In this document: in pieces, positions 1 to 64,000 of the stretch
Numbering within the stretch: position 1 is the first letter of the stretch
Layout: each line of letters begins with the position of its first letter
Source: Segnochrobactrum spirostomi
GTDB lineage: Bacteria > Pseudomonadota > Alphaproteobacteria > Rhizobiales > Segnochrobactraceae
NCBI RefSeq assembly: GCF_009600605.1
Contig: NZ_VWNA01000002.1
Span: forward strand, 124,001-188,000
DNA: 64,000 bases
Direction: 5' to 3'
Notes under the pieces: generated by a model
What the model was told of the DNA's origin: nothing
The model's database searches: none
The model's input: the letters and a program-made list of their open reading frames with translations, nothing else
Program-made: the position numbers and the translations under genes

Positions 1-80
1 AGCGCAGGCGAGCGGGACGCCTGGATCCCGGCCCCGATCAGGCCGACGAGCACGCTCCTCGTGATTTGAGGGACCGTCAT
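1..80 (-). CDS. Shikimate dehydrogenase-like protein, 5' end only
   Basis: The minus strand begins an open frame with ATG at 80-78 that runs off the left edge after about 26 codons. The visible N-terminus contains VLVGLIGAGIQASRSP, the dinucleotide-site and substrate-loop start typical of AroE-like shikimate/quinate dehydrogenases, which reduce 3-dehydroshikimate or oxidise quinate with NAD(P). It is divergent from the TetR gene and lies next to a shared candidate operator, so it may belong to the same regulon as the transporter to the right rather than to the housekeeping shikimate pathway. Only the extreme N-terminus is seen, so the exact subfamily is uncertain. Confidence 0.7.
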   Translation of the reverse strand, partial: MTVPQITRSVLVGLIGAGIQASRSPA

Positions 81-526
81 GCGCGCTTTCCTCCACGCCC
101 GCCGCGTCGTTCGAACCGGCGGCCGCTTTTATAAACTAACCAGTGCGTACAATAATTGAGGGCACAGGTCCAGAGAGGAGGCCGGAGGGGGGCGATCGTG
201 TCGGATGGGGGAGGCAGGTGCACCGACGCGACCGTCTCTCGGCAGAGGCCATGAAGCGCTCCGTCGCGAGTCATGCGGGGCCGCTCTCAACCGCGTTCTC
301 TTTGCGAGCGCGGCCTTTTGGGAGCGATGGGGTTCCGCCGAGGCCGCAGCATCCGGGACCATTTCGACAATCCGTCCCGTCTCGATCGAAGCGGAGCTGG
401 ATGCGCGCTGCGCTCCTGGCGGGAGCGCAGATTCTCTGGACAGGTCTCGAACCGCTCGGTACCCGTTTGCGCCATCCCCGCTGCGGCGTGCCGACAGCGG
501 CCAAGAGACACAACAAGGGGAAGTCC
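81..526. promoter_or_regulatory. Divergent intergenic region with candidate TetR operator at 135-144
   Basis: This 446-base gap separates the left-edge aroE-like gene from the divergent TetR gene. At 135-144 lies ACTAACCAGT, an imperfect inverted repeat (ACT, 4 bases, AGT), next to a TACAAT hexamer at 148-153 that could be a -10 box on the plus strand. The same ACTnnnnAGT layout recurs at 1213-1222 before the transporter operon. The rest of the region could be read in the TetR frame back to position 143, but that translation has no TetR-family character. Confidence 0.45.
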
Positions 527-1177
527 ATGAGTGGAGCCCAGGGAGGGCGCCCGGCGCGCCGGAACGATCCCGATCTCACACGGGAGGACATTCTGGCGGT
601 TGCGGCGGAAGAATTCTCCGATCTCGGCCTCGCCGGTGCGCGCGTGGATGCCATCGCCGAGCGCACGAAGACCTCCAAGCGCATGATCTATTATTATTTC
701 GGGAGCAAGGAGGGGCTCTACCTCGCCGTTCTCGAACGGGCCTACAAGTCGATCCGCAGCGTGGAGGGCGACCTCTCCCTCGGTCAGCTCGCGCCGGAGA
801 CCGCGCTCGCGACGCTGATCGAATCGACGTTCGACTATGACGATGGGCATCCGGATTTCATCCGCCTCGTTGCAATCGAGAACATCCACAAGGCGGAGCA
901 CATGGCGCGATCGTCCTCGATCGCCGGGCTCAACGTCTCGGTCATCGAGACCCTCGGTGCGATCCTCGCCGAGGGATATCGGCGTGGCGCCTTCCGCCGG
1001 CGCGCCGAGCCGGTCGACGTCCACATGCTGATCAGCTCGTTCTGCTTCTTCCGGGTTTCGAACCGATACACGTTCGGAACCATCTTCGGGCTTGATCTCG
1101 CCGATCCGGCCGTGCGGGAGCGCCACCGGCGGATGATCGTCGATGCCGTGCTCGCCTACCTGAAGGCCGAGGCCTGA
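527..1177 (+). CDS. TetR/AcrR family transcriptional regulator
   Basis: This 216-residue protein has a classical TetR N-terminal DNA-binding domain at about residues 18-64, with the recognition helix region TSKRMIYYYFGSKEGLYLAVL, followed by an all-helical ligand domain. The ATG at 527 is chosen because a purine-rich GGGGAAG lies just upstream and the family homology begins right after it. The C-terminal half resembles the RutR-like group. It is divergent from the aroE-like gene and is followed by an ABC transporter operon whose promoter carries a candidate operator like the one in its own promoter region. It is therefore probably the local repressor. The ligand is unknown. Confidence 0.88.
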   Translation: MSGAQGGRPARRNDPDLTREDILAVAAEEFSDLGLAGARVDAIAERTKTSKRMIYYYFGSKEGLYLAVLERAYKSIRSVEGDLSLGQLAPETALATLIESTFDYDDGHPDFIRLVAIENIHKAEHMARSSSIAGLNVSVIETLGAILAEGYRRGAFRRRAEPVDVHMLISSFCFFRVSNRYTFGTIFGLDLADPAVRERHRRMIVDAVLAYLKAEA

Positions 1178-1183
1178 GGCCGG

Positions 1184-1199
1184 GGCGAACAAGTTCGCC
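1184..1199. promoter_or_regulatory. Palindrome upstream of the transporter promoter
   Basis: GGCGAAC and GTTCGCC form perfect 7-base arms separated by AA. The two-base gap is too short for an efficient terminator loop and no T-run follows. The position just ahead of the TTGACG -35 box makes a protein-binding site more likely, but it could also end tetR transcription weakly. Confidence 0.35.
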
Positions 1200-1228
1200 T
1201 TGACGTGTACGAACTAGATAGTAAGTTT
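1200..1228 (+). promoter_or_regulatory. Promoter with embedded TetR-type operator for the ABC operon
   Basis: TTGACG at 1200-1205 is a near-consensus -35 box. Inside the following spacer, at 1213-1222, sits ACTAGATAGT, in which ACTA and TAGT are inverted around GA. A repressor bound here would block RNA polymerase. The -10 box is weak (TAAGTT at 1222-1227, 16-base spacer). The 10-mer shares its ACTAnnnAGT skeleton with the site at 135-144. Confidence 0.5.
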
Positions 1229-1305
1229 GCGATCAACGGCGATCCGCAAAGGGTCGCGGAAGGCGGCGCCGACCGCCGTCAAGAACGAGACCAGGGAGGA
1301 TGAAG

Positions 1306-2364
1306 ATGAAAACCGGACTTGCGACGGTTGCACTCGGCGCGCTCGCGGTGGCGCTGCCGTGGCTGGCGGGCGCCGCTCTCGCCGCGGACAAGGGCGAGAT
1401 CGTCGTTTTCGTGCCGTCGAGCACGAACCCCTATATCGGCCAGTTCGAGAAGGGCGCCAAAGCGAAGGCGCAGGAACTCGGCTATTCGGTCAAGGCGATC
1501 GAAAACAACTTCAATCAGTCCGAGCAGGACAGCCAGGTCCAGCAGCAGCTCGCCTCGGGTGAGAAGGTCGCCGGTTATATCTGGTGGCCGTTCGAGAACG
1601 CGGCCGGGATCGGCGCGCTGCGGGCGCTGTCGAAATCCGGCGCGCCGGTGATCGTGTCGAACCAGTTCCCGCTCAAGGGCACCGACAAGTTCTACACCGC
1701 CTATGCCGGCGCGAACGACATCCTGAGCGGCAAGACGGCGGCCGAGATGCTGCTCAAGGCCTGCGCCGATGCCAAGATCAAGTGCGGCAAGGGCGCGATC
1801 ATCCGCTTTCCGGCCGGCGTGTCGGCGGGTGACGATCGCGTCACCGGCTTCGAGGAGGCCGTGAAGGGCAAGCTCGACGTGATCTCGGTGACGCCGACGG
1901 CGGGCTTCCTGGAAGACGAAGGCTATAAGGTCGCGGCCCAGATCATTCCGGCCAACAAGGGCGAGCTGACCTGGATCTATACCGAGAACGACTCGATCGC
2001 CGGCGCGGCGGCGCAGGCGGCGCGCGAGAACGGCCTGACGCCGGGCAAGGATATCCTCATCGTCGGCGGAACCTGCCACGGCGACTCCAGCCACGTGGTC
2101 AACGGCGATCTCGTCGGAACCGCGATCCAATCCGGCTATTTCGAAGGCTGGCTCGCGGTTCAGACCCTGGTGAAATATATCGACACCGGCAAGGTCGAAC
2201 CGGGCGAGGTCTATCTGCCCGCCGATCCCGATCATCCGCCGGCGGATACGGGCGCCCCGCACAAGTTGAATTTCCTGCCCAATCCGGCTGTCGGCAACAC
2301 CCAGGCGGCCTATGATCAGGCGAAGCTCTGGGGCAAGAGCATCAAAGAGCTCTGCAACTTCTGA
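1306..2364 (+). CDS. Sugar-type ABC transporter periplasmic substrate-binding protein
   Basis: This protein of about 352 residues has a Sec signal peptide (hydrophobic LATVALGALAVALPWLAG, cleavage near ALA-ADKG) and a periplasmic binding protein fold of the ribose/LacI type. The mature start IVVFVPSSTNPYIGQFEKGA is the usual first strand and ligand loop. GGAGG at 1295-1299 is six bases from the ATG at 1306 but abuts the ATG at 1300, so 1306 is the better start. It heads an operon with an ATPase, two permeases and a cyclase-family hydrolase. The substrate is not predictable from sequence; the neighbouring hydrolase hints at a non-sugar or cyclic compound. Confidence 0.88.
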   Translation: MKTGLATVALGALAVALPWLAGAALAADKGEIVVFVPSSTNPYIGQFEKGAKAKAQELGYSVKAIENNFNQSEQDSQVQQQLASGEKVAGYIWWPFENAAGIGALRALSKSGAPVIVSNQFPLKGTDKFYTAYAGANDILSGKTAAEMLLKACADAKIKCGKGAIIRFPAGVSAGDDRVTGFEEAVKGKLDVISVTPTAGFLEDEGYKVAAQIIPANKGELTWIYTENDSIAGAAAQAARENGLTPGKDILIVGGTCHGDSSHVVNGDLVGTAIQSGYFEGWLAVQTLVKYIDTGKVEPGEVYLPADPDHPPADTGAPHKLNFLPNPAVGNTQAAYDQAKLWGKSIKELCNF

Positions 2365-2410
2365 CGCCGACACCATTCGCGTCCCTTGGGGCGCGGAGAT
2401 CGGCGGAAAC

Positions 2411-2440
2411 CGGTGCGGGAGGCCTCGGCGTCCCGCACCG
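2411..2440 (+). other. Intercistronic stem-loop after the binding-protein gene
   Basis: Perfect 10-base arms (2411-2420 and 2431-2440) enclose a 10-base loop in the gap between the binding-protein and ATPase genes. No T-run follows. Such hairpins commonly protect the upstream message and raise binding-protein expression relative to the membrane components. Confidence 0.6.
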
Positions 2441-2461
2441 TGGCGTCGCGGGAGGAGCGGC

Positions 2462-3946
2462 ATGCTCAGGATGCGGAACATCGCCAAGCGCTACGGTGCC
2501 GCCGTCGCACTCGAGGACGTCGATCTCTCGGTCGAGGCGGGGGAGGTGATGGCGCTGCTCGGCGAGAACGGCGCCGGCAAGAGTACCCTCGTCAAGATCC
2601 TGTCCGGCCTCGAGCAGCCCGACGCCGGCTCGATCGCGATCGCGGGCGCCACGGTGACGATCGGCTCGCCCGGCCGTGCGCGGTCCGCGGGCATCTCCTA
2701 CGTCGCCCAGGAACTCAGCGTCATCGGCTCGTTGAGTGTCGCGGAGAACGTCTTTCTCGGCGACGACAGCATCGGCGTCTTGCGCGGCCCCCGCCGCCTC
2801 GCCCGTCTCGCCCGGCCCTTTCTCGCCCGCGTCGGCCTCGATCACGTCGACCCGCTGCGGCCCGCCGATGCCTTTTCCGTCGCCGAGCGGCAACTCGTCG
2901 AGATCGCGCGTCTCCTGTCGCGCAAGGCGCGGATCGCGATCCTGGACGAACCGACCGCGGCGCTCTCCGAGACGGAAATCGAGCGCGTCAAGGCGGCGGT
3001 TCGTGCGCTGGCCGCCGAGGGCTGTGCGGTGATCTACGTGACGCACCGCCTCGGCGAGGTGTTCGAGCTCGCCCGGCGCGTCACCGTCATCCGCAACGGC
3101 CGCAGCTTCGACGCCGTCGAGACCCGGTCCCTCGATGTCGAGCGTCTCATCGAGATGATGCTCGGCCGGCGGCTCGAGCAGATGTTTCCCGCGCGCGCCG
3201 AGAGCCCGGGCGACGTCGTGCTCGCGGTGGAGAATTGCCTCTGCCCCGGCTTGTCTGCGCCCGTCAGCTTCACGGTGCGGCGGGGCGAGATGCTCGGCCT
3301 TGCCGGTCAGGTCGGCAGCGGCGCCAACGCCATCCTCAAAGCGCTCGCCGGTCTCGTGCCGATCCAGCAGGGTCGGATCGTCTTCCAAGGGCGGCCGTTC
3401 ACGCCCCGGACGATCCGCGACAGCATCGCCGCCGGCATCGCCTATTGCTCCGACGACCGCAAACGGGACGGCGTCTTCGCGGTGCGCAACCTCGTCGAGA
3501 ACCTGACGGCACCGACGCTGCGCGCGGTCTCCCGCGGGGGCCTGATCGATCGCGCCGCGGAGGGCGCCCACGCCCGCACGATCGCCCAGCAGTTCGATGT
3601 CGACGTCAATCGGCTCGATAGGCTCGCCGGTCACCTGAGCGGCGGAAACCAGCAGAAGGTGGCGCTCGGCAAGTGGATCGGGCTCGCGCCGTCTCTGCTC
3701 CTCGTGGAGGAGCCGACGCGCGGCGTCGACGTCGGGGCCCGCGCCGAGATCTATCGCCACCTCCGGGCCCAGACCGAACGCGGGCTCGCCGTGCTGTTCG
3801 CCTCGTCCGATACCCACGAGGTGCTCGGCCTCTCGGATCGCATCGGCACCTTCTTCCACGGCCGCCTCGTCGGCCTCGCGCCCGCCCAGACCATGACGGC
3901 CGAGAGCGTCACCCGTGCCGTCACCCACCCCGATCTCGCGGCCTGA
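2462..3946 (+). CDS. Ribose-type ABC transporter double ATP-binding protein
   Basis: This 494-residue protein carries two ATPase domains in tandem (RbsA/MglA layout). Domain 1 has Walker A GENGAGKST at about residues 35-43 and Walker B ILDEPTAAL; its signature is the degenerate AFSVAERQ. Domain 2 has LSGGNQQKV, but its Walker A position reads GQVGSGAN without the lysine, and its Walker B reads LLVEEPTRG with Glu in place of the usual Asp. A degenerate second site is normal in this family; the Glu change is less so. The ATG at 2462 follows a GGGAGGAG ribosome binding site. It energises the two permeases that follow. Confidence 0.9.
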   Translation: MLRMRNIAKRYGAAVALEDVDLSVEAGEVMALLGENGAGKSTLVKILSGLEQPDAGSIAIAGATVTIGSPGRARSAGISYVAQELSVIGSLSVAENVFLGDDSIGVLRGPRRLARLARPFLARVGLDHVDPLRPADAFSVAERQLVEIARLLSRKARIAILDEPTAALSETEIERVKAAVRALAAEGCAVIYVTHRLGEVFELARRVTVIRNGRSFDAVETRSLDVERLIEMMLGRRLEQMFPARAESPGDVVLAVENCLCPGLSAPVSFTVRRGEMLGLAGQVGSGANAILKALAGLVPIQQGRIVFQGRPFTPRTIRDSIAAGIAYCSDDRKRDGVFAVRNLVENLTAPTLRAVSRGGLIDRAAEGAHARTIAQQFDVDVNRLDRLAGHLSGGNQQKVALGKWIGLAPSLLLVEEPTRGVDVGARAEIYRHLRAQTERGLAVLFASSDTHEVLGLSDRIGTFFHGRLVGLAPAQTMTAESVTRAVTHPDLAA

Positions 3947-3950
3947 TCGC

Positions 3951-4922
3951 ATGGCACCGACATCCGCATCCGCCGCCGGCCGGCGTCCCTTCGGACGCGG
4001 CACCTGGCGCTTCGCCGGGCTCTCGGTCGCGGCCGCATCGCTCCTCCTGATGGCGGTCGCGGGCCTCTCCACGCCGTCCTTCCTGACGGTCGGCAACGGT
4101 CTCGTCATCGTGCGCGCGGCCTCGATGACGGGGATCGTCGCCGTCGCCATGAGCTTCGTGACGCTGTCCGGCAACCTCTTCGCCCTGTCGGCGAGCGCGC
4201 TCGGCGCGTTTCTCGCTGTAGTGTTCGCCCTCGTCACCGCGGCCGCCGGCCTCGGCGCCGGGCTCGGCGCGGTCTTGGTCGTCGCCGTGGCCGCGGGGGC
4301 GCTGCAAGGCGTCGCCGTGAACCTCACCGGAAATCCGATCATCGCGACGCTTGCCTTCGGGGCGGTCTTCCGTGGGCTCGCGTCGGTGCTGAGCGGGAAC
4401 GGCGTGCTGCGCATCAACGATGCGGCGGCGACCTGGATCGGGACCGCGCGTCCCCTCGGCATCCCGACGCAGAGCTGGGCCTTCGTGATCCTTGCCGCAC
4501 TCGCCTGGCTCACCGTCCGCAAGACGAGCCTCGGACGGCGGATCCTCTTGAGCGGGGCCAACCGGGAGGCGGCGGTCGCGAGCGGCCTGCGCGTCGCCGC
4601 CGTCACCGGCACGGCCCTCGCGATCCTGTCGGTCGGCGCGGCGATCGTCGCGGTGTTCACCGTGTGCCAGTTCTCGGAGGCGCGGGCCAACCTCTTCAAC
4701 GGCTACGATTTCGACTACATCGCCGCGGTGCTGGTCGGGGGCATCGCGCTCAGGGGAGGACAGGGATCGCCTCTCCAGGCGGCGCTCGGCGCGGTGCTCA
4801 TCGCGCTGCTCGAGAACCTGATGCTGCTCAACGGCTTTTCCGCCGGGCTTCGGATGACGATCGTCGGCGCCGTGGTCGTCGGTGCGACGAGCGCCTTCCA
4901 TCTGCTGCAGGACAAGACGTGA
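3951..4922 (+). CDS. Ribose-type ABC transporter permease (first of pair)
   Basis: This 323-residue inner-membrane protein has about eight to ten hydrophobic segments and the RbsC-family C-terminal pattern FDYIAAVLVGGIALRGGQGS. The ATG at 3951 begins four bases after the ATPase stop codon. The conserved early motif of the family (normally GIDLSVGS) reads SGNLFALSASAL here, so this subunit is divergent. It probably forms a heterodimer with the next permease, whose gene overlaps its stop codon by one base (TGATG). Confidence 0.88.
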   Translation: MAPTSASAAGRRPFGRGTWRFAGLSVAAASLLLMAVAGLSTPSFLTVGNGLVIVRAASMTGIVAVAMSFVTLSGNLFALSASALGAFLAVVFALVTAAAGLGAGLGAVLVVAVAAGALQGVAVNLTGNPIIATLAFGAVFRGLASVLSGNGVLRINDAAATWIGTARPLGIPTQSWAFVILAALAWLTVRKTSLGRRILLSGANREAAVASGLRVAAVTGTALAILSVGAAIVAVFTVCQFSEARANLFNGYDFDYIAAVLVGGIALRGGQGSPLQAALGAVLIALLENLMLLNGFSAGLRMTIVGAVVVGATSAFHLLQDKT

Positions 4923-5905
4923 TGAACCGTCTCGATCCGCGCCGCGATCTCGCGGTCCGCTTCGCCTTCATGCTTCTGGTCTATGCCGCGTTCGCGCTGA
5001 AGCTGCCGGCCTATTACAGCGTCGCCGGCATCGCCTCGCTGCTGGACGGGGCCTTTCTCACCGGTATTATCGCCCTCGGCGTCGGGCTCACCATGATCGC
5101 CGGCGAGATGGATCTCTCCGTCGGCTCGATGGCCGCGCTCGCGGGCATCGTCTCGATCAAGCTGGCGGCGATCGGCATCATTCCGGCGATCTGCCTGACG
5201 GCCCTGCTCGCCGCCCTCGTCGGCGCGTTGCAGGGCTGGTGCATCGCCTGGCTTCGCATCAACTCGCTCATCTTCACCGTCGGCACGCTGATCGCCTTCC
5301 GCGGCCTCGCCCTGCTGCTCTCCGGGGAGCAGACGGCGAACATTCCGCTCGACGAGCTCGAGTCCATCGACTTCCTCGACGTTCATTGGGGCTTCCTGTC
5401 CCCGCTGAGCCTGACCCTCTTCGCCGTCGCCCTCCTCCTCGGTCTGCTGGCGACGACCACGATCTGGTGTCGCGAGATCTTCGCGATCGGTGGCGGTCGG
5501 GCGGAGGCCCGGGCGGCCGGCGTGCCGACGCGACGGCCTATCGTGCTCGCGTTCGCACTGTCGGGCGGTCTCGCCGGGCTCGCGGGCGCGTTCCTGTCGC
5601 TCGAGGCCGGCAGCGCGACGCCGCTCGGCTACGAGGCGGTGCTGCTCGATGCCGTGACCGCGTGCCTGATAGGCGGCGTCGCTTTGCAGGGCGGGCGCGG
5701 CAGCGTGCTCGGCATTCTCGTCGGGCTCTTCACCCTGCGCTTCTTGGTGAGCGGGATCGCGAGCCTCGGCGCCCCGTTCTGGGCCCAGAGCCTCGCAAGC
5801 GGCGCGCTCCTCATCACGCTCATCCTCGCCGAAGGCGGCTATTCCGCATGGGCTCGCCGGCGCGCATTCTCGAGGCGCTTGAGCGTGGACGGGAGCCGGA
5901 CGTGA
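4922..5905 (+). CDS. Ribose-type ABC transporter permease (second of pair)
   Basis: This 327-residue polytopic membrane protein has the canonical family motif GEMDLSVGSMAAL near residue 61 and the C-terminal ACLIGGVALQGGRGS. Its start codon overlaps the previous stop by one base, giving translational coupling. With the preceding divergent permease it forms the membrane channel of the importer. The last 58 bases could overlap the next gene if that gene starts at 5848, but a GTG at 5902 is the more likely start of the next gene. Confidence 0.9.
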   Translation: MNRLDPRRDLAVRFAFMLLVYAAFALKLPAYYSVAGIASLLDGAFLTGIIALGVGLTMIAGEMDLSVGSMAALAGIVSIKLAAIGIIPAICLTALLAALVGALQGWCIAWLRINSLIFTVGTLIAFRGLALLLSGEQTANIPLDELESIDFLDVHWGFLSPLSLTLFAVALLLGLLATTTIWCREIFAIGGGRAEARAAGVPTRRPIVLAFALSGGLAGLAGAFLSLEAGSATPLGYEAVLLDAVTACLIGGVALQGGRGSVLGILVGLFTLRFLVSGIASLGAPFWAQSLASGALLITLILAEGGYSAWARRRAFSRRLSVDGSRT

Positions 5906-6852
5906 CGGGATCGGACGACGACAATCCGGCGCTCGGACGGGATTGGTTCCCGTCGCCCTGGGGGGCGGACGATCAGCGTGGCAATGCGAACCTGCTCGGG
6001 CCCCACAAGGTGCTCGAAGCGCTCGCTCTCGTGCGTTTCGGCGAGACCATCCCGCTGGGGTTCCCCTACACCCCGCGCATGCCGTTCTCGCCGGGCCGAT
6101 CCTTCACGCTGACGCTGCAAGGCGGTCCTGAAGGGACGGGCGGCCCGGTCGGCGCGAAGAGCCGAACGGTCTGGAACGACGATTTCGTCGCCACCGAGAT
6201 CGGGCAGATGGGCACGCACATGGATGCGCTCGGCCACCTCGGCCATCAGCGCCTCATGGGGTGCGGCCATTGCCGGACCCTGCTCTACAACGGCAACCGG
6301 CTCGACGAAATCTGGACGCCGTCGGGGCTGTCGCGGCTCGGCATCGAGCAGGCGCCGATCTTCGTCACGCGCGGCGTCCTCCTGGACGTGGAAGGTCTCA
6401 AGGGCGCGCCCCTCGCGCGCGGGGTCGAGATCACGCCGGACGATCTGCGCGCCTGCCTCGATCGACAAGGCCTGCCCGCGGACGGATGGCTGCGGCCCGG
6501 CGACGTCGTCTTGATCCGCACCGGGCACGGCTCGCGCTTCGAGACGGAAGCGGAGACGTGGTACGACAGTGCGCCGGGGCTTGGGCTTCCCGCCGCCGAA
6601 TATCTCTCTGCTTTCCGACCCTGCGTGGTCGGTGCGGACAATTTCGCCGTCGACGTGATGCCGCCAGTCGATCCCGACTTCGTGCTGCCGTGCCATCAGC
6701 ACCTGATCATCCGTCACGGCATTCATCTGCACGAGGGGATGAACCTCGCCGCCCTTGCCGCCCGCGGCATCAGCGAATTCGTCTACGTCTTCGCGCCTTT
6801 GCCGATCGTCGGCGCCACCGGCTCGCCGGGCATGCCGTTCGCGATCGTCTGA
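5902..6852 (+). CDS. Cyclase-family (kynurenine formamidase-like) metal-dependent hydrolase
   Basis: This protein of about 316 residues belongs to the Cyclase family (PF04199), Mn/Zn-dependent amide or lactone hydrolases. The family metal motif is seen as MGTHMDALGHLGH around residues 103-115, with a second histidine cluster CHQHLIIRHGIHLHEG. A GTG at 5902 overlaps the preceding stop (GTGA) with GGGAG six bases upstream; an ATG at 5848 is the alternative and would give an 18-residue longer protein. As the last gene of the transporter operon it probably hydrolyses the imported compound. Confidence 0.85.
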   Translation: MTGSDDDNPALGRDWFPSPWGADDQRGNANLLGPHKVLEALALVRFGETIPLGFPYTPRMPFSPGRSFTLTLQGGPEGTGGPVGAKSRTVWNDDFVATEIGQMGTHMDALGHLGHQRLMGCGHCRTLLYNGNRLDEIWTPSGLSRLGIEQAPIFVTRGVLLDVEGLKGAPLARGVEITPDDLRACLDRQGLPADGWLRPGDVVLIRTGHGSRFETEAETWYDSAPGLGLPAAEYLSAFRPCVVGADNFAVDVMPPVDPDFVLPCHQHLIIRHGIHLHEGMNLAALAARGISEFVYVFAPLPIVGATGSPGMPFAIV

Positions 6853-6918
6853 ACGGCGCTCGGGATACGCGGGCGCCGGCACTCGCGGGCAGCGGCCGCG
6901 ACGGCGCTCTCCGGAGCA

Positions 6919-7806
6919 TCAAAGGATCGTCGAGCGGGCCGGTTCGCCGGGCAAGGTGCCGTGCAGGGGCGCGAGGACGATGTTGATGCCCTTGCGGCGC
7001 AGGCGGTCGAGGTGGGGTTCGGGGAGGGCGTCGTCGACGATGACGACGTCGAATTCCGACAGCGACCCCATGGCGTGCAGAGCGCGGCGCTCGAACTTGG
7101 TGTGATCGGCGAGCAGGATGCGCATCGCCGCGCTGTCGAACATCGCCCGCTTCGTCTCCACCATCTCGGGCGATTGGTGGAACACCAGGTCGTCGGTGAT
7201 CGCGGCGAGCGAGAGGAAGACGCGGTCGGCGCGCAGGCGGCCGATCTCGGCGGTCGTCATGCGGCCGATGAAGGCGTTGCACCAATTGTAGAACTGGCCG
7301 CCGAGCCCGAGCAGGCTGACGTCGCGCACGGCCTTCAATTCGTTCATCAAGGCGAGCGAGTTGGTGATGATTGTGAGCGGGACCCGGGCCGGCAGATGCG
7401 CCGCCATCTGCAGCACCGTCGTGCTGTCGTCCATGAAGATCGCCTGGCCCGGCTCGACGAACTGCATGGCGGCGAGCGCGATCGCCTTTTTCTCTGCCGC
7501 CTGCCGGGTGACGCGATAGACGTCGCTCGATTCGATGAGGCTTGTCGGGGCGGCGGAGACGATGCCCCGCGTCTTGCGCAACAGGCCGCGGGCGACGAGC
7601 TCGTCGATGTCGCGGTGCACCGTCATCAGGCTGATGCCGAAGCGCTCGGTCAAATCCTCGATGCGCATCGTGCCCTCGGCCATCACGGCCTCGGCGATCA
7701 TCTGGCGGCGGGCGAGCTGGCGGGCATGGCGGCTGTCGCTGGCGATCTGGCTGCCGACCAGACGCTCGACGGTCTCCTCGATCGAAACTTCGACGTCGTC
7801 ACGCAT
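6919..7806 (-). CDS. DeoR/GlpR family transcriptional regulator
   Basis: This 295-residue protein has an N-terminal DeoR winged helix (AEGTMRIEDLTERFGISLMTVHRDIDEL, about residues 38-65) and a C-terminal sugar-phosphate sensing domain with the typical FMDDSTTV and TIITNS strands. The ATG at 7806 is chosen since homology starts shortly after it. It lies downstream of eryG but behind an intrinsic terminator, so it is probably transcribed from its own promoter. In Brucella a DeoR-type EryR accompanies the erythritol genes; equivalence is plausible but not shown. The gene is convergent with the cyclase gene; the 66-base gap between them has no clear terminator. Confidence 0.87.
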   Translation of the reverse strand: MRDDVEVSIEETVERLVGSQIASDSRHARQLARRQMIAEAVMAEGTMRIEDLTERFGISLMTVHRDIDELVARGLLRKTRGIVSAAPTSLIESSDVYRVTRQAAEKKAIALAAMQFVEPGQAIFMDDSTTVLQMAAHLPARVPLTIITNSLALMNELKAVRDVSLLGLGGQFYNWCNAFIGRMTTAEIGRLRADRVFLSLAAITDDLVFHQSPEMVETKRAMFDSAAMRILLADHTKFERRALHAMGSLSEFDVVIVDDALPEPHLDRLRRKGINIVLAPLHGTLPGEPARSTIL

Positions 7807-7850
7807 GCGCTCTCGCTCCGCGCTGTCCCATACAACGAAATGCGGGGAGG

Positions 7851-7894
7851 GGCAAAAAAAGGCCCGCCGCAGGCCCTTTCGGATGCGGCGGGCC
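7851..7894 (-). terminator. Intrinsic terminator of the eryEFG transcription unit
   Basis: Arms of 11 bases (7861-7871 and 7884-7894) pair perfectly around a 12-base loop. On the minus strand the hairpin is followed directly by seven T residues (7860-7854). It lies 58 bases past the eryG stop codon and ends minus-strand transcription before the DeoR gene. Confidence 0.9.
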
Positions 7895-7952
7895 GGCTCG
7901 CGACCGGTGGTCGGCGCGGCCGCCGGGGGAGGGGTGCCGCGCCGTCCGCACC

Positions 7953-8900
7953 TCACTGCGAGAGGGTGAAGGGGCCGGTGTACTTGGAGACGTTGTCCGG
8001 CGTGATGAGCAGGCAGTCGAACAGCTGCTTCTCCGAGGAAGCGCCGGTCTTGCCCGTCTTGATGAAGTTGTCGGCCTGCTTGACGGCCTCGGCCGAGAAC
8101 ACGGCGACCGGCTGCAGGACGGTGTATTGCAGCTCGCCGGCCTTGATGGCGGCGACCGCATCCGGCGAGCCGTCGAAGCCGCCGACCTTCACCTGGTTGA
8201 GCTTGCCGGCTTCCTTCAACGCGGCGATGGCGCCGAGGGCCATCTCGTCGTTACCCGAGATCACGCCGATGATGTCCGGATGGGCCTGCAGCATGGACTG
8301 CATCTTCTTGTAGCCCATGGCGCGGTCCCAGTTCGCGACTTCCTGGGCGACCTTCACGAGATCCGGGTACTGGGTCAGCACGGTCTCGTAGCCGTTCGAA
8401 CGGGTCGCGGCGTTGTTGTCGGCCGGGTTGCCGAACAGCTCGACATAGTTGCCCTTCTCGCCGACCGACTTGACCCATTGCTGGGCACCGAGCGCGGCGC
8501 CCTGGGCGTTGTTGGAGACGAGCTGCGCCTTGGCGAGGCCTTCCTGGTTGATCTCGGCGTTGACGAGGAACACCGGGATGCCGGCGGCGACCGCCTTCTT
8601 CACGGCGCCGACCGAACCGTCGGCGTTCGCCGGGTCGAGGATGATGGCGGCCGACTTGTTGGTGATCGCCGTATCGACCAGCGTCGATTCCGTGTTGGTG
8701 TCGCCCTTATGGGCGGAAACGTTGGCGGTGTAGCCGAGCTTTTCGGCGGTCGCCTTGGCGACCTGGCCTTCGGTCAGCCAATAGGGGTTGGCGGGATCAT
8801 TGACGATGATCGAGATCAGGCCGTCGGCCCAAGCCTGGCTCGTCATGATGGCGCTCGCCGCGATCGCCGCGAGAAGCAGCCGCTTTCCGGTCTTCAGCAT
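7953..8900 (-). CDS. eryG: Erythritol/polyol ABC transporter substrate-binding protein
   Basis: This 315-residue periplasmic protein has a Sec signal peptide (LLLAAIAASAIMTSQAWA) and a ribose-type binding fold beginning GLISIIVNDPANPYWLTEG. It is the last gene of the minus-strand unit DUF2291-ATPase-permease-binding protein and is closed by a terminator. The adjacent divergent eryABCD operon supports erythritol as the ligand. The symbol follows the rhizobial eryEFG order (ATPase, permease, binding protein) and is an inference from context. It could also bind related tetritols or pentitols. Confidence 0.85.
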   Translation of the reverse strand: MLKTGKRLLLAAIAASAIMTSQAWADGLISIIVNDPANPYWLTEGQVAKATAEKLGYTANVSAHKGDTNTESTLVDTAITNKSAAIILDPANADGSVGAVKKAVAAGIPVFLVNAEINQEGLAKAQLVSNNAQGAALGAQQWVKSVGEKGNYVELFGNPADNNAATRSNGYETVLTQYPDLVKVAQEVANWDRAMGYKKMQSMLQAHPDIIGVISGNDEMALGAIAALKEAGKLNQVKVGGFDGSPDAVAAIKAGELQYTVLQPVAVFSAEAVKQADNFIKTGKTGASSEKQLFDCLLITPDNVSKYTGPFTLSQ

Positions 8901-9010
8901 GGTCGGTCTCTCTCCCAGGGTTTCCGTTATGATGCCGTTCGATCGGCGGTGCTTTCTGCGGCGGCGCGGAAACGCGTCTTGCCCCCCGCAGAGAGTCTCG
9001 GGGCGTCGGC

Positions 9011-10069
9011 TCAGCCTCGCTTGAGGCGGGGGCCGTACTGGATGCTGTTCAGAAGGACCGCGAGCACGATCACGGCTCCGGTGAAGACGGTCTGCCAATA
9101 GGCGGAGACGCCGATGATCACGAGGCCGTCGGCGAGGAAGCCGATCACGAAGGCGCCGAGCATGGTGCCGCGCACCGTGCCGCGGCCGCCGCTCAGCGCG
9201 GCCCCGCCGATGACCACGGCGGCGATGGCGGTCAGCTCGTAGGTGGTGCCGGCGGTCGGTCCGGCGGAGGTGAGCTGCGAGGAGAGGACGAGGCCGGCGA
9301 TCGCCGCCATGATGCCGGACAGGGTGTAGACCGTGACCTGCACGAACTTCACCGGCACGCCGGAGAGATCGGCCGCCCGGGCGTTGCCGCCGGAGGCGTA
9401 GAGCCAGCGGCCGAAGGCGGTGCGGGCGAGCACCAGGCCGAAGATCAGAGCAAGCACGAACAGCACGATGACGCTGATCGGGACACCCGCGAGGCGGTTG
9501 AAGCCGAGCCAGTCGAAGCCGACATTGCCGAGCTCCGGCTTGCCGCCGAGATTGTTGTAGGTGAGCCCGTTCGTCATCAGGAGCGCGATGCCGCGGGCGA
9601 CATAGAGCGTGCCGAGGGTCGCGACGAAGGCGGGCACGCGGAAATAGGCGATCAGCACGCCGTTGACGGCGCCCACCAGCCCGCCGCAGACGCAGGTGAT
9701 GATGACGACCGCCCACACCGGGGTATAGAGGATCACCCCGAGCGGCGCGATCGCGACGCCCTGCATCAGGAAGCCGGCGACGCAGCCGGCGAGGCCGAGC
9801 ACCGAGCCGACCGAGAGATCGATGCCGCCGGTCAGGATCACCATCAGCATTCCGATCGCCAGAATGCCGTAGATCGCGACGTGCGACGCCATGATCAGGA
9901 AGTTGCTCGTCGTCGCATAATGCGGCGACAGGAACGAGAACGCGACGACGATCGCGATGAGAGCGATGAAGGCACGCCCTTCCAAGAGGAGCTGGCGCAG
10001 ATCGAAGCTCCGCTTCGACGGCGCAGCGGCCATCTTCTTCGGTTGGGCGGTGGAATGCGACATCGTCAT
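9011..10069 (-). CDS. eryF: Erythritol/polyol ABC transporter permease
   Basis: This 352-residue polytopic protein of the RbsC family has the diagnostic GGIDLSVGSVLGLAG near residue 82 and AVVIGGAALSGGRGT near the C-terminus. The ATG at 10069 is preceded closely by AGGA; a second in-frame ATG at 10063 is the alternative. It lies 20 bases after the ATPase gene and 110 bases before the binding-protein gene, in the transporter unit divergent from eryABCD. The only permease gene of this operon, it presumably forms a homodimer. Confidence 0.88.
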   Translation of the reverse strand: MTMSHSTAQPKKMAAAPSKRSFDLRQLLLEGRAFIALIAIVVAFSFLSPHYATTSNFLIMASHVAIYGILAIGMLMVILTGGIDLSVGSVLGLAGCVAGFLMQGVAIAPLGVILYTPVWAVVIITCVCGGLVGAVNGVLIAYFRVPAFVATLGTLYVARGIALLMTNGLTYNNLGGKPELGNVGFDWLGFNRLAGVPISVIVLFVLALIFGLVLARTAFGRWLYASGGNARAADLSGVPVKFVQVTVYTLSGIMAAIAGLVLSSQLTSAGPTAGTTYELTAIAAVVIGGAALSGGRGTVRGTMLGAFVIGFLADGLVIIGVSAYWQTVFTGAVIVLAVLLNSIQYGPRLKRG

Positions 10070-10089
10070 CGGTCCTATCCAGCGATCGA

Positions 10090-11628
10090 TCAGGCGACCA
10101 TGGCCTCGCCGGAGGCGGCCATGATTCTTTCCTTGGAGACGTCGGAGCCGAACTCGGCGGAGATCCGGCCGCGGTGCATCACGACGATGCGGTGGGCAAT
10201 CGACAGGCACTCGCCGACTTCGGAGGTGGTGTAGACGACCGCGAGCCCCTGCCGGGCGCGGGCCGCGAGCAGGCGGAACACCTCGCCCTTGGCGCCGACG
10301 TCGATGCCGCGGCTCGGCTCGTCGAGCAGCAGCACCTTCGGGTTGGTCGCCAGCATCTTGCCGATCACGACCTTCTGCTGGTTGCCGCCGGACAAGGAGC
10401 CGATCGCGGCGCCGCCGCCGTCGGTCTTCACCGTCACCTTGCGGATGGCGTCCTCGACGATCGACTGCTCGGAGCGGCGCGAGGTGAAGAGGCCCTTGGT
10501 GAAGGCGCGGATGCTCGCGAGCGACAGGTTCTGGCCGACGCTCATGGTCTGCACGAGACCGTCGCGCTGCCGGTCCTCCGGCACCAAGGCGAGGCCGCGG
10601 GCGATGCGCTCGGCGATCGAGAGGCCCGAAATGTCCGCCCCGTCGAGCAGCACGCGGCCGCCTGCCGGCGCGATGCGGCCGGCGAGGCACTCGAGCAGTT
10701 CGGTGCGGCCGGCCCCCATCAGGCCGTAGATGCAGACGATCTCGCCCGCCCGCACATCGAGCGACAGGCGATCGACGAGGAGGAAGCCCGCGGTGCCGTC
10801 GGCGACGCTGACCTGCTCGACCTGGAGCACCGGCGGGCCGAACTCGTAGCCCGTCGGCGGGGTTCCGAGGTCGAAATTGTCGCCCACCATGTTGCGGACG
10901 ATCCACTCGAGGTCGATCGCGGCGCGCGGCGCATAGGCCGTCATGGCGCCGTCGCGCAGCACCACGGCGTGATCGGTGATCTGCAGCGCCTCTTCGAGGT
11001 GGTGCGAGATGTAGACGATCGAGACCCCGCGCGCGGTCAGGTCGCGGATCACCTTGAACAGCACCTCGACCTCGGAGGCGCTGAGCGCCGAGGTCGGCTC
11101 GTCCATGATGAGGATGCGGCTGTTGACCGAGAGCGCCCGGGCGATCTCGACGATCTGCTGCTGGCCGAGACGGAGATCCTCGACCGGGGTGAGCGGATCG
11201 ATCTCTTCCTCGAGCTCGGCCATGAGGGCGCGGGTCTGCCGCTCCTCCTCGGCGAAATCGACGCCGGTGGCTGTACGGATCTCGCGGCCCATGAAGATGT
11301 TGTCGCGCACCGAGAGATTGGGCGCGAGGCTGAGCTCCTGATGGATGATGGAGATGCCGTGCTCGCGCGCCTCGGTCGAGGAGGCGAAGCTGACCGGGCG
11401 GCCGTCCAGGATGATGGCCCCGGAGGTCGGCTGCACCACCCCGGAGAGGATCTTCATCAGCGTCGACTTGCCGGCGCCGTTCTCCCCGAACAGCGTGGTG
11501 ACCTGGCCGCGGTGGATGTCGAAGTTGACGCCCTTCAGCGCGCGGATGCTGCCGTAGGACTTGGCGATGTCGCGGGCTGCGAGCACGACCTCGCCGACGG
11601 CTGCGCTGGGTTCGGTGCCGGTGCTCAT
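10090..11628 (-). CDS. eryE: Erythritol/polyol ABC transporter double ATP-binding protein
   Basis: This 512-residue protein has two ATPase domains. Domain 1: Walker A GENGAGKST, signature-like LRLGQQQIVEIARAL, Walker B ILIMDEPTSAL. Domain 2: degenerate Walker A GLMGAGRTE, intact signature LSGGNQQKVVIGK and Walker B LLLDEPSRGIDVGA. This is the standard RbsA arrangement. Its ATG at 11628 overlaps the stop codon of the DUF2291 gene (ATGA). It powers uptake through the adjacent permease and binding protein. Confidence 0.9.
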   Translation of the reverse strand: MSTGTEPSAAVGEVVLAARDIAKSYGSIRALKGVNFDIHRGQVTTLFGENGAGKSTLMKILSGVVQPTSGAIILDGRPVSFASSTEAREHGISIIHQELSLAPNLSVRDNIFMGREIRTATGVDFAEEERQTRALMAELEEEIDPLTPVEDLRLGQQQIVEIARALSVNSRILIMDEPTSALSASEVEVLFKVIRDLTARGVSIVYISHHLEEALQITDHAVVLRDGAMTAYAPRAAIDLEWIVRNMVGDNFDLGTPPTGYEFGPPVLQVEQVSVADGTAGFLLVDRLSLDVRAGEIVCIYGLMGAGRTELLECLAGRIAPAGGRVLLDGADISGLSIAERIARGLALVPEDRQRDGLVQTMSVGQNLSLASIRAFTKGLFTSRRSEQSIVEDAIRKVTVKTDGGGAAIGSLSGGNQQKVVIGKMLATNPKVLLLDEPSRGIDVGAKGEVFRLLAARARQGLAVVYTTSEVGECLSIAHRIVVMHRGRISAEFGSDVSKERIMAASGEAMVA

Positions 11629-12284
11629 TGGACGTCCAGCTTCACCGGCGTGACGAGCCAGTTCTTCGGGTTGAGCAGGCGGAAGACGCCGACGACCTTG
11701 ATCGTCTTGCCCGACAGGTTCGCGGTGTCGACCGAGGCCAGAACCTGCTTCTTCATCTCCTTGTTGATCGCGGAGCCGGCGTTCTGGAACTCGATCTGGT
11801 TCTTGAACTGGCCGAACTGGATCTCGCCGGTGGCGTCGCGCAGTTCGGTGCCGTTGATGGCGGGCCCGGTCTGGACGCGGATACCGTCGCCGGCCGGCAT
11901 GCCCTCGACGCTCACCGTGTAGATGCCCGACTTGCCGGTGCCGACGGTTCCGGTGAAGCGGACGGAGAAGAGCGGGCCGGTGCCGGAGGCGACGCCGTAT
12001 TTCGCGGTGGCGGCGGCACTGTCGGCGGCAAGGGCCGTCGCGAGCGTCGCCGCGTCGACCGCCTTGGCTTCGACGGCGGCCTGGATCTTGGGGAAGGCGG
12101 TCGCCCCGTAGGCCTCGGGCGAGAAGCCGGCCTGCCGCTCGTCCTCCGCGGACCCGATGCGCACGACCTTCGTATCGAGGGCGATGGCGCCGACCACGAC
12201 CACGGCGATCGCGGCGATCGCTACGGTGCGGCGGGTTCGGCGGGAGCCGAAGGGCGATGCGGCGGGATTCGTGGCCAAGCTCAT
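11625..12284 (-). CDS. DUF2291 family membrane-anchored periplasmic protein
   Basis: This 219-residue protein has a single N-terminal transmembrane helix (VAIAAIAVVVVGAIALDTKVV) and a periplasmic domain matching the DUF2291 family, whose members lie with ribose-type ABC transporters. Visible family features are the ATAFPKIQ region and the C-terminal IKVVGVFRLLNPKNW. It is the first gene of the transporter unit and overlaps the ATPase start by four bases. Its function is not established; a periplasmic accessory role in polyol uptake is an inference from constant neighbourhood. The start at 12284 is chosen because the translation upstream is not family-like. Confidence 0.8.
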   Translation of the reverse strand: MSLATNPAASPFGSRRTRRTVAIAAIAVVVVGAIALDTKVVRIGSAEDERQAGFSPEAYGATAFPKIQAAVEAKAVDAATLATALAADSAAATAKYGVASGTGPLFSVRFTGTVGTGKSGIYTVSVEGMPAGDGIRVQTGPAINGTELRDATGEIQFGQFKNQIEFQNAGSAINKEMKKQVLASVDTANLSGKTIKVVGVFRLLNPKNWLVTPVKLDVQ

Positions 12285-12545
12285 GATGAATATCCCGGCT
12301 CGGGACGATGTCCCGAGTGCCTGTGCCTGATCCGGGAGGGCGCAGCCGTCCGAGCCGCCGGCGGCGGTTCTCGAGGCGCGGACGTGTCTCGCCGCGGTGA
12401 GCGGCACGGACTACATCCGGCGGCGGTGCGTATCCTCCCGTGAGCCGACGTGACCGCTTCGCGCAGCCCGCCGATCGCGATTTTCCGCGTGATATCAATC
12501 CTGAGAGGTGAGATATCGCGCTAGAGATATGTTATTTATCGCGAG

Positions 12546-12573
12546 ACTATGTGATCTTAACGTAGCCTGTCAA
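12546..12573 (-). promoter_or_regulatory. Promoter of the DUF2291-eryEFG unit with embedded operator
   Basis: On the minus strand TTGACA (12573-12568) is a perfect -35 box, followed after 16 bases by CATAGT (12551-12546), four of six matches to -10. The motif GTGATCTTAACG (plus-strand reading, 12551-12562) fills the spacer, an ideal repressor position. EryD of the SorC family is the obvious candidate regulator. Confidence 0.6.
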
Positions 12574-12935
12574 TCGGTGTTCGGCGTTTCCGGTGTTGGT
12601 TCGAAGAGCGGCTCTCCGCCTCGATCGCTCGCAGGTGTCATGCCGCAACGGCCTTCGAGCCCCGGGCCGGAAAACGCGCGTGGCTGCCGCACGCCGACCG
12701 AGTTCATCGTGTGACGGGGCCGAGCGGTGTGGATTTCTCCACAATTCCTCCCAGTTTCGGCCGGCCCTTCGTTCACGGGGCCGTTTTTCGCGCGGGACGT
12801 CCGCGACGCCCTTCCTTGCTCGCCGCTGTGGGTGCGGGCGCCGGTTGGGGCCGCAGATGCGGTCGAACTCGCATCGCGATGAAGAGAAGGCTATCTGAAA
12901 TTTTTTCCGCCGTCCGCAAAAAAAATCATTCACTG

Positions 12936-12954
12936 CGTGATCTTTATGATAAAT
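12936..12954 (+). promoter_or_regulatory. Candidate operator at the eryA promoter
   Basis: CGTGATCTTTATGATAAAT matches 15 of 19 positions of the element at 21346-21364 and shares GTGATCTTnA(T/C)G with the site at 12551-12562. It contains TATGAT, five of six matches to a -10 box, so binding would cover the eryA promoter. Confidence 0.55.
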
Positions 12955-13078
12955 CGATCGCATGCTATCTGAGGGCGTCGTCAGCGGCTCGATATCGCCG
13001 GCCGCCTCGAAGACGCCGACGACCAAAGACGACGCCGCCGGGCCGTGAGCCCGAGACGGGCGCGACGGGAGGACTGCG

Positions 13079-14695
13079 ATGGTTGCTGCGACGGACCCCG
13101 GCTCTCGATCGGGGCGCGGACCGCATTCGGGACAGACGATGCGAGCGGGTGCTGATCTCCTGATCGGAATCGATTCGGGAACCTCGGTCATCAAGGCCGT
13201 CGCGTTCGAACTCGGCGGCCGTCAGATCGCGTCAGCCTCGGTTCCGAACGCCTACGCCATGGGGGCGGACGGTTCGGCCGTGCAGCCGCTCGACCGCACA
13301 TGGGATGATTGCGCTGCGGCGATCCGCGGCCTCGCCGAGAAGATCGAAGGCCTCGCCGCCCGCACCGCCGCGATCGCGGTGACGGCGCAGGGCGACGGCA
13401 CGTGGCTCGTCGGCGCCGGCGACCGTCCGGTGTCGGAGGCCTGGCTGTGGCTCGACGCCCGCGCGGCGCCGACCGTTGAGCGGCTCGCGGCGGGTCCGCT
13501 CAACCGTGCCCGGTTCGAGGCGACCGGTACGGGCCTCAACACCTGCCAGCAGGGCTCCCAGCTCGCCCACATGGATCGCACCGCGCCGCACCTGCTCGAT
13601 ACGGCCGAGGTGGCGCTGCATTGCAAGGATTGGCTCTATCTGAAGCTGACCGGCGTGCGGGCGACCGACCCCTCCGAGGCGAGCTTCACCTTCGGCAACT
13701 TCCGCAGCCGGGCCTATGACGACACGGCGATCGAGGCCCTCGGCCTCTCGTCGCGCCGCGGCCTGCTGCCCGAGATCATCGACGGCACCGAGATCACCCA
13801 TCCGCTGACGGCCGAGGCCGCGCGGCAGACCGGCCTGCTCGCCGGCACGCCGGTCTCGCTCGGCTATGTCGACATGGCGATGACGGCGCTCGGCGCCGGG
13901 GTCCACACCGGCGAGCCGGCGGCCTGTTCGGTGATCGGCTCCACGGGCGTTCACCTCAAGGCGTGCCGGTTCGAGGACGTCTTCCTCAACGCCGAGGGCA
14001 CGGGCTACGTGATCGCCCTGCCGGTCCCCGGGGTCGTGACCCAGGTCCAGACCAACATGGCGGCGACCCTCAACATCGACTGGGTGCTGAAGATCGCGAG
14101 CGACATCCTCTCGACGGCCGACGCGCCGGTGCGGCCGTCGGACCTCGTGCCGCGCATCGAGGGGTGGCTCGCCGAGAGCCGGCCGGGGGCGCTTCTCTAT
14201 CACCCCTACATTTCCGAGGCCGGCGAGCGCGGGCCCTTCGTCAACGCCAAGGCGCGGGCGGACTTCATCGGGCTCTCCACCGCGCACCGCTATGCCGATC
14301 TCGTCCGGGCCGTGATCGAAGGGCTCGGGATGGCGATGCGCGATTGCTATTCGGCGATGGGCGATCTGCCGACGGAGCTCAGGCTCACCGGCGGCGCGGC
14401 GCGGTCGAAGGCGCTGCGCGGCATCCTGTCGGCCGCCGTCGGCGCGTCGGTCCGCGTGTCGAGCCGCGAGGAAGCCGGTGCGGCCGGCGCGGCGATGATG
14501 GCCGCGGTCGCCGTCGGCGCCTATCCCTCGATGGAAGCCTGCATCGCCGAATGGGTGACGCCGCTGCTCGGGGCCACGGAAGCGCCCGATCGCGGCCTCG
14601 CCGATGCCTACCAGCGGCTTTTCCCGGTTTACGCGACCGCTCGGCGCGCCCTCGTCCCCGTGTGGGGCGAGCTCGGCGCCCTGCGCGGCCTCTGA
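13079..14695 (+). CDS. eryA: Erythritol kinase
   Basis: This 538-residue FGGY-family kinase phosphorylates erythritol to erythritol 4-phosphate (L-numbering), the first step of the rhizobial/Brucella pathway. The N-terminal ATPase motif is LIGIDSGTSVIKAVAFE (about residues 28-44), and the C-terminal FGGY domain has LRLTGGAARSKALRGIL and EAGAAGAAMMAAVAVG. The ATG at 13079 has GGGAGG six bases upstream; an in-frame ATG at 13139 would start nearer the conserved region. The assignment rests on family plus the exact eryABCD order; FGGY kinases alone are ambiguous in substrate. Confidence 0.92.
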   Translation: MVAATDPGSRSGRGPHSGQTMRAGADLLIGIDSGTSVIKAVAFELGGRQIASASVPNAYAMGADGSAVQPLDRTWDDCAAAIRGLAEKIEGLAARTAAIAVTAQGDGTWLVGAGDRPVSEAWLWLDARAAPTVERLAAGPLNRARFEATGTGLNTCQQGSQLAHMDRTAPHLLDTAEVALHCKDWLYLKLTGVRATDPSEASFTFGNFRSRAYDDTAIEALGLSSRRGLLPEIIDGTEITHPLTAEAARQTGLLAGTPVSLGYVDMAMTALGAGVHTGEPAACSVIGSTGVHLKACRFEDVFLNAEGTGYVIALPVPGVVTQVQTNMAATLNIDWVLKIASDILSTADAPVRPSDLVPRIEGWLAESRPGALLYHPYISEAGERGPFVNAKARADFIGLSTAHRYADLVRAVIEGLGMAMRDCYSAMGDLPTELRLTGGAARSKALRGILSAAVGASVRVSSREEAGAAGAAMMAAVAVGAYPSMEACIAEWVTPLLGATEAPDRGLADAYQRLFPVYATARRALVPVWGELGALRGL

Positions 14696-14748
14696 TTGAT
14701 ACCGGCGCGTCCTGCAAGGGGCGCCGGATGGTTGCGAAGGAGCAGGCG

Positions 14749-16263
14749 ATGACCACCGAAGCGCGCGCGATCGATCTCTTCGTGATCGGCGGCGGCATCA
14801 ACGGCGCGGGCATTGCGAGGGACGCGGCGGGCCGCGGCCTCTCGGTGGTTCTGTGCGAGAAGGACGATCTCGCGCAGGGCACCTCGTCGCGCTCCGGCAA
14901 GCTCGTCCACGGCGGCCTGCGTTATCTCGAATATTACGAGTTCCGTCTGGTGCGCGAGGCACTCATCGAGCGCGAGGTGCTGCTCAACGCGGCGAGCCAC
15001 ATCATCTGGCCGATGCGCTTCGTCCTGCCGCACAGCCCGAACGATCGGCCGGCCTGGCTCGTCCGCCTCGGCCTCTTCCTCTACGACCACCTCGGCGGTC
15101 GCAAGAAATTGCCGGGCACCCGCGCCCTGAACCTTCTGCGCGATCCCGAGGGAGCGCCGATCCTCGACCAATATCCCCGCGGCTTCGAATATTCCGATTG
15201 CTGGGTCGACGACGCCAGGCTGGTGGTGCTGAACGCCCTCGATGCGGCCGAGAAGGGCGCGGAGGTACTGACCCGCACCGCCTGCATCAGCGCCCGGCGC
15301 GACGGCGGGCAATGGACGGTGCAGACCCGCGACGGCCGCACCGGCGAGATCCGCACCTTCCGGGCGCGGGCGGTGGTGAATGCCGGCGGGCCGTGGGTCA
15401 ACGACATCGTCGGCCGCGTCGCCGGCTCGAACTCGAGCCGCAACGTGCGCCTCGTCAAGGGCAGCCACATCATCGTTCCGAAGTTCTGGGAGGGCCAGCA
15501 GGCCTATCTCGTTCAGAACCACGACAAGCGCGTCATCTTCATCAACCCCTACGAGGGCGACAAGGCGCTGATCGGCACGACCGACATCCCCTATGACGGC
15601 GCGCCGGAGAAGGTCGCCGCCGACGAACGGGAGATCGATTATCTGATCGCCGCCGTGAACCGCTACTTCAAGGAGAAGCTGCGGCGCAGCGACGTCATCC
15701 GCGCCTTCTCCGGCGTGCGGCCGCTGTTCGACGACGGCAAGGGCAACCCGTCCGCCGTCACCCGCGACTACGTGTTCGATCTCGACGAGACCGGCGGCGC
15801 ACCGCTCCTCAATGTCTTCGGCGGCAAGATCACGACGTTCCGCAAGCTGTCGGAGCATGCGTTGCAGCGCCTCGGCAAGACGTTTCCGAAGATGGGCGGC
15901 GACTGGACGGCGGGCGCCGTGCTGCCCGGGGGCGAGATCCCGGGCGCCGACTTCCCGGCCTTCGTGGAGACCCTGCGCGCCGCCTATCCGTGGATGCCGC
16001 GCGCGCTCGTCCTGCATTATGGCCGGCTCTACGGCGCGCGCACGCCGGCGATCGTGGGAGCCGCCGACGGTTTCGCCGGGCTCGGCCGCCATTTCGGCGC
16101 GCATCTCTACGAGGCGGAGGTCCGCTATCTCGTCGCCCGTGAATGGGCGCAGACGGCGGAAGATGTCCTCGACCGCCGCACCAAGCACGGCCTGCACCTC
16201 ACCGAGGCGCAGAGGGCCGCGTTCACCGCCTGGTTCGACGCGGAACTCGCGCTCGCCGCCTGA
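14749..16263 (+). CDS. eryB: Erythritol phosphate dehydrogenase (GlpD-type flavoprotein)
   Basis: This 504-residue FAD-dependent oxidoreductase of the glycerol-3-phosphate dehydrogenase family oxidises L-erythritol 4-phosphate to L-3-tetrulose 4-phosphate. The FAD site IGGGINGAGIARDAAGRG is at residues 13-30, followed by GTSSRSGKLVHGGLRYLEYYEF, typical of GlpD. AAGGAG at 14737-14742, six bases ahead of the ATG at 14749, supports that start; an ATG at 14728 with AAGGGG upstream is possible. It sits between eryA and eryC, 53 bases from eryA. Confidence 0.92.
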   Translation: MTTEARAIDLFVIGGGINGAGIARDAAGRGLSVVLCEKDDLAQGTSSRSGKLVHGGLRYLEYYEFRLVREALIEREVLLNAASHIIWPMRFVLPHSPNDRPAWLVRLGLFLYDHLGGRKKLPGTRALNLLRDPEGAPILDQYPRGFEYSDCWVDDARLVVLNALDAAEKGAEVLTRTACISARRDGGQWTVQTRDGRTGEIRTFRARAVVNAGGPWVNDIVGRVAGSNSSRNVRLVKGSHIIVPKFWEGQQAYLVQNHDKRVIFINPYEGDKALIGTTDIPYDGAPEKVAADEREIDYLIAAVNRYFKEKLRRSDVIRAFSGVRPLFDDGKGNPSAVTRDYVFDLDETGGAPLLNVFGGKITTFRKLSEHALQRLGKTFPKMGGDWTAGAVLPGGEIPGADFPAFVETLRAAYPWMPRALVLHYGRLYGARTPAIVGAADGFAGLGRHFGAHLYEAEVRYLVAREWAQTAEDVLDRRTKHGLHLTEAQRAAFTAWFDAELALAA

Positions 16264-16295
16264 CACCCTCTCGCCCGCTTGCCCCCAGGACGACG

Positions 16296-17227
16296 ATGCC
16301 GCTGACGCTGTCCCTCAACACCAATCCGCTGGTCAATCGCTTCGCCGATCCGGACGACTTGATCGAGACGGTGGCGCGCGACCTCAGGATCCGCGACCTT
16401 CAGCTCACCCACGAGTTCATCAATCCGAGCTGGCCCGCTCCGGTGATCCGCCGCCTGACCCGGCAGATGGGCGCCGTGCTCGCCCGCACCGGGGTGCGCG
16501 TGACGAGCGGCATGACGGGGCCCTACGGCCGGCTCAACCATTTCGGCCATCCCGACCGCGAGGTCCGGCGCTATTATGTCGATTGGTTCAAGACCTTTGC
16601 GGACATCGTCGGGGATCTCGGCGGCGTTTCGGTCGGCACCCAGTTCGCGATCTTCACCTACCGCGATTATGACGATCCGGCCCGCCGCGAGGCGCTGATC
16701 GAGACGGCGATCGCCTGCTGGGCCGAGGTTGCCGAGCATGCCAAGGCGGCCGGCCTGAAATATGTGTTCTGGGAGCCGATGAGCATCGGCCGCGAGTTCG
16801 GCGAGACGATCGAGGCCTGCCTCGCCTTGCAGAACCGCCTGACCGCCGCCGGGCTCGCGGTGCCGATGTGGATGATGGCCGACATCGACCACGGCGACGT
16901 CACCTCGGCGAACCCGGACGATTACGACCCCTACGCGTGGGCGCGCGCCGTGCCGCCCGTCTCGCCGATCATCCACATCAAGCAGAGCCTGATGGACAAG
17001 GGCGGTCATCGTCCGTTCACGGCGGAGTTCAACGCGAAGGGCCGCATTCAGCCGGCGCCGCTCCTCGAAGCGTTCGCGGCCGGCGGTGCGGTCGACAACG
17101 AAATCTGCCTCGAACTCAGCTTCAAGGAGCGCGAGCCGAACGATCGTCAGGTGATCCCGCAGATCGCCGAGAGTATCGCCTTCTGGGCCCCCATATCGAG
17201 ACCGGCGTCGCCGATCTCTCGATCTGA
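16296..17227 (+). CDS. eryC: Tetrulose-4-phosphate racemase, C-terminus frameshifted as sequenced
   Basis: This TIM-barrel protein of the xylose isomerase superfamily converts L-3-tetrulose 4-phosphate to the D form. Barrel residues typical of the fold are visible (FWEPMSIGREFGETIEACLAL; MMADIDHGD; IIHIKQS; EICLELSFKE). As sequenced, the frame does not stop at the expected end. After IAESIAFWAP it shifts through a C5 run at 17188-17192 and continues to 17981, overlapping most of eryD. One extra C restores HIETGVADLSI and a stop at 17225-17227, giving about 310 residues, the family size. Either a homopolymer sequencing error or a real frameshift mutation would explain this. Confidence 0.85.
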
Positions 17228-17262
17228 GGGGGCGCGCACCGAGGGCGGAGGCCGCGAGCAGG

Positions 17263-18213
17263 ATGACCCGAAAGCCGATCAACACGTCGCCGGAAGACTC
17301 GCTCGCGATCCGCGCGGCGTGGCTCCACTATGCCGGCGGCCTGACCCAGGCCGAGGTCGCCCGTCGGCTCGGGCTGCCGTCGGTGAAGACGCATCGCCTC
17401 ATCGCCCGCGCCGTCGCGGACGGTGCCGTGAAGGTCACGATCGACGGCGACATCGTCGAGTGCGTGAACCTCGAGGTTGCCCTGTGCGATCGCTACGGCC
17501 TCGATTTCTGCGAGGTCGCACCGGACCTCGGCGAGGAGGGGCTGCCTTTGCGGGGCCTCGGGATCGCCGGCGCGAGCTATATCAAACGCGAGATCGAACA
17601 TGGCGGCCACCGGGTCGTCGGCCTCGGCCATGGCCGCACGCTCGCGGCCGCCGTGCATCAGCTTCAGCGCACAGCGGCGTCCGGCATCCGCTTCGTCTCG
17701 CTGCTCGGCGGCGTGACGCGCAATTATTCGGCCAATCCCCACGATGTGATGCACAGCATCGCCGAGAAGACGGGCGCGCAGGCCTTCATCATCCCCGTCC
17801 CCGTCGTCGCCAACACCGCGGAAGATCGCAAGGTGTTGCTCGACCAACGCGGCGTTCGCGACGTTTACGAGATGTGCTGCAAGGCCGAGCTGAAGATCGT
17901 CGGCATCGGCACGGTCGGGCCCGACGCGCAGCTCGTCTCCTCCGGCATGATCGAGCCCGCCGAAATCGGCGCGGTCGCTGAGGCGGGCGGGATCGGCGAA
18001 GTGCTCTGCCACTTCTTCGATGCCGACGGGCGGGTCGTCGAGACCGCCCTGACCGCGCGCACCACGGCGGCGCCGGTCGAGGGGCCGGACGGGGCGCGCA
18101 TCGTCGCCATCGCCGGCGGCAAGAGCAAGGTTCCCGCGATCCGCGCGGTTCTGAAGAGCGGCCGGCTGGCCGGATTGATCACCGATGAAGCGACCGCGAA
18201 GGCGCTGCTCTGA
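17263..18213 (+). CDS. eryD: SorC/DeoR-type erythritol operon regulator
   Basis: This 316-residue regulator has an N-terminal helix-turn-helix (LTQAEVARRLGLPSVKTHRLIARA, about residues 27-50) and a C-terminal SorC sugar-phosphate binding domain (VVGLGHGRTLAAAVHQL; SLLGGVTRN; GIGTVGPDAQLVSSGM). EryD represses the erythritol genes in Brucella and rhizobia until an erythritol intermediate is present. It is the fourth gene of eryABCD and probably acts at the GTGATCTT motifs described separately. It lies inside the frameshifted extension of eryC, but its own frame is intact. Confidence 0.92.
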   Translation: MTRKPINTSPEDSLAIRAAWLHYAGGLTQAEVARRLGLPSVKTHRLIARAVADGAVKVTIDGDIVECVNLEVALCDRYGLDFCEVAPDLGEEGLPLRGLGIAGASYIKREIEHGGHRVVGLGHGRTLAAAVHQLQRTAASGIRFVSLLGGVTRNYSANPHDVMHSIAEKTGAQAFIIPVPVVANTAEDRKVLLDQRGVRDVYEMCCKAELKIVGIGTVGPDAQLVSSGMIEPAEIGAVAEAGGIGEVLCHFFDADGRVVETALTARTTAAPVEGPDGARIVAIAGGKSKVPAIRAVLKSGRLAGLITDEATAKALL

Positions 18214-18240
18214 GTTGAGAGAGCGAAGCAGGCATCAGGC

Positions 18241-19014
18241 ATGACGGACGACAGACGGTTCTGGGTCGGCACCAGTTGGAAGATGAACAAGACGCTCGCC
18301 GAGGCGCTCGCCTTCGCCGACGGGCTCATCGCGGCCGATGACAAAGCCGATCACCGCATTCAGCGCTTCGTCATTCCGCCGTTCACGGCGGCGCGCGAGG
18401 TCAAGGCGCGGCTCGCGGGCACGTCGGTGAAGGTCGGTGCGCAGAACATGCACTGGGCCGAGAAGGGCGCGTGGACCGGCGAGGTCTCCGCCCCGATGCT
18501 CGTCGATTGCGGGCTCGATCTCGTCGAGCTCGGCCATTCCGAGCGGCGCGAGCATTTCGGCGAGACCGACGAGGCGGTCGGCCTGAAGACGGCCGTGGCG
18601 GTCCGCCATGGCCTCGTTCCCTTGATCTGCATCGGCGAGACGCTCCAGCAGCGAGCGGGCGGGCGGGCGGCCGCGGTCCTCGAAATGCAGGTGCGCGGCG
18701 CGCTCGCCTTTCTCTCCGACCGCGACAAGCGCACTGCGCCGATCCTGTTCGCCTACGAGCCGGTGTGGGCGATCGGCGAACACGGCATTCCCGCCTCCGC
18801 CGACTACGCCGACGCCCGCCAGGCCGAGATCGTCGCGGTCGCCGCCGACCTGCTCGGCCGCAAGGTACCGTGCCTCTATGGCGGCTCGGTCAATCCGCAC
18901 AACGCGGAAGAACTCATCGCCTGCCCGCATATCGACGGGCTGTTCATCGGCCGCTCGGCCTGGGATGTCGCGGGCTATCTCGACATCCTGGAAAAGTGCG
19001 CGGCCCGAATCTGA
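18241..19014 (+). CDS. eryH: D-3-tetrulose-4-phosphate isomerase (TpiA2 type)
   Basis: This 257-residue triosephosphate isomerase homologue has catalytic Lys14 in GTSWKMNK, His99 in ELGHSERREHFGE and Glu173 in AYEPVWAIGE, with the phosphate loop LYGGSVNP. The usual Asn before Trp-Lys is Ser here (TSWK rather than GNWK), as expected for the TpiA2 branch that acts on C4 sugar phosphates. In Brucella this enzyme isomerises D-3-tetrulose 4-phosphate. It is 27 bases from eryD and 12 bases from the rpiB-type gene, so it belongs to the same transcript. Confidence 0.9.
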   Translation: MTDDRRFWVGTSWKMNKTLAEALAFADGLIAADDKADHRIQRFVIPPFTAAREVKARLAGTSVKVGAQNMHWAEKGAWTGEVSAPMLVDCGLDLVELGHSERREHFGETDEAVGLKTAVAVRHGLVPLICIGETLQQRAGGRAAAVLEMQVRGALAFLSDRDKRTAPILFAYEPVWAIGEHGIPASADYADARQAEIVAVAADLLGRKVPCLYGGSVNPHNAEELIACPHIDGLFIGRSAWDVAGYLDILEKCAARI

Positions 19015-19026
19015 AGGAGAACGACC

Positions 19027-19482
19027 ATGAAACTCGCGATTGCCGGAGACAGCGCGGGCGAGGGCCTCGCCAAGGTGCTCGCCGATTATCTGAAGGACCG
19101 CTACGAGGTGAGCGAGGTGTCGCGCACCGATGCGGGGCCGGACGCCTTCTACGCCAACCTGTCCGACCGGGTCGCCTCGGGTGTGCTCGACGGTACCTAC
19201 GACAAGGCGATCCTCGTCTGCGGCACGGGCATCGGCGTCTGCATTTCCGCGAACAAGGTGCCCGGCATTCGCGCCGCGCTGACCCACGACACCTACTCGG
19301 CCGAGCGTGCCGCGCTGTCGAACAACGCCCAGATCATCACCATGGGCTCCCGCGTCATCGGGCCCGAGCTCGCGAAGGCGATCGCCGACGCTTTCCTGAA
19401 AGAGACCTTCGACGAGACCGGCCGCTCCGCCGGAAACGTCCAGGCGATCAACGCGCTCGACGCGAAGTACAACGCCCGCTGA
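19027..19482 (+). CDS. eryI: D-erythrose-4-phosphate isomerase (RpiB type)
   Basis: This 151-residue RpiB-family isomerase has the family thiol site [23 protein letters not shown]. The usual early histidine of the SDHAG motif is replaced: the start reads [15 protein letters not shown]. That change fits the EryI group, which forms D-erythrose 4-phosphate, the product that enters the pentose phosphate pathway. AAGGAGAACGACC precedes the ATG. It follows eryH directly and ends the core erythritol route. Confidence 0.9.
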
Positions 19483-19494
19483 AGGCAGCGCGGC

Positions 19495-19514
19495 GGGGGC
19501 GATCCGTCGCCCCC
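19495..19514 (+). terminator. Stem-loop after eryI, possible partial terminator
   Basis: Eight-base arms GGGGGCGA and TCGCCCCC enclose a four-base loop 12 bases past the eryI stop. No T-run follows, so it may only attenuate read-through or stabilise the upstream message before dhaK, whose start is 121 bases further on. Confidence 0.45.
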
Positions 19515-19635
19515 GTCTCCGCTCCGCTGAGCGACGATCCACGCCGATCCGGCGCCGCGCCGCCGGCGTGGACTGGCGTGGGCGTCGTGCTAACGTCCGC
19601 CTCCCGCCGGTTCGGTGACAGGGAGGAGATCGCCA

Positions 19636-20646
19636 ATGACAGAAACACAAAAGCTCATCAACGACGGCAACAGGGCGGTCGACGAGATGCTCGCCGGCAT
19701 CGCGGCCGCCCATCCTCACCACGTCGCGCGGCTCGATCATGCGCCGCGCGCCATCATCGCCCGTCACGGGCCGCGCCCCGGCAAGGTCGCGATCGTGGTC
19801 GGCGGCGGCTCGGGGCACGAGCCCACCTTCCTCGGCTATGTCGGCAAGGGCCTCGCGGACGCCTGTGCCGTCGGCAACGTGTTCGCCTCGCCGCCGCCCC
19901 AGCCGGCGGTCGATGCCGCGATGGCGGTGCACGGCGGCGCGGGCGTGCTGTTCCTCTACGGCAACTATGCCGGCGACGTGATGAACTTCGACATGGCGTC
20001 CGAGCTTCTCGAAATGGAGGGGATCGAGGCGCGCACCGTGCTGACGACCGACGACGTCGCCTCGGCCCCGGCGGGCGAGCGCGACAAGCGCCGCGGCGTC
20101 GCCGGCAACGTCTTCATCTTCAAGGCGGCCGGCGCCGCGGCCGACCTGATGATGCCGCTCGACGAGGTCGTCCGGGTCGCCCACCACGCCAACGCCCGCA
20201 CCTACACCATGGGCGTCGCGCTCTCCGCCTGCTCGCTGCCGCAGACCCGGCGGCCGAACTTCGACCTGCCGGCCGGGCAGATGGAGATCGGCATGGGCAT
20301 CCACGGCGAGCCCGGCGTGCGGCGCGGTCCGTTGCTGCCGGCGAACGCGGTCGCCGACGAGATGCTCGACGCGATCCTGGCCGAGATGAAGGCGGACCCC
20401 GGCGACGAGGTGGCGGTGCTCGTCAATTCCCTCGGCGCGACGCCCCTGATGGAGCTTTACATCCTCAACGCCCGCGTCGCCGAGCGCCTCGCGGCCGCCG
20501 GCCTCAAGGTGCACGTCACGCTGGTCGGTCCCTATTGCACCTCGCTCGAGATGGCCGGTGCCTCGATCACGCTGATGCACCTCGACGACGAACTGAAGCG
20601 GTTGCTCGACCATCCGTGCGATTGCGCCATGTTCCGGGCGGGCTGA
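19636..20646 (+). CDS. dhaK: Dihydroxyacetone kinase subunit DhaK (probable tetrulose kinase)
   Basis: This 336-residue protein is full-length DhaK. It has VVGGGSGHEPTFLGYVGKG (residues 54-72) and MGIHGEPG (220-227), whose His223 is the residue that covalently holds the ketose carbonyl in this family. A GGAGGAG site lies 9 bases before the ATG. The gene pairs with dhaL, but no DhaM-like PTS subunit is nearby. Placement after the tetrulose phosphate isomerases suggests erythrulose or dihydroxyacetone as substrate; that is inference. Confidence 0.9.
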   Translation: MTETQKLINDGNRAVDEMLAGIAAAHPHHVARLDHAPRAIIARHGPRPGKVAIVVGGGSGHEPTFLGYVGKGLADACAVGNVFASPPPQPAVDAAMAVHGGAGVLFLYGNYAGDVMNFDMASELLEMEGIEARTVLTTDDVASAPAGERDKRRGVAGNVFIFKAAGAAADLMMPLDEVVRVAHHANARTYTMGVALSACSLPQTRRPNFDLPAGQMEIGMGIHGEPGVRRGPLLPANAVADEMLDAILAEMKADPGDEVAVLVNSLGATPLMELYILNARVAERLAAAGLKVHVTLVGPYCTSLEMAGASITLMHLDDELKRLLDHPCDCAMFRAG

Positions 20647-20649
20647 GCG

Positions 20650-21255
20650 ATGGACTTCACGACGGACGACCTGAAGGCCCTGTTCGCCGCCCTTGCGGCG
20701 CGGATGAAGGCCGAACGCGACGGGCTCTGTGCCCTCGACGGGGTGATCGGCGACGCCGACCACGGCATCGCCATGGAGCAGGGCATGGCGGCGGCTTCCG
20801 ACGCCGTCGCGGCGCTCACCGAGGGGACCTTGCAGGATCATTTCAACGCCGCGGCGAAGGGCTTCCTCAACGCGGTCGGCGCCTCGTCCGGTCCGCTCTA
20901 CGCGACCGCCCTGCTGCGCGCCGGCAAGGCAGCCGGCCCCCGCCCGGCGATGCCGCGCACCGAAGGGCCGCTTCTGATCGTGGCGATGGCGGAGGGCATT
21001 CAGACCCGCGGCAAGGCGGAACTCGGCCACAAGACCATGCTCGACGCGTGGTTGCCGGCCGCGAACGCCGCGCAAGCCGGCGCGTCGTTCGTCGAGATCG
21101 TCGCCGCCGCCGACGCCGGGGCGGCGGCGACCGCCGACATGATCGCGACGCTCGGCCGCGCCGCCCGGCTCGGCGAACGCAGCCGTGGCCACCGCGATCC
21201 GGGGGCGGTCTCGGCCGCCATGATCATCGCCGAGTTCGCCCGCGCCTTCGCATAG
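20650..21255 (+). CDS. dhaL: Dihydroxyacetone kinase subunit DhaL
   Basis: This 201-residue nucleotide-binding subunit shows the Mg-ADP motif LDGVIGDADHGIAM with Asp30, Asp35 and Asp37, and the second site GASSGPLYATALLRAGKA. It starts four bases after the dhaK stop, so expression is coupled. In PTS-dependent systems DhaL keeps ADP and is recharged by DhaM; no dhaM is present in the window. ATP use or a distant DhaM/PTS protein would therefore be needed. A strong terminator follows 30 bases later. Confidence 0.9.
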   Translation: MDFTTDDLKALFAALAARMKAERDGLCALDGVIGDADHGIAMEQGMAAASDAVAALTEGTLQDHFNAAAKGFLNAVGASSGPLYATALLRAGKAAGPRPAMPRTEGPLLIVAMAEGIQTRGKAELGHKTMLDAWLPAANAAQAGASFVEIVAAADAGAAATADMIATLGRAARLGERSRGHRDPGAVSAAMIIAEFARAFA

Positions 21256-21285
21256 ACCGCGCTTCCACCCTTCGAGCGCCCTCGC

Positions 21286-21314
21286 GCCCGGCTCTCCGAG
21301 CCGGGCTTCTTTTT
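21286..21314 (+). terminator. Intrinsic terminator after dhaKL
   Basis: Nine-base perfect arms (21286-21294 and 21298-21306) with a three-base loop are followed by TTCTTTTT. This is a textbook rho-independent terminator and closes the ery-dha plus-strand unit. Confidence 0.95.
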
Positions 21315-21334
21315 GCGTGGAGTGGGCCATCGAA

Positions 21335-21364
21335 ACGTTTTAAAACGTGATCTTCACGAAAATT
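21335..21364 (+). promoter_or_regulatory. Operator region of the second polyol module
   Basis: ACGTTTTAAAACGT at 21335-21348 is a perfect 14-base palindrome. Overlapping it, 21346-21364 reads CGTGATCTTCACGAAAATT, 15 of 19 identical to the element before eryA, with its own inverted arms CGTGA/TCACG. Two different regulators may bind: the downstream DeoR protein at the palindrome and EryD at the shared motif. Confidence 0.55.
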
Positions 21365-21428
21365 TCTGTTACATCGCTCTCCAAGCGCTTCGGAAAGAGG
21401 CGCACCGGGAAGAAGCGGGACGGGCGGA

Positions 21429-22967
21429 ATGGCGTCGCTGATCGGCATCGACAACGGATTGACGGTGACCAAGGCCGTCGTGTTCGACGTGGACGGCACG
21501 CCGCTCGCGACCGCGCGCCGCCGCCTGCCCCAGGAGCACCCCCGCCCGCGCTTCGTCGAACGCGACATGGATGGGCTGTGGCGGGCGACCGCCGCCGCGG
21601 TGCGCGAGGCGCTCGCCGCCTCGGGCCGGCCCGCCTCCGACGTCGCCGCCATCGCTGCGACCGCCCACGGCGACGGGCTCTATCTCCTCGATCATGCGAA
21701 GCGCCCGCTCGGCCCCGGCATCCTGTCGCTCGACAGCCGGGCCGGTGCCGTCGCCGACGCCTGGAATGCGTCCGACGTCGCCGACCGCGCGCTCCATCTG
21801 ACCGGTCAGGTGCCGCACGCTTCGGCGCCGTCCGCCATCCTCGCCTGGATTCGCGACAACGAGCCGGAGCGCTTCGCCCGCATCGGCTATGTGCTCGCCT
21901 GCAAGGATTGGCTGCGCTTCTGCCTCTCCGGCACCATCGGAACCGACCGCACCGAGGCGAGCACGTCCTTCACCAATGTGCTGACCCAGGACTTCGATCC
22001 GGAAGCGCTGGCGATCTTCGGCCTGGAGGCGCTTCAGGCCGCGCTGCCGCCGGTGGCGCGCTCGTCCGAGAGGGTCGGGTCGCTCACCGCCGAGGCGGCG
22101 GCGATGACCGGGCTTCTCGAAGGCACGCCGGTCGCCGCCGGTCTCCACGACGTCACCGCCTCGGCGCTCGGTATCGGCGGCCACGAACCGGGGCGCATCT
22201 CGATCGTCGCCGGGACCTATTCGATCAACGAGGTGGTGACGACGCGGCCGGCGGTCGACCGGCGCTGGTTCTGCCGCAACGCCATCGAGCCGGGCGAGTG
22301 GAATGCGATGGCGATCTCGCCCGCCTCGACCGCCAATTATGATTGGTTCCTCGACCACTTCTGCGGTGCCGAGCGCGCCGCCGAGGCCGCCGGCGGCGCC
22401 TCGATCCACACCGTGATCGCGACCGAGCTGGAGCAGGCCTTCGCCCGCCCCTCCGACATCGTGTTTCACCCCTTCCTGTACGGCTCGCCGTTCGGCAGCG
22501 CGGCGAGCGCCGGCTTCTTCGGCGTGCACGGCTGGCACGAGCGGGGCGATCTCCTGAAGGCGGTGCTCGAAGGCATCGTCTTCAATCACCGCCTCCATGT
22601 GGACGATCTCAGCGACGGCTTCGGCGCGAGCGCGTTGCGCATCTCCGGCGGCGGCGCCCGCAATCCCGCGCTGTCGCAGATGTTCGCCGATGCGATCGGC
22701 CTTCCCGTCGAGGTCTCCTCGGCGGACGAGGCGGCGGCCTGGGGCGCGGCGTTGACGGCGGGCAGCGCGGTCGGCCTGTTCGCCTCGCCGCGCGGCGGCG
22801 CCCGGGCGACGACCCGTCTCCTGCGCCGCCACGAGCCGAACCCCGACCGCGGCGCTGCGCTCGACGCGCGCTACCGCCTGTTCCGGGAGCTCGCGACCGC
22901 GATGCGTCCCCATTGGGAGGCGATCGAGGCGCTGGCGGCGGCGTCCCGGACGGGAGGCGGCGCATGA
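21429..22967 (+). CDS. FGGY-family carbohydrate/polyol kinase
   Basis: This 512-residue FGGY kinase has an N-terminal IGIDNGLTVTKAVVFDVDG and a C-terminal LRISGGGARNPALSQMFADAIG with EAAAWGAALTAG. It resembles the EryA/L-xylulose kinase part of the family more than glycerol kinase. It opens a three-gene unit with a DeoR regulator (ATGA overlap) and a GlpD-type dehydrogenase, copying the eryA-eryB logic. The likely substrate is another polyol or ketose, but none can be named from sequence. Confidence 0.87.
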   Translation: MASLIGIDNGLTVTKAVVFDVDGTPLATARRRLPQEHPRPRFVERDMDGLWRATAAAVREALAASGRPASDVAAIAATAHGDGLYLLDHAKRPLGPGILSLDSRAGAVADAWNASDVADRALHLTGQVPHASAPSAILAWIRDNEPERFARIGYVLACKDWLRFCLSGTIGTDRTEASTSFTNVLTQDFDPEALAIFGLEALQAALPPVARSSERVGSLTAEAAAMTGLLEGTPVAAGLHDVTASALGIGGHEPGRISIVAGTYSINEVVTTRPAVDRRWFCRNAIEPGEWNAMAISPASTANYDWFLDHFCGAERAAEAAGGASIHTVIATELEQAFARPSDIVFHPFLYGSPFGSAASAGFFGVHGWHERGDLLKAVLEGIVFNHRLHVDDLSDGFGASALRISGGGARNPALSQMFADAIGLPVEVSSADEAAAWGAALTAGSAVGLFASPRGGARATTRLLRRHEPNPDRGAALDARYRLFRELATAMRPHWEAIEALAAASRTGGGA

Positions 22968-23758
22968 CGGCGAGCCCCCCGAAATCGAACAGCCGGCGCG
23001 GCGAGATCGCCGATTATCTGATTGAGGTCGGGCAGGCGCGGATCGACGACCTCGCCGAGCGTTTCGGCGTCTCGCGCATGACGATCCACCGCCATGTCGA
23101 CGAACTCGCCCGCCAGGGCCTGCTGCGCAAGCTCCACGGCCACGTCACCCTGCAGCCGACCGGTCTTTACGAGAGCGCCTATCGCTACCGCGCGACCGTG
23201 CGCGAGGCGGAGAAGAAGGCGCTCGCCCGCGCTGCCGTCGCTCTGATCGAGCCGGGGCAGGCCGTCATGCTCGACGATTCCTCGACCGCGAGCGCGCTCG
23301 CGCCGCTTCTCGAAGAGGTCGGCCCGCTGACGGTGATCACCAATTCGATGGTGGTGGTGAACATCGTCGCCGGCTTCGACGAGGTCGAGCTGATCTGCGT
23401 CGGTGGCCGCTTTCATCCGACCTATCAGGCCTTCATCGGGCCGATCGCCGAGCGCATCATCTCTTCGCTCCGGGCCAACATCCTGTTTTGCTCGGCCTCG
23501 GCGGTCGAGGGCACCACCTGCTTCGTGCAGGACGCCCAGGTGACCCAGGTGAAGCAGGCGATGATGGCCGCCGCGACGCGCCGGGTGCTGCTGCTCGACG
23601 ACGGCAAGCTCGGCAAGACGGCCCTCAACGTGCTCGCCGATCTCAAGGCGTTCCACGACGTGTTGATGACCGACGGCCTCAAGGCCGACGAACGGCGCCG
23701 GCTCGAGGCGGCCGGCGTTCCCATGACCCTCGTCAAGACGAAGGCGCGCGAGACATGA
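22964..23758 (+). CDS. DeoR/GlpR family transcriptional regulator
   Basis: This 264-residue regulator has a DeoR-type helix-turn-helix (GQARIDDLAERFGVSRMTIHRHVDEL, about residues 20-45) and a DeoR sensor domain (VMLDDSSTASALAPLL; TVITNSMVVVN; LLLDDGKLGKTAL). Start and stop overlap the neighbouring genes by four bases on each side. It probably senses the phosphorylated product of the adjacent kinase and controls the palindrome at 21335-21348. It resembles the DeoR protein encoded at 6919-7806, so the two may be paralogues. Confidence 0.9.
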   Translation: MTASPPKSNSRRGEIADYLIEVGQARIDDLAERFGVSRMTIHRHVDELARQGLLRKLHGHVTLQPTGLYESAYRYRATVREAEKKALARAAVALIEPGQAVMLDDSSTASALAPLLEEVGPLTVITNSMVVVNIVAGFDEVELICVGGRFHPTYQAFIGPIAERIISSLRANILFCSASAVEGTTCFVQDAQVTQVKQAMMAAATRRVLLLDDGKLGKTALNVLADLKAFHDVLMTDGLKADERRRLEAAGVPMTLVKTKARET

Positions 23759-25488
23759 CGATCCTGGCGAGCGAGGCGGCCCCGTGGCCGTCGCAGATGG
23801 CCGGCCGGGTGGCGGCGTTCGGAGCCGAGGCGGCGGTCGACGTGCTCATCGTCGGGGCCGGCATCAACGGCGCGGGACTGTTCCGCGATCTCACTGCCCA
23901 GGGGCTCAGCGTCGTGATCGCTGACAAGGGCGATTTCGGCGGCGGCACCAGTGCGGCGCCGTCGCGGCTGATCCACGGCGGCATCAAATATCTCGAAACG
24001 GGCGAACTGCGCCTCGTCGCCCAGTCCACGCTGGAGCGCAACCTGCTCCTGCGCAATGCGCCCCATTATGTCCGCCCGCTGCCGACCCTCATCCCGATCT
24101 TCTCCTGGACCAAGGGCGTCACCGCGGCTCTCAGGACTTTGCTGGGCTCCAAGACGGCGCCGCGCAGCCGCGGCGCGCTGCTCATCAAGGCGGGGCTTGC
24201 GATGTACGATTTCTACGGCGCGCGCCACCGCGTGATGCCGACGCACCGCATGGCCGGCCGCGCCCGCTCGCTGCGCGATCTGCCCGCCTTGACGCCGGCG
24301 ATCGTGGCGACCGGCACCTATTATGACGCGACCGTCACCCATCCCGAGCGCCTCGTTCTCGAACTCATCGAGGACGGCCTCGCCGACAGCCCGCGCTCCG
24401 TCGCCGTCAACCACGCCCGCGTCGCGATGGCGCCGGACGGGCGCGTCACCGTGACGAGCGCGCTCGACGAGGGCGCCCGCTTCACCCTGCGGCCGGCGAT
24501 CGTCGTCAATGCCGCGGGTCCGTGGATCGACGGCGTCAACGCCGCCTTCGGCGAAGCGTCCAAGATGATCGGCGGCACCAAGGGCTCGCATCTCCTGTTG
24601 CGCCACGATGCGCTCCTGCGCGAGCTCAAGGGCCGCATGATCTATTTCGAGGCGGACGACGGCCGTATCTGCCTCGTCTTCGAATATCTCGGCCTCGCCA
24701 TGGTGGGGTCGACCGACATCAAGGCGAACAATCCGGACAGCGTCCGCTGCGAGGCGGTGGAGACCGATTATCTGCTCGACAGCCTGCGCCGCCTGTTGCC
24801 GAAGCTCACCTTCGACCGCAGCCAGATCGTCTACACCTATAGCGGCATCCGCCCGCTGCCCGCCTCCGACGCCAAGGACCCGGGCCTCATCAGCCGCGAC
24901 CACGCGACGCCGGTGCTCGAACCTGCGGGCGCTCGTCCGTTTCCGATCCTGTCGCTCGTGGGCGGCAAGTGGACGACCTTCCGCGGCTATGCGGAGGAGG
25001 TCGCCGACATGGTGCTCGGCCGGCTCGGCCGTTCGCGCCGCGCCTCGACCCGGGAGATGGCGATCGGCGGTGGTCGTGACTATCCCCGCGACGCCGCCGG
25101 CGAGGCGGCCCTGATCGGCCGTATCGCAAGCGACGCGGGGATCGACCGGGCCTTGGCCGAAGGCCTGTTTCGCCGCTATGGGACGCGGGCGAGCCGCATC
25201 GCCCGCCACATCGCGGAAACGGGCCTCCGCCGTCCTCTCGTCCATGCGCCGGACGTTGTCGAGGGTGAGATCGATTTCATCCTCGTCGAGGAGCATGTCG
25301 GCCGCCTCGCCGATCTGGCGCTGCGACGCACGACGCTCTCGATCACCGGCCGCATGACCACGGCCCTCCTCGACGAGCTCGCCGATCTCGCCGCCCGCCG
25401 CCTCGGCTGGAGCCCCGCCCGCCGCGCCGAGGAGATCGCCGAGACGCGGACGATCCTTGCAAGTCGCCATGACGTCGCCCTCGATTGA
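23755..25488 (+). CDS. GlpD-type FAD-dependent polyol phosphate dehydrogenase
   Basis: This 577-residue protein of the glycerol-3-phosphate dehydrogenase family has the FAD motif LIVGAGINGAGLFRDLTAQG (about residues 31-50), GGGTSAAPSRLIHGGIKYLETGE, and the C-terminal helical domain of GlpD. It is coupled to the DeoR gene by an ATGA overlap. With the FGGY kinase it forms a kinase-dehydrogenase pair like EryA-EryB. It may oxidise glycerol 3-phosphate or a larger polyol phosphate. It passes electrons to quinone if it behaves like the family. Confidence 0.88.
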   Translation: MTILASEAAPWPSQMAGRVAAFGAEAAVDVLIVGAGINGAGLFRDLTAQGLSVVIADKGDFGGGTSAAPSRLIHGGIKYLETGELRLVAQSTLERNLLLRNAPHYVRPLPTLIPIFSWTKGVTAALRTLLGSKTAPRSRGALLIKAGLAMYDFYGARHRVMPTHRMAGRARSLRDLPALTPAIVATGTYYDATVTHPERLVLELIEDGLADSPRSVAVNHARVAMAPDGRVTVTSALDEGARFTLRPAIVVNAAGPWIDGVNAAFGEASKMIGGTKGSHLLLRHDALLRELKGRMIYFEADDGRICLVFEYLGLAMVGSTDIKANNPDSVRCEAVETDYLLDSLRRLLPKLTFDRSQIVYTYSGIRPLPASDAKDPGLISRDHATPVLEPAGARPFPILSLVGGKWTTFRGYAEEVADMVLGRLGRSRRASTREMAIGGGRDYPRDAAGEAALIGRIASDAGIDRALAEGLFRRYGTRASRIARHIAETGLRRPLVHAPDVVEGEIDFILVEEHVGRLADLALRRTTLSITGRMTTALLDELADLAARRLGWSPARRAEEIAETRTILASRHDVALD

Positions 25489-25506
25489 GGAGTCGACGTC
25501 GAGGGC
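25477..25506. terminator. Inverted repeat between convergent genes
   Basis: Arms GCCCTCGA (25477-25484) and TCGAGGGC (25499-25506) flank a 14-base loop and cover the end of the dehydrogenase gene up to the end of the convergent VOC gene. No T-run is present on either side; a bidirectional transcription barrier is possible. Confidence 0.4.
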
Positions 25507-25875
25507 TCAACCCGCCTTGGCCGGCGTCGCGCGCTCGAAGAGCTGAAAAAGGTTGCCGGCCGGATCCGCGACGGTCAGCACCCGGCCGTGGGCTCCCATG
25601 TCGCGCAGCGGACCGAGCGCGGTACCGGCGTCCCGCAGGCGCGTCGTCATCGCCTCGAGGTCCTGCACTTCGAACACGATGGTGGCGCCGCGGGCCTCTT
25701 CAGGCCCCTCCGAGCGGTCGCCGAGCGCGAAGCTCGCACCGCCGCAGTCGTATTGGGTCCAGCGCGCGGCATCGGCGAACTTGAGCTTCAGGCCGAGAAT
25801 ATCCTCGTAGAAGGCGCGGCTTTCGGCCATGTCGTCGACGACGAGATAGGCACTCTGCAGGCGAATGACCGGCAT
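25507..25875 (-). CDS. VOC-superfamily (glyoxalase/dioxygenase fold) protein
   Basis: This 122-residue protein with a vicinal-oxygen-chelate fold is seen in AYLVVDDMAESRAFYEDILGLKL at the N-terminus and VADPAGNLFQLFER at the C-terminus, where the terminal Glu is a usual metal ligand. The ATG at 25875 is chosen over an upstream ATG because homology starts there. It is the last gene of the minus-strand transporter/monooxygenase operon, 7 bases after an SDR gene. The reaction is unknown; isomerase, lyase or dioxygenase are all possible. Confidence 0.85.
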   Translation of the reverse strand: MPVIRLQSAYLVVDDMAESRAFYEDILGLKLKFADAARWTQYDCGGASFALGDRSEGPEEARGATIVFEVQDLEAMTTRLRDAGTALGPLRDMGAHGRVLTVADPAGNLFQLFERATPAKAG

Positions 25876-25882
25876 GATGTCC

Positions 25883-26641
25883 TCAATAGACGGTCCAGCC
25901 GGCATCGCAGACGAGGCAGGCACCGTTGACGTAGTGAGCGGCGTCGGAGGCGAGAAAGACCGCCGTCGGCGCGATGTCGTCCGCTCCGGCCTGCGGAGGC
26001 CGCGTCGCGAGACCCTTCTGGCGCAGGGCCCAGCCCGCCGCGGACGGTTCGGCGCCCGCCGCGAGCTCGGTCTTCACCGAGCCCGGCGCGATGCCGTTGC
26101 AGCGGATGCCGCGATCTCCATAGGTGGCGGCGACCGCCCGTGTCAGGCCGAGAATGCCGTGCTTGCTCGCGGTATAGGCGACGCCGCCGCGTCCGCCCTG
26201 GAAGCTCGCGATCGAGCACGTGTTGACGAAGACGCCCCGTCCGCGCGCCAGCATGCCGGGCAGGGCGGCCTGGGTGACGAGGAACGGACCGGTGAGGTTG
26301 ACGGCGACGACACGGTCCCACAGGGCGAGCGGGATCTCGTCCGCCGGCATCATCCGATCGAGCACGCCGGCATTGTTGCAGACGATCTCGACCGGGCCGA
26401 AGCGGGCCTCGGCCGCCTCCATCATGGCGTCGATCGGCCCCGCCTGACTGACGTCGGCGACATGGGTCGCGAAAGCGTCCGGCGCGTCGATCAATGCCGC
26501 CGTCTCGGCGAGGCGTTCGGCAGACAAGTCGACCGCGAACACCCGGGCACCGGCCGCGACGAAGGCCGCGCTCATGGCGCGCCCGATGCCCGATCCGGCA
26601 CCGGTGATGATCGCGAGGCGACCGCCGAGGTCCGTCATCAT
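25883..26641 (-). CDS. Short-chain dehydrogenase/reductase (SDR)
   Basis: This 252-residue classical SDR has cofactor motif ITGAGSGIGRA near residues 12-22, the NNAG motif (CNNAGVLDR), and catalytic TCSIAS...YTASK. The C-terminal VNGACLVCDAGWTVY is typical. Acidic VDLSAE after the second strand suggests NAD preference. It lies between the flavin reductase and VOC genes, so it probably oxidises or reduces an intermediate from the monooxygenase reaction of this operon. An ATG three bases downstream is an alternative start. Confidence 0.9.
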   Translation of the reverse strand: MMTDLGGRLAIITGAGSGIGRAMSAAFVAAGARVFAVDLSAERLAETAALIDAPDAFATHVADVSQAGPIDAMMEAAEARFGPVEIVCNNAGVLDRMMPADEIPLALWDRVVAVNLTGPFLVTQAALPGMLARGRGVFVNTCSIASFQGGRGGVAYTASKHGILGLTRAVAATYGDRGIRCNGIAPGSVKTELAAGAEPSAAGWALRQKGLATRPPQAGADDIAPTAVFLASDAAHYVNGACLVCDAGWTVY

Positions 26642-26658
26642 GGCGTTTCCCCGGCGGC

Positions 26659-27225
26659 TCAGGCGGCGGGCGCGGGAAGGTCGGCGAAGGCGCCGGAGCG
26701 GTAGAGCAGGGCGGCCCGTTCCGGCGCCACGCGGGCCGCGACCACGGCGCCGAGATAGATCGTGTGGGTGGTCCAATCGACGGTGCGGGCCACCACGCAA
26801 TCGAACGCCGCCACGGCGTCGGTGAGGATCGGGGCACCGGTCTCCAGCACGGTCCAGGCGCCGGCCTCGAAGCGCTCGGCCCCGCGCACCCCGTGACGGC
26901 CGGCGAACCGGTCGGCGAGCGGGCGATGATGCGCCGCGGTGACGTTGACGCTGAAGATGCCGGCTTCCGCGATGGCGGCATGGCCCTCGGTGGAGCGGTT
27001 GACGCAGACGAGCAGGGTCGGCGGGTCCGCCGAGACGGAGCAGACGGCGGTCGCGGTGAGACCGCGGCGGCCGTCGCCGGACCCGGTGGCGATGATGGTC
27101 ACGCCGGCGGCGAGCTCGCGCATCGCCGCGCGGAACAGATCGGCCTCGACGGGGCTGCGCATCGGTTGCGACGGCGGCGCATCGAACGGGTTGAGGGAAT
27201 GGAGGTCAGCCGGGAAAGCCATCAT
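26659..27225 (-). CDS. Flavin reductase family protein
   Basis: This 188-residue protein of the flavin reductase-like (FMN-binding split barrel) family has AMRELAAGVTIIATGS, TATAVCSVSADPPTLLVCVNR and FSVNV. Such enzymes make reduced FMN for two-component monooxygenases. Its ATG overlaps the stop codon of the livF-type gene (ATGA). The luciferase-like monooxygenases encoded at 32926-34005 and 35005-36078 are the likely users of the reduced flavin. Confidence 0.9.
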   Translation of the reverse strand: MMAFPADLHSLNPFDAPPSQPMRSPVEADLFRAAMRELAAGVTIIATGSGDGRRGLTATAVCSVSADPPTLLVCVNRSTEGHAAIAEAGIFSVNVTAAHHRPLADRFAGRHGVRGAERFEAGAWTVLETGAPILTDAVAAFDCVVARTVDWTTHTIYLGAVVAARVAPERAALLYRSGAFADLPAPAA

Positions 27226-27941
27226 CCGTCGAATCCCAGATAGGCGCTGCGCACTTGCGGGTGGTTCAGCAGGACGTCGCCGGGGCCGGTCAGCGAGATC
27301 TCCCCCGATTCCAGCACGAACGCCCGGTCGGCGATCTCGAGAGCCCGGTAGGCGTTCTGCTCGACGAGCAGGATCGTGACGCCCTCCCGGTTCACCCGCT
27401 TGATCGACTCGAGCACGAGATCGACGATCTGCGGGGCGAGCCCCATGGTCGGCTCGTCGAGCAGGAGAAAGCGCGGCCGCGCCATCAAGGCTCGCCCCAT
27501 CGCGACCATCTGCTGTTCGCCGCCGGAGAGCGTGCCGGCGAGCTGGCGATAGCGCTCCTTGAGGCGCGGGAAGAGCTCCAGCACATGGTCGAGATCGTGC
27601 CGCTTCTCGGCGCGATCGCTGCGGGTGTAGCCGCCGATCTCGAGATTTTCCGCGACCGTCATGCGGCCGAACAGGCGTCGTCCCTCCGGCACCTGGGAAA
27701 TGCCGCGGCGGACCCGCTCGTGGGGCGGCAGCGCGGTGATGTCCTCGCCGTCGAGCACGATCGCCCCGCCGCCGATGGTCCGCAGGCCGCACAGCGCGTT
27801 GAGCACCGTCGTCTTGCCGGCCCCGTTGGCGCCGACGATCGTCACGATTTCTCCGGCGGCGGCCGAGAAGCTGACCCCGCGCACCGCGGCGATCGCGCCG
27901 TAGGTGACGGTGAGGTTCGAGACTTGGAGGTTGACGCTCAT
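27222..27941 (-). CDS. livF: Branched-chain-type ABC transporter ATP-binding protein LivF
   Basis: This 239-residue ATPase has Walker A GANGAGKTT, signature LSGGEQQMVAMGRALM, Walker B LLLDEPTMGLAP and the LivF-typical C-terminal LLVEQNAYRALEIADR. It overlaps the LivG gene and the flavin reductase gene by four bases each. It is one of two ATPases of a complete HAAT-type importer. The accompanying oxidative enzymes argue that the substrate is not necessarily an amino acid. Confidence 0.92.
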   Translation of the reverse strand: MSVNLQVSNLTVTYGAIAAVRGVSFSAAAGEIVTIVGANGAGKTTVLNALCGLRTIGGGAIVLDGEDITALPPHERVRRGISQVPEGRRLFGRMTVAENLEIGGYTRSDRAEKRHDLDHVLELFPRLKERYRQLAGTLSGGEQQMVAMGRALMARPRFLLLDEPTMGLAPQIVDLVLESIKRVNREGVTILLVEQNAYRALEIADRAFVLESGEISLTGPGDVLLNHPQVRSAYLGFDG

Positions 27942-28813
27942 GCCGCCCCCGCTTCCGCGATGCTCGCTTCTTCCGAGAGATGTTCGACCGCCTCGACCTC
28001 CGCCGCCGTCGCCCGGCGGCCGAGATAGGCGGTGATCACCCGTTCGTCGGCCTGAATCTCGGTGGGACGGCCCTCGGCCAAGACCGCACCCTGGTCGAAG
28101 ACGGTGATGCGGTCGGCGATCGCCATCACCACGCGCATGTGGTGCTCGATCAGGATGACGGTCACGCCGAGATCGGAGCGGATGCGCTCGATCAGGCCGA
28201 CGAGCGCGTGCCCTTCGGCAGGGTTCATGCCCGCCGCGGGCTCGTCGAGCATCAGCAATTTCGGCTGTCCGACGAGAGCCCGCGCGATCTCGAGCCGCCG
28301 CTGGTCGCCATAGGGCATGTTGCGGGCGAGCGTGCCGGCGCGATGGGGGATGCCGACGAAATCGAGCATCGCTCGCGCCCGTTCGCGCGCCTCGGCTTCC
28401 TCCGCGCGGTGGCCCGGGGTGCGCAGGACGACGCCGAGAAACGAACTCTTGAGGCGGCGGTGCTCGCCCACGAGCACGTTCTCGATCGCCGTCATGCTCT
28501 CGAACAGCCGGACGTTCTGATAGGTGCGCGCGACGCCGTGGGCGGCCACGCGATGGGCCGGCAATCCGTCGATGCGCGCACCGTCCAGACGGATGATGCC
28601 GGCGCTCGGTTTCACGAACGCGGTGATGCAGTTGAACACCGTCGTCTTGCCGGCCCCGTTCGGTCCGATGATGGCGTGCACGCTGCCGCGGGCGACCGAG
28701 AGATCGACCCGGCGCACTGCCGCGAGGCCGCCGAAGCTCTTGCCGAGCCCCTGAACGTCGAGGAGCGTTTCGGACGCCGGTCCCCGGCTCGGGTGGGCGA
28801 GGACGTCAGACAT
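27938..28813 (-). CDS. livG: Branched-chain-type ABC transporter ATP-binding protein LivG
   Basis: This 291-residue ATPase has Walker A GPNGAGKTTVFNCI, the LivG-specific RTYQNVRLFESMTAIENVLVG segment, a signature region (NMPYGDQRRLEIARAL) and Walker B LMLDEPAAGMNP. The C-terminal tail of about 25 residues beyond the core (AEVEAVEHLSEEASIAEAGAA) is acidic. The gene overlaps livM by eight bases and livF by four, indicating tight coupling. Confidence 0.92.
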   Translation of the reverse strand: MSDVLAHPSRGPASETLLDVQGLGKSFGGLAAVRRVDLSVARGSVHAIIGPNGAGKTTVFNCITAFVKPSAGIIRLDGARIDGLPAHRVAAHGVARTYQNVRLFESMTAIENVLVGEHRRLKSSFLGVVLRTPGHRAEEAEARERARAMLDFVGIPHRAGTLARNMPYGDQRRLEIARALVGQPKLLMLDEPAAGMNPAEGHALVGLIERIRSDLGVTVILIEHHMRVVMAIADRITVFDQGAVLAEGRPTEIQADERVITAYLGRRATAAEVEAVEHLSEEASIAEAGAA

Positions 28814-30473
28814 GAGACGTCTCCTTGGCGTGGGCCGGCCACAGGCCTTCGGCCTTCAGATGCATCATCGCGACCAGAGCGAGCCCATAGAACAGGTAGC
28901 GGAACTCGCCGAACTCGCGCAGCAACTCGGGCAGGCCGATCAGCGCGATCGCCCCGACGACGACGCCGGGCAGGCTGCCGAGCCCGCCGATGACGAGGAT
29001 CGCGAGCACGTTGATCGAGACGAGAAGCTGGAAGGAATGGGGAAACACCGAGCCGATGAGCACGGCGAAGACCGCACCCGCCGCGCCGGCGAAGGCAGCG
29101 CCGACGGTGTAGGCGAGGAGCTTCATCGCGACGAGGTCGATGCCGAGCGCCTGGGCGACGTCCTCGTCCTCCCGCACCGCGAGCCAGGCCCGGCCGATGC
29201 GCGAATGCTGGAGACGCCAGGAGACCAGCCCGACGATCGCCGCGATCGCCAACGCGAGATAATAGAGGTCGGCGGGCGTGTTGAGCACGAGGCCGCCGAT
29301 CCGCGGTCGGGCGATCTCGATGATGCCTTGCGAGCCCCCGAGCACCGGCGCCAGCGCGTCCGAGAGGACGAGGACGCGCACGATCTCACCGAGGCCGAGC
29401 GTCGCCATCGCCAGATAGTCGCCACGCACCCGCAGCACCGGCAGGCCGAACAGGAGGCCCGCCACGGCGGCGAGGGCGACGGCGATCGGCAGCGCGATCC
29501 AGAACGAAACGTGGGCGATGGCGAACGGCGTGTTGGACGACAGCAGCGCGACCGTGTAGGCGCCGACGGCGAAGAAGGCGACGAAGCCGAGGTCCACGAG
29601 GCCGGCGAGGCCGAGCTCGATGTTGAGGCCCATCCCCATCAGGATGTAGAGCGCGACGAGCATCGCCACCTGGGCGACGAAGGCGTTGGTGACGAGCGGC
29701 AGGGCGAGGATCGCCACGATCATCAGCGCGAGGCCGATCCGCTTGCGCAGGGCGATGCTCCGCTCGCTGAGAGCGCGTCCGCGCAGCGCGCTGCGGCCGA
29801 CGCTGAGGGCCGCAGCGGCGAGGCAGAGTACGACAGCGGCGGCGGGATTGACGCCGGAGAAGCCGAAGATCGCCGATTCAAGGCCGCGCAGCCCCGGCAC
29901 GTTGTCGAGGATGCTCGCGAAGACGTCGCGGAACAGGCCCGCCGCGACCGCCGCGGCCAGACCCGCGACGACCGCACGCCGGGCGACCGGGGGCAGCACG
30001 GTCAGGACGCTTCCCGCGAGCCCGAGCATCGCCCCGCCGACGGCGAGGCAGGCGAGCGCCCGTGTGGAGGCGAGCCCCAAGCCGAAGCTGAGCGCCCGCA
30101 CCAAAGCGGGGCTGGCGGCGACCAGGGTGGCGCGCAGATTGACGGACGAGACCAGCAGGACGAGGGCCGCGAGCAGGATCCCGGCGAGGAGCCCGGCCGC
30201 TGCGCCGTGGGCGAGGCGCGTCGCCGCCGGCGCGGCCCCCGCGGCCCGGGCGCCGAACGCCCCCGTCGCGAGCCCGATGGTGACGAGGACCGTCTGGGCG
30301 AGCGTCAGCACGCCCTCGATCACCGGGCGCCCGTCCATGATCGTGTAGGCGCCGACGAGCGCGAATGCGATCGCGGCGAGGCCGCCGAAGAGGCCGATCC
30401 GGAGCGCTTCCGCGAGCGCACCGCCGCGGCGGCGCTCCAGGCGGTAGGAACTGGTGACGGCAGCGAAGGTCAT
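28806..30473 (-). CDS. livM: Branched-chain-type ABC permease LivM with long N-terminal membrane extension
   Basis: This 555-residue membrane protein is larger than the usual LivM of about 300-420 residues. The LivM core starts near residue 245 (IVAILALPLVTNAFVAQ; MGLNIELGLAGLVDLGFVAFFAVGAY; GDYLAMATLGLGEIVR; AWLAVREDEDVAQALGID). The first 240 residues add several hydrophobic segments rich in Ala, Leu and Val with no motif I recognise. It works with LivH as the membrane pore of the importer. The extension keeps the same codon style as the core. Confidence 0.9.
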   Translation of the reverse strand: MTFAAVTSSYRLERRRGGALAEALRIGLFGGLAAIAFALVGAYTIMDGRPVIEGVLTLAQTVLVTIGLATGAFGARAAGAAPAATRLAHGAAAGLLAGILLAALVLLVSSVNLRATLVAASPALVRALSFGLGLASTRALACLAVGGAMLGLAGSVLTVLPPVARRAVVAGLAAAVAAGLFRDVFASILDNVPGLRGLESAIFGFSGVNPAAAVVLCLAAAALSVGRSALRGRALSERSIALRKRIGLALMIVAILALPLVTNAFVAQVAMLVALYILMGMGLNIELGLAGLVDLGFVAFFAVGAYTVALLSSNTPFAIAHVSFWIALPIAVALAAVAGLLFGLPVLRVRGDYLAMATLGLGEIVRVLVLSDALAPVLGGSQGIIEIARPRIGGLVLNTPADLYYLALAIAAIVGLVSWRLQHSRIGRAWLAVREDEDVAQALGIDLVAMKLLAYTVGAAFAGAAGAVFAVLIGSVFPHSFQLLVSINVLAILVIGGLGSLPGVVVGAIALIGLPELLREFGEFRYLFYGLALVAMMHLKAEGLWPAHAKETSHV

Positions 30474-30540
30474 GGCGTCAGACCCTTTCGATCCGTTTCG
30501 GCGCGGGCCGCGCGCCTGTCGTCGGGACGGGGGCGGGGCA

Positions 30541-31631
<1,091 letters not shown>

Positions 31632-31635
<4 letters not shown>

Positions 31636-32867
31636 GGATAGATCCGCTTCGGGTTGGTGCCCGGGGAGAAGCTCGACGGATCGTCGCTGACGAACTCCCA
31701 GATGGCGTAGGTGGCGGCGCCGCAATCGCCGTTGGCGTCGCAGGTCAGCGTGCCGGTGAGGCCGGAGACGCCCTTGCTCGCCATCAGCGCGTCGTGCAGC
31801 GCCTTGCGGCCGATATAGAGGTTGCCGTCCGCGTCGGTCTTGCCCACCGCCTTGATGGCGTCGAGCGCGAGCAGCGTCGCGTCGTAGCCGTAGGCGCTGA
31901 ACCCGCCGATCGGCGCCTCGCCGTACTCGGACCTGAACTTCTCCACGAACTTCGGGAACTGGCTGGAGAAGAGGTCGGTCGACGGCCCGACGATGCGGAA
32001 GCCGACGATGGACGGCCCGGCCGCCTCGATGGTGTTGGCGCTGAAGGTGCCTTCGCCACCGATGATGAGCGTGTTCTTGAGGTCAGGCACCTCCTGCTTC
32101 TGGCGCAACAGGAAGCCGATGCTCGAGACGAAGACCGGGCTGAAGATCGCCTCCGGCTTCGATTGGGCGATGCGGGTCAGCACCGGGCGCAGGTCGGTAT
32201 CGGAGGGGGAGATCGCCTCCGCGGCGACGATCTTGCCGCCCTTCGCGGTGAAATCCTTGGCGAAGGCTTGAACGAGCTGCTCGGTATAGGGGCTACCGTC
32301 GTGAATGGTCGCAGCCGTCTTGAGCCCGAGCTTGTCGTAGACGTAGGCGGCGGTGAACTGGCCGCTCTTCAGGTCGTTCGGCACCGAGCGCAGGAAGCCC
32401 TTGAAGCCGTCCGGCCGATCGGGCGCGGTGAGCGCCGGCGAGGTCGCGCCGAAAGCGATGCTGGAGATGCCGACATTCCACAGGATCGGCGCGCCGACCC
32501 GGGCGCCGCTCGAGCAGCTCGGCCCCACCACGACGACGATCTGACGGTTGCCCGCAAGCTTGCTCGCGGCCGTCTGGCCGCCCTCGGCGGTGCATTGCGC
32601 GTCCTCGCCGATCAGTTTGACGGGGAAGCCGAGCACCGAGCCGCCGGCATCGCCGATCGCGATCTCGGCGCCGCGCAGTTCGTCGATACCCTGGTTGGTG
32701 TCGCCGCCGGACTGCGAGGAATAGCCGCCGATCAGGATCGGCTGGCCCTTCGGAATTTCAACGACGCCGAGATCGTCGGTCACCGGACCGACGGTTTCGG
32801 CGTGGACGCTCGTCGAGGCCAGCAAGGCCGCGGCGAGCGCCCAGGCACGAGCGCTCTTGTTCACCAT
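31632..32867 (-). CDS. Branched-chain-type ABC transporter substrate-binding protein
   Basis: This 411-residue protein has a Sec signal peptide (WALAAALLASTSVHAE) and a LivJ/LivK-type periplasmic fold: ILIGGYSSQSGGDTNQGIDELRGAEIAI, VVVVGPSCSSGARVGAPI and the paired cysteines CTAEG and CDANGDCG. AGAAGGGG precedes the ATG at 32867. It heads the importer genes and overlaps livH by four bases. Binding pockets of this family vary widely; an aromatic, amide or organic acid ligand is as plausible as an amino acid given the oxidative neighbours. Confidence 0.9.
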
Positions 32868-32925
32868 GGTCAACCCCTTCTGGTTTGCGCGGCCGCCTCG
32901 TTGGACGGTCCGTCGTCTTCTGGTC

Positions 32926-34005
32926 TCAGGCTGCGATCGCCGACGGCGTGCCGATCTTGGCGAGCGGTCCGACCTCCCGTTCGACGAGCGGCAGCACTTC
33001 GGCACCGAACCGCTCCAGCGCCCGGCGGGCGCGGGCGACGGGCATGTCCCCGAACTGGAAGAAGCAGTTGTAATGGGACGGATTGAGGTGGCGGATCTCG
33101 GCGACGAGCCGTTCCGCGACATGATGCGGATCGCCGATCAGCAGGTTGTCGACGAAGGTTTCGAGCGGCGGTTCGTCCGGGAGAGCGGGCGCGATGACGA
33201 AGGAGCCGTCGAGCGCGAGCTGCGAGGTGCGCAGGCCATGCACCATGCGGCCGACGTAGCGGGCCCGCTCGCCGGCTTCGAGGGCTTCCTCGCGGCTGTC
33301 GGTGACGTGGATATATTGCTGCAGGGCGACCGGCATGGTCGGCCCGTCGAGCCCGGCCGCGACCCAGGCCGAGCGCACCTGCTCGGCGATGGCGAACAGC
33401 GCCGGAGAGCCCCGCCAGCCCGCGGTGATGAAGGGCACGCCGCCCCATTTCGCGATCGCCTTCAGGATCGGCGGGTGGGGCGAGGTGCAATAGACCGGCG
33501 GCATCGGCTTCTGCAGCGGCCGCACCGTGATGGCCGAATCCGGCACCGAGATGTGCTGGCCCTGGAACGAGACGCGTCCCTCGGCCAGCACCTTCTCCAC
33601 GATCGTCCAATATTCGAGGAAGATCTCGGTCTTCTTCGTCACGTCGGCGCCGTAGCGCTCGAATTCGTAGGCCTGATAGCCGGTGCCGACGCCGAGCACG
33701 GCCCGTCCGCCGCTCGCCTGGTCGAGGAAGGCGATCTCCTGGGCGATGCGCATCGGATGATAGAGCGGCAGCACCACCACGCCGGCGCCGAGCTTGATCC
33801 GGCTGGTGTGGCCGGCCATGTGCGCCGCCGTCATGATCGGCGAGATGCTGATCGAATAATTCGTGAAATGGTGCTCGGCAAACCAGGCGATCTCGAAGCC
33901 GATATCCTCGGCAAGCTTCACCATGGAACGCGTATCGTCGATGACGCCCGCGATCCCGCCCGGGTTATCGCGAAGCCCCATCAGGTTGAAGAGACCAAAA
34001 TGCAT
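32926..34005 (-). CDS. LLM-class flavin-dependent monooxygenase (luciferase-like)
   Basis: This 359-residue luciferase-like TIM-barrel protein starts MHFGLFNLMGLRD and has AWFAEHHFTNYS, KLGAGVVVLPLYHPMRIAQEIAFLDQASGGR and VGTGYQAYEFERYG, the usual flavin-binding shell. Such enzymes use reduced FMN from a partner reductase, here probably the one encoded at 26659-27225. The gene lies between an SDR and the binding-protein gene in a single minus-strand run. It is clearly homologous to the divergent gene at 35005-36078. Confidence 0.9.
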   Translation of the reverse strand: MHFGLFNLMGLRDNPGGIAGVIDDTRSMVKLAEDIGFEIAWFAEHHFTNYSISISPIMTAAHMAGHTSRIKLGAGVVVLPLYHPMRIAQEIAFLDQASGGRAVLGVGTGYQAYEFERYGADVTKKTEIFLEYWTIVEKVLAEGRVSFQGQHISVPDSAITVRPLQKPMPPVYCTSPHPPILKAIAKWGGVPFITAGWRGSPALFAIAEQVRSAWVAAGLDGPTMPVALQQYIHVTDSREEALEAGERARYVGRMVHGLRTSQLALDGSFVIAPALPDEPPLETFVDNLLIGDPHHVAERLVAEIRHLNPSHYNCFFQFGDMPVARARRALERFGAEVLPLVEREVGPLAKIGTPSAIAA

Positions 34006-34050
34006 GACGGTCGGCGCCTTGTGTTGGCGGTTTTCAGCGATAGGAGCGGA

Positions 34051-34782
34051 TCAGGGGATGAAATAGCCGCCGCTGACGGCGATCGTCTCGCCGACCATGT
34101 AGCGGTTCTTGTCGGAGAGCAGGAACAGGATGACGTCGGCGATGTCGTCCGGCTCCGCGGCGCGGCCGATCGGCGCCTGGGCAATGAGCTCGGGCAGGAA
34201 GCCGCCGGCGCGTGCCTTGTCGGTCGCGATCGCCGCCGGCCCGACGCCGTTGATGAGGACGCCGTCGGCGCAGAAGGCGACGCCGAGGCTTTTCGTCAGG
34301 CTCACCACCGCCGCCTTCATGGCCGCGTAGTGCATGTTCTTCGGATGGGCCTTGAAGGCGTCGATCGAGGCGACGTTGACGATGCGCCCGCCGCCGTTGG
34401 CCTTCATGTGTTCGATCGCCGCGACGGAGACGTGGTAGAGCCCCTTCACGTTCACCGAGAAGCTGAAATCCCAGTCGTCGTCTGAAATCTCGAGGATCGG
34501 CCGGCGCGGATAGACGCCGGCACAGTTGACGAGCCCGTGGATGCGGCCGGCACCGGCGACCGCTTCCGCGAACAGAGCCGCGGCGCTTTCGCGGCGGGTG
34601 ATGTCGCCGATCACGGCGAACGCCTCGCCCCCCGCAGCCCGGATCTCGGCAACGGCGGCCTCGGCTGCGGCCGCGTTGAGGTCGAGGACGATGGCCTGGT
34701 CGCCCTGGGCGGCGAGCCCGAGGCACACTGCCTTGCCCAATCCGCTCGCGCCGCCCGTAACAATGACGTTCTGCCCGCTCAT
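34051..34782 (-). CDS. Short-chain dehydrogenase/reductase (SDR)
   Basis: This 243-residue classical SDR has VTGGASGLGKAV (residues 8-19), LVNCAGVYPRRP, catalytic VASIDAFKAHPKNMHYAAMK (Ser and Tyr-x-x-x-Lys), and the C-terminal MVGETIAVSGGYFIP. VLDLNA after the second strand favours NAD(H). It is the first gene of the minus-strand transporter/monooxygenase operon and faces the divergent luciferase-like gene. Its substrate is probably an alcohol or ketone in the same pathway. Confidence 0.9.
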   Translation of the reverse strand: MSGQNVIVTGGASGLGKAVCLGLAAQGDQAIVLDLNAAAAEAAVAEIRAAGGEAFAVIGDITRRESAAALFAEAVAGAGRIHGLVNCAGVYPRRPILEISDDDWDFSFSVNVKGLYHVSVAAIEHMKANGGGRIVNVASIDAFKAHPKNMHYAAMKAAVVSLTKSLGVAFCADGVLINGVGPAAIATDKARAGGFLPELIAQAPIGRAAEPDDIADVILFLLSDKNRYMVGETIAVSGGYFIP

Positions 34783-35004
34783 GGAAGTTCCGAGACTCCG
34801 TGTTCCCCTGGACGCCGTTTGCGCGTCTCTATGGCATCACTGTCTCAATCGGAGCGGCTTCGGTGCAAACGATCAATTCTACTGGATGGATTAGCGGCAA
34901 GCCCCGGCTCGACTTGCGAGAAGCTGAGCTTCTTGCGGAATAAGAACAGCTAATTTGCACACCGATCGGGCAGACCGTAGCGTTCTTTGGGCAGGAGGCA
35001 TGTC
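34783..35004. promoter_or_regulatory. Divergent promoter region between the two oxidoreductase units
   Basis: This 222-base region with local A+T-rich stretches (34855-34900, 34930-34975) separates two divergent operons. The LysR gene two genes to the right is the natural regulator. I see no repeat clear enough to call a LysR box. GGAGG at 34994-34998 is the ribosome binding site that selects the ATG at 35005. Confidence 0.4.
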
Positions 35005-36078
35005 ATGGTCAAACTCGGCCTGTTCAGCCTGATGGGGCTCTACGACCGAAATACCTCGCCGGCGTCGGTGCTACGCACCACGATCGACGCCGTCCGGATG
35101 GCGGAGGATTTCGGATTCGACGTCGGCTGGTTCGCCGAGCACCAGTTCACCAACCATTCGATCTGCCCGTCCTCCCTCCTCATGGTCGCCCATTGTGCTG
35201 CGGAGACCAAGCGCATCCGGCTCGGGCCGGCGGTGCTCGCGCTGCCGTTCTACGACCCGGTCCGCCTCGTCCAGGAGACGGCGTTCGCCGACCTCCTGAC
35301 CCACGGCCGGCTCACCTTGGGCCTCGGCTCGGGCTATCAGCCCCACGAATTCGAGCGCTACCGCGTCGATCCCCACGAGCGCCACGACATCATGCTGGAA
35401 GCCTGGGACATCCTGGAGCAGGGGATGACCTCCGGCGTCGTCGATTATCACGGTGCCTTCTATCAGATCCCGCGCACCGAGCTCTCCATGCGCCCGTTCG
35501 GGCTCGCCATGCCGGAAGTCTTCGTGGCGAGCTGCCACCCGGAGGTGGTGGCGCGCACCGCCCGCAACGGTCACACTCCCTTCATGAGCTTCGGTCATCG
35601 GGGGCTCGCGGCGGCGGTCGCGTTCCGCAATCTCATCGCAGAGCGTTGGCGCGCCGGGGGCGGCGACCCGGCGACGATGCCGCTTGCCGTGCAACGCTAC
35701 ATTTACGTCACCGACGACGAAAACGATGCCCGCCACGCCGCGCGGTGCGTGCGCGATCTCGCCCGCGCCGCGGTGCCGCTGTCGACCACGGCGCCGACCC
35801 GTGATGGGCCGTTCCTGCGCCTGATGCCGCTCAACGACGAGCCGCCGCTGGACGACTTCCTCGACAATGCGGTGATCGGGCCGGCCGATTATTGCGCCGA
35901 GAAGCTGCGCCAGGAGATCGAGGCGCTGAAGCCGACGCATCTCTCCTGCTTCATGGGATTCGCGGGCATCGGCCGGCGCGAGACGCTCGCCTCGATCGAG
36001 CGCTTCGGCTGCGACGTGATTCCGCAACTCGAAGGCCTGCTCGAGCTGCGCGGTGTCGATCTCAAGGATGCGGCGTAA
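35005..36078 (+). CDS. LLM-class flavin-dependent monooxygenase (luciferase-like)
   Basis: This 357-residue protein of the same subgroup as 32926-34005 starts MVKLGLFSLMGLYDR and has VGWFAEHQFTNHS, LGPAVLALPFYDPVRLVQETAFADLLTHGR and LGSGYQPHEFERY. GGAGG six bases upstream of the ATG at 35005 decides the start. It opens a plus-strand unit with the LysR gene 12 bases later. Two related monooxygenases in divergent units suggest either a heterodimer or two successive or alternative substrates. Confidence 0.9.
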   Translation: MVKLGLFSLMGLYDRNTSPASVLRTTIDAVRMAEDFGFDVGWFAEHQFTNHSICPSSLLMVAHCAAETKRIRLGPAVLALPFYDPVRLVQETAFADLLTHGRLTLGLGSGYQPHEFERYRVDPHERHDIMLEAWDILEQGMTSGVVDYHGAFYQIPRTELSMRPFGLAMPEVFVASCHPEVVARTARNGHTPFMSFGHRGLAAAVAFRNLIAERWRAGGGDPATMPLAVQRYIYVTDDENDARHAARCVRDLARAAVPLSTTAPTRDGPFLRLMPLNDEPPLDDFLDNAVIGPADYCAEKLRQEIEALKPTHLSCFMGFAGIGRRETLASIERFGCDVIPQLEGLLELRGVDLKDAA

Positions 36079-36090
36079 GGGAGGCTGGCC

Positions 36091-37146
36091 ATGAAACCGC
36101 AGGATCGTGCCCGGCTCACCGACACCGATGCGGGCCTCGATCCGTCCGATCCCGCGTCGCCGAGCGCCGCCCTGCCGCATGCGGATTTGCCGAACGACGG
36201 AGCCGTCCCGATGGTCGACCCGGTCAACGATGCGGTGGCGGGGCGCGCGAGCCGCCGTCCCCACCGCCTGCCGCCGCTCAATCTCTTCCGTGTGTTCGAC
36301 GCCGCCGCCCGCAACGGCAGCTTCACGACGGCGGCGGAGGAACTCTGCGTCACCCAATCGGCTGTCAGCCAGCAGATCCGGCAACTCGAAGACCTGCTCG
36401 ATGTGCGCCTGTTCCGCCGCCTGCCACGCCGGGTGGAACTGACCCGCGAGGGCAATTCGCTCGCGAGCGCGGTGCGCGAATCCATGGCCCTGCTCGCCCA
36501 TGCCTGCGACCGCATCGCCGATCCGAAGGCGCCGGCGGTGCTCTGCGTCAACGCGCTTCCGTCGATCGCTTCGCGCTGGCTGGTGCCGCGTCTCAAGCGC
36601 TTCATGCAACTGCATCCGCAGATCAAGGTGACGTTGCTCGCGTCCAGCGACCCGGTCGATTTCGACCGGCAGGACATCGACATCGCGATCCGCTGGGGGC
36701 GTGGAAGCTGGCCGGGCGTCCGGGCCGAGCCGCTCGGCCGCGGACGGCTCTTTCCGGTGTGCAGCCCGACCCTCCTGCGCGAAGGGCCGCCGCTCACCGG
36801 CCCCCAGGATCTCACCCGCTACACGCTGCTGCAGGCCGTCAATTCGAGCCTCTGGGCGACCTGGTTCAGCGCCGCCGGGGCGCCGGGCCTCGCCTTCGAC
36901 GAAAGCCTGTTCTTCAACGATGCTGGGCTCATGCTCGACGCCGCCGTGCAGGGCCAGGGCATCGCGCTCACCAGCCATCTGCTCGTCGAGCAGGATCTGC
37001 AGAGCGGCCGCCTCGTCCGCCCCTTCGAGACCGAGATCGAGACCGAAGACGGCTATCACGTTCTGACGAGCCCGGAATTCTCCGAGAAGCCGGTCGTCGC
37101 CGAATTCCGGCGGTGGATCCGCTTGGAGGGCGCCCAGTCCCTCTGA
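36091..37146 (+). CDS. LysR family transcriptional regulator
   Basis: This 351-residue regulator has a LysR helix-turn-helix (FDAAARNGSFTTAAEELCVTQSAVSQQIRQLEDLL, about residues 70-104) and a GcvA-like effector domain (DIDIAIRWGRGSWPGVRAEPLG; GIALTSHLLVEQDLQSGRLVRPF). The 57 residues before the HTH are an unusual, low-complexity acidic and Pro/Ala-rich leader; AGGGAGG supports the start at 36091, but an internal start cannot be excluded. It follows the monooxygenase gene and probably controls both divergent units. Confidence 0.9.
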   Translation: MKPQDRARLTDTDAGLDPSDPASPSAALPHADLPNDGAVPMVDPVNDAVAGRASRRPHRLPPLNLFRVFDAAARNGSFTTAAEELCVTQSAVSQQIRQLEDLLDVRLFRRLPRRVELTREGNSLASAVRESMALLAHACDRIADPKAPAVLCVNALPSIASRWLVPRLKRFMQLHPQIKVTLLASSDPVDFDRQDIDIAIRWGRGSWPGVRAEPLGRGRLFPVCSPTLLREGPPLTGPQDLTRYTLLQAVNSSLWATWFSAAGAPGLAFDESLFFNDAGLMLDAAVQGQGIALTSHLLVEQDLQSGRLVRPFETEIETEDGYHVLTSPEFSEKPVVAEFRRWIRLEGAQSL

Positions 37147-37223
37147 GGGGCGTCCACGCTCACCCGCTCCGCCCTGCCATTCTTGCCTCGCGCGCCATTC
37201 GGCGCGCCCTCTGGAGATCTGCC

Positions 37224-38033
37224 ATGCCGCGCCTGGGTTTCATCGGGACGGGAGCCTTGACGGCCGCCGTCGTCCACGGCCTCGAAGCGGCGCATGGCGG
37301 GGCCACCGCGGACCCGCTCGAAATCCGCCTGACGCGGCGGTCCGAGGAGCGGTCCCGTGCCCTCGCCGGAGCCTATTCCAACGTCACGGTACTGGATCGT
37401 GCGGCCGACGTGGTCGCCGAGAGCGACATCGTCTTCCTCGCGATCCGACCGACCCAACTCGACGACGCGCTCGCCGGCTTGCCGTTCCGCCCGGATCAGA
37501 TCGTCGTCAGTTTCCTCGCCGGCGTGCCGCTCGCCGTCGTCCGGGAAAAGGTCGCGCCGGTGGCGCGGGTGGTGCGGATCAACCCGCTGCCGCCGATCCG
37601 CTTCCGCAAGGGGCCGATCATGATGGTGCCGGCCGAGCCCGTGGTGGAGGCCCTGTTCCGCGACCTCGGCGATCTCATCGTGTCCGACCGGGAGGCCGAT
37701 CTCGTCGCCATCGCGAACGGCAGTGCGGTGATGTCGTCGCATTTCCGGCTGCAGAACACGGTGATCGCCTGGCTGGAGCGCCGCGGCATGGCGAGCGAGC
37801 CGGCGACGCTCTATGTCCGCTCGCTGTTCGCCGGGCTCGCCGAGGTCGGGCTCGCCTCGATCCGCGACGGCGAGCCGCTCGACCCCACCCATCACGAGAC
37901 GAAAGGCGGCCTGAACGAGCGGGCGCGCACCCATCTCGAGTCGGTCGGCTGGTTCGACGAAGCCGTGCGCGCCCTCGATCTCGCCGAGGCGCACAAGCTG
38001 ACACGGGCGGAGACGCCGGCGCCGAAGCCTTGA
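37224..38033 (+). CDS. Pyrroline-5-carboxylate reductase-like (ProC family) oxidoreductase
   Basis: This 269-residue NAD(P)-dependent reductase has the N-terminal nucleotide motif LGFIGTGALTAAVVHGL and the ProC-type segments ADIVFLAIRPTQL-like (DIVFLAIRPTQLDDAL), VVSFLAGVPL and RINPLPPIRFRKGP. The C-terminal domain is present (HHETKGGLNERARTHLE), where ProC usually has PGGTT; this change argues for a different imine substrate than pyrroline carboxylate. GGAG lies 7 bases before the ATG. It completes the plus-strand unit. Confidence 0.8.
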   Translation: MPRLGFIGTGALTAAVVHGLEAAHGGATADPLEIRLTRRSEERSRALAGAYSNVTVLDRAADVVAESDIVFLAIRPTQLDDALAGLPFRPDQIVVSFLAGVPLAVVREKVAPVARVVRINPLPPIRFRKGPIMMVPAEPVVEALFRDLGDLIVSDREADLVAIANGSAVMSSHFRLQNTVIAWLERRGMASEPATLYVRSLFAGLAEVGLASIRDGEPLDPTHHETKGGLNERARTHLESVGWFDEAVRALDLAEAHKLTRAETPAPKP

Positions 38034-38063
38034 GCGGGCCTGGGGCGGCCGAATGGGGCCCGC
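38034..38063. terminator. Inverted repeat between convergent units
   Basis: GCGGGCC (38034-38040) and GGCCCGC (38057-38063) pair across a 16-base loop in the 39-base gap between the ProC-like gene and the end of the gas vesicle cluster. There is no T-run, so termination is a guess from position. Confidence 0.35.
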
Positions 38064-38072
38064 GCGGTCGCG

Positions 38073-38378
38073 TCAGAGCGTGTCGAGGGGGATGTTGAGC
38101 TTGAGGGCGAGGTCGTCGTCGCTGAGGCCGAATTGTTTGCGCAGCTCCAGCATCTTCTGCTCGAGCCGCAGCAAGGCGAGGCCGAGGCGTTCGACCTCCT
38201 CTTCCGTCAGATTACCGCCCTCGACGCGGCGGATCGCCTGCTGCTCGACCACTTGGCGTAAGGTCTCGACCAGCATCAGGACGAGGCGGACGAGGCCCTG
38301 CTCGACGCGTTCGGGGTCGAGCGAGATCCGCCCGTCGAGGGCGTCCGTCAACAGGCTCGAGACGATCGGTCTGCTCAC
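38073..38378 (-). CDS. gvpK: Gas vesicle protein GvpK
   Basis: This 101-residue protein matches GvpK along its length: RISLDPERVEQGLVRLVLMLVETLRQVVEQQAIRRVEGG, followed by LTEEEVERLGLALLRLEQKMLELRKQFGL. GvpK is a conserved accessory protein needed for gas vesicle formation. The start is a GTG at 38378. As sequenced, the upstream gvpL frame runs 167 bases into gvpK; correcting one base there would give a GTGA overlap instead. It is the last gene of the cluster. Confidence 0.93.
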   Translation of the reverse strand: MSRPIVSSLLTDALDGRISLDPERVEQGLVRLVLMLVETLRQVVEQQAIRRVEGGNLTEEEVERLGLALLRLEQKMLELRKQFGLSDDDLALKLNIPLDTL

Positions 38379-39057
38379 AGCGGGGCCCCCAGAGGTTCGG
38401 GTCCGAGAAGGAATAAGGCGGCCAGGGCCCGGTGCAGCTCAGGCTGAGATCGGAACGGACCTGCCGGAACGCGGCGACGTCGGTGAGGAAGGCCGCGACA
38501 TCGGCGCGCCGGACCAGGAACGAGGCGCGCAAGTCCGGCTGGGCCGCCGAGCGCGGCCACAGAAAGCGGTCCACGGTGTGTTGAGCGAGCCGGTCGTGGG
38601 GAAAGGTCTCGCTCGACGCCGGCCAACTGAGCTGGCGGCTCGCGAGAGACTTGATGTAGGCCGCGCCGCGCCCCTCGCCGCGAATCTCGGTCAAGGCCGG
38701 CGGGGCCTCGCTGAAGCCGGCGATGCGCAGCGCGAACTCGACGCAACCGTCGATCCGTTCGAGCACCGCCTTGACCGCGTCCGCCTGCCGTTCGAGCACC
38801 CGGACGCAGGCCTCGCGATCCTCGACCAGCGTGCCGAAGCGGAGCGGCAGCACGGCGGCGGGTCCCATCAGCGCCTCCACCACCTCCTGATGCCGCAGCA
38901 CGTTGGCGGGCTCGGGCGCCACCGCCCCGATGTCGGTCTCGCTCGCTGCGCAGGCGAGCCCGGCCGCTTCGACGAAGAAGGGGCGCGCGCCGGCGATGCC
39001 GATCGGGAGGGGCTTGGTCGGCGGCGGTGCGGCGAGAACGACATAGAGGTACAGCAT
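38212..39057 (-). CDS. gvpL: GvpL/GvpF family protein, C-terminus probably frameshifted
   Basis: This GvpF/L-family protein starts MLYLYVVLAAPPPTKPLP, has the family patches VLPLRFGTLVEDREACVRVLE and LRASFLVRRADVAAF, and the usual terminal TGPWPPYSFSDPNL. After that the frame reads an Arg/Pro-rich, low-complexity tail of about 55 residues over gvpK. Adding one base to the C5 run (plus strand) at 38386-38390 would give an immediate stop at 38377-38375 overlapping the gvpK GTG. GvpF/L proteins interact with GvpA and nucleate assembly. One of four paralogues here. Confidence 0.88.
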   Translation of the reverse strand: MLYLYVVLAAPPPTKPLPIGIAGARPFFVEAAGLACAASETDIGAVAPEPANVLRHQEVVEALMGPAAVLPLRFGTLVEDREACVRVLERQADAVKAVLERIDGCVEFALRIAGFSEAPPALTEIRGEGRGAAYIKSLASRQLSWPASSETFPHDRLAQHTVDRFLWPRSAAQPDLRASFLVRRADVAAFLTDVAAFRQVRSDLSLSCTGPWPPYSFSDPNLWGPRCEQTDRLEPVDGRPRRADLARPRTRRAGPRPPRPDAGRDLTPSGRAAGDPPRRGR

Positions 39058-39066
39058 TGTGCGGGC

Positions 39067-39303
39067 TCATTCGGCCTTGATGCCGCGCTCCGGCGGCGGC
39101 GCGTTCGCGTGGTCCCGCATGCGCTGCATGGTGTCGGTCGAGGCCAGAATGAGCTTCACGCCGACATAGACCAGGTCGATGCCGGCGATCGAAAGGGTGG
39201 CCTCGCCCCAAATGACGAGCCCTTTGTGGAGGGCGCGATCGAGCAGGTCGGCAATGGCGATCTCGCCGCTTGTGCTCGGCACGATCCGATCAGGCCCCGA
39301 CAA
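39067..39303 (-). CDS. GvpA-family minor gas vesicle protein (GvpJ/GvpM-like)
   Basis: This protein of about 78 residues has the GvpA-family helix-strand core IAIADLLDRALHKGLVIWGEATLSIAGIDLVYVGVKLIL. GvpA proper has [12 protein letters not shown] in this position; the WGEATLSIAGIDLVYV version is characteristic of the minor GvpJ/M/S paralogues that act in nucleation or at the vesicle tip. The reading begins with TTG at 39303, overlapping the preceding gvpL-type gene; a GTG at 39282 is possible. Confidence 0.85.
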   Translation of the reverse strand: MSGPDRIVPSTSGEIAIADLLDRALHKGLVIWGEATLSIAGIDLVYVGVKLILASTDTMQRMRDHANAPPPERGIKAE

Positions 39304-40069
39304 GTCCGCCCCCCACGAAATTATACGGACCCCAGGGCCCGGTCAGCTCACAGCCGAGGCCGTCGCGCGCGCAGCGCTCCGTCATGTTCTCGATCGCGGC
39401 GTGCCAGCCGATCTCCTCGTCGGTTCCGACGAGGTAGGCCGCATTGAGCACCATGCGGCCGCGGCGGCGATGGATCGCCGGCGGCTGCGGCGGGTTGAGA
39501 ACGGCGTCGCGGGCGCGGCGCGCCAGCGCCTCGTGGACATCGGCGACGCATTCCGCCAGCCGCGTCTCGTCGGCCTGGCTTTTCGCCCGCGCCTCCTGCT
39601 TGCGGCGGAAGAAGGCGGCCCCGGCACCTGCGGAGAGAGACACGGTCGCCGCGTCTGCCTGCTCGGCCCGCTCCGGATCGAAGAAGAGTTTGACACCCCA
39701 TTCCCGCGCGGAGCGGCAGCGCGCGACGGCGGCGAGGAGACGATCCCCATGGTCGTCGAGCGCGGCGAAGAGCGCGGGCTCGCCGGAGAACAGGGTACAG
39801 AACTTCATCGGCAGCACAGTCGCAGCCTGGAGCAAGTCGGTCACGACCGCCTCGTGCGCGAGCACGCGGTCGCGCGTCCACTCCGCGTCGGACAGGCGGG
39901 CGGGCAGGGCCTCCGGGCCGAACTCGGAGGCCGGGACCTCGCTCGCGACCGCCGCGAGTGTGCCGTGGCGATAGCAGCGCGGCGGCGCGTCGGGCAGGAT
40001 CCCGATGCGGATGAGGCTCTCGGCCTGTCGCGGTTCGTAATCGGCGATGATCGCGTATGTATAGAGCAT
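39290..40069 (-). CDS. GvpL/GvpF family protein
   Basis: This 259-residue GvpF/L paralogue has MLYTYAIIADYEP at the start, TVLPMKFCTLFSGEPALFAALDDHGDRLLAAV in the N-terminal domain, and MVLNAAYLVGTDEEIGWHAAIE with GCELTGPWGPYNFVGGG at the end, all family hallmarks. It overlaps the following GvpA-like gene by 14 bases. Paralogues of this family bind GvpA and other accessory proteins during vesicle assembly. Confidence 0.92.
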   Translation of the reverse strand: MLYTYAIIADYEPRQAESLIRIGILPDAPPRCYRHGTLAAVASEVPASEFGPEALPARLSDAEWTRDRVLAHEAVVTDLLQAATVLPMKFCTLFSGEPALFAALDDHGDRLLAAVARCRSAREWGVKLFFDPERAEQADAATVSLSAGAGAAFFRRKQEARAKSQADETRLAECVADVHEALARRARDAVLNPPQPPAIHRRRGRMVLNAAYLVGTDEEIGWHAAIENMTERCARDGLGCELTGPWGPYNFVGGGLVGA

Positions 40070-40120
40070 GATCCCGCCCCTGAAGTCGTCGGCCGCCGTT
40101 CGCTGGAGCGCGGACGAGGG

Positions 40121-41107
40121 CTAGTCCCGCACCGCCTCCTGGCGCCGGATCGAGATCGGTTCGGCGTCCGCCAGCAGCGTCCGATAGGCGGCGGTGATCG
40201 CCACCATCCGGTCCGGACCGGCGGCCTCCACCACCTCGACGTCGCCGCGGCTCAGGGCGAGATCCTGATGCGCGCCGAGCGCGGCCCGCCGGTACGCCGT
40301 CTTGATCTCTGGATCGTCCTCGCCGACGCCGAGCAGCGCCCGCGCCGCGGCGATCTCGTGCCGCGCCGGCAGGTGAAGCTGGACCGAGGCGAAGTTGTAA
40401 GGGGCGAGCGGACCCACGAGACGGAAAGTCAGGCGGCCGTCGAACTCGCCGTCGAGCTCTTCGAGGACGGCATCGAGGGCGGTCTCGGCGCTCGGTTCGA
40501 GCAGGAGCGCGACATCCACGACCCCGGCCGGATCGGACGGTTGGGTCTCGATGATGTCCTCGGTGAGTTCTTCCAGACGCTCCACGACGCGCTGGCGAAT
40601 CCGCTTCCGCCGGACGGTGATCTCTTCGCCGAGGCGTGTCGCCACCGCGTCCAGGGCGTCGCCGGTGCCGGCGGCGGCGCGGTCGCGCAGAGCGGCCGGG
40701 AACGCGGCGACGACCTCCGAGACCACGGTCTCGACGGGCCACCGCACGGCGAGGTTCATTTCCTGCCGGGTGCCCAACATGTCGAAGGCGGCGTCGAGCG
40801 CCGGTGCGCCGCGGTGCAGCGCCTGTGCGAGGCGCATCTCGTCCTCCGCGAGGCTGCCGAGCGAAACCGGTAGGGCGCAGCCGTGGCGCCGGAGATGGTC
40901 CATCACCGTCTGGCCGGCCAGCAGCCACGGCAGGATCGCGCTGCGCTCGAGGCCGGCGAGCCCGCCCGGGGGGGCGTCGCCAGTGACGGCGGAATAGGCG
41001 TCGCCTTCGATCAGGCGGAGCGCGGTCGGAAGACCCGTGTCGCGCGGCAGATCCGCCCGCGAGAGCGTGCCCTTCGGCATCACGGCGAAGACGAGGAGCT
41101 CGGTCAT
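40121..41107 (-). CDS. GvpL/GvpF family protein with C-terminal J-like domain
   Basis: This 328-residue protein has a GvpF/L domain at residues 1-245, ending in the family hallmark LVGPLAPYNFASVQLHLP. A C-terminal segment at about 253-315 resembles a DnaJ domain: ARALLGVGEDDPEIKTAYRRAAL, then HQD at 280-282 where J domains have HPD, then AITAAYRTLLAD. The Pro-to-Gln change suggests loss of standard DnaK stimulation. Its ATG overlaps the AAA+ gene stop (ATGA), so the two proteins are made together. A CDC48-like unfoldase and a J-like partner suggest a chaperone role in assembly or recycling of GvpA. Confidence 0.85.
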   Translation of the reverse strand: MTELLVFAVMPKGTLSRADLPRDTGLPTALRLIEGDAYSAVTGDAPPGGLAGLERSAILPWLLAGQTVMDHLRRHGCALPVSLGSLAEDEMRLAQALHRGAPALDAAFDMLGTRQEMNLAVRWPVETVVSEVVAAFPAALRDRAAAGTGDALDAVATRLGEEITVRRKRIRQRVVERLEELTEDIIETQPSDPAGVVDVALLLEPSAETALDAVLEELDGEFDGRLTFRLVGPLAPYNFASVQLHLPARHEIAAARALLGVGEDDPEIKTAYRRAALGAHQDLALSRGDVEVVEAAGPDRMVAITAAYRTLLADAEPISIRRQEAVRD

Positions 41108-43257
41108 CCTGCCACATCCTCTCTTTGAACGTCGCGGCCGTGCGCGCTCCGGCGCATCGCGCGGACGGCGTCGTCGAAATGGCGCGGCTCGACCCTGAGC
41201 GTCGGTGCGGGCCCGTCGCCGGTTGCTTCGGCGACGATCTCTCGGATCGCGGCGAGGCCGGCGTGTCGGCACAAGGCTTCGAGGTCGGCCCCGACGAGGC
41301 CGGCGGTCGCCTCGGCGAGCGCTTCGAGATCGACCGTCTCGGCGAGGGGCATGCGGCGCGCATGGACGTCGAGAATGGCACGCCGCGTTTCGAGATCGGG
41401 CGCCCGGAACTCGACGAGGAGGTCGAACCGGCCCGGCCGCAAGAGCGCCGCATCGATCTGATCGAGGCGGTTGGTGGCGGCGAGCACGGTGACGCCGCGC
41501 AGATCTTCGATGCCGTCGATCTCGGTCAGGAACTGCGTGACGACGCGGTCGGTCATGGCATTGCCGAGGCCGCCACGGCTCGGCGTCAGGGTGTCGATCT
41601 CGTCGAAGAAGACGATGCAGGGGGCGGTCTGGCGCGCTTTGCGGAAGATTTCGCGCACGCCACGCTCGGATTCGCCGGCCCACATCGAGAGGAGCTGCGG
41701 GCCCTTCACTGCGATGAAGTTGGCGCCGCTCTCCCCGGCGAGGGCCTTGGCGAGCAGCGTCTTGCCGGTGCCGGGCGCGCCGTAGAAGAGAATGCCCTTG
41801 GGCGGGCTGATCCCCGCCGCGGCGAAGAGATCGCCGTGGCGGATCGGCCACTCCACGGCCTCGACGAGCATGCGCCGCACGTCGGTGAGGCCGCCCACGT
41901 CGCGCCATCTCTTATGCGAGACCTGGGTGACGATCTCGCGCAGCGCGCTTGGCTGGACGCTCGCCTGGGCTACGAGGAAATCGTCCGCGGTCACGGTGAG
42001 GGCCGCGAGCTTCTCCTCGGGAATGCGCCCGTTCTCGAAGTTCACGTCGGGGACGAGCCGGCGCAGCGCCGACATCGCCGCCTCGCGGCAGAGCGAAGCG
42101 AGATCGGCGCCGACAAAGCCGGGGGTCAGGAACGCCAGGCGGAACAGATCGACATCGGGGGCGAGCGGCATCCCACGGGTGTGGATCTCGAGTATCTCCC
42201 GGCGGCCGTCCTCGTCCGGCACGCCGACGAGGATTTCGCGGTCGAAGCGGCCGGGACGGCGCAGCGCGGGGTCGATCGCGTTCGGGATGTTGGTCGCCGC
42301 GATGACGATGACCTGCCCACGCGATTGCAGCCCGTCCATGAGTCCGAGAAGCTGGGCGACGACGCGCCGCTCCACCTGCCGATCGCCGCTCATTTCCTCG
42401 CGCTTCGGCGCGATGGCGTCGAGCTCGTCGATGAAGATGATCGACGGCGCCTGCTTCTGGGCCTCGTCGAAGATGCGGCGGAGCTGCGCCTCGCTCGCCC
42501 CGTACATCTTGTCGATGATCTCGGGGCCGTTGAGGTGGATGAAGTGGACGTTGGCTTCCTGGGCGACCGCGCGGGCGATCAACGTCTTGCCGGTGCCCGG
42601 CGGGCCGCAGAGCAGCACGCCCTTCGGCGGATCGATGCCGAGATGATGGAAGACTTCCGGATGCTTGAGCGGAAGCTCGATCATCTCGCGGATGCGGCGC
42701 ACCTCGTTGCGCAGGCCGCCGACGTCCTCGTAGGTGATCGCGCTGCTGCGCGCGGTGCCGTCGAGAAAGCCGACATGGGCGTCCGGACCCGCGGTCACGG
42801 GACCGGCCGGGTCGCAGGCCTCGACCATGAACTCGCGCATCTGACCGCCCGCGATGCCGATCCGGATGCGGTCGCCGACGACGAAGGGAATGCCGTCGAG
42901 ATGCCGCAGCAACGAGCGGGTATCCTGGGGCCGGCCGCCGGAGCCGACCTGGGAGAGGGTGAGCGAGCGGGCCCGGGCGAGCGTCGTGCGCCGGAGCGTC
43001 ACCGTCTCGTCGAGGCTCGCCCCCGCATTGAGGCGCAGCAGCCCGTCCATCTGGACGAGGCTCTGCCTGCGCATACCTGCATGGGCCGGCATCGCGCGGG
43101 CGACGGTCGTGCGCCGGCCGACGATGGAGACGGCGTCGCCGATCTCGAGATCGAGGCGCTTCATGTCCTCCGGGTCGAGCCTGATCAGGCCGCGACCGAC
43201 ATCGCGCGAGGGTGCTTCGCTGACGCGGAAGGCAAGACCGGTCCCATCATCCGACAT
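41104..43257 (-). CDS. CDC48/VAT-like double AAA+ ATPase
   Basis: This 717-residue protein has a CDC48-type N domain (about 1-165) followed by two AAA+ modules. D1 has Walker A GPPGTGKT (218-225) and Walker B IIFIDELDAI (273 on). D2 has GAPGTGKT (493-500) and IVFFDEIDTL (548 on). Both have arginine-finger regions (RRPGRFDR; RPGRFDLL). All catalytic motifs look intact. It lies between a gvpJ-like gene (11-base overlap) and the J-domain gvpL (ATGA overlap). It probably unfolds or remodels gas vesicle proteins; the role is inferred from position. Confidence 0.92.
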   Translation of the reverse strand: MSDDGTGLAFRVSEAPSRDVGRGLIRLDPEDMKRLDLEIGDAVSIVGRRTTVARAMPAHAGMRRQSLVQMDGLLRLNAGASLDETVTLRRTTLARARSLTLSQVGSGGRPQDTRSLLRHLDGIPFVVGDRIRIGIAGGQMREFMVEACDPAGPVTAGPDAHVGFLDGTARSSAITYEDVGGLRNEVRRIREMIELPLKHPEVFHHLGIDPPKGVLLCGPPGTGKTLIARAVAQEANVHFIHLNGPEIIDKMYGASEAQLRRIFDEAQKQAPSIIFIDELDAIAPKREEMSGDRQVERRVVAQLLGLMDGLQSRGQVIVIAATNIPNAIDPALRRPGRFDREILVGVPDEDGRREILEIHTRGMPLAPDVDLFRLAFLTPGFVGADLASLCREAAMSALRRLVPDVNFENGRIPEEKLAALTVTADDFLVAQASVQPSALREIVTQVSHKRWRDVGGLTDVRRMLVEAVEWPIRHGDLFAAAGISPPKGILFYGAPGTGKTLLAKALAGESGANFIAVKGPQLLSMWAGESERGVREIFRKARQTAPCIVFFDEIDTLTPSRGGLGNAMTDRVVTQFLTEIDGIEDLRGVTVLAATNRLDQIDAALLRPGRFDLLVEFRAPDLETRRAILDVHARRMPLAETVDLEALAEATAGLVGADLEALCRHAGLAAIREIVAEATGDGPAPTLRVEPRHFDDAVRAMRRSAHGRDVQREDVAG

Positions 43258-43570
43258 GGGCGATCTCCTGACTTGTCGTGGCGAGCGCGTGCTCCAGCTT
43301 GTCGAGCCGCTCCCGAAGCATCCGGTTCTCTTCCTGGAGCTCGCGGGCCTGGGCGTTGAGGTGCGGGTCGGCCTGCCACCAATTGATGCCCATCGCCATG
43401 GCGCGATCGACCGAGGCGACGACCAGACGAAGACGGATGTTGAGCAGATCGACTTCGACGAGCGATATCGAGATGTCGCCGGCGATGACGATGCCCTTGT
43501 CCAGCACACGCTCGAGAATGTCGGCAAGGCCGGCGGCTTGCAGAGAATGCTCCATACGCTGTTCGGCCAT
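43247..43570 (-). CDS. gvpJ: GvpA-family minor gas vesicle protein (GvpJ-like)
   Basis: This 107-residue protein has a GvpA-family core LADILERVLDKGIVIAGDISISLVEVDLLNIRLRLVVASVDRAMAMGINWW followed by a charged coiled coil of about 35 residues (LQEENRMLRERLDKLEHAL). The core variant IAGDISISL identifies a GvpJ-type minor component rather than the GvpA shell protein. AGAGGA precedes the ATG at 43570; a GTG three bases upstream is possible. It heads the distal part of the cluster, 221 bases after the end of gvpO. Confidence 0.87.
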   Translation of the reverse strand: MAEQRMEHSLQAAGLADILERVLDKGIVIAGDISISLVEVDLLNIRLRLVVASVDRAMAMGINWWQADPHLNAQARELQEENRMLRERLDKLEHALATTSQEIAHVG

Positions 43571-43788
43571 CACCCAGTCCTCTCATCGCCTCGAGCTGCA
43601 GCTTTCGGCGCAGTCGTCGTCAAAAAATGGAACGATCAGAAATTTAAGTATTCTCTGGTCGGCATGAACGTCTTCGAATTATTCGGAGGGGTCGGATCAC
43701 GCACGCACGACCCTGTCCCGCAAGCGAGCCGGCGGGCCCCAGCGACCGGCCCCGATCGCGTCGGACCCGGCCTCGGCGATCGATCCGC
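43571..43788 (-). promoter_or_regulatory. Gap inside the gas vesicle cluster, possible internal promoter
   Basis: This 218-base gap is distinctly A+T-rich at 43620-43690, unlike the surrounding coding sequence, and could hold a promoter for the distal genes from gvpJ to gvpK. No clear -35/-10 pair or hairpin with a T-run is identified. Confidence 0.35.
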
Positions 43789-44049
43789 TCAGGCCTCTTC
43801 CATCACCTGATCGCGCAGATAGCGCCGGACGCGGGCGTAGCCGACCACGTTGCCGTCCCGGTCGAGGGTGATGCGGTAGGCCGCGAGCAGGTCGGTCGAC
43901 GCCGGGATGCGCTTCAGCTCGAGCAGGTTGACGATGATCTCCCAGCCGTCCTCGGTGGCGTTGACCTCCGACACGCTGTCGGCGGTGAAGCCGGTCAGTT
44001 CGTGCAATTCGTTCTTGACCTTGCGGATCAGTTCCAGGGTCGACGGCAT
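43789..44049 (-). CDS. gvpO: Gas vesicle protein GvpO
   Basis: This 86-residue protein matches GvpO: LTGFTADSVSEVNATEDGWEIIVNLLELKRIPASTDLLAAYRITLDRDGNVVGYARVRRYLRD. GvpO is a required accessory or regulatory protein of gas vesicle formation. The ATG at 44049 is chosen since homology starts there and GAGGCGAG precedes it. It lies 163 bases after gvpG, a gap with no other gene. Confidence 0.9.
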   Translation of the reverse strand: MPSTLELIRKVKNELHELTGFTADSVSEVNATEDGWEIIVNLLELKRIPASTDLLAAYRITLDRDGNVVGYARVRRYLRDQVMEEA

Positions 44050-44212
44050 GGCTCGCCTCGTTTGTTGTCCGCCGTCAGGCGGGGATCGGGGGCGGCCGGC
44101 GCCGACGGTGTCGTCGGTGTCGGTCGGGTTCACGGCGCCGCGCGCTCGCGCCGCGCCGGGATTTGTGCCGCGGCTCGGCCGCGCGCCGGCCTCGCGGCCG
44201 GCGGCCTTCGCG

Positions 44213-44464
44213 TTATTGGCCGCTGCGCATGCGCTCGCGGGCGATTTTCAGCCGCCCGAGCAGAATTTCTTCTTCCGCCTCGTAGTCCGCTTCGCTGATC
44301 TCACCGGTTTCGAGCCGCTGTTCGAGGTCGGCGAGGCCCGCGCGGATGACGTTCTCGTCGTAGAGGGTGCGCTCGGCCTGGTCGGCGATGACCTTGGCGA
44401 GCCACAGAAGCCCCTTCAGCGGACCCGTTGCGGGCGCGAATGCGACGTCGGTGATGAGCCCCAT
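44213..44464 (-). CDS. gvpG: Gas vesicle protein GvpG
   Basis: This 83-residue protein matches GvpG: MGLITDVAFAPATGPLKGLLWLAKVIADQAERTLYDE, then EQRLETGEISEADYEAEEEILLGRLKIARER. GvpG is a small helical accessory protein, normally encoded beside gvpF as here. AGGAGG six bases before the ATG gives a strong start that overlaps the end of gvpF closely. Confidence 0.93.
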   Translation of the reverse strand: MGLITDVAFAPATGPLKGLLWLAKVIADQAERTLYDENVIRAGLADLEQRLETGEISEADYEAEEEILLGRLKIARERMRSGQ

Positions 44465-44473
44465 ATTCGCCTC

Positions 44474-45271
44474 CTACCAATGGATCTTGAGCGACACGAA
44501 ATTGTAGGGCGGGACAGGGCCGACATATTTGAAGGTCAGCCTGTTGCCCCATTCCGCATCCATGGCGCGGACGCACGCGTCGAGTTCCGGCTCGCGGTCG
44601 GCCTCGACGAGGAAGGCGCCGTTGAAGACCATGCGCTCGCCGATCGGCTTCGAAAGCTTGGCCGAGTGGACGAAGGGGCGGACCCGGTCCATCACCCGCT
44701 GCTCGTCCTCGACGCGCTTGCGTTCGAGGGCTTGGCCGATCTGCTCGCCGAGCCGCATCCGCTCGAAATGCGATTTCTCCGGCGACTTGCCGATGAGCGC
44801 GTCGCGGGCGCGGCGGATCGCCGGGTTCTCGTCGAGCACTTCCTCGAAGATGACGTCTTCGCGCCAGGATACCTTGAGGCCGAGTTCGACCCGGCCGCGC
44901 ATCATCCCGAGTTGGAGCATCAGTTCGTCGCGGCGCTCGATCAGCACCTTGTTGGTGATGGCTTCGATGTCCGCGGCGACGGATCCGAAGCAGACCGGCA
45001 ACACGGTGCATCCCGCCATGACCTCTTCGAGGACCTTGGTGTGCGCCATCATGTTGCGGCGGTTGCTGTCATATTCGATGCGCGGCGTGTCGCTCACCAC
45101 GGCCGCGAGCGGTCCGACCGAGAGTGTGTGCACGAGGTCGCCGCGACCGCCGATGCCGGCGGCCTCGAATTTCGTCGGCGCCGGTGCGCCGATGATGGCG
45201 TAGAGATATTTGCCCTCGGGTTCGTCCTGGGCGGCGCCTTGCGCAGCCGTCATCGCGTGCGAAGCGGTCAT
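44474..45271 (-). CDS. gvpF: Gas vesicle protein GvpF
   Basis: This 265-residue protein is the most canonical GvpF/L member in the cluster: YLYAIIGAPAPTKFEAAGIGG, AHTKVLEEVMAGCTVLPVCFGSVA, MRGRVELGLKVSW, MVFNGAFLVEADREPELDACVRAMDAEWGNRLTFKYVGPVPPYNFVSLKIHW. GvpF binds GvpA and is needed for early assembly. Its ATG overlaps the stop codon of the HExxH protein gene (ATGA), and gvpG follows after 9 bases. Confidence 0.94.
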   Translation of the reverse strand: MTASHAMTAAQGAAQDEPEGKYLYAIIGAPAPTKFEAAGIGGRGDLVHTLSVGPLAAVVSDTPRIEYDSNRRNMMAHTKVLEEVMAGCTVLPVCFGSVAADIEAITNKVLIERRDELMLQLGMMRGRVELGLKVSWREDVIFEEVLDENPAIRRARDALIGKSPEKSHFERMRLGEQIGQALERKRVEDEQRVMDRVRPFVHSAKLSKPIGERMVFNGAFLVEADREPELDACVRAMDAEWGNRLTFKYVGPVPPYNFVSLKIHW

Positions 45272-46281
45272 CGATCGTCTCCCTCGGTGCGCGGGCCGGA
45301 CACCAGCCGGAGCGTGAGCGGTGCGCCCGCGTCGGACAGGTGCGTCGACAGCGTGGCAAGAATGTCGGCGCACCAGCTCTCGACGGCCGCCGCCCCCCAG
45401 TTGCCGTCGAGCGCGACATAGGTGGCTTGAACCGTGCGGTAGAGCGGCAGCAGCGGCGCCGCCATGCCGGACAGGACGCGTCCAACCAGGCGGGCGTCGA
45501 GCTCGCCGAACAGGGTGCGGTGGCCGGTCGTCGCGAACGGCGCCACCTCGAGGGCGAACGGCAGGCCGATCTGCGCGTCGGCCAGGAGAAGGAGCGTCCC
45601 GGCATTCTGCGGCGGCAGGTTCCCCGCCGCGACGGCGGCGCGAACCCGGCGCTCGAGTTCGCCGCGCTGCGAGAGGTTCGCCGCCGCGCGGTCGAGGGTG
45701 ATGCGGTCGACGTGGGCGAGCTCGTCCGCGAAGCCGTTGGCGATGCAGAAGGCGTTCGCGAGGAGCTCGGACACCGCCCCGACCGAGAGGGTCTTGCCGA
45801 GCTGCACCGCGAGTGGCCGCAACGCCTCGGGCCCGTCGGCCTCGACGCCGAGGATGCGCGCGGCGGCCGTCGCCCGCGCCTCGGAAAGCGGATGGGCGTG
45901 CTCGTGGGCGAGCAGACCCTCGGTCGCGACGGCGTCGTCCCAGTAGCCTTCCGCCACCATCATCTGCCGATTGACGAAGATGAAGCACTCGACCGGGTGA
46001 CGCGGATCGTAGACGTTGACCATCGGGCGCTGGGGCAGGCGGAGCGCGGCCTCGTCCATCACTCCGCCCCGCTCACGCAGATGGCCGGCGAGCGGGGCGA
46101 GGTCGTCGAGGACGAACAGCGTGACCGTCTCGTGCGGCCACAATCCCCGATCGACCAGCTTGCGCACCACATTGCGCTCGGCACGCACCGCAGCCGAGAT
46201 ATCGACGGCGCAGTTCGTGACGACGCGGACCTTGACCGCGCCGACTTCGAAGGTGCTTGCTCCCGTCTCGACCTGCGTCAT
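45268..46281 (-). CDS. HExxH-containing zincin-like protein of unknown function in the gas vesicle cluster
   Basis: I do not recognise the family of this 337-residue protein. It has HEHAH at residues 126-130 (HExxH, within LLAHEHAHPLSEA). Then, about 42 residues on, SELLANAFCIANGF offers Glu172 in the E-x-x-A-N-x-F context seen as the third zinc ligand in several gluzincin-like families. There is no signal peptide, so it should be cytoplasmic. It overlaps gvpF by four bases and follows gvpH by two bases, so it is co-expressed with the assembly factors. Proteolysis of a Gvp protein is a guess. Confidence 0.75.
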   Translation of the reverse strand: MTQVETGASTFEVGAVKVRVVTNCAVDISAAVRAERNVVRKLVDRGLWPHETVTLFVLDDLAPLAGHLRERGGVMDEAALRLPQRPMVNVYDPRHPVECFIFVNRQMMVAEGYWDDAVATEGLLAHEHAHPLSEARATAAARILGVEADGPEALRPLAVQLGKTLSVGAVSELLANAFCIANGFADELAHVDRITLDRAAANLSQRGELERRVRAAVAAGNLPPQNAGTLLLLADAQIGLPFALEVAPFATTGHRTLFGELDARLVGRVLSGMAAPLLPLYRTVQATYVALDGNWGAAAVESWCADILATLSTHLSDAGAPLTLRLVSGPRTEGDDR

Positions 46282-46283
46282 GG

Positions 46284-46826
46284 TCAGATCTTCCGCAGCT
46301 TGACCTGGAGGATGCCGTTGCGGTGGCTGTGTTCGAGCGACGCGGCGTCCACGACCCCGGGGAGTTCGATGCGCTTGGCGTAGCGGTGGCGCCCCTTGGT
46401 TTCGAGCAGCAGCGCGCCGTCCTCGATCGTCAGCGCGATCTCTTCTTCCGAGACGCCGGGGAGTTCGGCGGTCACGACGAGGCCGTCCTCTTCGTCGTAG
46501 AGGTCGACGAGGGGTTCTCGGACATCGTCGACCACGGGGCCGCGCGGCGTCGGGCTGATGTTGCCGAACCGGCGCACCTGCGGCACCCGTCCGAGTCCGG
46601 TCTTGACGCTGAAGCCGTAGACGCCGCGGGCTTGGTCCCCGAGACCCTTCACCTTGAACTCGCCGCTCTTGTCGACTTGCTCCGCCTGCTCGACGAGGGA
46701 GCCGAGCATCTCGACGAGGCCGCCCAATCCGCGGAACATCGCACCGATATCGGCCATGGCTTCGGCCTTGCCGGGCTCCGCCGTGCCGGACGGCTTGCCG
46801 TCCTTCTTGTCGTCTGGGCCGGTCAT
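46284..46826 (-). CDS. gvpH: Gas vesicle protein GvpH, Hsp20-like
   Basis: This 180-residue protein has a C-terminal alpha-crystallin/Hsp20-like domain (about 110-180: PLVDLYDEEDGLVVTAELPGVSEEEIALTIEDGALLLETKGRHRYAKRIELP, ending NGILQVKLRKI). Its N-terminal region, GLGGLVEMLGSLVEQ with KVKGLGDQARGVYGFSVKTGLG, is specific to GvpH. GGAGG precedes the ATG at 46826. GvpH is a chaperone-like partner of Gvp assembly proteins. Direct repeats lie just upstream. Confidence 0.9.
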   Translation of the reverse strand: MTGPDDKKDGKPSGTAEPGKAEAMADIGAMFRGLGGLVEMLGSLVEQAEQVDKSGEFKVKGLGDQARGVYGFSVKTGLGRVPQVRRFGNISPTPRGPVVDDVREPLVDLYDEEDGLVVTAELPGVSEEEIALTIEDGALLLETKGRHRYAKRIELPGVVDAASLEHSHRNGILQVKLRKI

Positions 46827-46916
46827 GGACGCCTCCTGTTGGTCGTGCCGCGGGGGGACTCGACTCTCGTCGGACCTTGGGTCTTGCCGGACCATGCGTC
46901 TCGGCGGCTTGGTTCC

Positions 46917-46946
46917 CGAGAGACTTGATTCTCGAGAGACTTGGAT
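46917..46946. repeat. Direct repeat pair in the leader of gvpH
   Basis: CGAGAGACTTGATT (46917-46930) and CGAGAGACTTGGAT (46933-46946) repeat with a 16-base period. Degenerate further copies extend toward 46860. The repeats lie in the 195-base gap upstream of gvpH on the minus strand. Confidence 0.6.
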
Positions 46947-47021
46947 CTCGGGCGCTCTGGTCCCACCAACCGAAGCGCCCGATCTCCTGCTCACGTCGCC
47001 CGGCCGAGGGCCGGGCGGCGT

Positions 47022-47372
47022 TCAATATTCGATCAGCGCCGGGGCTGCGCTCGGCCGCCGATGGGCGACACGGCTGCTCACGTTGGTGCGCTGGGCACTG
47101 GTCGTCTTGGTCGCCGCCGCCGGCGTGCCGAGCAGCATCGCCTTGATGGTGTCGAGTTCGGCATCGACCGCGGCGAGCATGCGCTCCGCCTCGAGCCGGC
47201 GTGCGTTCCAGGCATCGAGCTCGCGCTGGATGCGCATCCGCTCGTTCTCGAGCCGGGCATAGCGGCTCACCGCCTGGGTGCGGTTCGCGGGCTTCGCGTT
47301 GACGAGGCGGGTCTGGAGCGTGGCGAGCGTGCGCAGGCCGCGCTTACCCTGGGTCTTCTGCTCGGTGGTCAC
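47022..47372 (-). CDS. Small coiled-coil protein of unknown function in the gas vesicle cluster
   Basis: This 116-residue protein is basic, with a central heptad-like helix (YARLENERMRIQRELDAWNARRLEAERMLAAVDAELDTIKAML) and a low-complexity C-terminus. I recognise no family. A GTG start at 47372 overlaps the gvpN stop codon (GTGA) and is preceded by GAGGGGG, which fixes the start. Tight coupling to gvpN suggests a small structural or scaffolding partner in vesicle assembly. Confidence 0.75.
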   Translation of the reverse strand: MTTEQKTQGKRGLRTLATLQTRLVNAKPANRTQAVSRYARLENERMRIQRELDAWNARRLEAERMLAAVDAELDTIKAMLLGTPAAATKTTSAQRTNVSSRVAHRRPSAAPALIEY

Positions 47373-48427
47373 GACCGATCCCCCTCGTTGCGGGCCTTCG
47401 GAGACCGCCGGGCGCGGGTCGGCGCGGCCGGGCAATGGGTCGCGATGAGGGCGAGCAGCACCTCGCGGCGCTGGTGGCGTTCCTCGCCTTCGATCCGAGC
47501 GCCGGTGAAGATCCGCGCTTCGAGCACGTCGAGGCAGAGCTGTATGAAGTGGGGGTCGTCTGCCGCGACGCGGTAGCCTTCCTGGGCCGAGACCCGGGCG
47601 ATCATCAGGCTCGTGCGCAGTGTCGGGGTCTGCTGATAGTCGCCGGAGGCGCGGAAGCTGCGGACGAGATCGATGATCCGGGCGGCGGCCGCCTGCGACA
47701 GGCCTGTGCGCGCCATGGTGACGGCGAGCTCCATGGCACGGTCGGGATAACCGACGTCGATGGTCGCGAGCCGGTCCGCGAGGGCATCCTGGCTCGAGTG
47801 GACGCCGGCATATTCCTGCGGGTTGCTTGTGAAGATCGCGCGGAAGTCCGGGTGAACGCGGATATAGGATTCTTCCTTGGACTGCGCCGGCAAGAAGAGA
47901 ATGCGCTCTTCGAGCACGCTCAGAAGAACATTGTGCGTCTCGGGCCGCGAGCGCGTGAATTCGTCATAGACGAGGGTGTACCCCTCGCGGCAGGCGGTGG
48001 TCAGGCGATGGTCGGTCCAGCGCTGGTTCGCCGTCTCTTCGAACTTCGTCACGTTGTGGATGAACTGATCGACGACTTTTCGATAATGATAGCCGCGCTG
48101 CGAGCCGACGAGGTCGGCCGTGCCGAGCTCGTTGTCGCCCGTCACCACGATCACGGGACGGCCGAGCTGGGCGGCGACATGGAGCGCAAGCGTCGTCTTG
48201 CCGGTGCCGGCGGGGCCGCGGAAATGCAGGGAATAGCCGGCCTTGAGGAAGCCGAGGCCGCGGCGGGTCAGCTCACGGACCTGCTCCGTCTCGACGAAAT
48301 CCGCTCGCGGCTTCGGCACCAGGGTCGTGGAACCGCGCCGTTCGTCGAGCGTCCAGCGCACCAGCGGCGCTTCTTCGTCTTCCGCGAGGTCCGCGGCACG
48401 CCGAGCATCGGCGGAGAGGAGAGACAT
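47369..48427 (-). CDS. gvpN: Gas vesicle protein GvpN, AAA+ ATPase
   Basis: This 352-residue MoxR/GvpN-type AAA+ protein has Walker A GPAGTGKTTLAL (71-82), the GvpN-specific TGDNELGTADLVGSQRGYHYRKVVDQFIHNVTK, and Walker B TLVYDEFTRSRPETHNVLLSVLEE. GvpN drives growth of the gas vesicle from small bicones to full cylinders. The family core ends before a basic tail (TRARRSPKARNEGDRS). The ATG at 48427 lies 155 bases after the gvpC-like gene. Confidence 0.95.
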   Translation of the reverse strand: MSLLSADARRAADLAEDEEAPLVRWTLDERRGSTTLVPKPRADFVETEQVRELTRRGLGFLKAGYSLHFRGPAGTGKTTLALHVAAQLGRPVIVVTGDNELGTADLVGSQRGYHYRKVVDQFIHNVTKFEETANQRWTDHRLTTACREGYTLVYDEFTRSRPETHNVLLSVLEERILFLPAQSKEESYIRVHPDFRAIFTSNPQEYAGVHSSQDALADRLATIDVGYPDRAMELAVTMARTGLSQAAAARIIDLVRSFRASGDYQQTPTLRTSLMIARVSAQEGYRVAADDPHFIQLCLDVLEARIFTGARIEGEERHQRREVLLALIATHCPAAPTRARRSPKARNEGDRS

Positions 48428-48582
48428 GTCGGCTCCACATTCGTTTGCCGGCGTGAGCGGCGCGGCCCGCGGCCGCCCGGTCGACCGATGGAGGGGGCGC
48501 CCGCGGCGCGACGGCGCCTCCGCGGGCTCTCTTGCGTTGGGGCCGAGGCGCCTGTTCGAGCGCCTCGGCCGCGGTGCGAAGC

Positions 48583-49323
48583 TCAGAACGAGCTCGGGAT
48601 GAAGTCGGTCTGCGGCTTCACGTCCTCGACCTTCGGCTCGTCGGTCTTGGCGCTCTTCGAAGCCTTCGTCTCCTTCACGGGCTCCGGCTTCACCACGTCG
48701 ACGGGCTGGGCGTCCTGGACGATCGGCGCGGCTTCCACCTTCTCCACGGCAGCCTTGGGCGCCGGCTTGGCGGTCGCGTCGGACTTGGTCTTTCCAGCGC
48801 TCTTCGCGGCGGCCGGCTTGGCATTGCGCTCGAACCACAGCACGGAGGCGGCCACCCGATCCTCGGACAGAGCGTCGAGGAAGGCGGCATGGCTGGCGCG
48901 CAGCGCGCCGACATCCTTGCGCAGCGTTGCCACCGCCTGGCCGCGGTCACGCTGATCGCCGAGCGCCTTCTGGCGACGGGTGGCGAAGGTGCCGCCGAGC
49001 CAATCCGCGGTGTTCGCCCGCAGGGCCTCGGCACCTGCTGCGAGGTCCGCGACGATCTGCTCGGCACGCTGCTGGCGCGCCTTCCGATAGCCGTCGATCT
49101 GCTGGGCGGCGGCGCCGAGGGTGATGGCCGCCGCGAGCTTGGTGGTGCGCACCGACTCGGCAAGGGCCTTCTTCTGGGCCGCTGCGGTGCGGTGCTGAGA
49201 CGCCCTTGCGTCCTTCAGAAAGCGCGTCGTCTCCTGGCGGATCGCGCCCAGGGAATGCGCACGCGCTTCCCGCCCGGCGGCGATGGCGTTGATGGTGTCG
49301 GTGATCTGCCCGGCGAGAGACAT
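48583..49323 (-). CDS. gvpC: GvpC-like outer gas vesicle protein candidate
   Basis: This 246-residue helical protein has degenerate repeats reminiscent of GvpC: IRQETTRFLKDARASQHRTAAAQKKAL, later LAAGAEALRANTADWLGGTFATRRQKAL, then LRKDVGALRASHAAFLDALSEDR, spaced roughly 30-40 residues. The C-terminal 80 residues are a Lys/Pro/Ala-rich low-complexity tail (KPEPVKETKASKSAKTDEPK) absent from classical GvpC. AGGAGATCACATC precedes the ATG. Its position directly after gvpA matches gvpC. GvpC strengthens the vesicle wall by binding outside the GvpA ribs. Confidence 0.75.
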   Translation of the reverse strand: MSLAGQITDTINAIAAGREARAHSLGAIRQETTRFLKDARASQHRTAAAQKKALAESVRTTKLAAAITLGAAAQQIDGYRKARQQRAEQIVADLAAGAEALRANTADWLGGTFATRRQKALGDQRDRGQAVATLRKDVGALRASHAAFLDALSEDRVAASVLWFERNAKPAAAKSAGKTKSDATAKPAPKAAVEKVEAAPIVQDAQPVDVVKPEPVKETKASKSAKTDEPKVEDVKPQTDFIPSSF

Positions 49324-49341
49324 GATGTGATCTCCTATGCC

Positions 49342-49394
49342 CACGAGGTCTGAGCCCGCGACGAGGTCTGTGCCCAGAGGTCCGGGCCCACGAG
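49342..49394. repeat. Degenerate direct repeats upstream of the gvpC-like gene
   Basis: CACGAGGTCTGAGCCCG and GACGAGGTCTGTGCCCA repeat with an 18-base period and a third, weaker copy follows (AGGTCCGGGCCCA, then CACGAG). They lie just upstream of the ribosome binding site of the gvpC-like gene on the minus strand. Confidence 0.6.
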
Positions 49395-49492
49395 TTCCGC
49401 TCGCCGCATCCGCGGCCCGAGCGTCGCGCGGCCACATGATCCGTGGCCGGCATCCGAAGCCGTCCGGCGGCGGTGAGACCGTCGCCTGACCG

Positions 49493-49547
49493 GGAAACGT
49501 TTCCGGCCGGCCGCCCGGTCCGGCCAGCCCGATGAAAGGCTGGCCGG
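49493..49547 (-). terminator. Hairpin between gvpA and gvpC, candidate attenuator
   Basis: CCGGCCAGCC (49520-49529) and GGCTGGCCGG (49538-49547) form a perfect 10-base stem with an 8-base loop; no T-run follows. Downstream on the minus strand, GGAAACGTTTCC (49493-49504) is a perfect 12-base palindrome. Such structures between gvpA and gvpC typically let most transcripts stop after gvpA so the shell protein is made in excess. Confidence 0.55.
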
Positions 49548-49626
49548 GGCGGGCAAGCTCCGATCCGATGGTGCGACGCGAGAGCCGAACGCACCGGATG
49601 GGAGCCGGCCGACGCCGAATGCACCC

Positions 49627-49646
49627 GCCGGTCTAAAAGAACCGGC
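49627..49646 (-). other. Stem-loop directly after gvpA
   Basis: GCCGGT and ACCGGC pair across an 8-base loop, 10 bases past the gvpA stop codon. No T-run follows, so message protection is more likely than termination. Confidence 0.4.
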
Positions 49647-49656
49647 CGATGAATCG

Positions 49657-49869
49657 TCAGGCCGCCTGAGCGCCCGCCGTGAGGCCGACGGCCTCGGCGT
49701 ACTTCAGGTAGGTATCGACGCCGGCGACGACGACGCGGGCTTCGATCGCGAGCAGCTCGATGCCGACGAGCGACACGCGAACCCAAGCATCCACAACCAC
49801 GCCCTTGTCGAGGATACGGTCCACGACTTCAGCGAGGCTGCTCGAAGCGTTGATCTTTTCAACGGCCAT
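49657..49869 (-). CDS. gvpA: Gas vesicle structural protein GvpA
   Basis: This 70-residue major shell protein is typical Gvp[55 protein letters not shown]. GvpA forms the ribbed wall of the gas vesicle. GGTGGAG five bases before the ATG at 49869 selects that start over an ATG five codons upstream. It is the first gene of the minus-strand cluster, has its own upstream control region, and is followed by two hairpins, as expected for the most abundant product. Confidence 0.96.
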
Positions 49870-50284
49870 TGGAATCTCCACCAAAAGATGTTCGGGAAAG
49901 CCTGGATGCTCGCGGCGGAGCGGCCAAGCACGACTACAATGTCCGAAGCCGAAGCGTTTCGATAGGCGTACAGAACCCGCCTTTTGCTAGGGATGGCCTA
50001 GTCTGAACCTTCCGTGCGGAGATACAACGGAGGGATGTCCCCAGGACGGCACGGGGAATCCCTGATGGTAGGGGGAATTCCCCCAGCCCCCGAGGCGCAG
50101 CCCTCAGAAATCTTGCGCGTTGTTATTCGAGTGTTTTGTTTGTATTCAGCGACTTCGAAATCGCCTATGGACAAAGCCGATCGCTCAGATTAGTGGTCTA
50201 TGCAAACTAAATAAGATGGCAAGCCTCAGCCTGAGAGGATTCTTATAATATCGCTAAGCTTCTCTGCGCATGCATCGGTGAACC
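49870..50284. promoter_or_regulatory. Divergent control region between gvpA and the histidine kinase gene
   Basis: This 415-base region carries two inverted repeats: CTAGG-gatgg-CCTAG at 49987-50001 and the perfect 14-base palindrome GGGGGAATTCCCCC at 50071-50084, preceded by a related GGGGAATCCC at 50053-50062. They are suitable response-regulator sites for the FixJ-like protein encoded to the right. The part from about 50110 to 50284 is A+T-rich. No gene is seen; I could not place a -24/-12 promoter. Confidence 0.5.
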
Positions 50285-51562
50285 GTGATATACAAGAGAG
50301 CTGTCAATCTTAGAGGTTATGGGAGCTGCGAACCAGCATATGATTCCGTGCGGTTGCGGATACTTTCGCGTGCAGGGGCGCTGCGTCAGCACGTTGCGCT
50401 CATCTTCAAGAATCAATTTAGTTCAAAATATCGTCATAAGTGTGATTTGATTGCGGCGTTGATTTCGGAATCATACAATAATTTTCCAGACGGTATATTA
50501 ATCGTAAGAACTAATACAGTACATTCAGTAAATGGTTCTTTTAGGAATATTTTTGGTATAGAATCTGGCGATATAGTTGGAATGAGAGTTTCAAATGCAC
50601 TCGCTCGGTTGAATTTGACGCCGTCAGATATATCGAAAATTGCATCAGATCAGCCTCAGCTTGGCGACGGCCACGAGTTGACAAGGTCGCTCCCGGATGG
50701 TGGCGCACAATACCTTGCAACGCGGCGGTTCCCGATCCTCCAGGACGACGCCAAAGCCGTCCCGATCCTCTACGCGCTGACCTTTACCGACGAGACGCCG
50801 CTGCGCGAGGCGCAGCGTTCGAGCGAGGAATTGGTCGAGAAGCTCTTGCGTGCCGACCGGCAGGCGGCGCTCGGTGAGATGGCTATGGCACTTGCACATG
50901 AGTTGAGTCAGCCGCTCGGCGCCATCGTCAATTTCGCCGGCGCAGCGCGCAGGACGCTGCTCGGCCGCGCGATCCGTGCCGGCGACCTCGAGGACGTCCT
51001 CCTGAACATCGGGGCGGAGGCGGCGCGGGCGGGCGAGGTGATCAAAAGCCTACGCCAATTCCTGCGCGGCGCGCCGCAACCCTCCGCGAACGCCAATGTG
51101 GAGGGCGCCATCAAGGCGGTGCTCGGCTTCGCCGAGCCGGCCATGCGCGAGCAGGCCGTACAGATCCAGGTCGACGTCGCCACCAATCTGCCGCCGATTC
51201 AGGGTGATCAAATCATCCTACAACAGATCATTCTCAACCTCGTGACCAATGCGATCCAAGCGATGGACGACGCGCCGCGTGACCGGCGCCGTCTCGCTAT
51301 CAGCGCGGTCCTCGAGCAGGCGGCGAAGGTGAGGATCGATGTGCGCGATTCCGGCATCGGCCTGCCGACGGAACTCGGGGAGCGCATCTTCGAGCCCTTC
51401 ATAACCACAAAGGAGCACGGATCGGGCCTCGGGCTTTCGATCGCTCGCACCTTGGTGCAGCGGCTCGGCGGTTCGATCGAGGCCGTGCCGGAGCCCGAGA
51501 TCGGGACGCGCTTCACGATCCGCGTCCCTGTCAGGCAGCAGAGGGACCACTATCATGCGTGA
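50285..51562 (+). CDS. Soluble PAS-type sensor histidine kinase
   Basis: This 425-residue kinase has no membrane segment. A PAS-like region lies at about 65-110 (NFPDGILIVRTNTVHSVNGSFRNIFGIESGDIVGM). The phosphoacceptor His205 sits in AMALAHELSQPLGAIVNFAG, followed by the N box LNLVTNAIQAMDD, G1 RDSGIGLP and G2 GSGLGLSIA. This is the FixL-like HPK4 layout. The start at 50285 (GTG) is uncertain because no good ribosome binding site is seen. The 5' third has very low GC (about 30-33% at 50401-50580) against above 60% after 50640, suggesting a mosaic gene. Confidence 0.85.
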   Translation: MIYKRAVNLRGYGSCEPAYDSVRLRILSRAGALRQHVALIFKNQFSSKYRHKCDLIAALISESYNNFPDGILIVRTNTVHSVNGSFRNIFGIESGDIVGMRVSNALARLNLTPSDISKIASDQPQLGDGHELTRSLPDGGAQYLATRRFPILQDDAKAVPILYALTFTDETPLREAQRSSEELVEKLLRADRQAALGEMAMALAHELSQPLGAIVNFAGAARRTLLGRAIRAGDLEDVLLNIGAEAARAGEVIKSLRQFLRGAPQPSANANVEGAIKAVLGFAEPAMREQAVQIQVDVATNLPPIQGDQIILQQIILNLVTNAIQAMDDAPRDRRRLAISAVLEQAAKVRIDVRDSGIGLPTELGERIFEPFITTKEHGSGLGLSIARTLVQRLGGSIEAVPEPEIGTRFTIRVPVRQQRDHYHA

Positions 51563-52295
51563 GCCGACCGTCTACGTCGTTGACGACGATCCGGGGCTCA
51601 ATGCCTCGCTCGCTGCGCTGTTCCGTTCGGTGGGGTTGAAGACCGAGGTGTTCCAGCATCCTCAGGCTTTCCTCGATCTCCCCCAGATCAGCCGGCCGGC
51701 CTGCATTCTTCTCGACGTCCGGCTTCCGGGCATCAACGGTCTCGACGTGCTCGAACAGATCGGTCAGCTCGGCTGGACCGCGCCGGTGATCATGATCAGC
51801 GGCCATGCGGACGTGGTGATGGCGGTGCGGGCGCTGCAGACCGGCGCGCGCGACTTCCTCGAGAAGCCGGTCAACGACACCATCATGCTGCAACTGGTGC
51901 AGCACTGGATCCGCTGGGATGCGAACAACTATGTTTGCGAGGTCATCTGCGATGGCATCCGCGGCAAGCTCGAGATGCTGACGGAGCGGGAGCGCTCGGT
52001 GCTCGACTGCATGCTCCGGGGGCTACCCAACAAGGCGGCCGCGCGGGAGCTCAACCTCAGCGTCAAGGCCGTCGAGGGACACCGCATCAACGTGCTGCAC
52101 AAAATGGGCGTGCAGTCTCCGGTCGAGCTTGCCCGCGTCGTCGGCGTCTGCCCCAAGGCCACGCATAATCCCATGAATTGTGGGCGGTCCGTTCATTCTG
52201 GATCCGATGGCCCTGCCGTTTGCAATTTCCCGAACCGTAGATGCGGCCCAATGCCGGCTGGTCCGCCAGCTTTGCGCGTCGTCGCCAGACGTTAG
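51555..52295 (+). CDS. FixJ/NarL-type response regulator
   Basis: This 246-residue regulator has a receiver domain with phosphoacceptor Asp54 (CILLDVRLPGINGLDVL) and Lys104 (ARDFLEKPVND), and a LuxR-type DNA-binding domain (LTERERSVLDCMLRGLPNKAAARELNLSVKAVEGHRINVLHKMG). The C-terminal 40 residues after VVGVCPK have no family counterpart. The gene overlaps the kinase gene by eight bases, so the pair is one two-component system. Position next to gvpA makes control of gas vesicle genes likely. Confidence 0.9.
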   Translation: MREPTVYVVDDDPGLNASLAALFRSVGLKTEVFQHPQAFLDLPQISRPACILLDVRLPGINGLDVLEQIGQLGWTAPVIMISGHADVVMAVRALQTGARDFLEKPVNDTIMLQLVQHWIRWDANNYVCEVICDGIRGKLEMLTERERSVLDCMLRGLPNKAAARELNLSVKAVEGHRINVLHKMGVQSPVELARVVGVCPKATHNPMNCGRSVHSGSDGPAVCNFPNRRCGPMPAGPPALRVVARR

Positions 52296-52297
52296 CC

Positions 52298-52316
52298 CAG
52301 GCGGTGGAGCCGCCTG
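52298..52316. terminator. Hairpin between convergent genes
   Basis: CAGGCGG and CCGCCTG pair around a five-base loop just past the response regulator stop and before the end of the FIST chemoreceptor gene. No T-run is present. Confidence 0.4.
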
Positions 52317-52359
52317 CGATCCCGTCGCGCCGAGCGGAAGTCCCCCGTGTCGGCGGCGT

Positions 52360-54414
52360 TCAAGCCGCCTGATTGCCGAGATCGAGTTGCCGCAGGAAGG
52401 CGATGTAGCCCTGCATCTCCTCGACCGCGTCGTGATGTGAGCCGACGAGGTCCGACAGGCCGCCGAGGGAGCGCTCGATGGTGCCGGACTGGGCGAAGAT
52501 TTCCTCGACGTTCTCGAGGATCGCCTTGTAGCGCTCGCTGTCGCGGGCGAATTGCAGCTTGGTCGCCTCGATGATGGTGCCGAGGTGGCGGAGCGATTCC
52601 TCGATGGTGCCGACGGCGGTCTGAGTCTGGGTCAGGGTCGTCTTGGTGTCCGTGGCGAGCTTTTTCACCTCGCTGGCGACGACGCCGAAACCGCGCCCAG
52701 CCTCGCCGGCCCGCGCCGCCTCGATCGTCGCGTTGAGGGCGAGCAGGTTGGTCTGCCCGGTGATGGAGTCGATGACGCCGAGCACCTCGCGCAGGGCGAC
52801 GAGGGAGTGGCTCAGGCCGTCGAACCGATCGGCGAGCTCCGCGGCACGCGAGGCGTCGCTCGGGTCGTCGCCGTTCGTGCGGCCGACCATCGCGTTGCGG
52901 ATACCATCGATGATGTGGCCGACGCCGACCACCTCGGACAACGCGTGCTCGATCTTTCCGGTGACGCTCAGGTGCTCCGAGATTCGGTCGATGATGCCCG
53001 AGCGTAGCCGGTTCAGGATCTCGACCCGCCTCAGCCGCCGCCCGGTGAAATAGTTGACGAACCTGGCATAGTGGACCGGCATGTTGTCGATGAATTCGTC
53101 TTCGTACTCGCCTTCCACGTTGGTGAAGAAGAAGATGGCCGACAGCGTCTGATTGATATTGATGCCGAAAAGTTCGCCGAAGGTCGAGAAGCCTGCGATG
53201 GGGATCGCGGGAAGTCCGTTGACCTTGTCGAGGGCCTTGGCGTTGCCGAGGCGCCGAAGGATGCAATCGTTCATCAGGATGGCCGCGGGCGCCGGTTTTC
53301 CAGTGAGGTACCGGGCCACGTCGCGCTTCGTCTGCTCCACGAAATCGGTGGCCTCGAGCATCACCAACTCGTCGCCCGACCCGACGTCGCAATAGAACGA
53401 AACGACTTCCCGCTCCACATCGATACCGGAGATCGAGCGGACGAAGATCTCGCCGTTGATTTCGATGCCGAACGTCTTGCCGCTCAGCGCGGACATCAGG
53501 TTCTTCGGTTCGACCTTCAGGGCGGCGGAGAGGGCACGGACAAAGGACACGACGCCGTTCGCGCGGCCATCCATGACGGCGCTGACCGTGCGCCGGTCGA
53601 TATCGGCGTCGACCACCACGAAGGTCGGGCCGATCCGCTTGAAATTGTGGCTCTTCATCACGCCGTAGCGCTGGCCCGGAGCCATCCGGATGAAGGTCAC
53701 CACCGCGTGGTTCTCGAGCACGCGGGTGCCGTCGAACAGATATGTGTTCTTGAAGTCGAGCTTGCCGCCCGCCGAGCCGCCCACGAACAGGCAGGGAAAG
53801 TGCCCGTTCTCGTAGACCGCTTCCATGAAATAGCTCTCGGAATTCGAGAGGCCGTCGATGAAGGTCAGGGCGAAGGCGCGGCGCGCGTCGAGCGGGAAGG
53901 AGGGGACCGCCGCATCGAGGGACTTGGCGATCTTGTGGATGCGGGCGTCACGGTCGAGGGTGGGGCGGCCGGCATGGAGGTCTTCACTGTGGAGCGGAAC
54001 CGAGAACACCTCCACCCGATCGAACAGATCGGGTGAGAACACCTGCAGGACCACCGTCCGCCAGGTGCCGTTCGCCTCGCAATAGAGCTTGTCGGTCCCG
54101 TTCGCGCAGAGCTCGCCCGCCGTGGAGGCCGCGATCACGGGGGAGGGGGCGGCGAGGCGCTTGAGCTTGGCGACGACGGCCTCGAAATCGACGTGCGGCG
54201 AGACGAAGGCGACGACGAGGGCGGCGGGCGCGCCCGCGAAGGCAAAATCCCCTGCTGTAAGGTCGCGCAGGCCGTCGTCCGTCAGGATCGACTTCACCGG
54301 CGGCACCGTCTCCCGCGCCGGCTGGGCGGCGATCGTCGGCGCAGCCGGCGCGACATGGGCCGGCTTCGAGGTCGCCTTGGCCGCCGTCTGGCCCGAGCCT
54401 TGGAATCCGAACAT
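52360..54414 (-). CDS. Cytoplasmic chemoreceptor with FIST sensor domain
   Basis: In this 684-residue protein a FIST N/C sensory region (about 60-440) covers segments such as [29 protein letters not shown] and [20 protein letters not shown]. The MCP signalling tip is [39 protein letters not shown] near 565-605. There is no signal peptide or membrane helix, so it should act in the cytoplasm with CheW/CheA encoded elsewhere. FIST domains are thought to sense small ligands such as amino acids. No adaptor or methylation genes are nearby. Confidence 0.9.
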
Positions 54415-54959
54415 TGAGCGCTCCGATCAGTCACGTCTTCGCGCAGGACGGCCGGTTTCCCGCCGTTGCGATCGGGGTCGAAGGCCCGGATGGCGTTCGA
54501 GACCCGGCGAACCGCTTGAGAGGTCCACGCCTCTGCGAGAGACCTCCGAGGCGCTCCGAACGCGCGCTTGAGGTTTGTTTCACCTGTCTCGGAGCACAGC
54601 ACGCGGGGCTTGTTCCAGGCTGGTCGACTGCGCACGACTCGACTTTAGGCGAATAATGGAACGTATTCGTCGCGATAGATGTCCTGAGAAGGCATTCATC
54701 CGAGAGGCGGAATCTTCACATTATTATATCTGGATTTGGCCGTGAAATCCCAACGACGCACGCGATCGGCACGGAGGAGGGCTCGACGGGAGATTTTGCC
54801 CGTTCTGATGCGGCTGCCGGTGGAGAGAAGACGTGAGCCGAGCGACCGCCGAGCCGCCGCCTCCGAAAGCGGTTGTCCATTTTCGACATCATCACCGGCG
54901 GGCGGACGGAAGCCCGTCTCTATGCTTCGGCTCGACCTGAAACAGGTGGAGCCCCCCGC
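54415..54959. promoter_or_regulatory. Divergent region between the chemoreceptor and Gfo/Idh genes
   Basis: This 545-base gap has no convincing gene. CGAATA and TATTCG (54650-54669) form 6-base arms around 8 bases, and an A+T-rich stretch at 54712-54735 (ATTATTATATC) is the likeliest promoter core. GGAG at 54948-54951 is the ribosome binding site for the gene at 54960. Confidence 0.4.
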
Positions 54960-55961
54960 ATGAAAAATCTCAATGTCGCGCTGGCCGGCTATGGCTGGTG
55001 GGGTCGCAAGATGGCGACGCTGATCACCGGGCGAGCGACCCGCCTGCGGATCGCGGTCGTCGTGGAGCCGGGGGACGAGGCCCGCCGCGCGGCGGAAGAG
55101 GCGGGGCACGCGGCGGTCGCCGATCTCGCCGAGGCCCTGGCGCGGCCCGACGTGGATGCCGTCATCCTTGCCACGCCCCACGTCTTTCATGCCGAACAGA
55201 TCCGCCTTGCCGCCGCAGCCGGTAAGCATATTTTCTGCGAAAAGCCGCTCGCGCTCACGGAAGTGGACGCCGTCGCGGCCGTGCGGCTCTGCGCGGAGCG
55301 CGGCCTCGTTCTCGGCATCGGCCACGAGCGCCGCTTTGAGCCGCCGATGGCGGCTTTGCTCGAAGCCTGCCGCGCCGGCGATCTCGGCCGCATCGTGCAG
55401 ATCGAGGCGAACTTCAGCCACGACAAGTTCGTCCATCTCGCGGCCGGCAACTGGCGGCTCGATCCCGCCCATGCGCCGCTCGCCGGCATGACCGCGACGG
55501 GTATCCACCTGACCGATCTCGCGATCGCGATCCTCGGCCGACCGGTCTCCGTATCGGCCTATTGCGACCGCCTCGTCTCGACGATCCCCCAGGGCGACAC
55601 CCTCGGCGCGCTCGTCACCTTCGAGGGCGGCGGCAACGCCTACATTTCGGCGTCGCTCGGCGTGCCGTTCGTCTCGCGCTTCGCCGTTTACGGCTCGAAG
55701 GGGTGGCGGGAAATTCGCGACAAGTCGCACGTCGAAAATCCGACCGGCTGGCTGGTGCTGGCGAGCGATGCGGCGACCGGGCTGACCAATATCGAGGAGG
55801 CGCCTGCGGCGGAAGCCGTGCTCGACAATCTCGAGGCCTTCGCGCGGGCGGCGCTGGGCGAGGCGGCCTATCCCATCGCGACGGCCGACATGGTGGCGAA
55901 CACCGCGCTCCTGGAGAAGATGGGGGCGGCGGTCGCGTCCGGCGGCGCGGTTCGATTCTGA
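54960..55961 (+). CDS. Gfo/Idh/MocA family oxidoreductase
   Basis: This 333-residue NAD(P)-dependent oxidoreductase has an N-terminal Rossmann motif VALAGYGWWGRKMATLI and the family hallmark HIFCEKPLALTEVDAV (about residues 93-108). The C-terminal sheet domain includes HLTDLAIAILGRPVSV. Members oxidise sugars, inositols or related alcohols. The ATG at 54960 is chosen because homology starts there. It precedes a ribose-type ABC operon by 215 bases and probably acts on the imported compound. Confidence 0.9.
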   Translation: MKNLNVALAGYGWWGRKMATLITGRATRLRIAVVVEPGDEARRAAEEAGHAAVADLAEALARPDVDAVILATPHVFHAEQIRLAAAAGKHIFCEKPLALTEVDAVAAVRLCAERGLVLGIGHERRFEPPMAALLEACRAGDLGRIVQIEANFSHDKFVHLAAGNWRLDPAHAPLAGMTATGIHLTDLAIAILGRPVSVSAYCDRLVSTIPQGDTLGALVTFEGGGNAYISASLGVPFVSRFAVYGSKGWREIRDKSHVENPTGWLVLASDAATGLTNIEEAPAAEAVLDNLEAFARAALGEAAYPIATADMVANTALLEKMGAAVASGGAVRF

Positions 55962-55979
55962 CGCCGGCCGATTCAGCGA

Positions 55980-55994
55980 TATCCAAAATGGATA
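55980..55994. promoter_or_regulatory. 15-base palindrome upstream of the second ribose-type ABC operon
   Basis: TATCCA and TGGATA are perfect inverted arms separated by AAA. It sits 18 bases after the Gfo/Idh stop codon and 183 bases before the binding-protein start. Arm length and spacing fit a dimeric repressor site. Confidence 0.5.
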
Positions 55995-56176
55995 AGCGTG
56001 GTCTGGAACCGCTTCGCGCCTTGGGCGAGGGTCAAAATCGAGGCGGAGAGGACCAGGGGCAGCGAGACGACCTTCGGCGAGCGACATCAGGAGCGCTCGT
56101 TTCACGGTTCGCGCCGGGTCACGCAGACCTCGACAGATAAGAAAAGCGGCCGCAACGAGCGGTTGAGGGAGGAAAC

Positions 56177-57310
56177 ATGAGAGCTCATGGAAGCCGCGCG
56201 CGTCGCGGCGGATCGCTGCTGGCCGTCGCCGCCTTCTGTGCCCTCGCGAGCGCTGCCGCTCTGGCGGACGAAGCGAAGGTCGACCTCGCCAAGGACAAGG
56301 TCGGCACCCCGTCCGAAATGCAGCCGATGTCGAAGTTCTGCGGCACCAAGGACATCAAGGTCGCGCTCGCCGACGGCTACGGCTCGAACTCCTGGCGCAA
56401 GATCACCCGCGCCGAATTCGAGTCGGAAGCCAAGAAGTGCCCGACCATCAAGGAGATCCGCTACACGGATGCGCAAGGCAACGTGCAGAAGGCGATTTCC
56501 GACATCCAGGGGCTCGTCGCGCAGAAGTTCGACGTGATCCTCGTCTTTCCGGACGGCGGCGAGGCCGTCATCCGCGCCATGCGCAAGGCGACTTCCGCCG
56601 GCGCCGTGGTCATCCCCTACATGGTGGGTGCCCATTTCCCCGGAGAGCGCGGCAAAGACTACGAGATGGTGGTGACCGAGAGCGTCGAGGCGAACGGCCG
56701 CGTCAAGGCGCAGTGGATCGCTGACCATCTGAACGGCAAGGGCAACGTCATCGTGCTCGGCGGCACGCCGGGCAATCCGACCTCGGCGGCCGAAGCCGTG
56801 GGTTGGAAGGAAGTGTTCGCCAAATATCCGGGCATCAAGGTCCTCGAAGGTCCGGTGACGACCAACTGGGACCCGGCCGAGACCCAGCGCGTGATGTCCG
56901 GCCTGCTCGCCAAATACGACAAGATCGACGCCGTCTATTCGGATTACGGCCTCGGCTCGATGGGCGCGCTGCGCGCCTTCGTCGCCGCTGGCCGGCCCAT
57001 TCCGCTCTGGGCCGCGCAGGATGCGAACGAGCTCGGCTGCTTCTGGCAGGAGCACAAGGCGCAGAATCCGAACTTCCAGATGGGCAACGTCTCGGGCCGC
57101 AACTGGATCGTCCGCCTCGCCTTGCGTAAGGGCGTCGCGGCGGCCGAGGGCATCCCGAACGACGAGCCCTCGATCATCGAACTGCCGCTCGTCGAAGACA
57201 CCTTCTCGTCGGACCCGAAGCTGCAGCCGGCGTGCGACAAGTCGCTGCCGCCGGACGCGCTGCTCTCCTCGGGGCTGAGCACCGACGAGCTCAAGGCGCT
57301 GCTGAAATAA
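56177..57310 (+). CDS. Ribose-type ABC transporter substrate-binding protein
   Basis: This 377-residue periplasmic protein has a signal peptide (RRGGSLLAVAAFCALASAAALA) and a ribose-type binding fold (IKVALADGYGSNSWRKITRAEFESEA; FDVILVFPDGGEAVIRAM; NVIVLGGTPGNPTSAAEAVGW). GGAGG precedes the ATG closely. It is larger than usual RbsB proteins and has a Cys-containing insertion (SKFCGTKD). It heads the operon with a permease and an ATPase-permease fusion. The substrate is unknown; the amidohydrolase in the same operon suggests a nitrogen heterocycle or nucleoside-like compound. Confidence 0.88.
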   Translation: MRAHGSRARRGGSLLAVAAFCALASAAALADEAKVDLAKDKVGTPSEMQPMSKFCGTKDIKVALADGYGSNSWRKITRAEFESEAKKCPTIKEIRYTDAQGNVQKAISDIQGLVAQKFDVILVFPDGGEAVIRAMRKATSAGAVVIPYMVGAHFPGERGKDYEMVVTESVEANGRVKAQWIADHLNGKGNVIVLGGTPGNPTSAAEAVGWKEVFAKYPGIKVLEGPVTTNWDPAETQRVMSGLLAKYDKIDAVYSDYGLGSMGALRAFVAAGRPIPLWAAQDANELGCFWQEHKAQNPNFQMGNVSGRNWIVRLALRKGVAAAEGIPNDEPSIIELPLVEDTFSSDPKLQPACDKSLPPDALLSSGLSTDELKALLK

Positions 57311-57351
57311 GCGACGAGGCGAGGGCGGTCCCGTCCGGGTCGCCCTTTCCG

Positions 57352-57368
57352 GCGCCGGTATCCGGCGC
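57352..57368 (+). other. Intercistronic hairpin after the binding-protein gene
   Basis: GCGCCGG and CCGGCGC pair perfectly around TAT in the 79-base gap before the permease gene. A similar hairpin follows the binding-protein gene of the first operon (2411-2440), fitting a role in differential expression. Confidence 0.5.
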
Positions 57369-57389
57369 GGTGGTGAAGCGGGGTACGAC

Positions 57390-58387
57390 ATGAGCGTAGC
57401 GGGCGGACAGGCGGCCCCCTCGGCGAGGGCCACGGCGGGCCAGGTGTTACGGCGCTGGATCGGGGCCGGTGACGGCCTCGCCGTGATCGCCGTGATCCTG
57501 CTCGCAGCGGCCTCCGCGTGGCTCGCCCCGAGCTCGCTGTCGCCGGCGGCGCTCTATGCGATGTTCCCGTTCGCGGCGATCCTCGGCGTTGCGGCAATCG
57601 GTCAGCAACTCGTGGTCCAGCAGCGCGGGCTCGATCTCTCCGCCGGCGGCGCGATCTCCCTCGTCTGCGTGCTGGCGACCTATGCCCTGCCAGAGACGGC
57701 GTCGCTGCCGGAGGTCCTCGGCCGCTGCCTGATGGCCGGCGGCGTCGCCGCGATCGTCGGGCTCGTCAACGGCGTCTTCATCGTCCGCTTCCGCATCGCC
57801 CCTCTCGTCACCACCATCGGCATGAATGCGGTCTTGATGGGATTTGTACTGTGGCTGTCGAACGGCATTCCGGGCAATGCGCCGGATCTGCTCGGTGGCT
57901 TCTCGCTCGGGCGCACGGTCGGTCTGCCCAACACCGTCGTGGTCGCCGCGATCATCACCGTCGTCGCCATGATCGCCCTGGGGCGCACGATCGTCGGGCG
58001 GCGCTTCGTCCTGTCGGGAACCAACCCGCTCGCCGCCCGCGCCGCGGGCATCCGCATCGCCCGCTATGAGATCGGCGCCTATGTCGTCGCCGGGATCTGC
58101 TACGCGGTTGCCGGCATCCTGCTCGCCGGGCTACTCAAGGTGCCCAATCTCAATGTCGGGCAGACCTATCTTCTCGCCACCGTCGCCGCGGTCGTGATCG
58201 GCGGCAATTCCCTGCTCGGCGGGCGCGCGAGCCCGCTCGCGACGGTCATCGGGGCGGTCTTCATGACGCAGCTCGGCCAGATGCTGATCGCGGCGGGCCT
58301 CGAGCGGTCGGCCCAATATCTGCTCCAGGGCGCCATCGTCATCGTCGGCGCGAGCGTCCACACCATCGTGCCGCGCTGGATCGGGCG

Positions 58388-58391
<4 letters not shown>
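57390..58391 (+). CDS. Ribose-type ABC transporter permease
   Basis: This 333-residue polytopic protein has the family motif QQRGLDLSAGGAISL near residue 79 and TVAAVVIGGNSLLGGRAS near the C-terminus. It overlaps the next gene by four bases (ATGA). The second permease of the heterodimer is fused to the ATPase encoded next, so this protein is probably the free half of the channel. Confidence 0.9.
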
Positions 58392-60889
<2,498 letters not shown>

Positions 60890-60906
60890 GCTTTAGGGAG
60901 CAATTC

Positions 60907-62295
60907 ATGTCCACGACGCTGATCAAGAACGCCACGATCATCAGCATGGACCCCAAGGTCGGCGAGCTCCGCAAGGGCGACATCCTGATCAAGGACGACA
61001 AATTCGCCGACATCGGGCCGTCCGTTTCGGCGACCGCGGACGAGACGATCGACGCGACGGGGATGATCGCCGTTCCCGGCTTCGTCGACACCCACCGCCA
61101 TACCTGGCAATCGCTGTTGCGCTCGACCGGCGCCGACTGGACGCTCGCGCAATATTTCGCCGGCGTGCGCGGGGTGATGGGCGATCTCTACACGCCCGAC
61201 GACATGTATGTCGCGAACCTGCTCGGATCGCTCGAGGCGCTCGATGCCGGCATCACCACCCTTTACGACTGGTCGCACAACAACAACACGCCGGACCATT
61301 CCGATGCTGCCGTGAAGGGCCTCAAGGACGCCGGCCTTCGGGCGGTGTTCGGCTACGGCAATTCGAACCAGGAATGGTTCCCGGTCAGCGACAAGCGGAC
61401 CAACTTCGACGACGTCGCCCGCGTCCGCAAAACCCATTTCGCCTCCGACGACGGCCTCGTCACGATGTCCTTCGCGGCGCGCGGGCCGCAATTCGCCACC
61501 CTCGACGTCACCGAGGAGGATTTCCGCAAGGCGCGCGAGCTCGGCCTCAAGATCACCGTCCATGTCGGCGACGGCCTGTGGGGCATGAGCAAGCCGCTGG
61601 TGCAGCTCAACGAGCGCGGCCTTCTCGCCGACGACACCACCTACGTCCACTGCACGACGCTGCATGACGAGGACTTCCGCCTGATGGCGGATACCGGCGG
61701 CAAGGCCTCGATCTCGCCGGAACTCGAGCTCCACATGGGCCACGGCTTCCCGGCGACGCTGAAGCTGATGGAGGTCGGCATCCGGCCGTCGATTTCGATC
61801 GACATCGTCACCACCGTTGCCGGCGACATGTTCAGCGCCATGCGGGCGCTGCTCGCCGGCACCCGATCGGTCGTCAACGACCTCGCGCTCAAGGAGAAGC
61901 GGGGCGTCGATCCCCTCCCGCTGATGACGCGCGACGTGCTCGAGTTCGCGACGCTGAGGGGTGCCGAAGCCTCGGGCGTCGGCGACAAGACCGGCTCGCT
62001 CACCGTCGGCAAGCAGGCCGATCTCGTCCTGATCGACACCAACCGGCTCAACATGTTCCCGATCAACCACGCGCCGGGCGCGGTGGTCGAGGCGGCCCAT
62101 GTCGGCAACATCGATTCCGTGTTCGTCGCGGGCCAGGCGCGCAAGCGCCACGGCAAGCTGATCGGGGTCGATCTCGCAGACCTGCGCCGCAAGGTGGACA
62201 CCGCCCGCGACGGGCTGTTCGAGCGGGCCGGCGTGCCGACCGACGGCTCCTGGCTGCCGCGTCCCTACGAGGCGCACGAAGAGTCGGAATTCTGA
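60907..62295 (+). CDS. Amidohydrolase-superfamily metal-dependent deaminase/chlorohydrolase-like protein
   Basis: This 462-residue enzyme has the metal motif FVDTHRHTWQSL (HxH) near residue 60, then ITVHVGDG, TYVHCTTLHDED and the Asp of ISIDIVTT. This is the single-metal deaminase/chlorohydrolase pattern that includes S-adenosylhomocysteine deaminase and triazine hydrolases. AGGGAG precedes the ATG. It follows the transporter genes by 17 bases and is followed by a CobW-type GTPase. It probably removes an amino or halide group from the imported ring compound. Confidence 0.9.
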   Translation: MSTTLIKNATIISMDPKVGELRKGDILIKDDKFADIGPSVSATADETIDATGMIAVPGFVDTHRHTWQSLLRSTGADWTLAQYFAGVRGVMGDLYTPDDMYVANLLGSLEALDAGITTLYDWSHNNNTPDHSDAAVKGLKDAGLRAVFGYGNSNQEWFPVSDKRTNFDDVARVRKTHFASDDGLVTMSFAARGPQFATLDVTEEDFRKARELGLKITVHVGDGLWGMSKPLVQLNERGLLADDTTYVHCTTLHDEDFRLMADTGGKASISPELELHMGHGFPATLKLMEVGIRPSISIDIVTTVAGDMFSAMRALLAGTRSVVNDLALKEKRGVDPLPLMTRDVLEFATLRGAEASGVGDKTGSLTVGKQADLVLIDTNRLNMFPINHAPGAVVEAAHVGNIDSVFVAGQARKRHGKLIGVDLADLRRKVDTARDGLFERAGVPTDGSWLPRPYEAHEESEF

Positions 62296-62305
62296 GGGAC
62301 GCGCC

Positions 62306-63391
62306 GTGCTCGCCTTCGAGAAGCCAGACGATCGGACAGACCACGGCCGCACGGCGCCGGCCGATCCGCCGCGCGTGCCGATCACCATCGTCACCGGCTA
62401 TCTCGGAAGCGGCAAGACCACCCTCATCTCGGCGCTGTTGCAGGCGCCGGAGATGGCGGGCACGGCCGTGATCGTCAACGAGCTCGCCGATGTCGGGATC
62501 GACCAGTCGGTCATCGCCGATGCGGGCGCGTCCGGCGTCGTCCTGCTCTCGAACGGCTGTCTGTGCTGCGCGCGCGGCACCGATCTCGCCAATGCGGTCC
62601 GCCAGCTCCTTGCGTTCGGCCCGGCCGGCGGGCGGCCGATCGAACGGGTGCTGATCGAAACGAGCGGCGCGGCGGACCCGGGCCCGCTCGTCAGGCAGGT
62701 CTGCTTCGACCCGCATCTGCGCAGCCGGCTACGCTATGGCGGCGTCTTGTGCCTGTTCGACGCGGCGTTCGGGCCGGACCATCTCGACCGCGATCCGGTC
62801 GGCTACCGGCAGCTCGCGCTCGCCGACATGGTGCTCGTCACCAAAACGGACCTCGTCGACCCCGAGGCGACGGCGGCCGTGATCGCGCGGCTGCGCGCGC
62901 TCAATGCCGTTCCGCTCGTCACGACCGAGCCGTCGGATGCCGGCGATTTCCTGAGCGGACGGAGCCGCGAGGCCGGCCGCGCCGGCAGCCCGACGTGGCT
63001 CGGCACCGGCGCCGAGGCGGCCGAGGTCACGCATGCGGCGGAGATCGGCTCGTGGTCGATCCGGGCGAGCGCGCCGATCGATTGGCCGATCGCCGAGCAG
63101 GCGATGCGCACCCTGTTCGACCGCCACGGCGACCACATCCTGAGGACGAAGGGCATCATCCACACCCGGGACGATGCTCGCCCGCTGGTCATCCACGGCA
63201 TCGGCCGGCACTTCCACCGGCCGCTGCGCCTGCGCGGCTGGGACGGCGCCGCCGGTGAGGGCGGCGAGGGCAGGGCGCCCGCGACGCGGCTCGTGGTGAT
63301 CGGGTTCCCGCCGTCGCAGCAGGCGGCGGAAGAGATCGCCGCCGTGCTCGGCGGCGTGGCGACCAAAGATGCGCCGCTCGCGCGGTTCTAA
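62306..63391 (+). CDS. CobW/COG0523 family GTPase, probable metallochaperone
   Basis: This 361-residue P-loop GTPase has VTGYLGSGKTTLISALL (about residues 30-46), the metal-binding CxCC motif in NGCLCCARG, and the guanine motif TKTDLVD. The C-terminal CobW_C domain is present (RTKGIIHTRDDARPLVIHGIGRHFH). The start is a GTG at 62306 with GAGGGA upstream. Members deliver Zn or Co to client enzymes; the amidohydrolase gene ending 10 bases upstream is the obvious client. Confidence 0.9.
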   Translation: MLAFEKPDDRTDHGRTAPADPPRVPITIVTGYLGSGKTTLISALLQAPEMAGTAVIVNELADVGIDQSVIADAGASGVVLLSNGCLCCARGTDLANAVRQLLAFGPAGGRPIERVLIETSGAADPGPLVRQVCFDPHLRSRLRYGGVLCLFDAAFGPDHLDRDPVGYRQLALADMVLVTKTDLVDPEATAAVIARLRALNAVPLVTTEPSDAGDFLSGRSREAGRAGSPTWLGTGAEAAEVTHAAEIGSWSIRASAPIDWPIAEQAMRTLFDRHGDHILRTKGIIHTRDDARPLVIHGIGRHFHRPLRLRGWDGAAGEGGEGRAPATRLVVIGFPPSQQAAEEIAAVLGGVATKDAPLARF

Positions 63392-63417
63392 AGACAAGAA
63401 ATCGGTGGGAGGAAGAC

Positions 63418-64000
63418 ATGGCGAAGATTCTGGAGGGCAAGATCGCCCTCGTCACCGGTGGCGCCCGCGGCGTCGGCTGTGAGGTGGTCCGGCGGCTCGC
63501 CCGCGAGGGCGCCGATGTCGCGTTCCTGTACGGCACGTCTGAAGCCGCGGCGCGCGAGACGGAGAAGGAAGCGGGGGCGCTCGGCGTCCGCGCCAAGGGC
63601 TATCACGCCAACCTGGAAAATCCCGAGACGCTGCCCGACGTGGCGAAGGCGGTGCTCGCCGATTTCGGCCGGATCGACATCCTGGTCAACTGCGCCGGGA
63701 TCTTCACCGTCGGCATGATCGGCGACATCGCGTTCCCCGATTATGAGCGCGCGATGAACGTCAATCTCGACTCGGTCTATTATCTGACGAGCGAAGTCTC
63801 GAAGACGATGCAGCCGGGCAGCCGCATCATCAACATCTCGAGCACGCTCGCGGAGCGGGCCGGCGGCGCGGCGATCGCCGTCTACAACGCGACCAAGGCC
63901 GGGGTGAGCAGCCTCGCGCGGAGCTGGGCCCACGATCTCGGCGCCCGCGGCATCCTCGTCAACGCGATCCAGCCCGGCCACATCAACACCGACATGAACC
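63418..64000 (+). CDS. Short-chain dehydrogenase/reductase, 3' end beyond the window
   Basis: The first 194 residues of a classical SDR are seen, with VTGGARGVG (12-20), LVNCAGIFT, catalytic ISS (140-142) and YNATK (156-160), and the substrate loop start QPGHINTDMN at the right edge. GGGAGG lies 6 bases before the ATG. It follows the CobW gene by 26 bases and is probably part of the same catabolic operon. The missing C-terminus should be about 50-60 residues. Confidence 0.88.
   Translation, partial: MAKILEGKIALVTGGARGVGCEVVRRLAREGADVAFLYGTSEAAARETEKEAGALGVRAKGYHANLENPETLPDVAKAVLADFGRIDILVNCAGIFTVGMIGDIAFPDYERAMNVNLDSVYYLTSEVSKTMQPGSRIINISSTLAERAGGAAIAVYNATKAGVSSLARSWAHDLGARGILVNAIQPGHINTDMN

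Follow-up and report, generated by a model that had tools for sequence, protein, structure and literature searches.

Genes and features at the locus

The window is the whole stretch of DNA that was analysed, 64,000 nucleotides from Segnochrobactrum spirostomi. It carries a gas vesicle (gvp) cluster, the genes for gas-filled organelles that let bacteria float, in which a gene for a protein with an HExxH motif is located between gvpH and gvpF1. The features referred to below are the following.

38073–49869, minus strand: gvp cluster A-C-N-V-H-(HExxH gene)-F1-G-O-S-AAA-F2-F3-J-F4-K
46284–46826, minus strand: gvpH, Hsp20-type (Pfam HSP20), ending 2 nt before the HExxH gene
45268–46281, minus strand: HExxH gene for a predicted gluzincin-like zinc metallopeptidase of 337 aa, a gvp-cluster accessory (from the ORF, its homologues and an AlphaFold2 model)
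45892–45906, minus strand: HEHAH, residues 126–130, with H126 and H130 as putative zinc ligands and E127 as putative general base
45880–45882, minus strand: Glu134, invariant, alternative candidate for the third ligand
45766–45768, minus strand: Glu172, putative third zinc ligand, within SELLANAFC on helix 167–181
45547–45582, minus strand: ADAQIGLPFALE, 12 residues invariant in the five full-length rows, in the C-terminal helical part
45439–45441, minus strand: Tyr281, invariant across the five full-length rows
44474–45271, minus strand: gvpF1 (GvpL_GvpF, Pfam PF06386), whose start overlaps the stop of the HExxH gene by 4 nt
41104–43257, minus strand: CDC48-type AAA ATPase, homologous to what the gvpZ slot encodes in a Serratia-type cluster

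The HExxH ORF starts with ATG and comprises 337 codons plus a stop. Its stop and the gvpF1 start share ATGA, and gvpH ends just upstream of its ATG; hence, the gene seems to belong to a tightly packed operon. The first-pass annotation, made from the sequence alone, had mentioned overlaps with the neighbours. This is correct for gvpF1 and not for gvpH, which is separated from the ATG by 2 nt. The location between gvpH and a gvpF gene, also given there, is true of the window and of each confident homologue.

The same 16 genes are present in the same order in L002, L003, L004, and L005. The cluster L049 (genome G344) has the window gene order as well, but of its gvpN only a remnant is left, which lies in frame with gvpV. 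In this cluster, the HExxH gene, the AAA gene, and gvpF4 are each split across frames, with the second half of the HExxH gene distributed over three of them. The split genes and the gvpN remnant may result from an assembly error or from decay.

Three side observations concern other genes of the cluster. The gvpF4 ORF of the window (38212–39057, minus strand) extends 64 residues beyond the PYSF motif, compared with 10 in L002–L005, and overlaps gvpK by 167 nt, which may be due to a lost stop, a frame slip, or a true extension. GvpV (47022–47375 of the window, and its homologues) ends with a hydrophobic residue, any residue, and Tyr after a variable stretch in eight of eight aligned clusters, the tail variants being LIEY, LLEY, PLDY, HLGY, and SLNY. 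ARAGORN called a tRNA-Ala(cgc) at 44113–44191 on the plus strand, antisense around the gvpG-gvpO gap; no tRNA was called in seven other gvp loci, and the call is likely a false positive.

Relatives and conservation of the putative active site

HEHAH is the only HExxH found by pattern search in the 337 residues, with 0.015 such motifs expected from the composition of the protein alone. The ORF translation confirmed both elements read in the first pass, HEHAH at residues 126–130 and Glu172 in SELLANAFC. The most hydrophobic 19-residue stretch starts at residue 229 with a Kyte-Doolittle mean of 1.5, and inspection by eye revealed no signal peptide; hence, the protein is presumably cytosolic.

Peptide patterns matched 44 stretches in the genome_contigs collection, and four relatives (54–63% identical) were obtained in this way: L002 (a MAG assigned to Proteobacteria), L003 (Ancylobacter polymorphus), L004 (Aquabacter spiritensis), and L005 (Prosthecomicrobium pneumaticum). 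Whole-genome searches matched the own genome (G000) and G344 among 385 genomes of the class sample and only the own genome among the three of the family. The profile search of the phylum sample gave four rows in 398 genomes, namely G000, G344, G462 (with a protein identical to that of L003), and one weak row, in G716. In the family sample around G541, which we take to be Enterobacteriaceae, one of 372 genomes (G970) gave only a weak row. The rows of G716 (E 5.7e-4) and G970 (E 0.002) were dropped, as the fetched stretches contain no HExxH in any of the six frames. A plasmid tblastn search with the HExxH protein gave nothing significant, and 75 pattern matches in viral contigs included no relative.

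The alignment has six rows: the window protein, four other full-length proteins, and one N-terminal fragment from G344. The five relatives are 45–62% identical to the window protein.

H126, E127, H128, H130, E134, and E172: These residues are invariant in all six rows, that of the window included, and the longest run invariant throughout is LLAHEHAHPL. Loss of HExxH or Glu172 in homologues had been named in the first pass as an observation against a peptidase site; both are retained in every row. As 77 of 222 positions are invariant, finding H126, E127, H130, and E172 all among these has a p of about 0.014 (hypergeometric). Conservation of the motif by itself is, therefore, moderate evidence, suggestive and no proof.

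Tyr281: This invariant residue is a possible candidate for a transition-state residue.

LLAHEHAHPLSE: Across the five full-length rows, this invariant block is as long as ADAQIGLPFALE, and no other is longer.

Family assignment and predicted fold

No significant match to the HExxH protein was obtained in Pfam (best E 0.05) or PHROGs (best 0.049), and no match in NCBIfam or PADLOC; a sequence search of the PDB returned a single row at E 1.3. None of the searched libraries names the family, and no sequence profile of a peptidase family matched the protein significantly.

The AlphaFold2 model, built on six sequences, has a pLDDT of 87.9 and a pTM of 0.87. Five strands (7–13, 16–22, 52–58, 87–91, and 98–104) all precede the helix with HExxH (117–132). 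Glu172 is on a later helix (167–181), and the C-terminal part is mostly helical. Residues 1–222 modelled alone gave a pLDDT of 77.8, weaker than the whole protein.

Foldseek with the whole model gave nothing at E ≤ 0.001 in the PDB. The best match was the M61 aminopeptidase 7xyo (probability 0.99, E 5.7e-3) with a low TM-score of 0.29, followed by M1 enzymes, many unrelated helical proteins, and also zincin toxins; with the model of residues 1–222, collagenase H was listed. The BFVD structure search had no match at E ≤ 0.001. With VIA-align, 47 of the best 50 rows for the whole model were of M1 or M61 type, the others being two YbeY chains and one TFIID chain. The top two, both M1 aminopeptidases, aligned over 162–166 residues at Z 9.6 and an rmsd of 4.8–5.2. 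For residues 1–222, 46 of the best 50 rows were of M1 type and the other four were YbeY (Z 8.5) and selecase (Z 8.0); the top M1 core aligned over 118 residues at Z 9.3 and an rmsd of 2.8. Taken together, M1, M61, selecase, and YbeY account for 49 of the best 50 rows with the whole model and for all 50 with residues 1–222. A Z of about 9 barely exceeds the background of 7–8 quoted for VIA-align, yet the rows agree, which makes the predicted fold moderate evidence. The zincin core fold with HExxH on the active-site helix is thus present in the model at moderate Z, and the non-zincin fold that the first pass had named as a refutation was not seen: the predicted fold has zincin neighbours, with moderate scores. 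This prediction adds to the evidence from motif conservation.

The model also bears on the third zinc ligand. E172 precedes the end of the alignment by 18, 13, 16, and 17 residues in 5ab2, 6ryf, 4xmv, and 4z7i, respectively. The third ligands of ERAP2, ERAP1, PepN, and IRAP, at the residue numbers that we presume for them, precede it by 18, 12, 15, and 18 residues. The register is thus off by 0–1 in these four entries, whereas 2hpo deviates by 2 and 8ez2 by 4 (six of the 50 rows compared). This register at the range ends supports, indirectly, E172 over E134 as the predicted third ligand, although the invariant E134 could take its place. The HExxH site, with Glu172 as the candidate third ligand, would bind zinc.

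Despite the structural neighbours, placement in M1 or M61 failed. M1 enzymes have a GxMEN motif and HExxH-x18-E as hallmarks. Pattern searches of the window protein found neither G.MEN or G..EN nor HExxH-x18-E; instead, 41 residues separate H130 from E172, an unusual spacing. The x41 spacing and the missing GxMEN disfavour M1 membership, which was rejected after these motif tests and with no profile match. M61 membership was rejected as well: none of the six members matched the Pfam M61 profile up to E 10 (HMMER filters drop most matches above 0.1). A search for M61 in the own genome of the window gave no match, and a weak Peptidase_MA_2 row there (E 0.15) was set aside. We take the fold class to be a known one, and the family and its setting to be so far undescribed.

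Occurrence among gas vesicle clusters

Every confident relative is encoded among gvp genes, in the place between gvpH and gvpF1, which supports the earlier tie to gas vesicles. The reverse does not hold. Among 16 genomes or plasmids that each contain several gvp genes (L047 and L048 being from one genome; a Thiodictyon plasmid, L044, with a lone gvpA was left out), six carry the HExxH gene: the window, L002, L003, L004, L005, and L049. It is absent from the other 10 (L040, L041, L042, L043, L045, L046, L047 with L048, L050, L051, and L055), where L046, L047, and L048 run into the end of the stretch or contig and the plasmids cover five of 44 gvpA-bearing records. In the phylum sample, GvpA-family matches occur in six of 388 genomes, in five of them above the cut-off; three of these five carry the HExxH gene, and G562 and G578 are without it. 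Because of the 10 genomes or plasmids without it, the HExxH gene is a lineage-specific accessory, which rules out that its product serves vesicle assembly in general as a protease.

Two clusters without the gene, L040 and L045, have the same backbone. In L040, on a plasmid of Octadecabacter arcticus, gvpF1 directly follows gvpH and no AAA gene was found in the cluster. L045 (genome G1222, which we count as gammaproteobacterial because of the class of G541) has the AAA gene at the cluster end. The CDC48-type AAA gene is present without the HExxH gene in L041, L042, L045, L046, L048, and L055; hence, the ATPase is no strict partner of the HExxH protein. Comparing clusters with and without the gene among the matches listed, GvpA has no long clade-specific tail, and GvpA, F1, H, V, and C suggested no substrate.

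An orphan protein of 265 aa in L040 (16317–17111, plus strand) has a 43–45% identical counterpart in L045 (11778–12455, minus strand) and is encoded just before gvpN in both of these clusters. It has no Pfam match up to E 0.1, and tblastn found it neither in the window nor in other loci of at least 10 kb. A relationship of this orphan to the HExxH protein was ruled out (probability 0.2%).

Proposed function and alternatives

The interpretation made in the first pass is supported in part. In our best reading, the HExxH protein represents a family of gluzincin-like zinc peptidases that has so far not been described and serves gas vesicles specifically. The gene, its conservation, its location, and its predicted fold were obtained directly. 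A gluzincin-like zinc peptidase would be the most economical reading of the protein. We consider it probable that the protein is a zinc-dependent peptidase of the gluzincin type that acts as a gvp accessory and most likely cuts Gvp proteins. It would be a cytosolic enzyme with five strands, the HExxH helix, a later helix with Glu172, and then a helical domain. Its gene, apparently coupled to gvpF1 by translation within one operon, would be a lineage-specific accessory that goes with one type of gas vesicle cluster in Alphaproteobacteria, the class of Ancylobacter, Aquabacter, and Prosthecomicrobium.

Beyond the fold, we infer zinc binding, catalysis, substrate, and partners. Given the ATGA junction with gvpF1, the neighbouring GvpH, and the CDC48-type ATPase, the leading guess is that the substrate is a Gvp protein, with a role for the cleavage in assembly or quality control. 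While vesicles are assembled, the peptidase would most likely cut at least one Gvp protein, by limited trimming or by removing misassembled subunits that the Hsp20-like GvpH or the CDC48-type ATPase pass on. Tentatively, the operon may even have its own machine for quality control or maturation, with GvpH as the holder, the CDC48-type ATPase as the unfoldase, and the gluzincin as the dedicated peptidase.

A zincin-fold scaffold or chaperone in vesicle assembly, in which any bound zinc would be structural and peptidase activity missing, is unlikely. The neighbouring gvp genes agree with such a role, as do the 12 invariant residues of ADAQIGLPFALE, which are in the helical C-terminal part away from HExxH. 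However, the residues that catalysis would require are kept in six of six rows, and a scaffold could do without them. Slightly less likely still is an active peptidase of a broader role such as peptide recycling, whose gene merely rides in the gvp operon. The closest folds, aminopeptidases acting on peptides, speak for this role, but neither the genome samples nor the peptide-pattern scan yielded a homologue outside gvp clusters.

Another metal hydrolase such as a YbeY-like ribonuclease is improbable, although YbeY chains align at Z 8.6 (1xm5, whole model, rmsd 3.4 over 133 residues) and at the Z of 8.5 given above. The YbeY motif is H3xH5xH. It is absent from the window protein, which led to the rejection of YbeY membership, and the candidates for the third ligand are Glu.

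The remaining reading equates the HExxH protein with GvpZ as named in Serratia (the gene between gvpH and gvpF2). It can hardly be maintained, as the gvpZ slot of a cluster with the matching order codes for a different protein. GvpZ was initially suspected because of the published position of its gene next to gvpH: the Serratia order, as far as given in these sources, is gvrA-gvpH-gvpZ-gvpF2-gvpF3 (PMC4982088, PMC9501494). The ORFs of genome G793, from this gene order probably the Serratia strain, fit all 19 genes of the published order, several by position alone. Its gvpZ slot encodes a 720-aa CDC48-type AAA ATPase (CDC48_N and two AAA stretches) that is homologous to the ATPase at 41104–43257 of the window (E 5e-233), and the profile of the HExxH family has no match at E ≤ 0.01 in this genome, one of 372. 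As the slot holds an AAA ATPase and the window has a copy of that as well, the HExxH gene is separate from gvpZ, and identity by position was rejected on this enterobacterial cluster. The tempting equation of the two proteins is thereby corrected. As a side observation, the GvpW slot of the Serratia-type cluster L055 (12151–14064, minus strand) encodes an ArsA-type ATPase (Pfam ArsA_ATPase, 9.5e-108).

Literature and significance

In the parts of the literature available to us, the function of GvpZ is listed as unknown (PMC9501494, PMC5601083, PMC6617781), and a GvpZ is listed for Polaromonas (PMC11267810). According to another report, deletion of gvpZ is tolerated in the native host, and the ultrasound signal is reduced or abolished in E. 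coli (PMC10344784). In Streptomyces, the name gvpZ has been given to SCO6504 and SCO0654. The sections seen of the Serratia and GvpZ papers contain no Gvp letter for the HExxH protein. The open-licence literature searched, mostly in the form of listings, names no peptidase as a component of a gas vesicle cluster; the protease mentions in the portions seen of PMC4606965 and PMC3403918 concern unrelated proteins (FtsH; site-2 proteases and HtpX).

A peptidase dedicated to vesicles would show that there are bacteria which process vesicle proteins or turn them over. Vesicle assembly would then be under a new kind of control, with a bearing on how vesicles get their shape and are taken apart, and engineers of acoustic reporters would gain a cluster part to add or remove. 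If the machine of GvpH, unfoldase, and peptidase exists, it would select the Gvp proteins that are admitted to the growing vesicle or taken out of it.

Comparison with known systems

GvpZ of Serratia sp. ATCC 39006: The likeness is that the gene adjoins gvpH in the published order, as far as seen in PMC4982088 and PMC9501494. In contrast to the HExxH protein, the slot of a genome with that order encodes a CDC48-type AAA ATPase.

M61 aminopeptidase: 7xyo is the top Foldseek match (probability 0.99), and 4fgm is similar. However, the HExxH protein is shorter than the M61 chains of 522–587 residues and has no Pfam M61 match.

Selecase minigluzincin: The entries 4qhi and 4qhj share the small core with the HExxH protein (Z 8.0 over 107–108 residues). 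However, selecase has 108 aa, and no sequence relation between the two was found. To our knowledge, selecase has no link to gas vesicles.

M1 aminopeptidase: The catalytic domain of M1 (clan MA, gluzincin) is similar in its predicted topology and HExxH helix and provides the best structural neighbours. In contrast to M1, the HExxH protein has no GxMEN, has x41 in place of x18, and is a single chain of 337 aa encoded by a gene of the gvp cluster.
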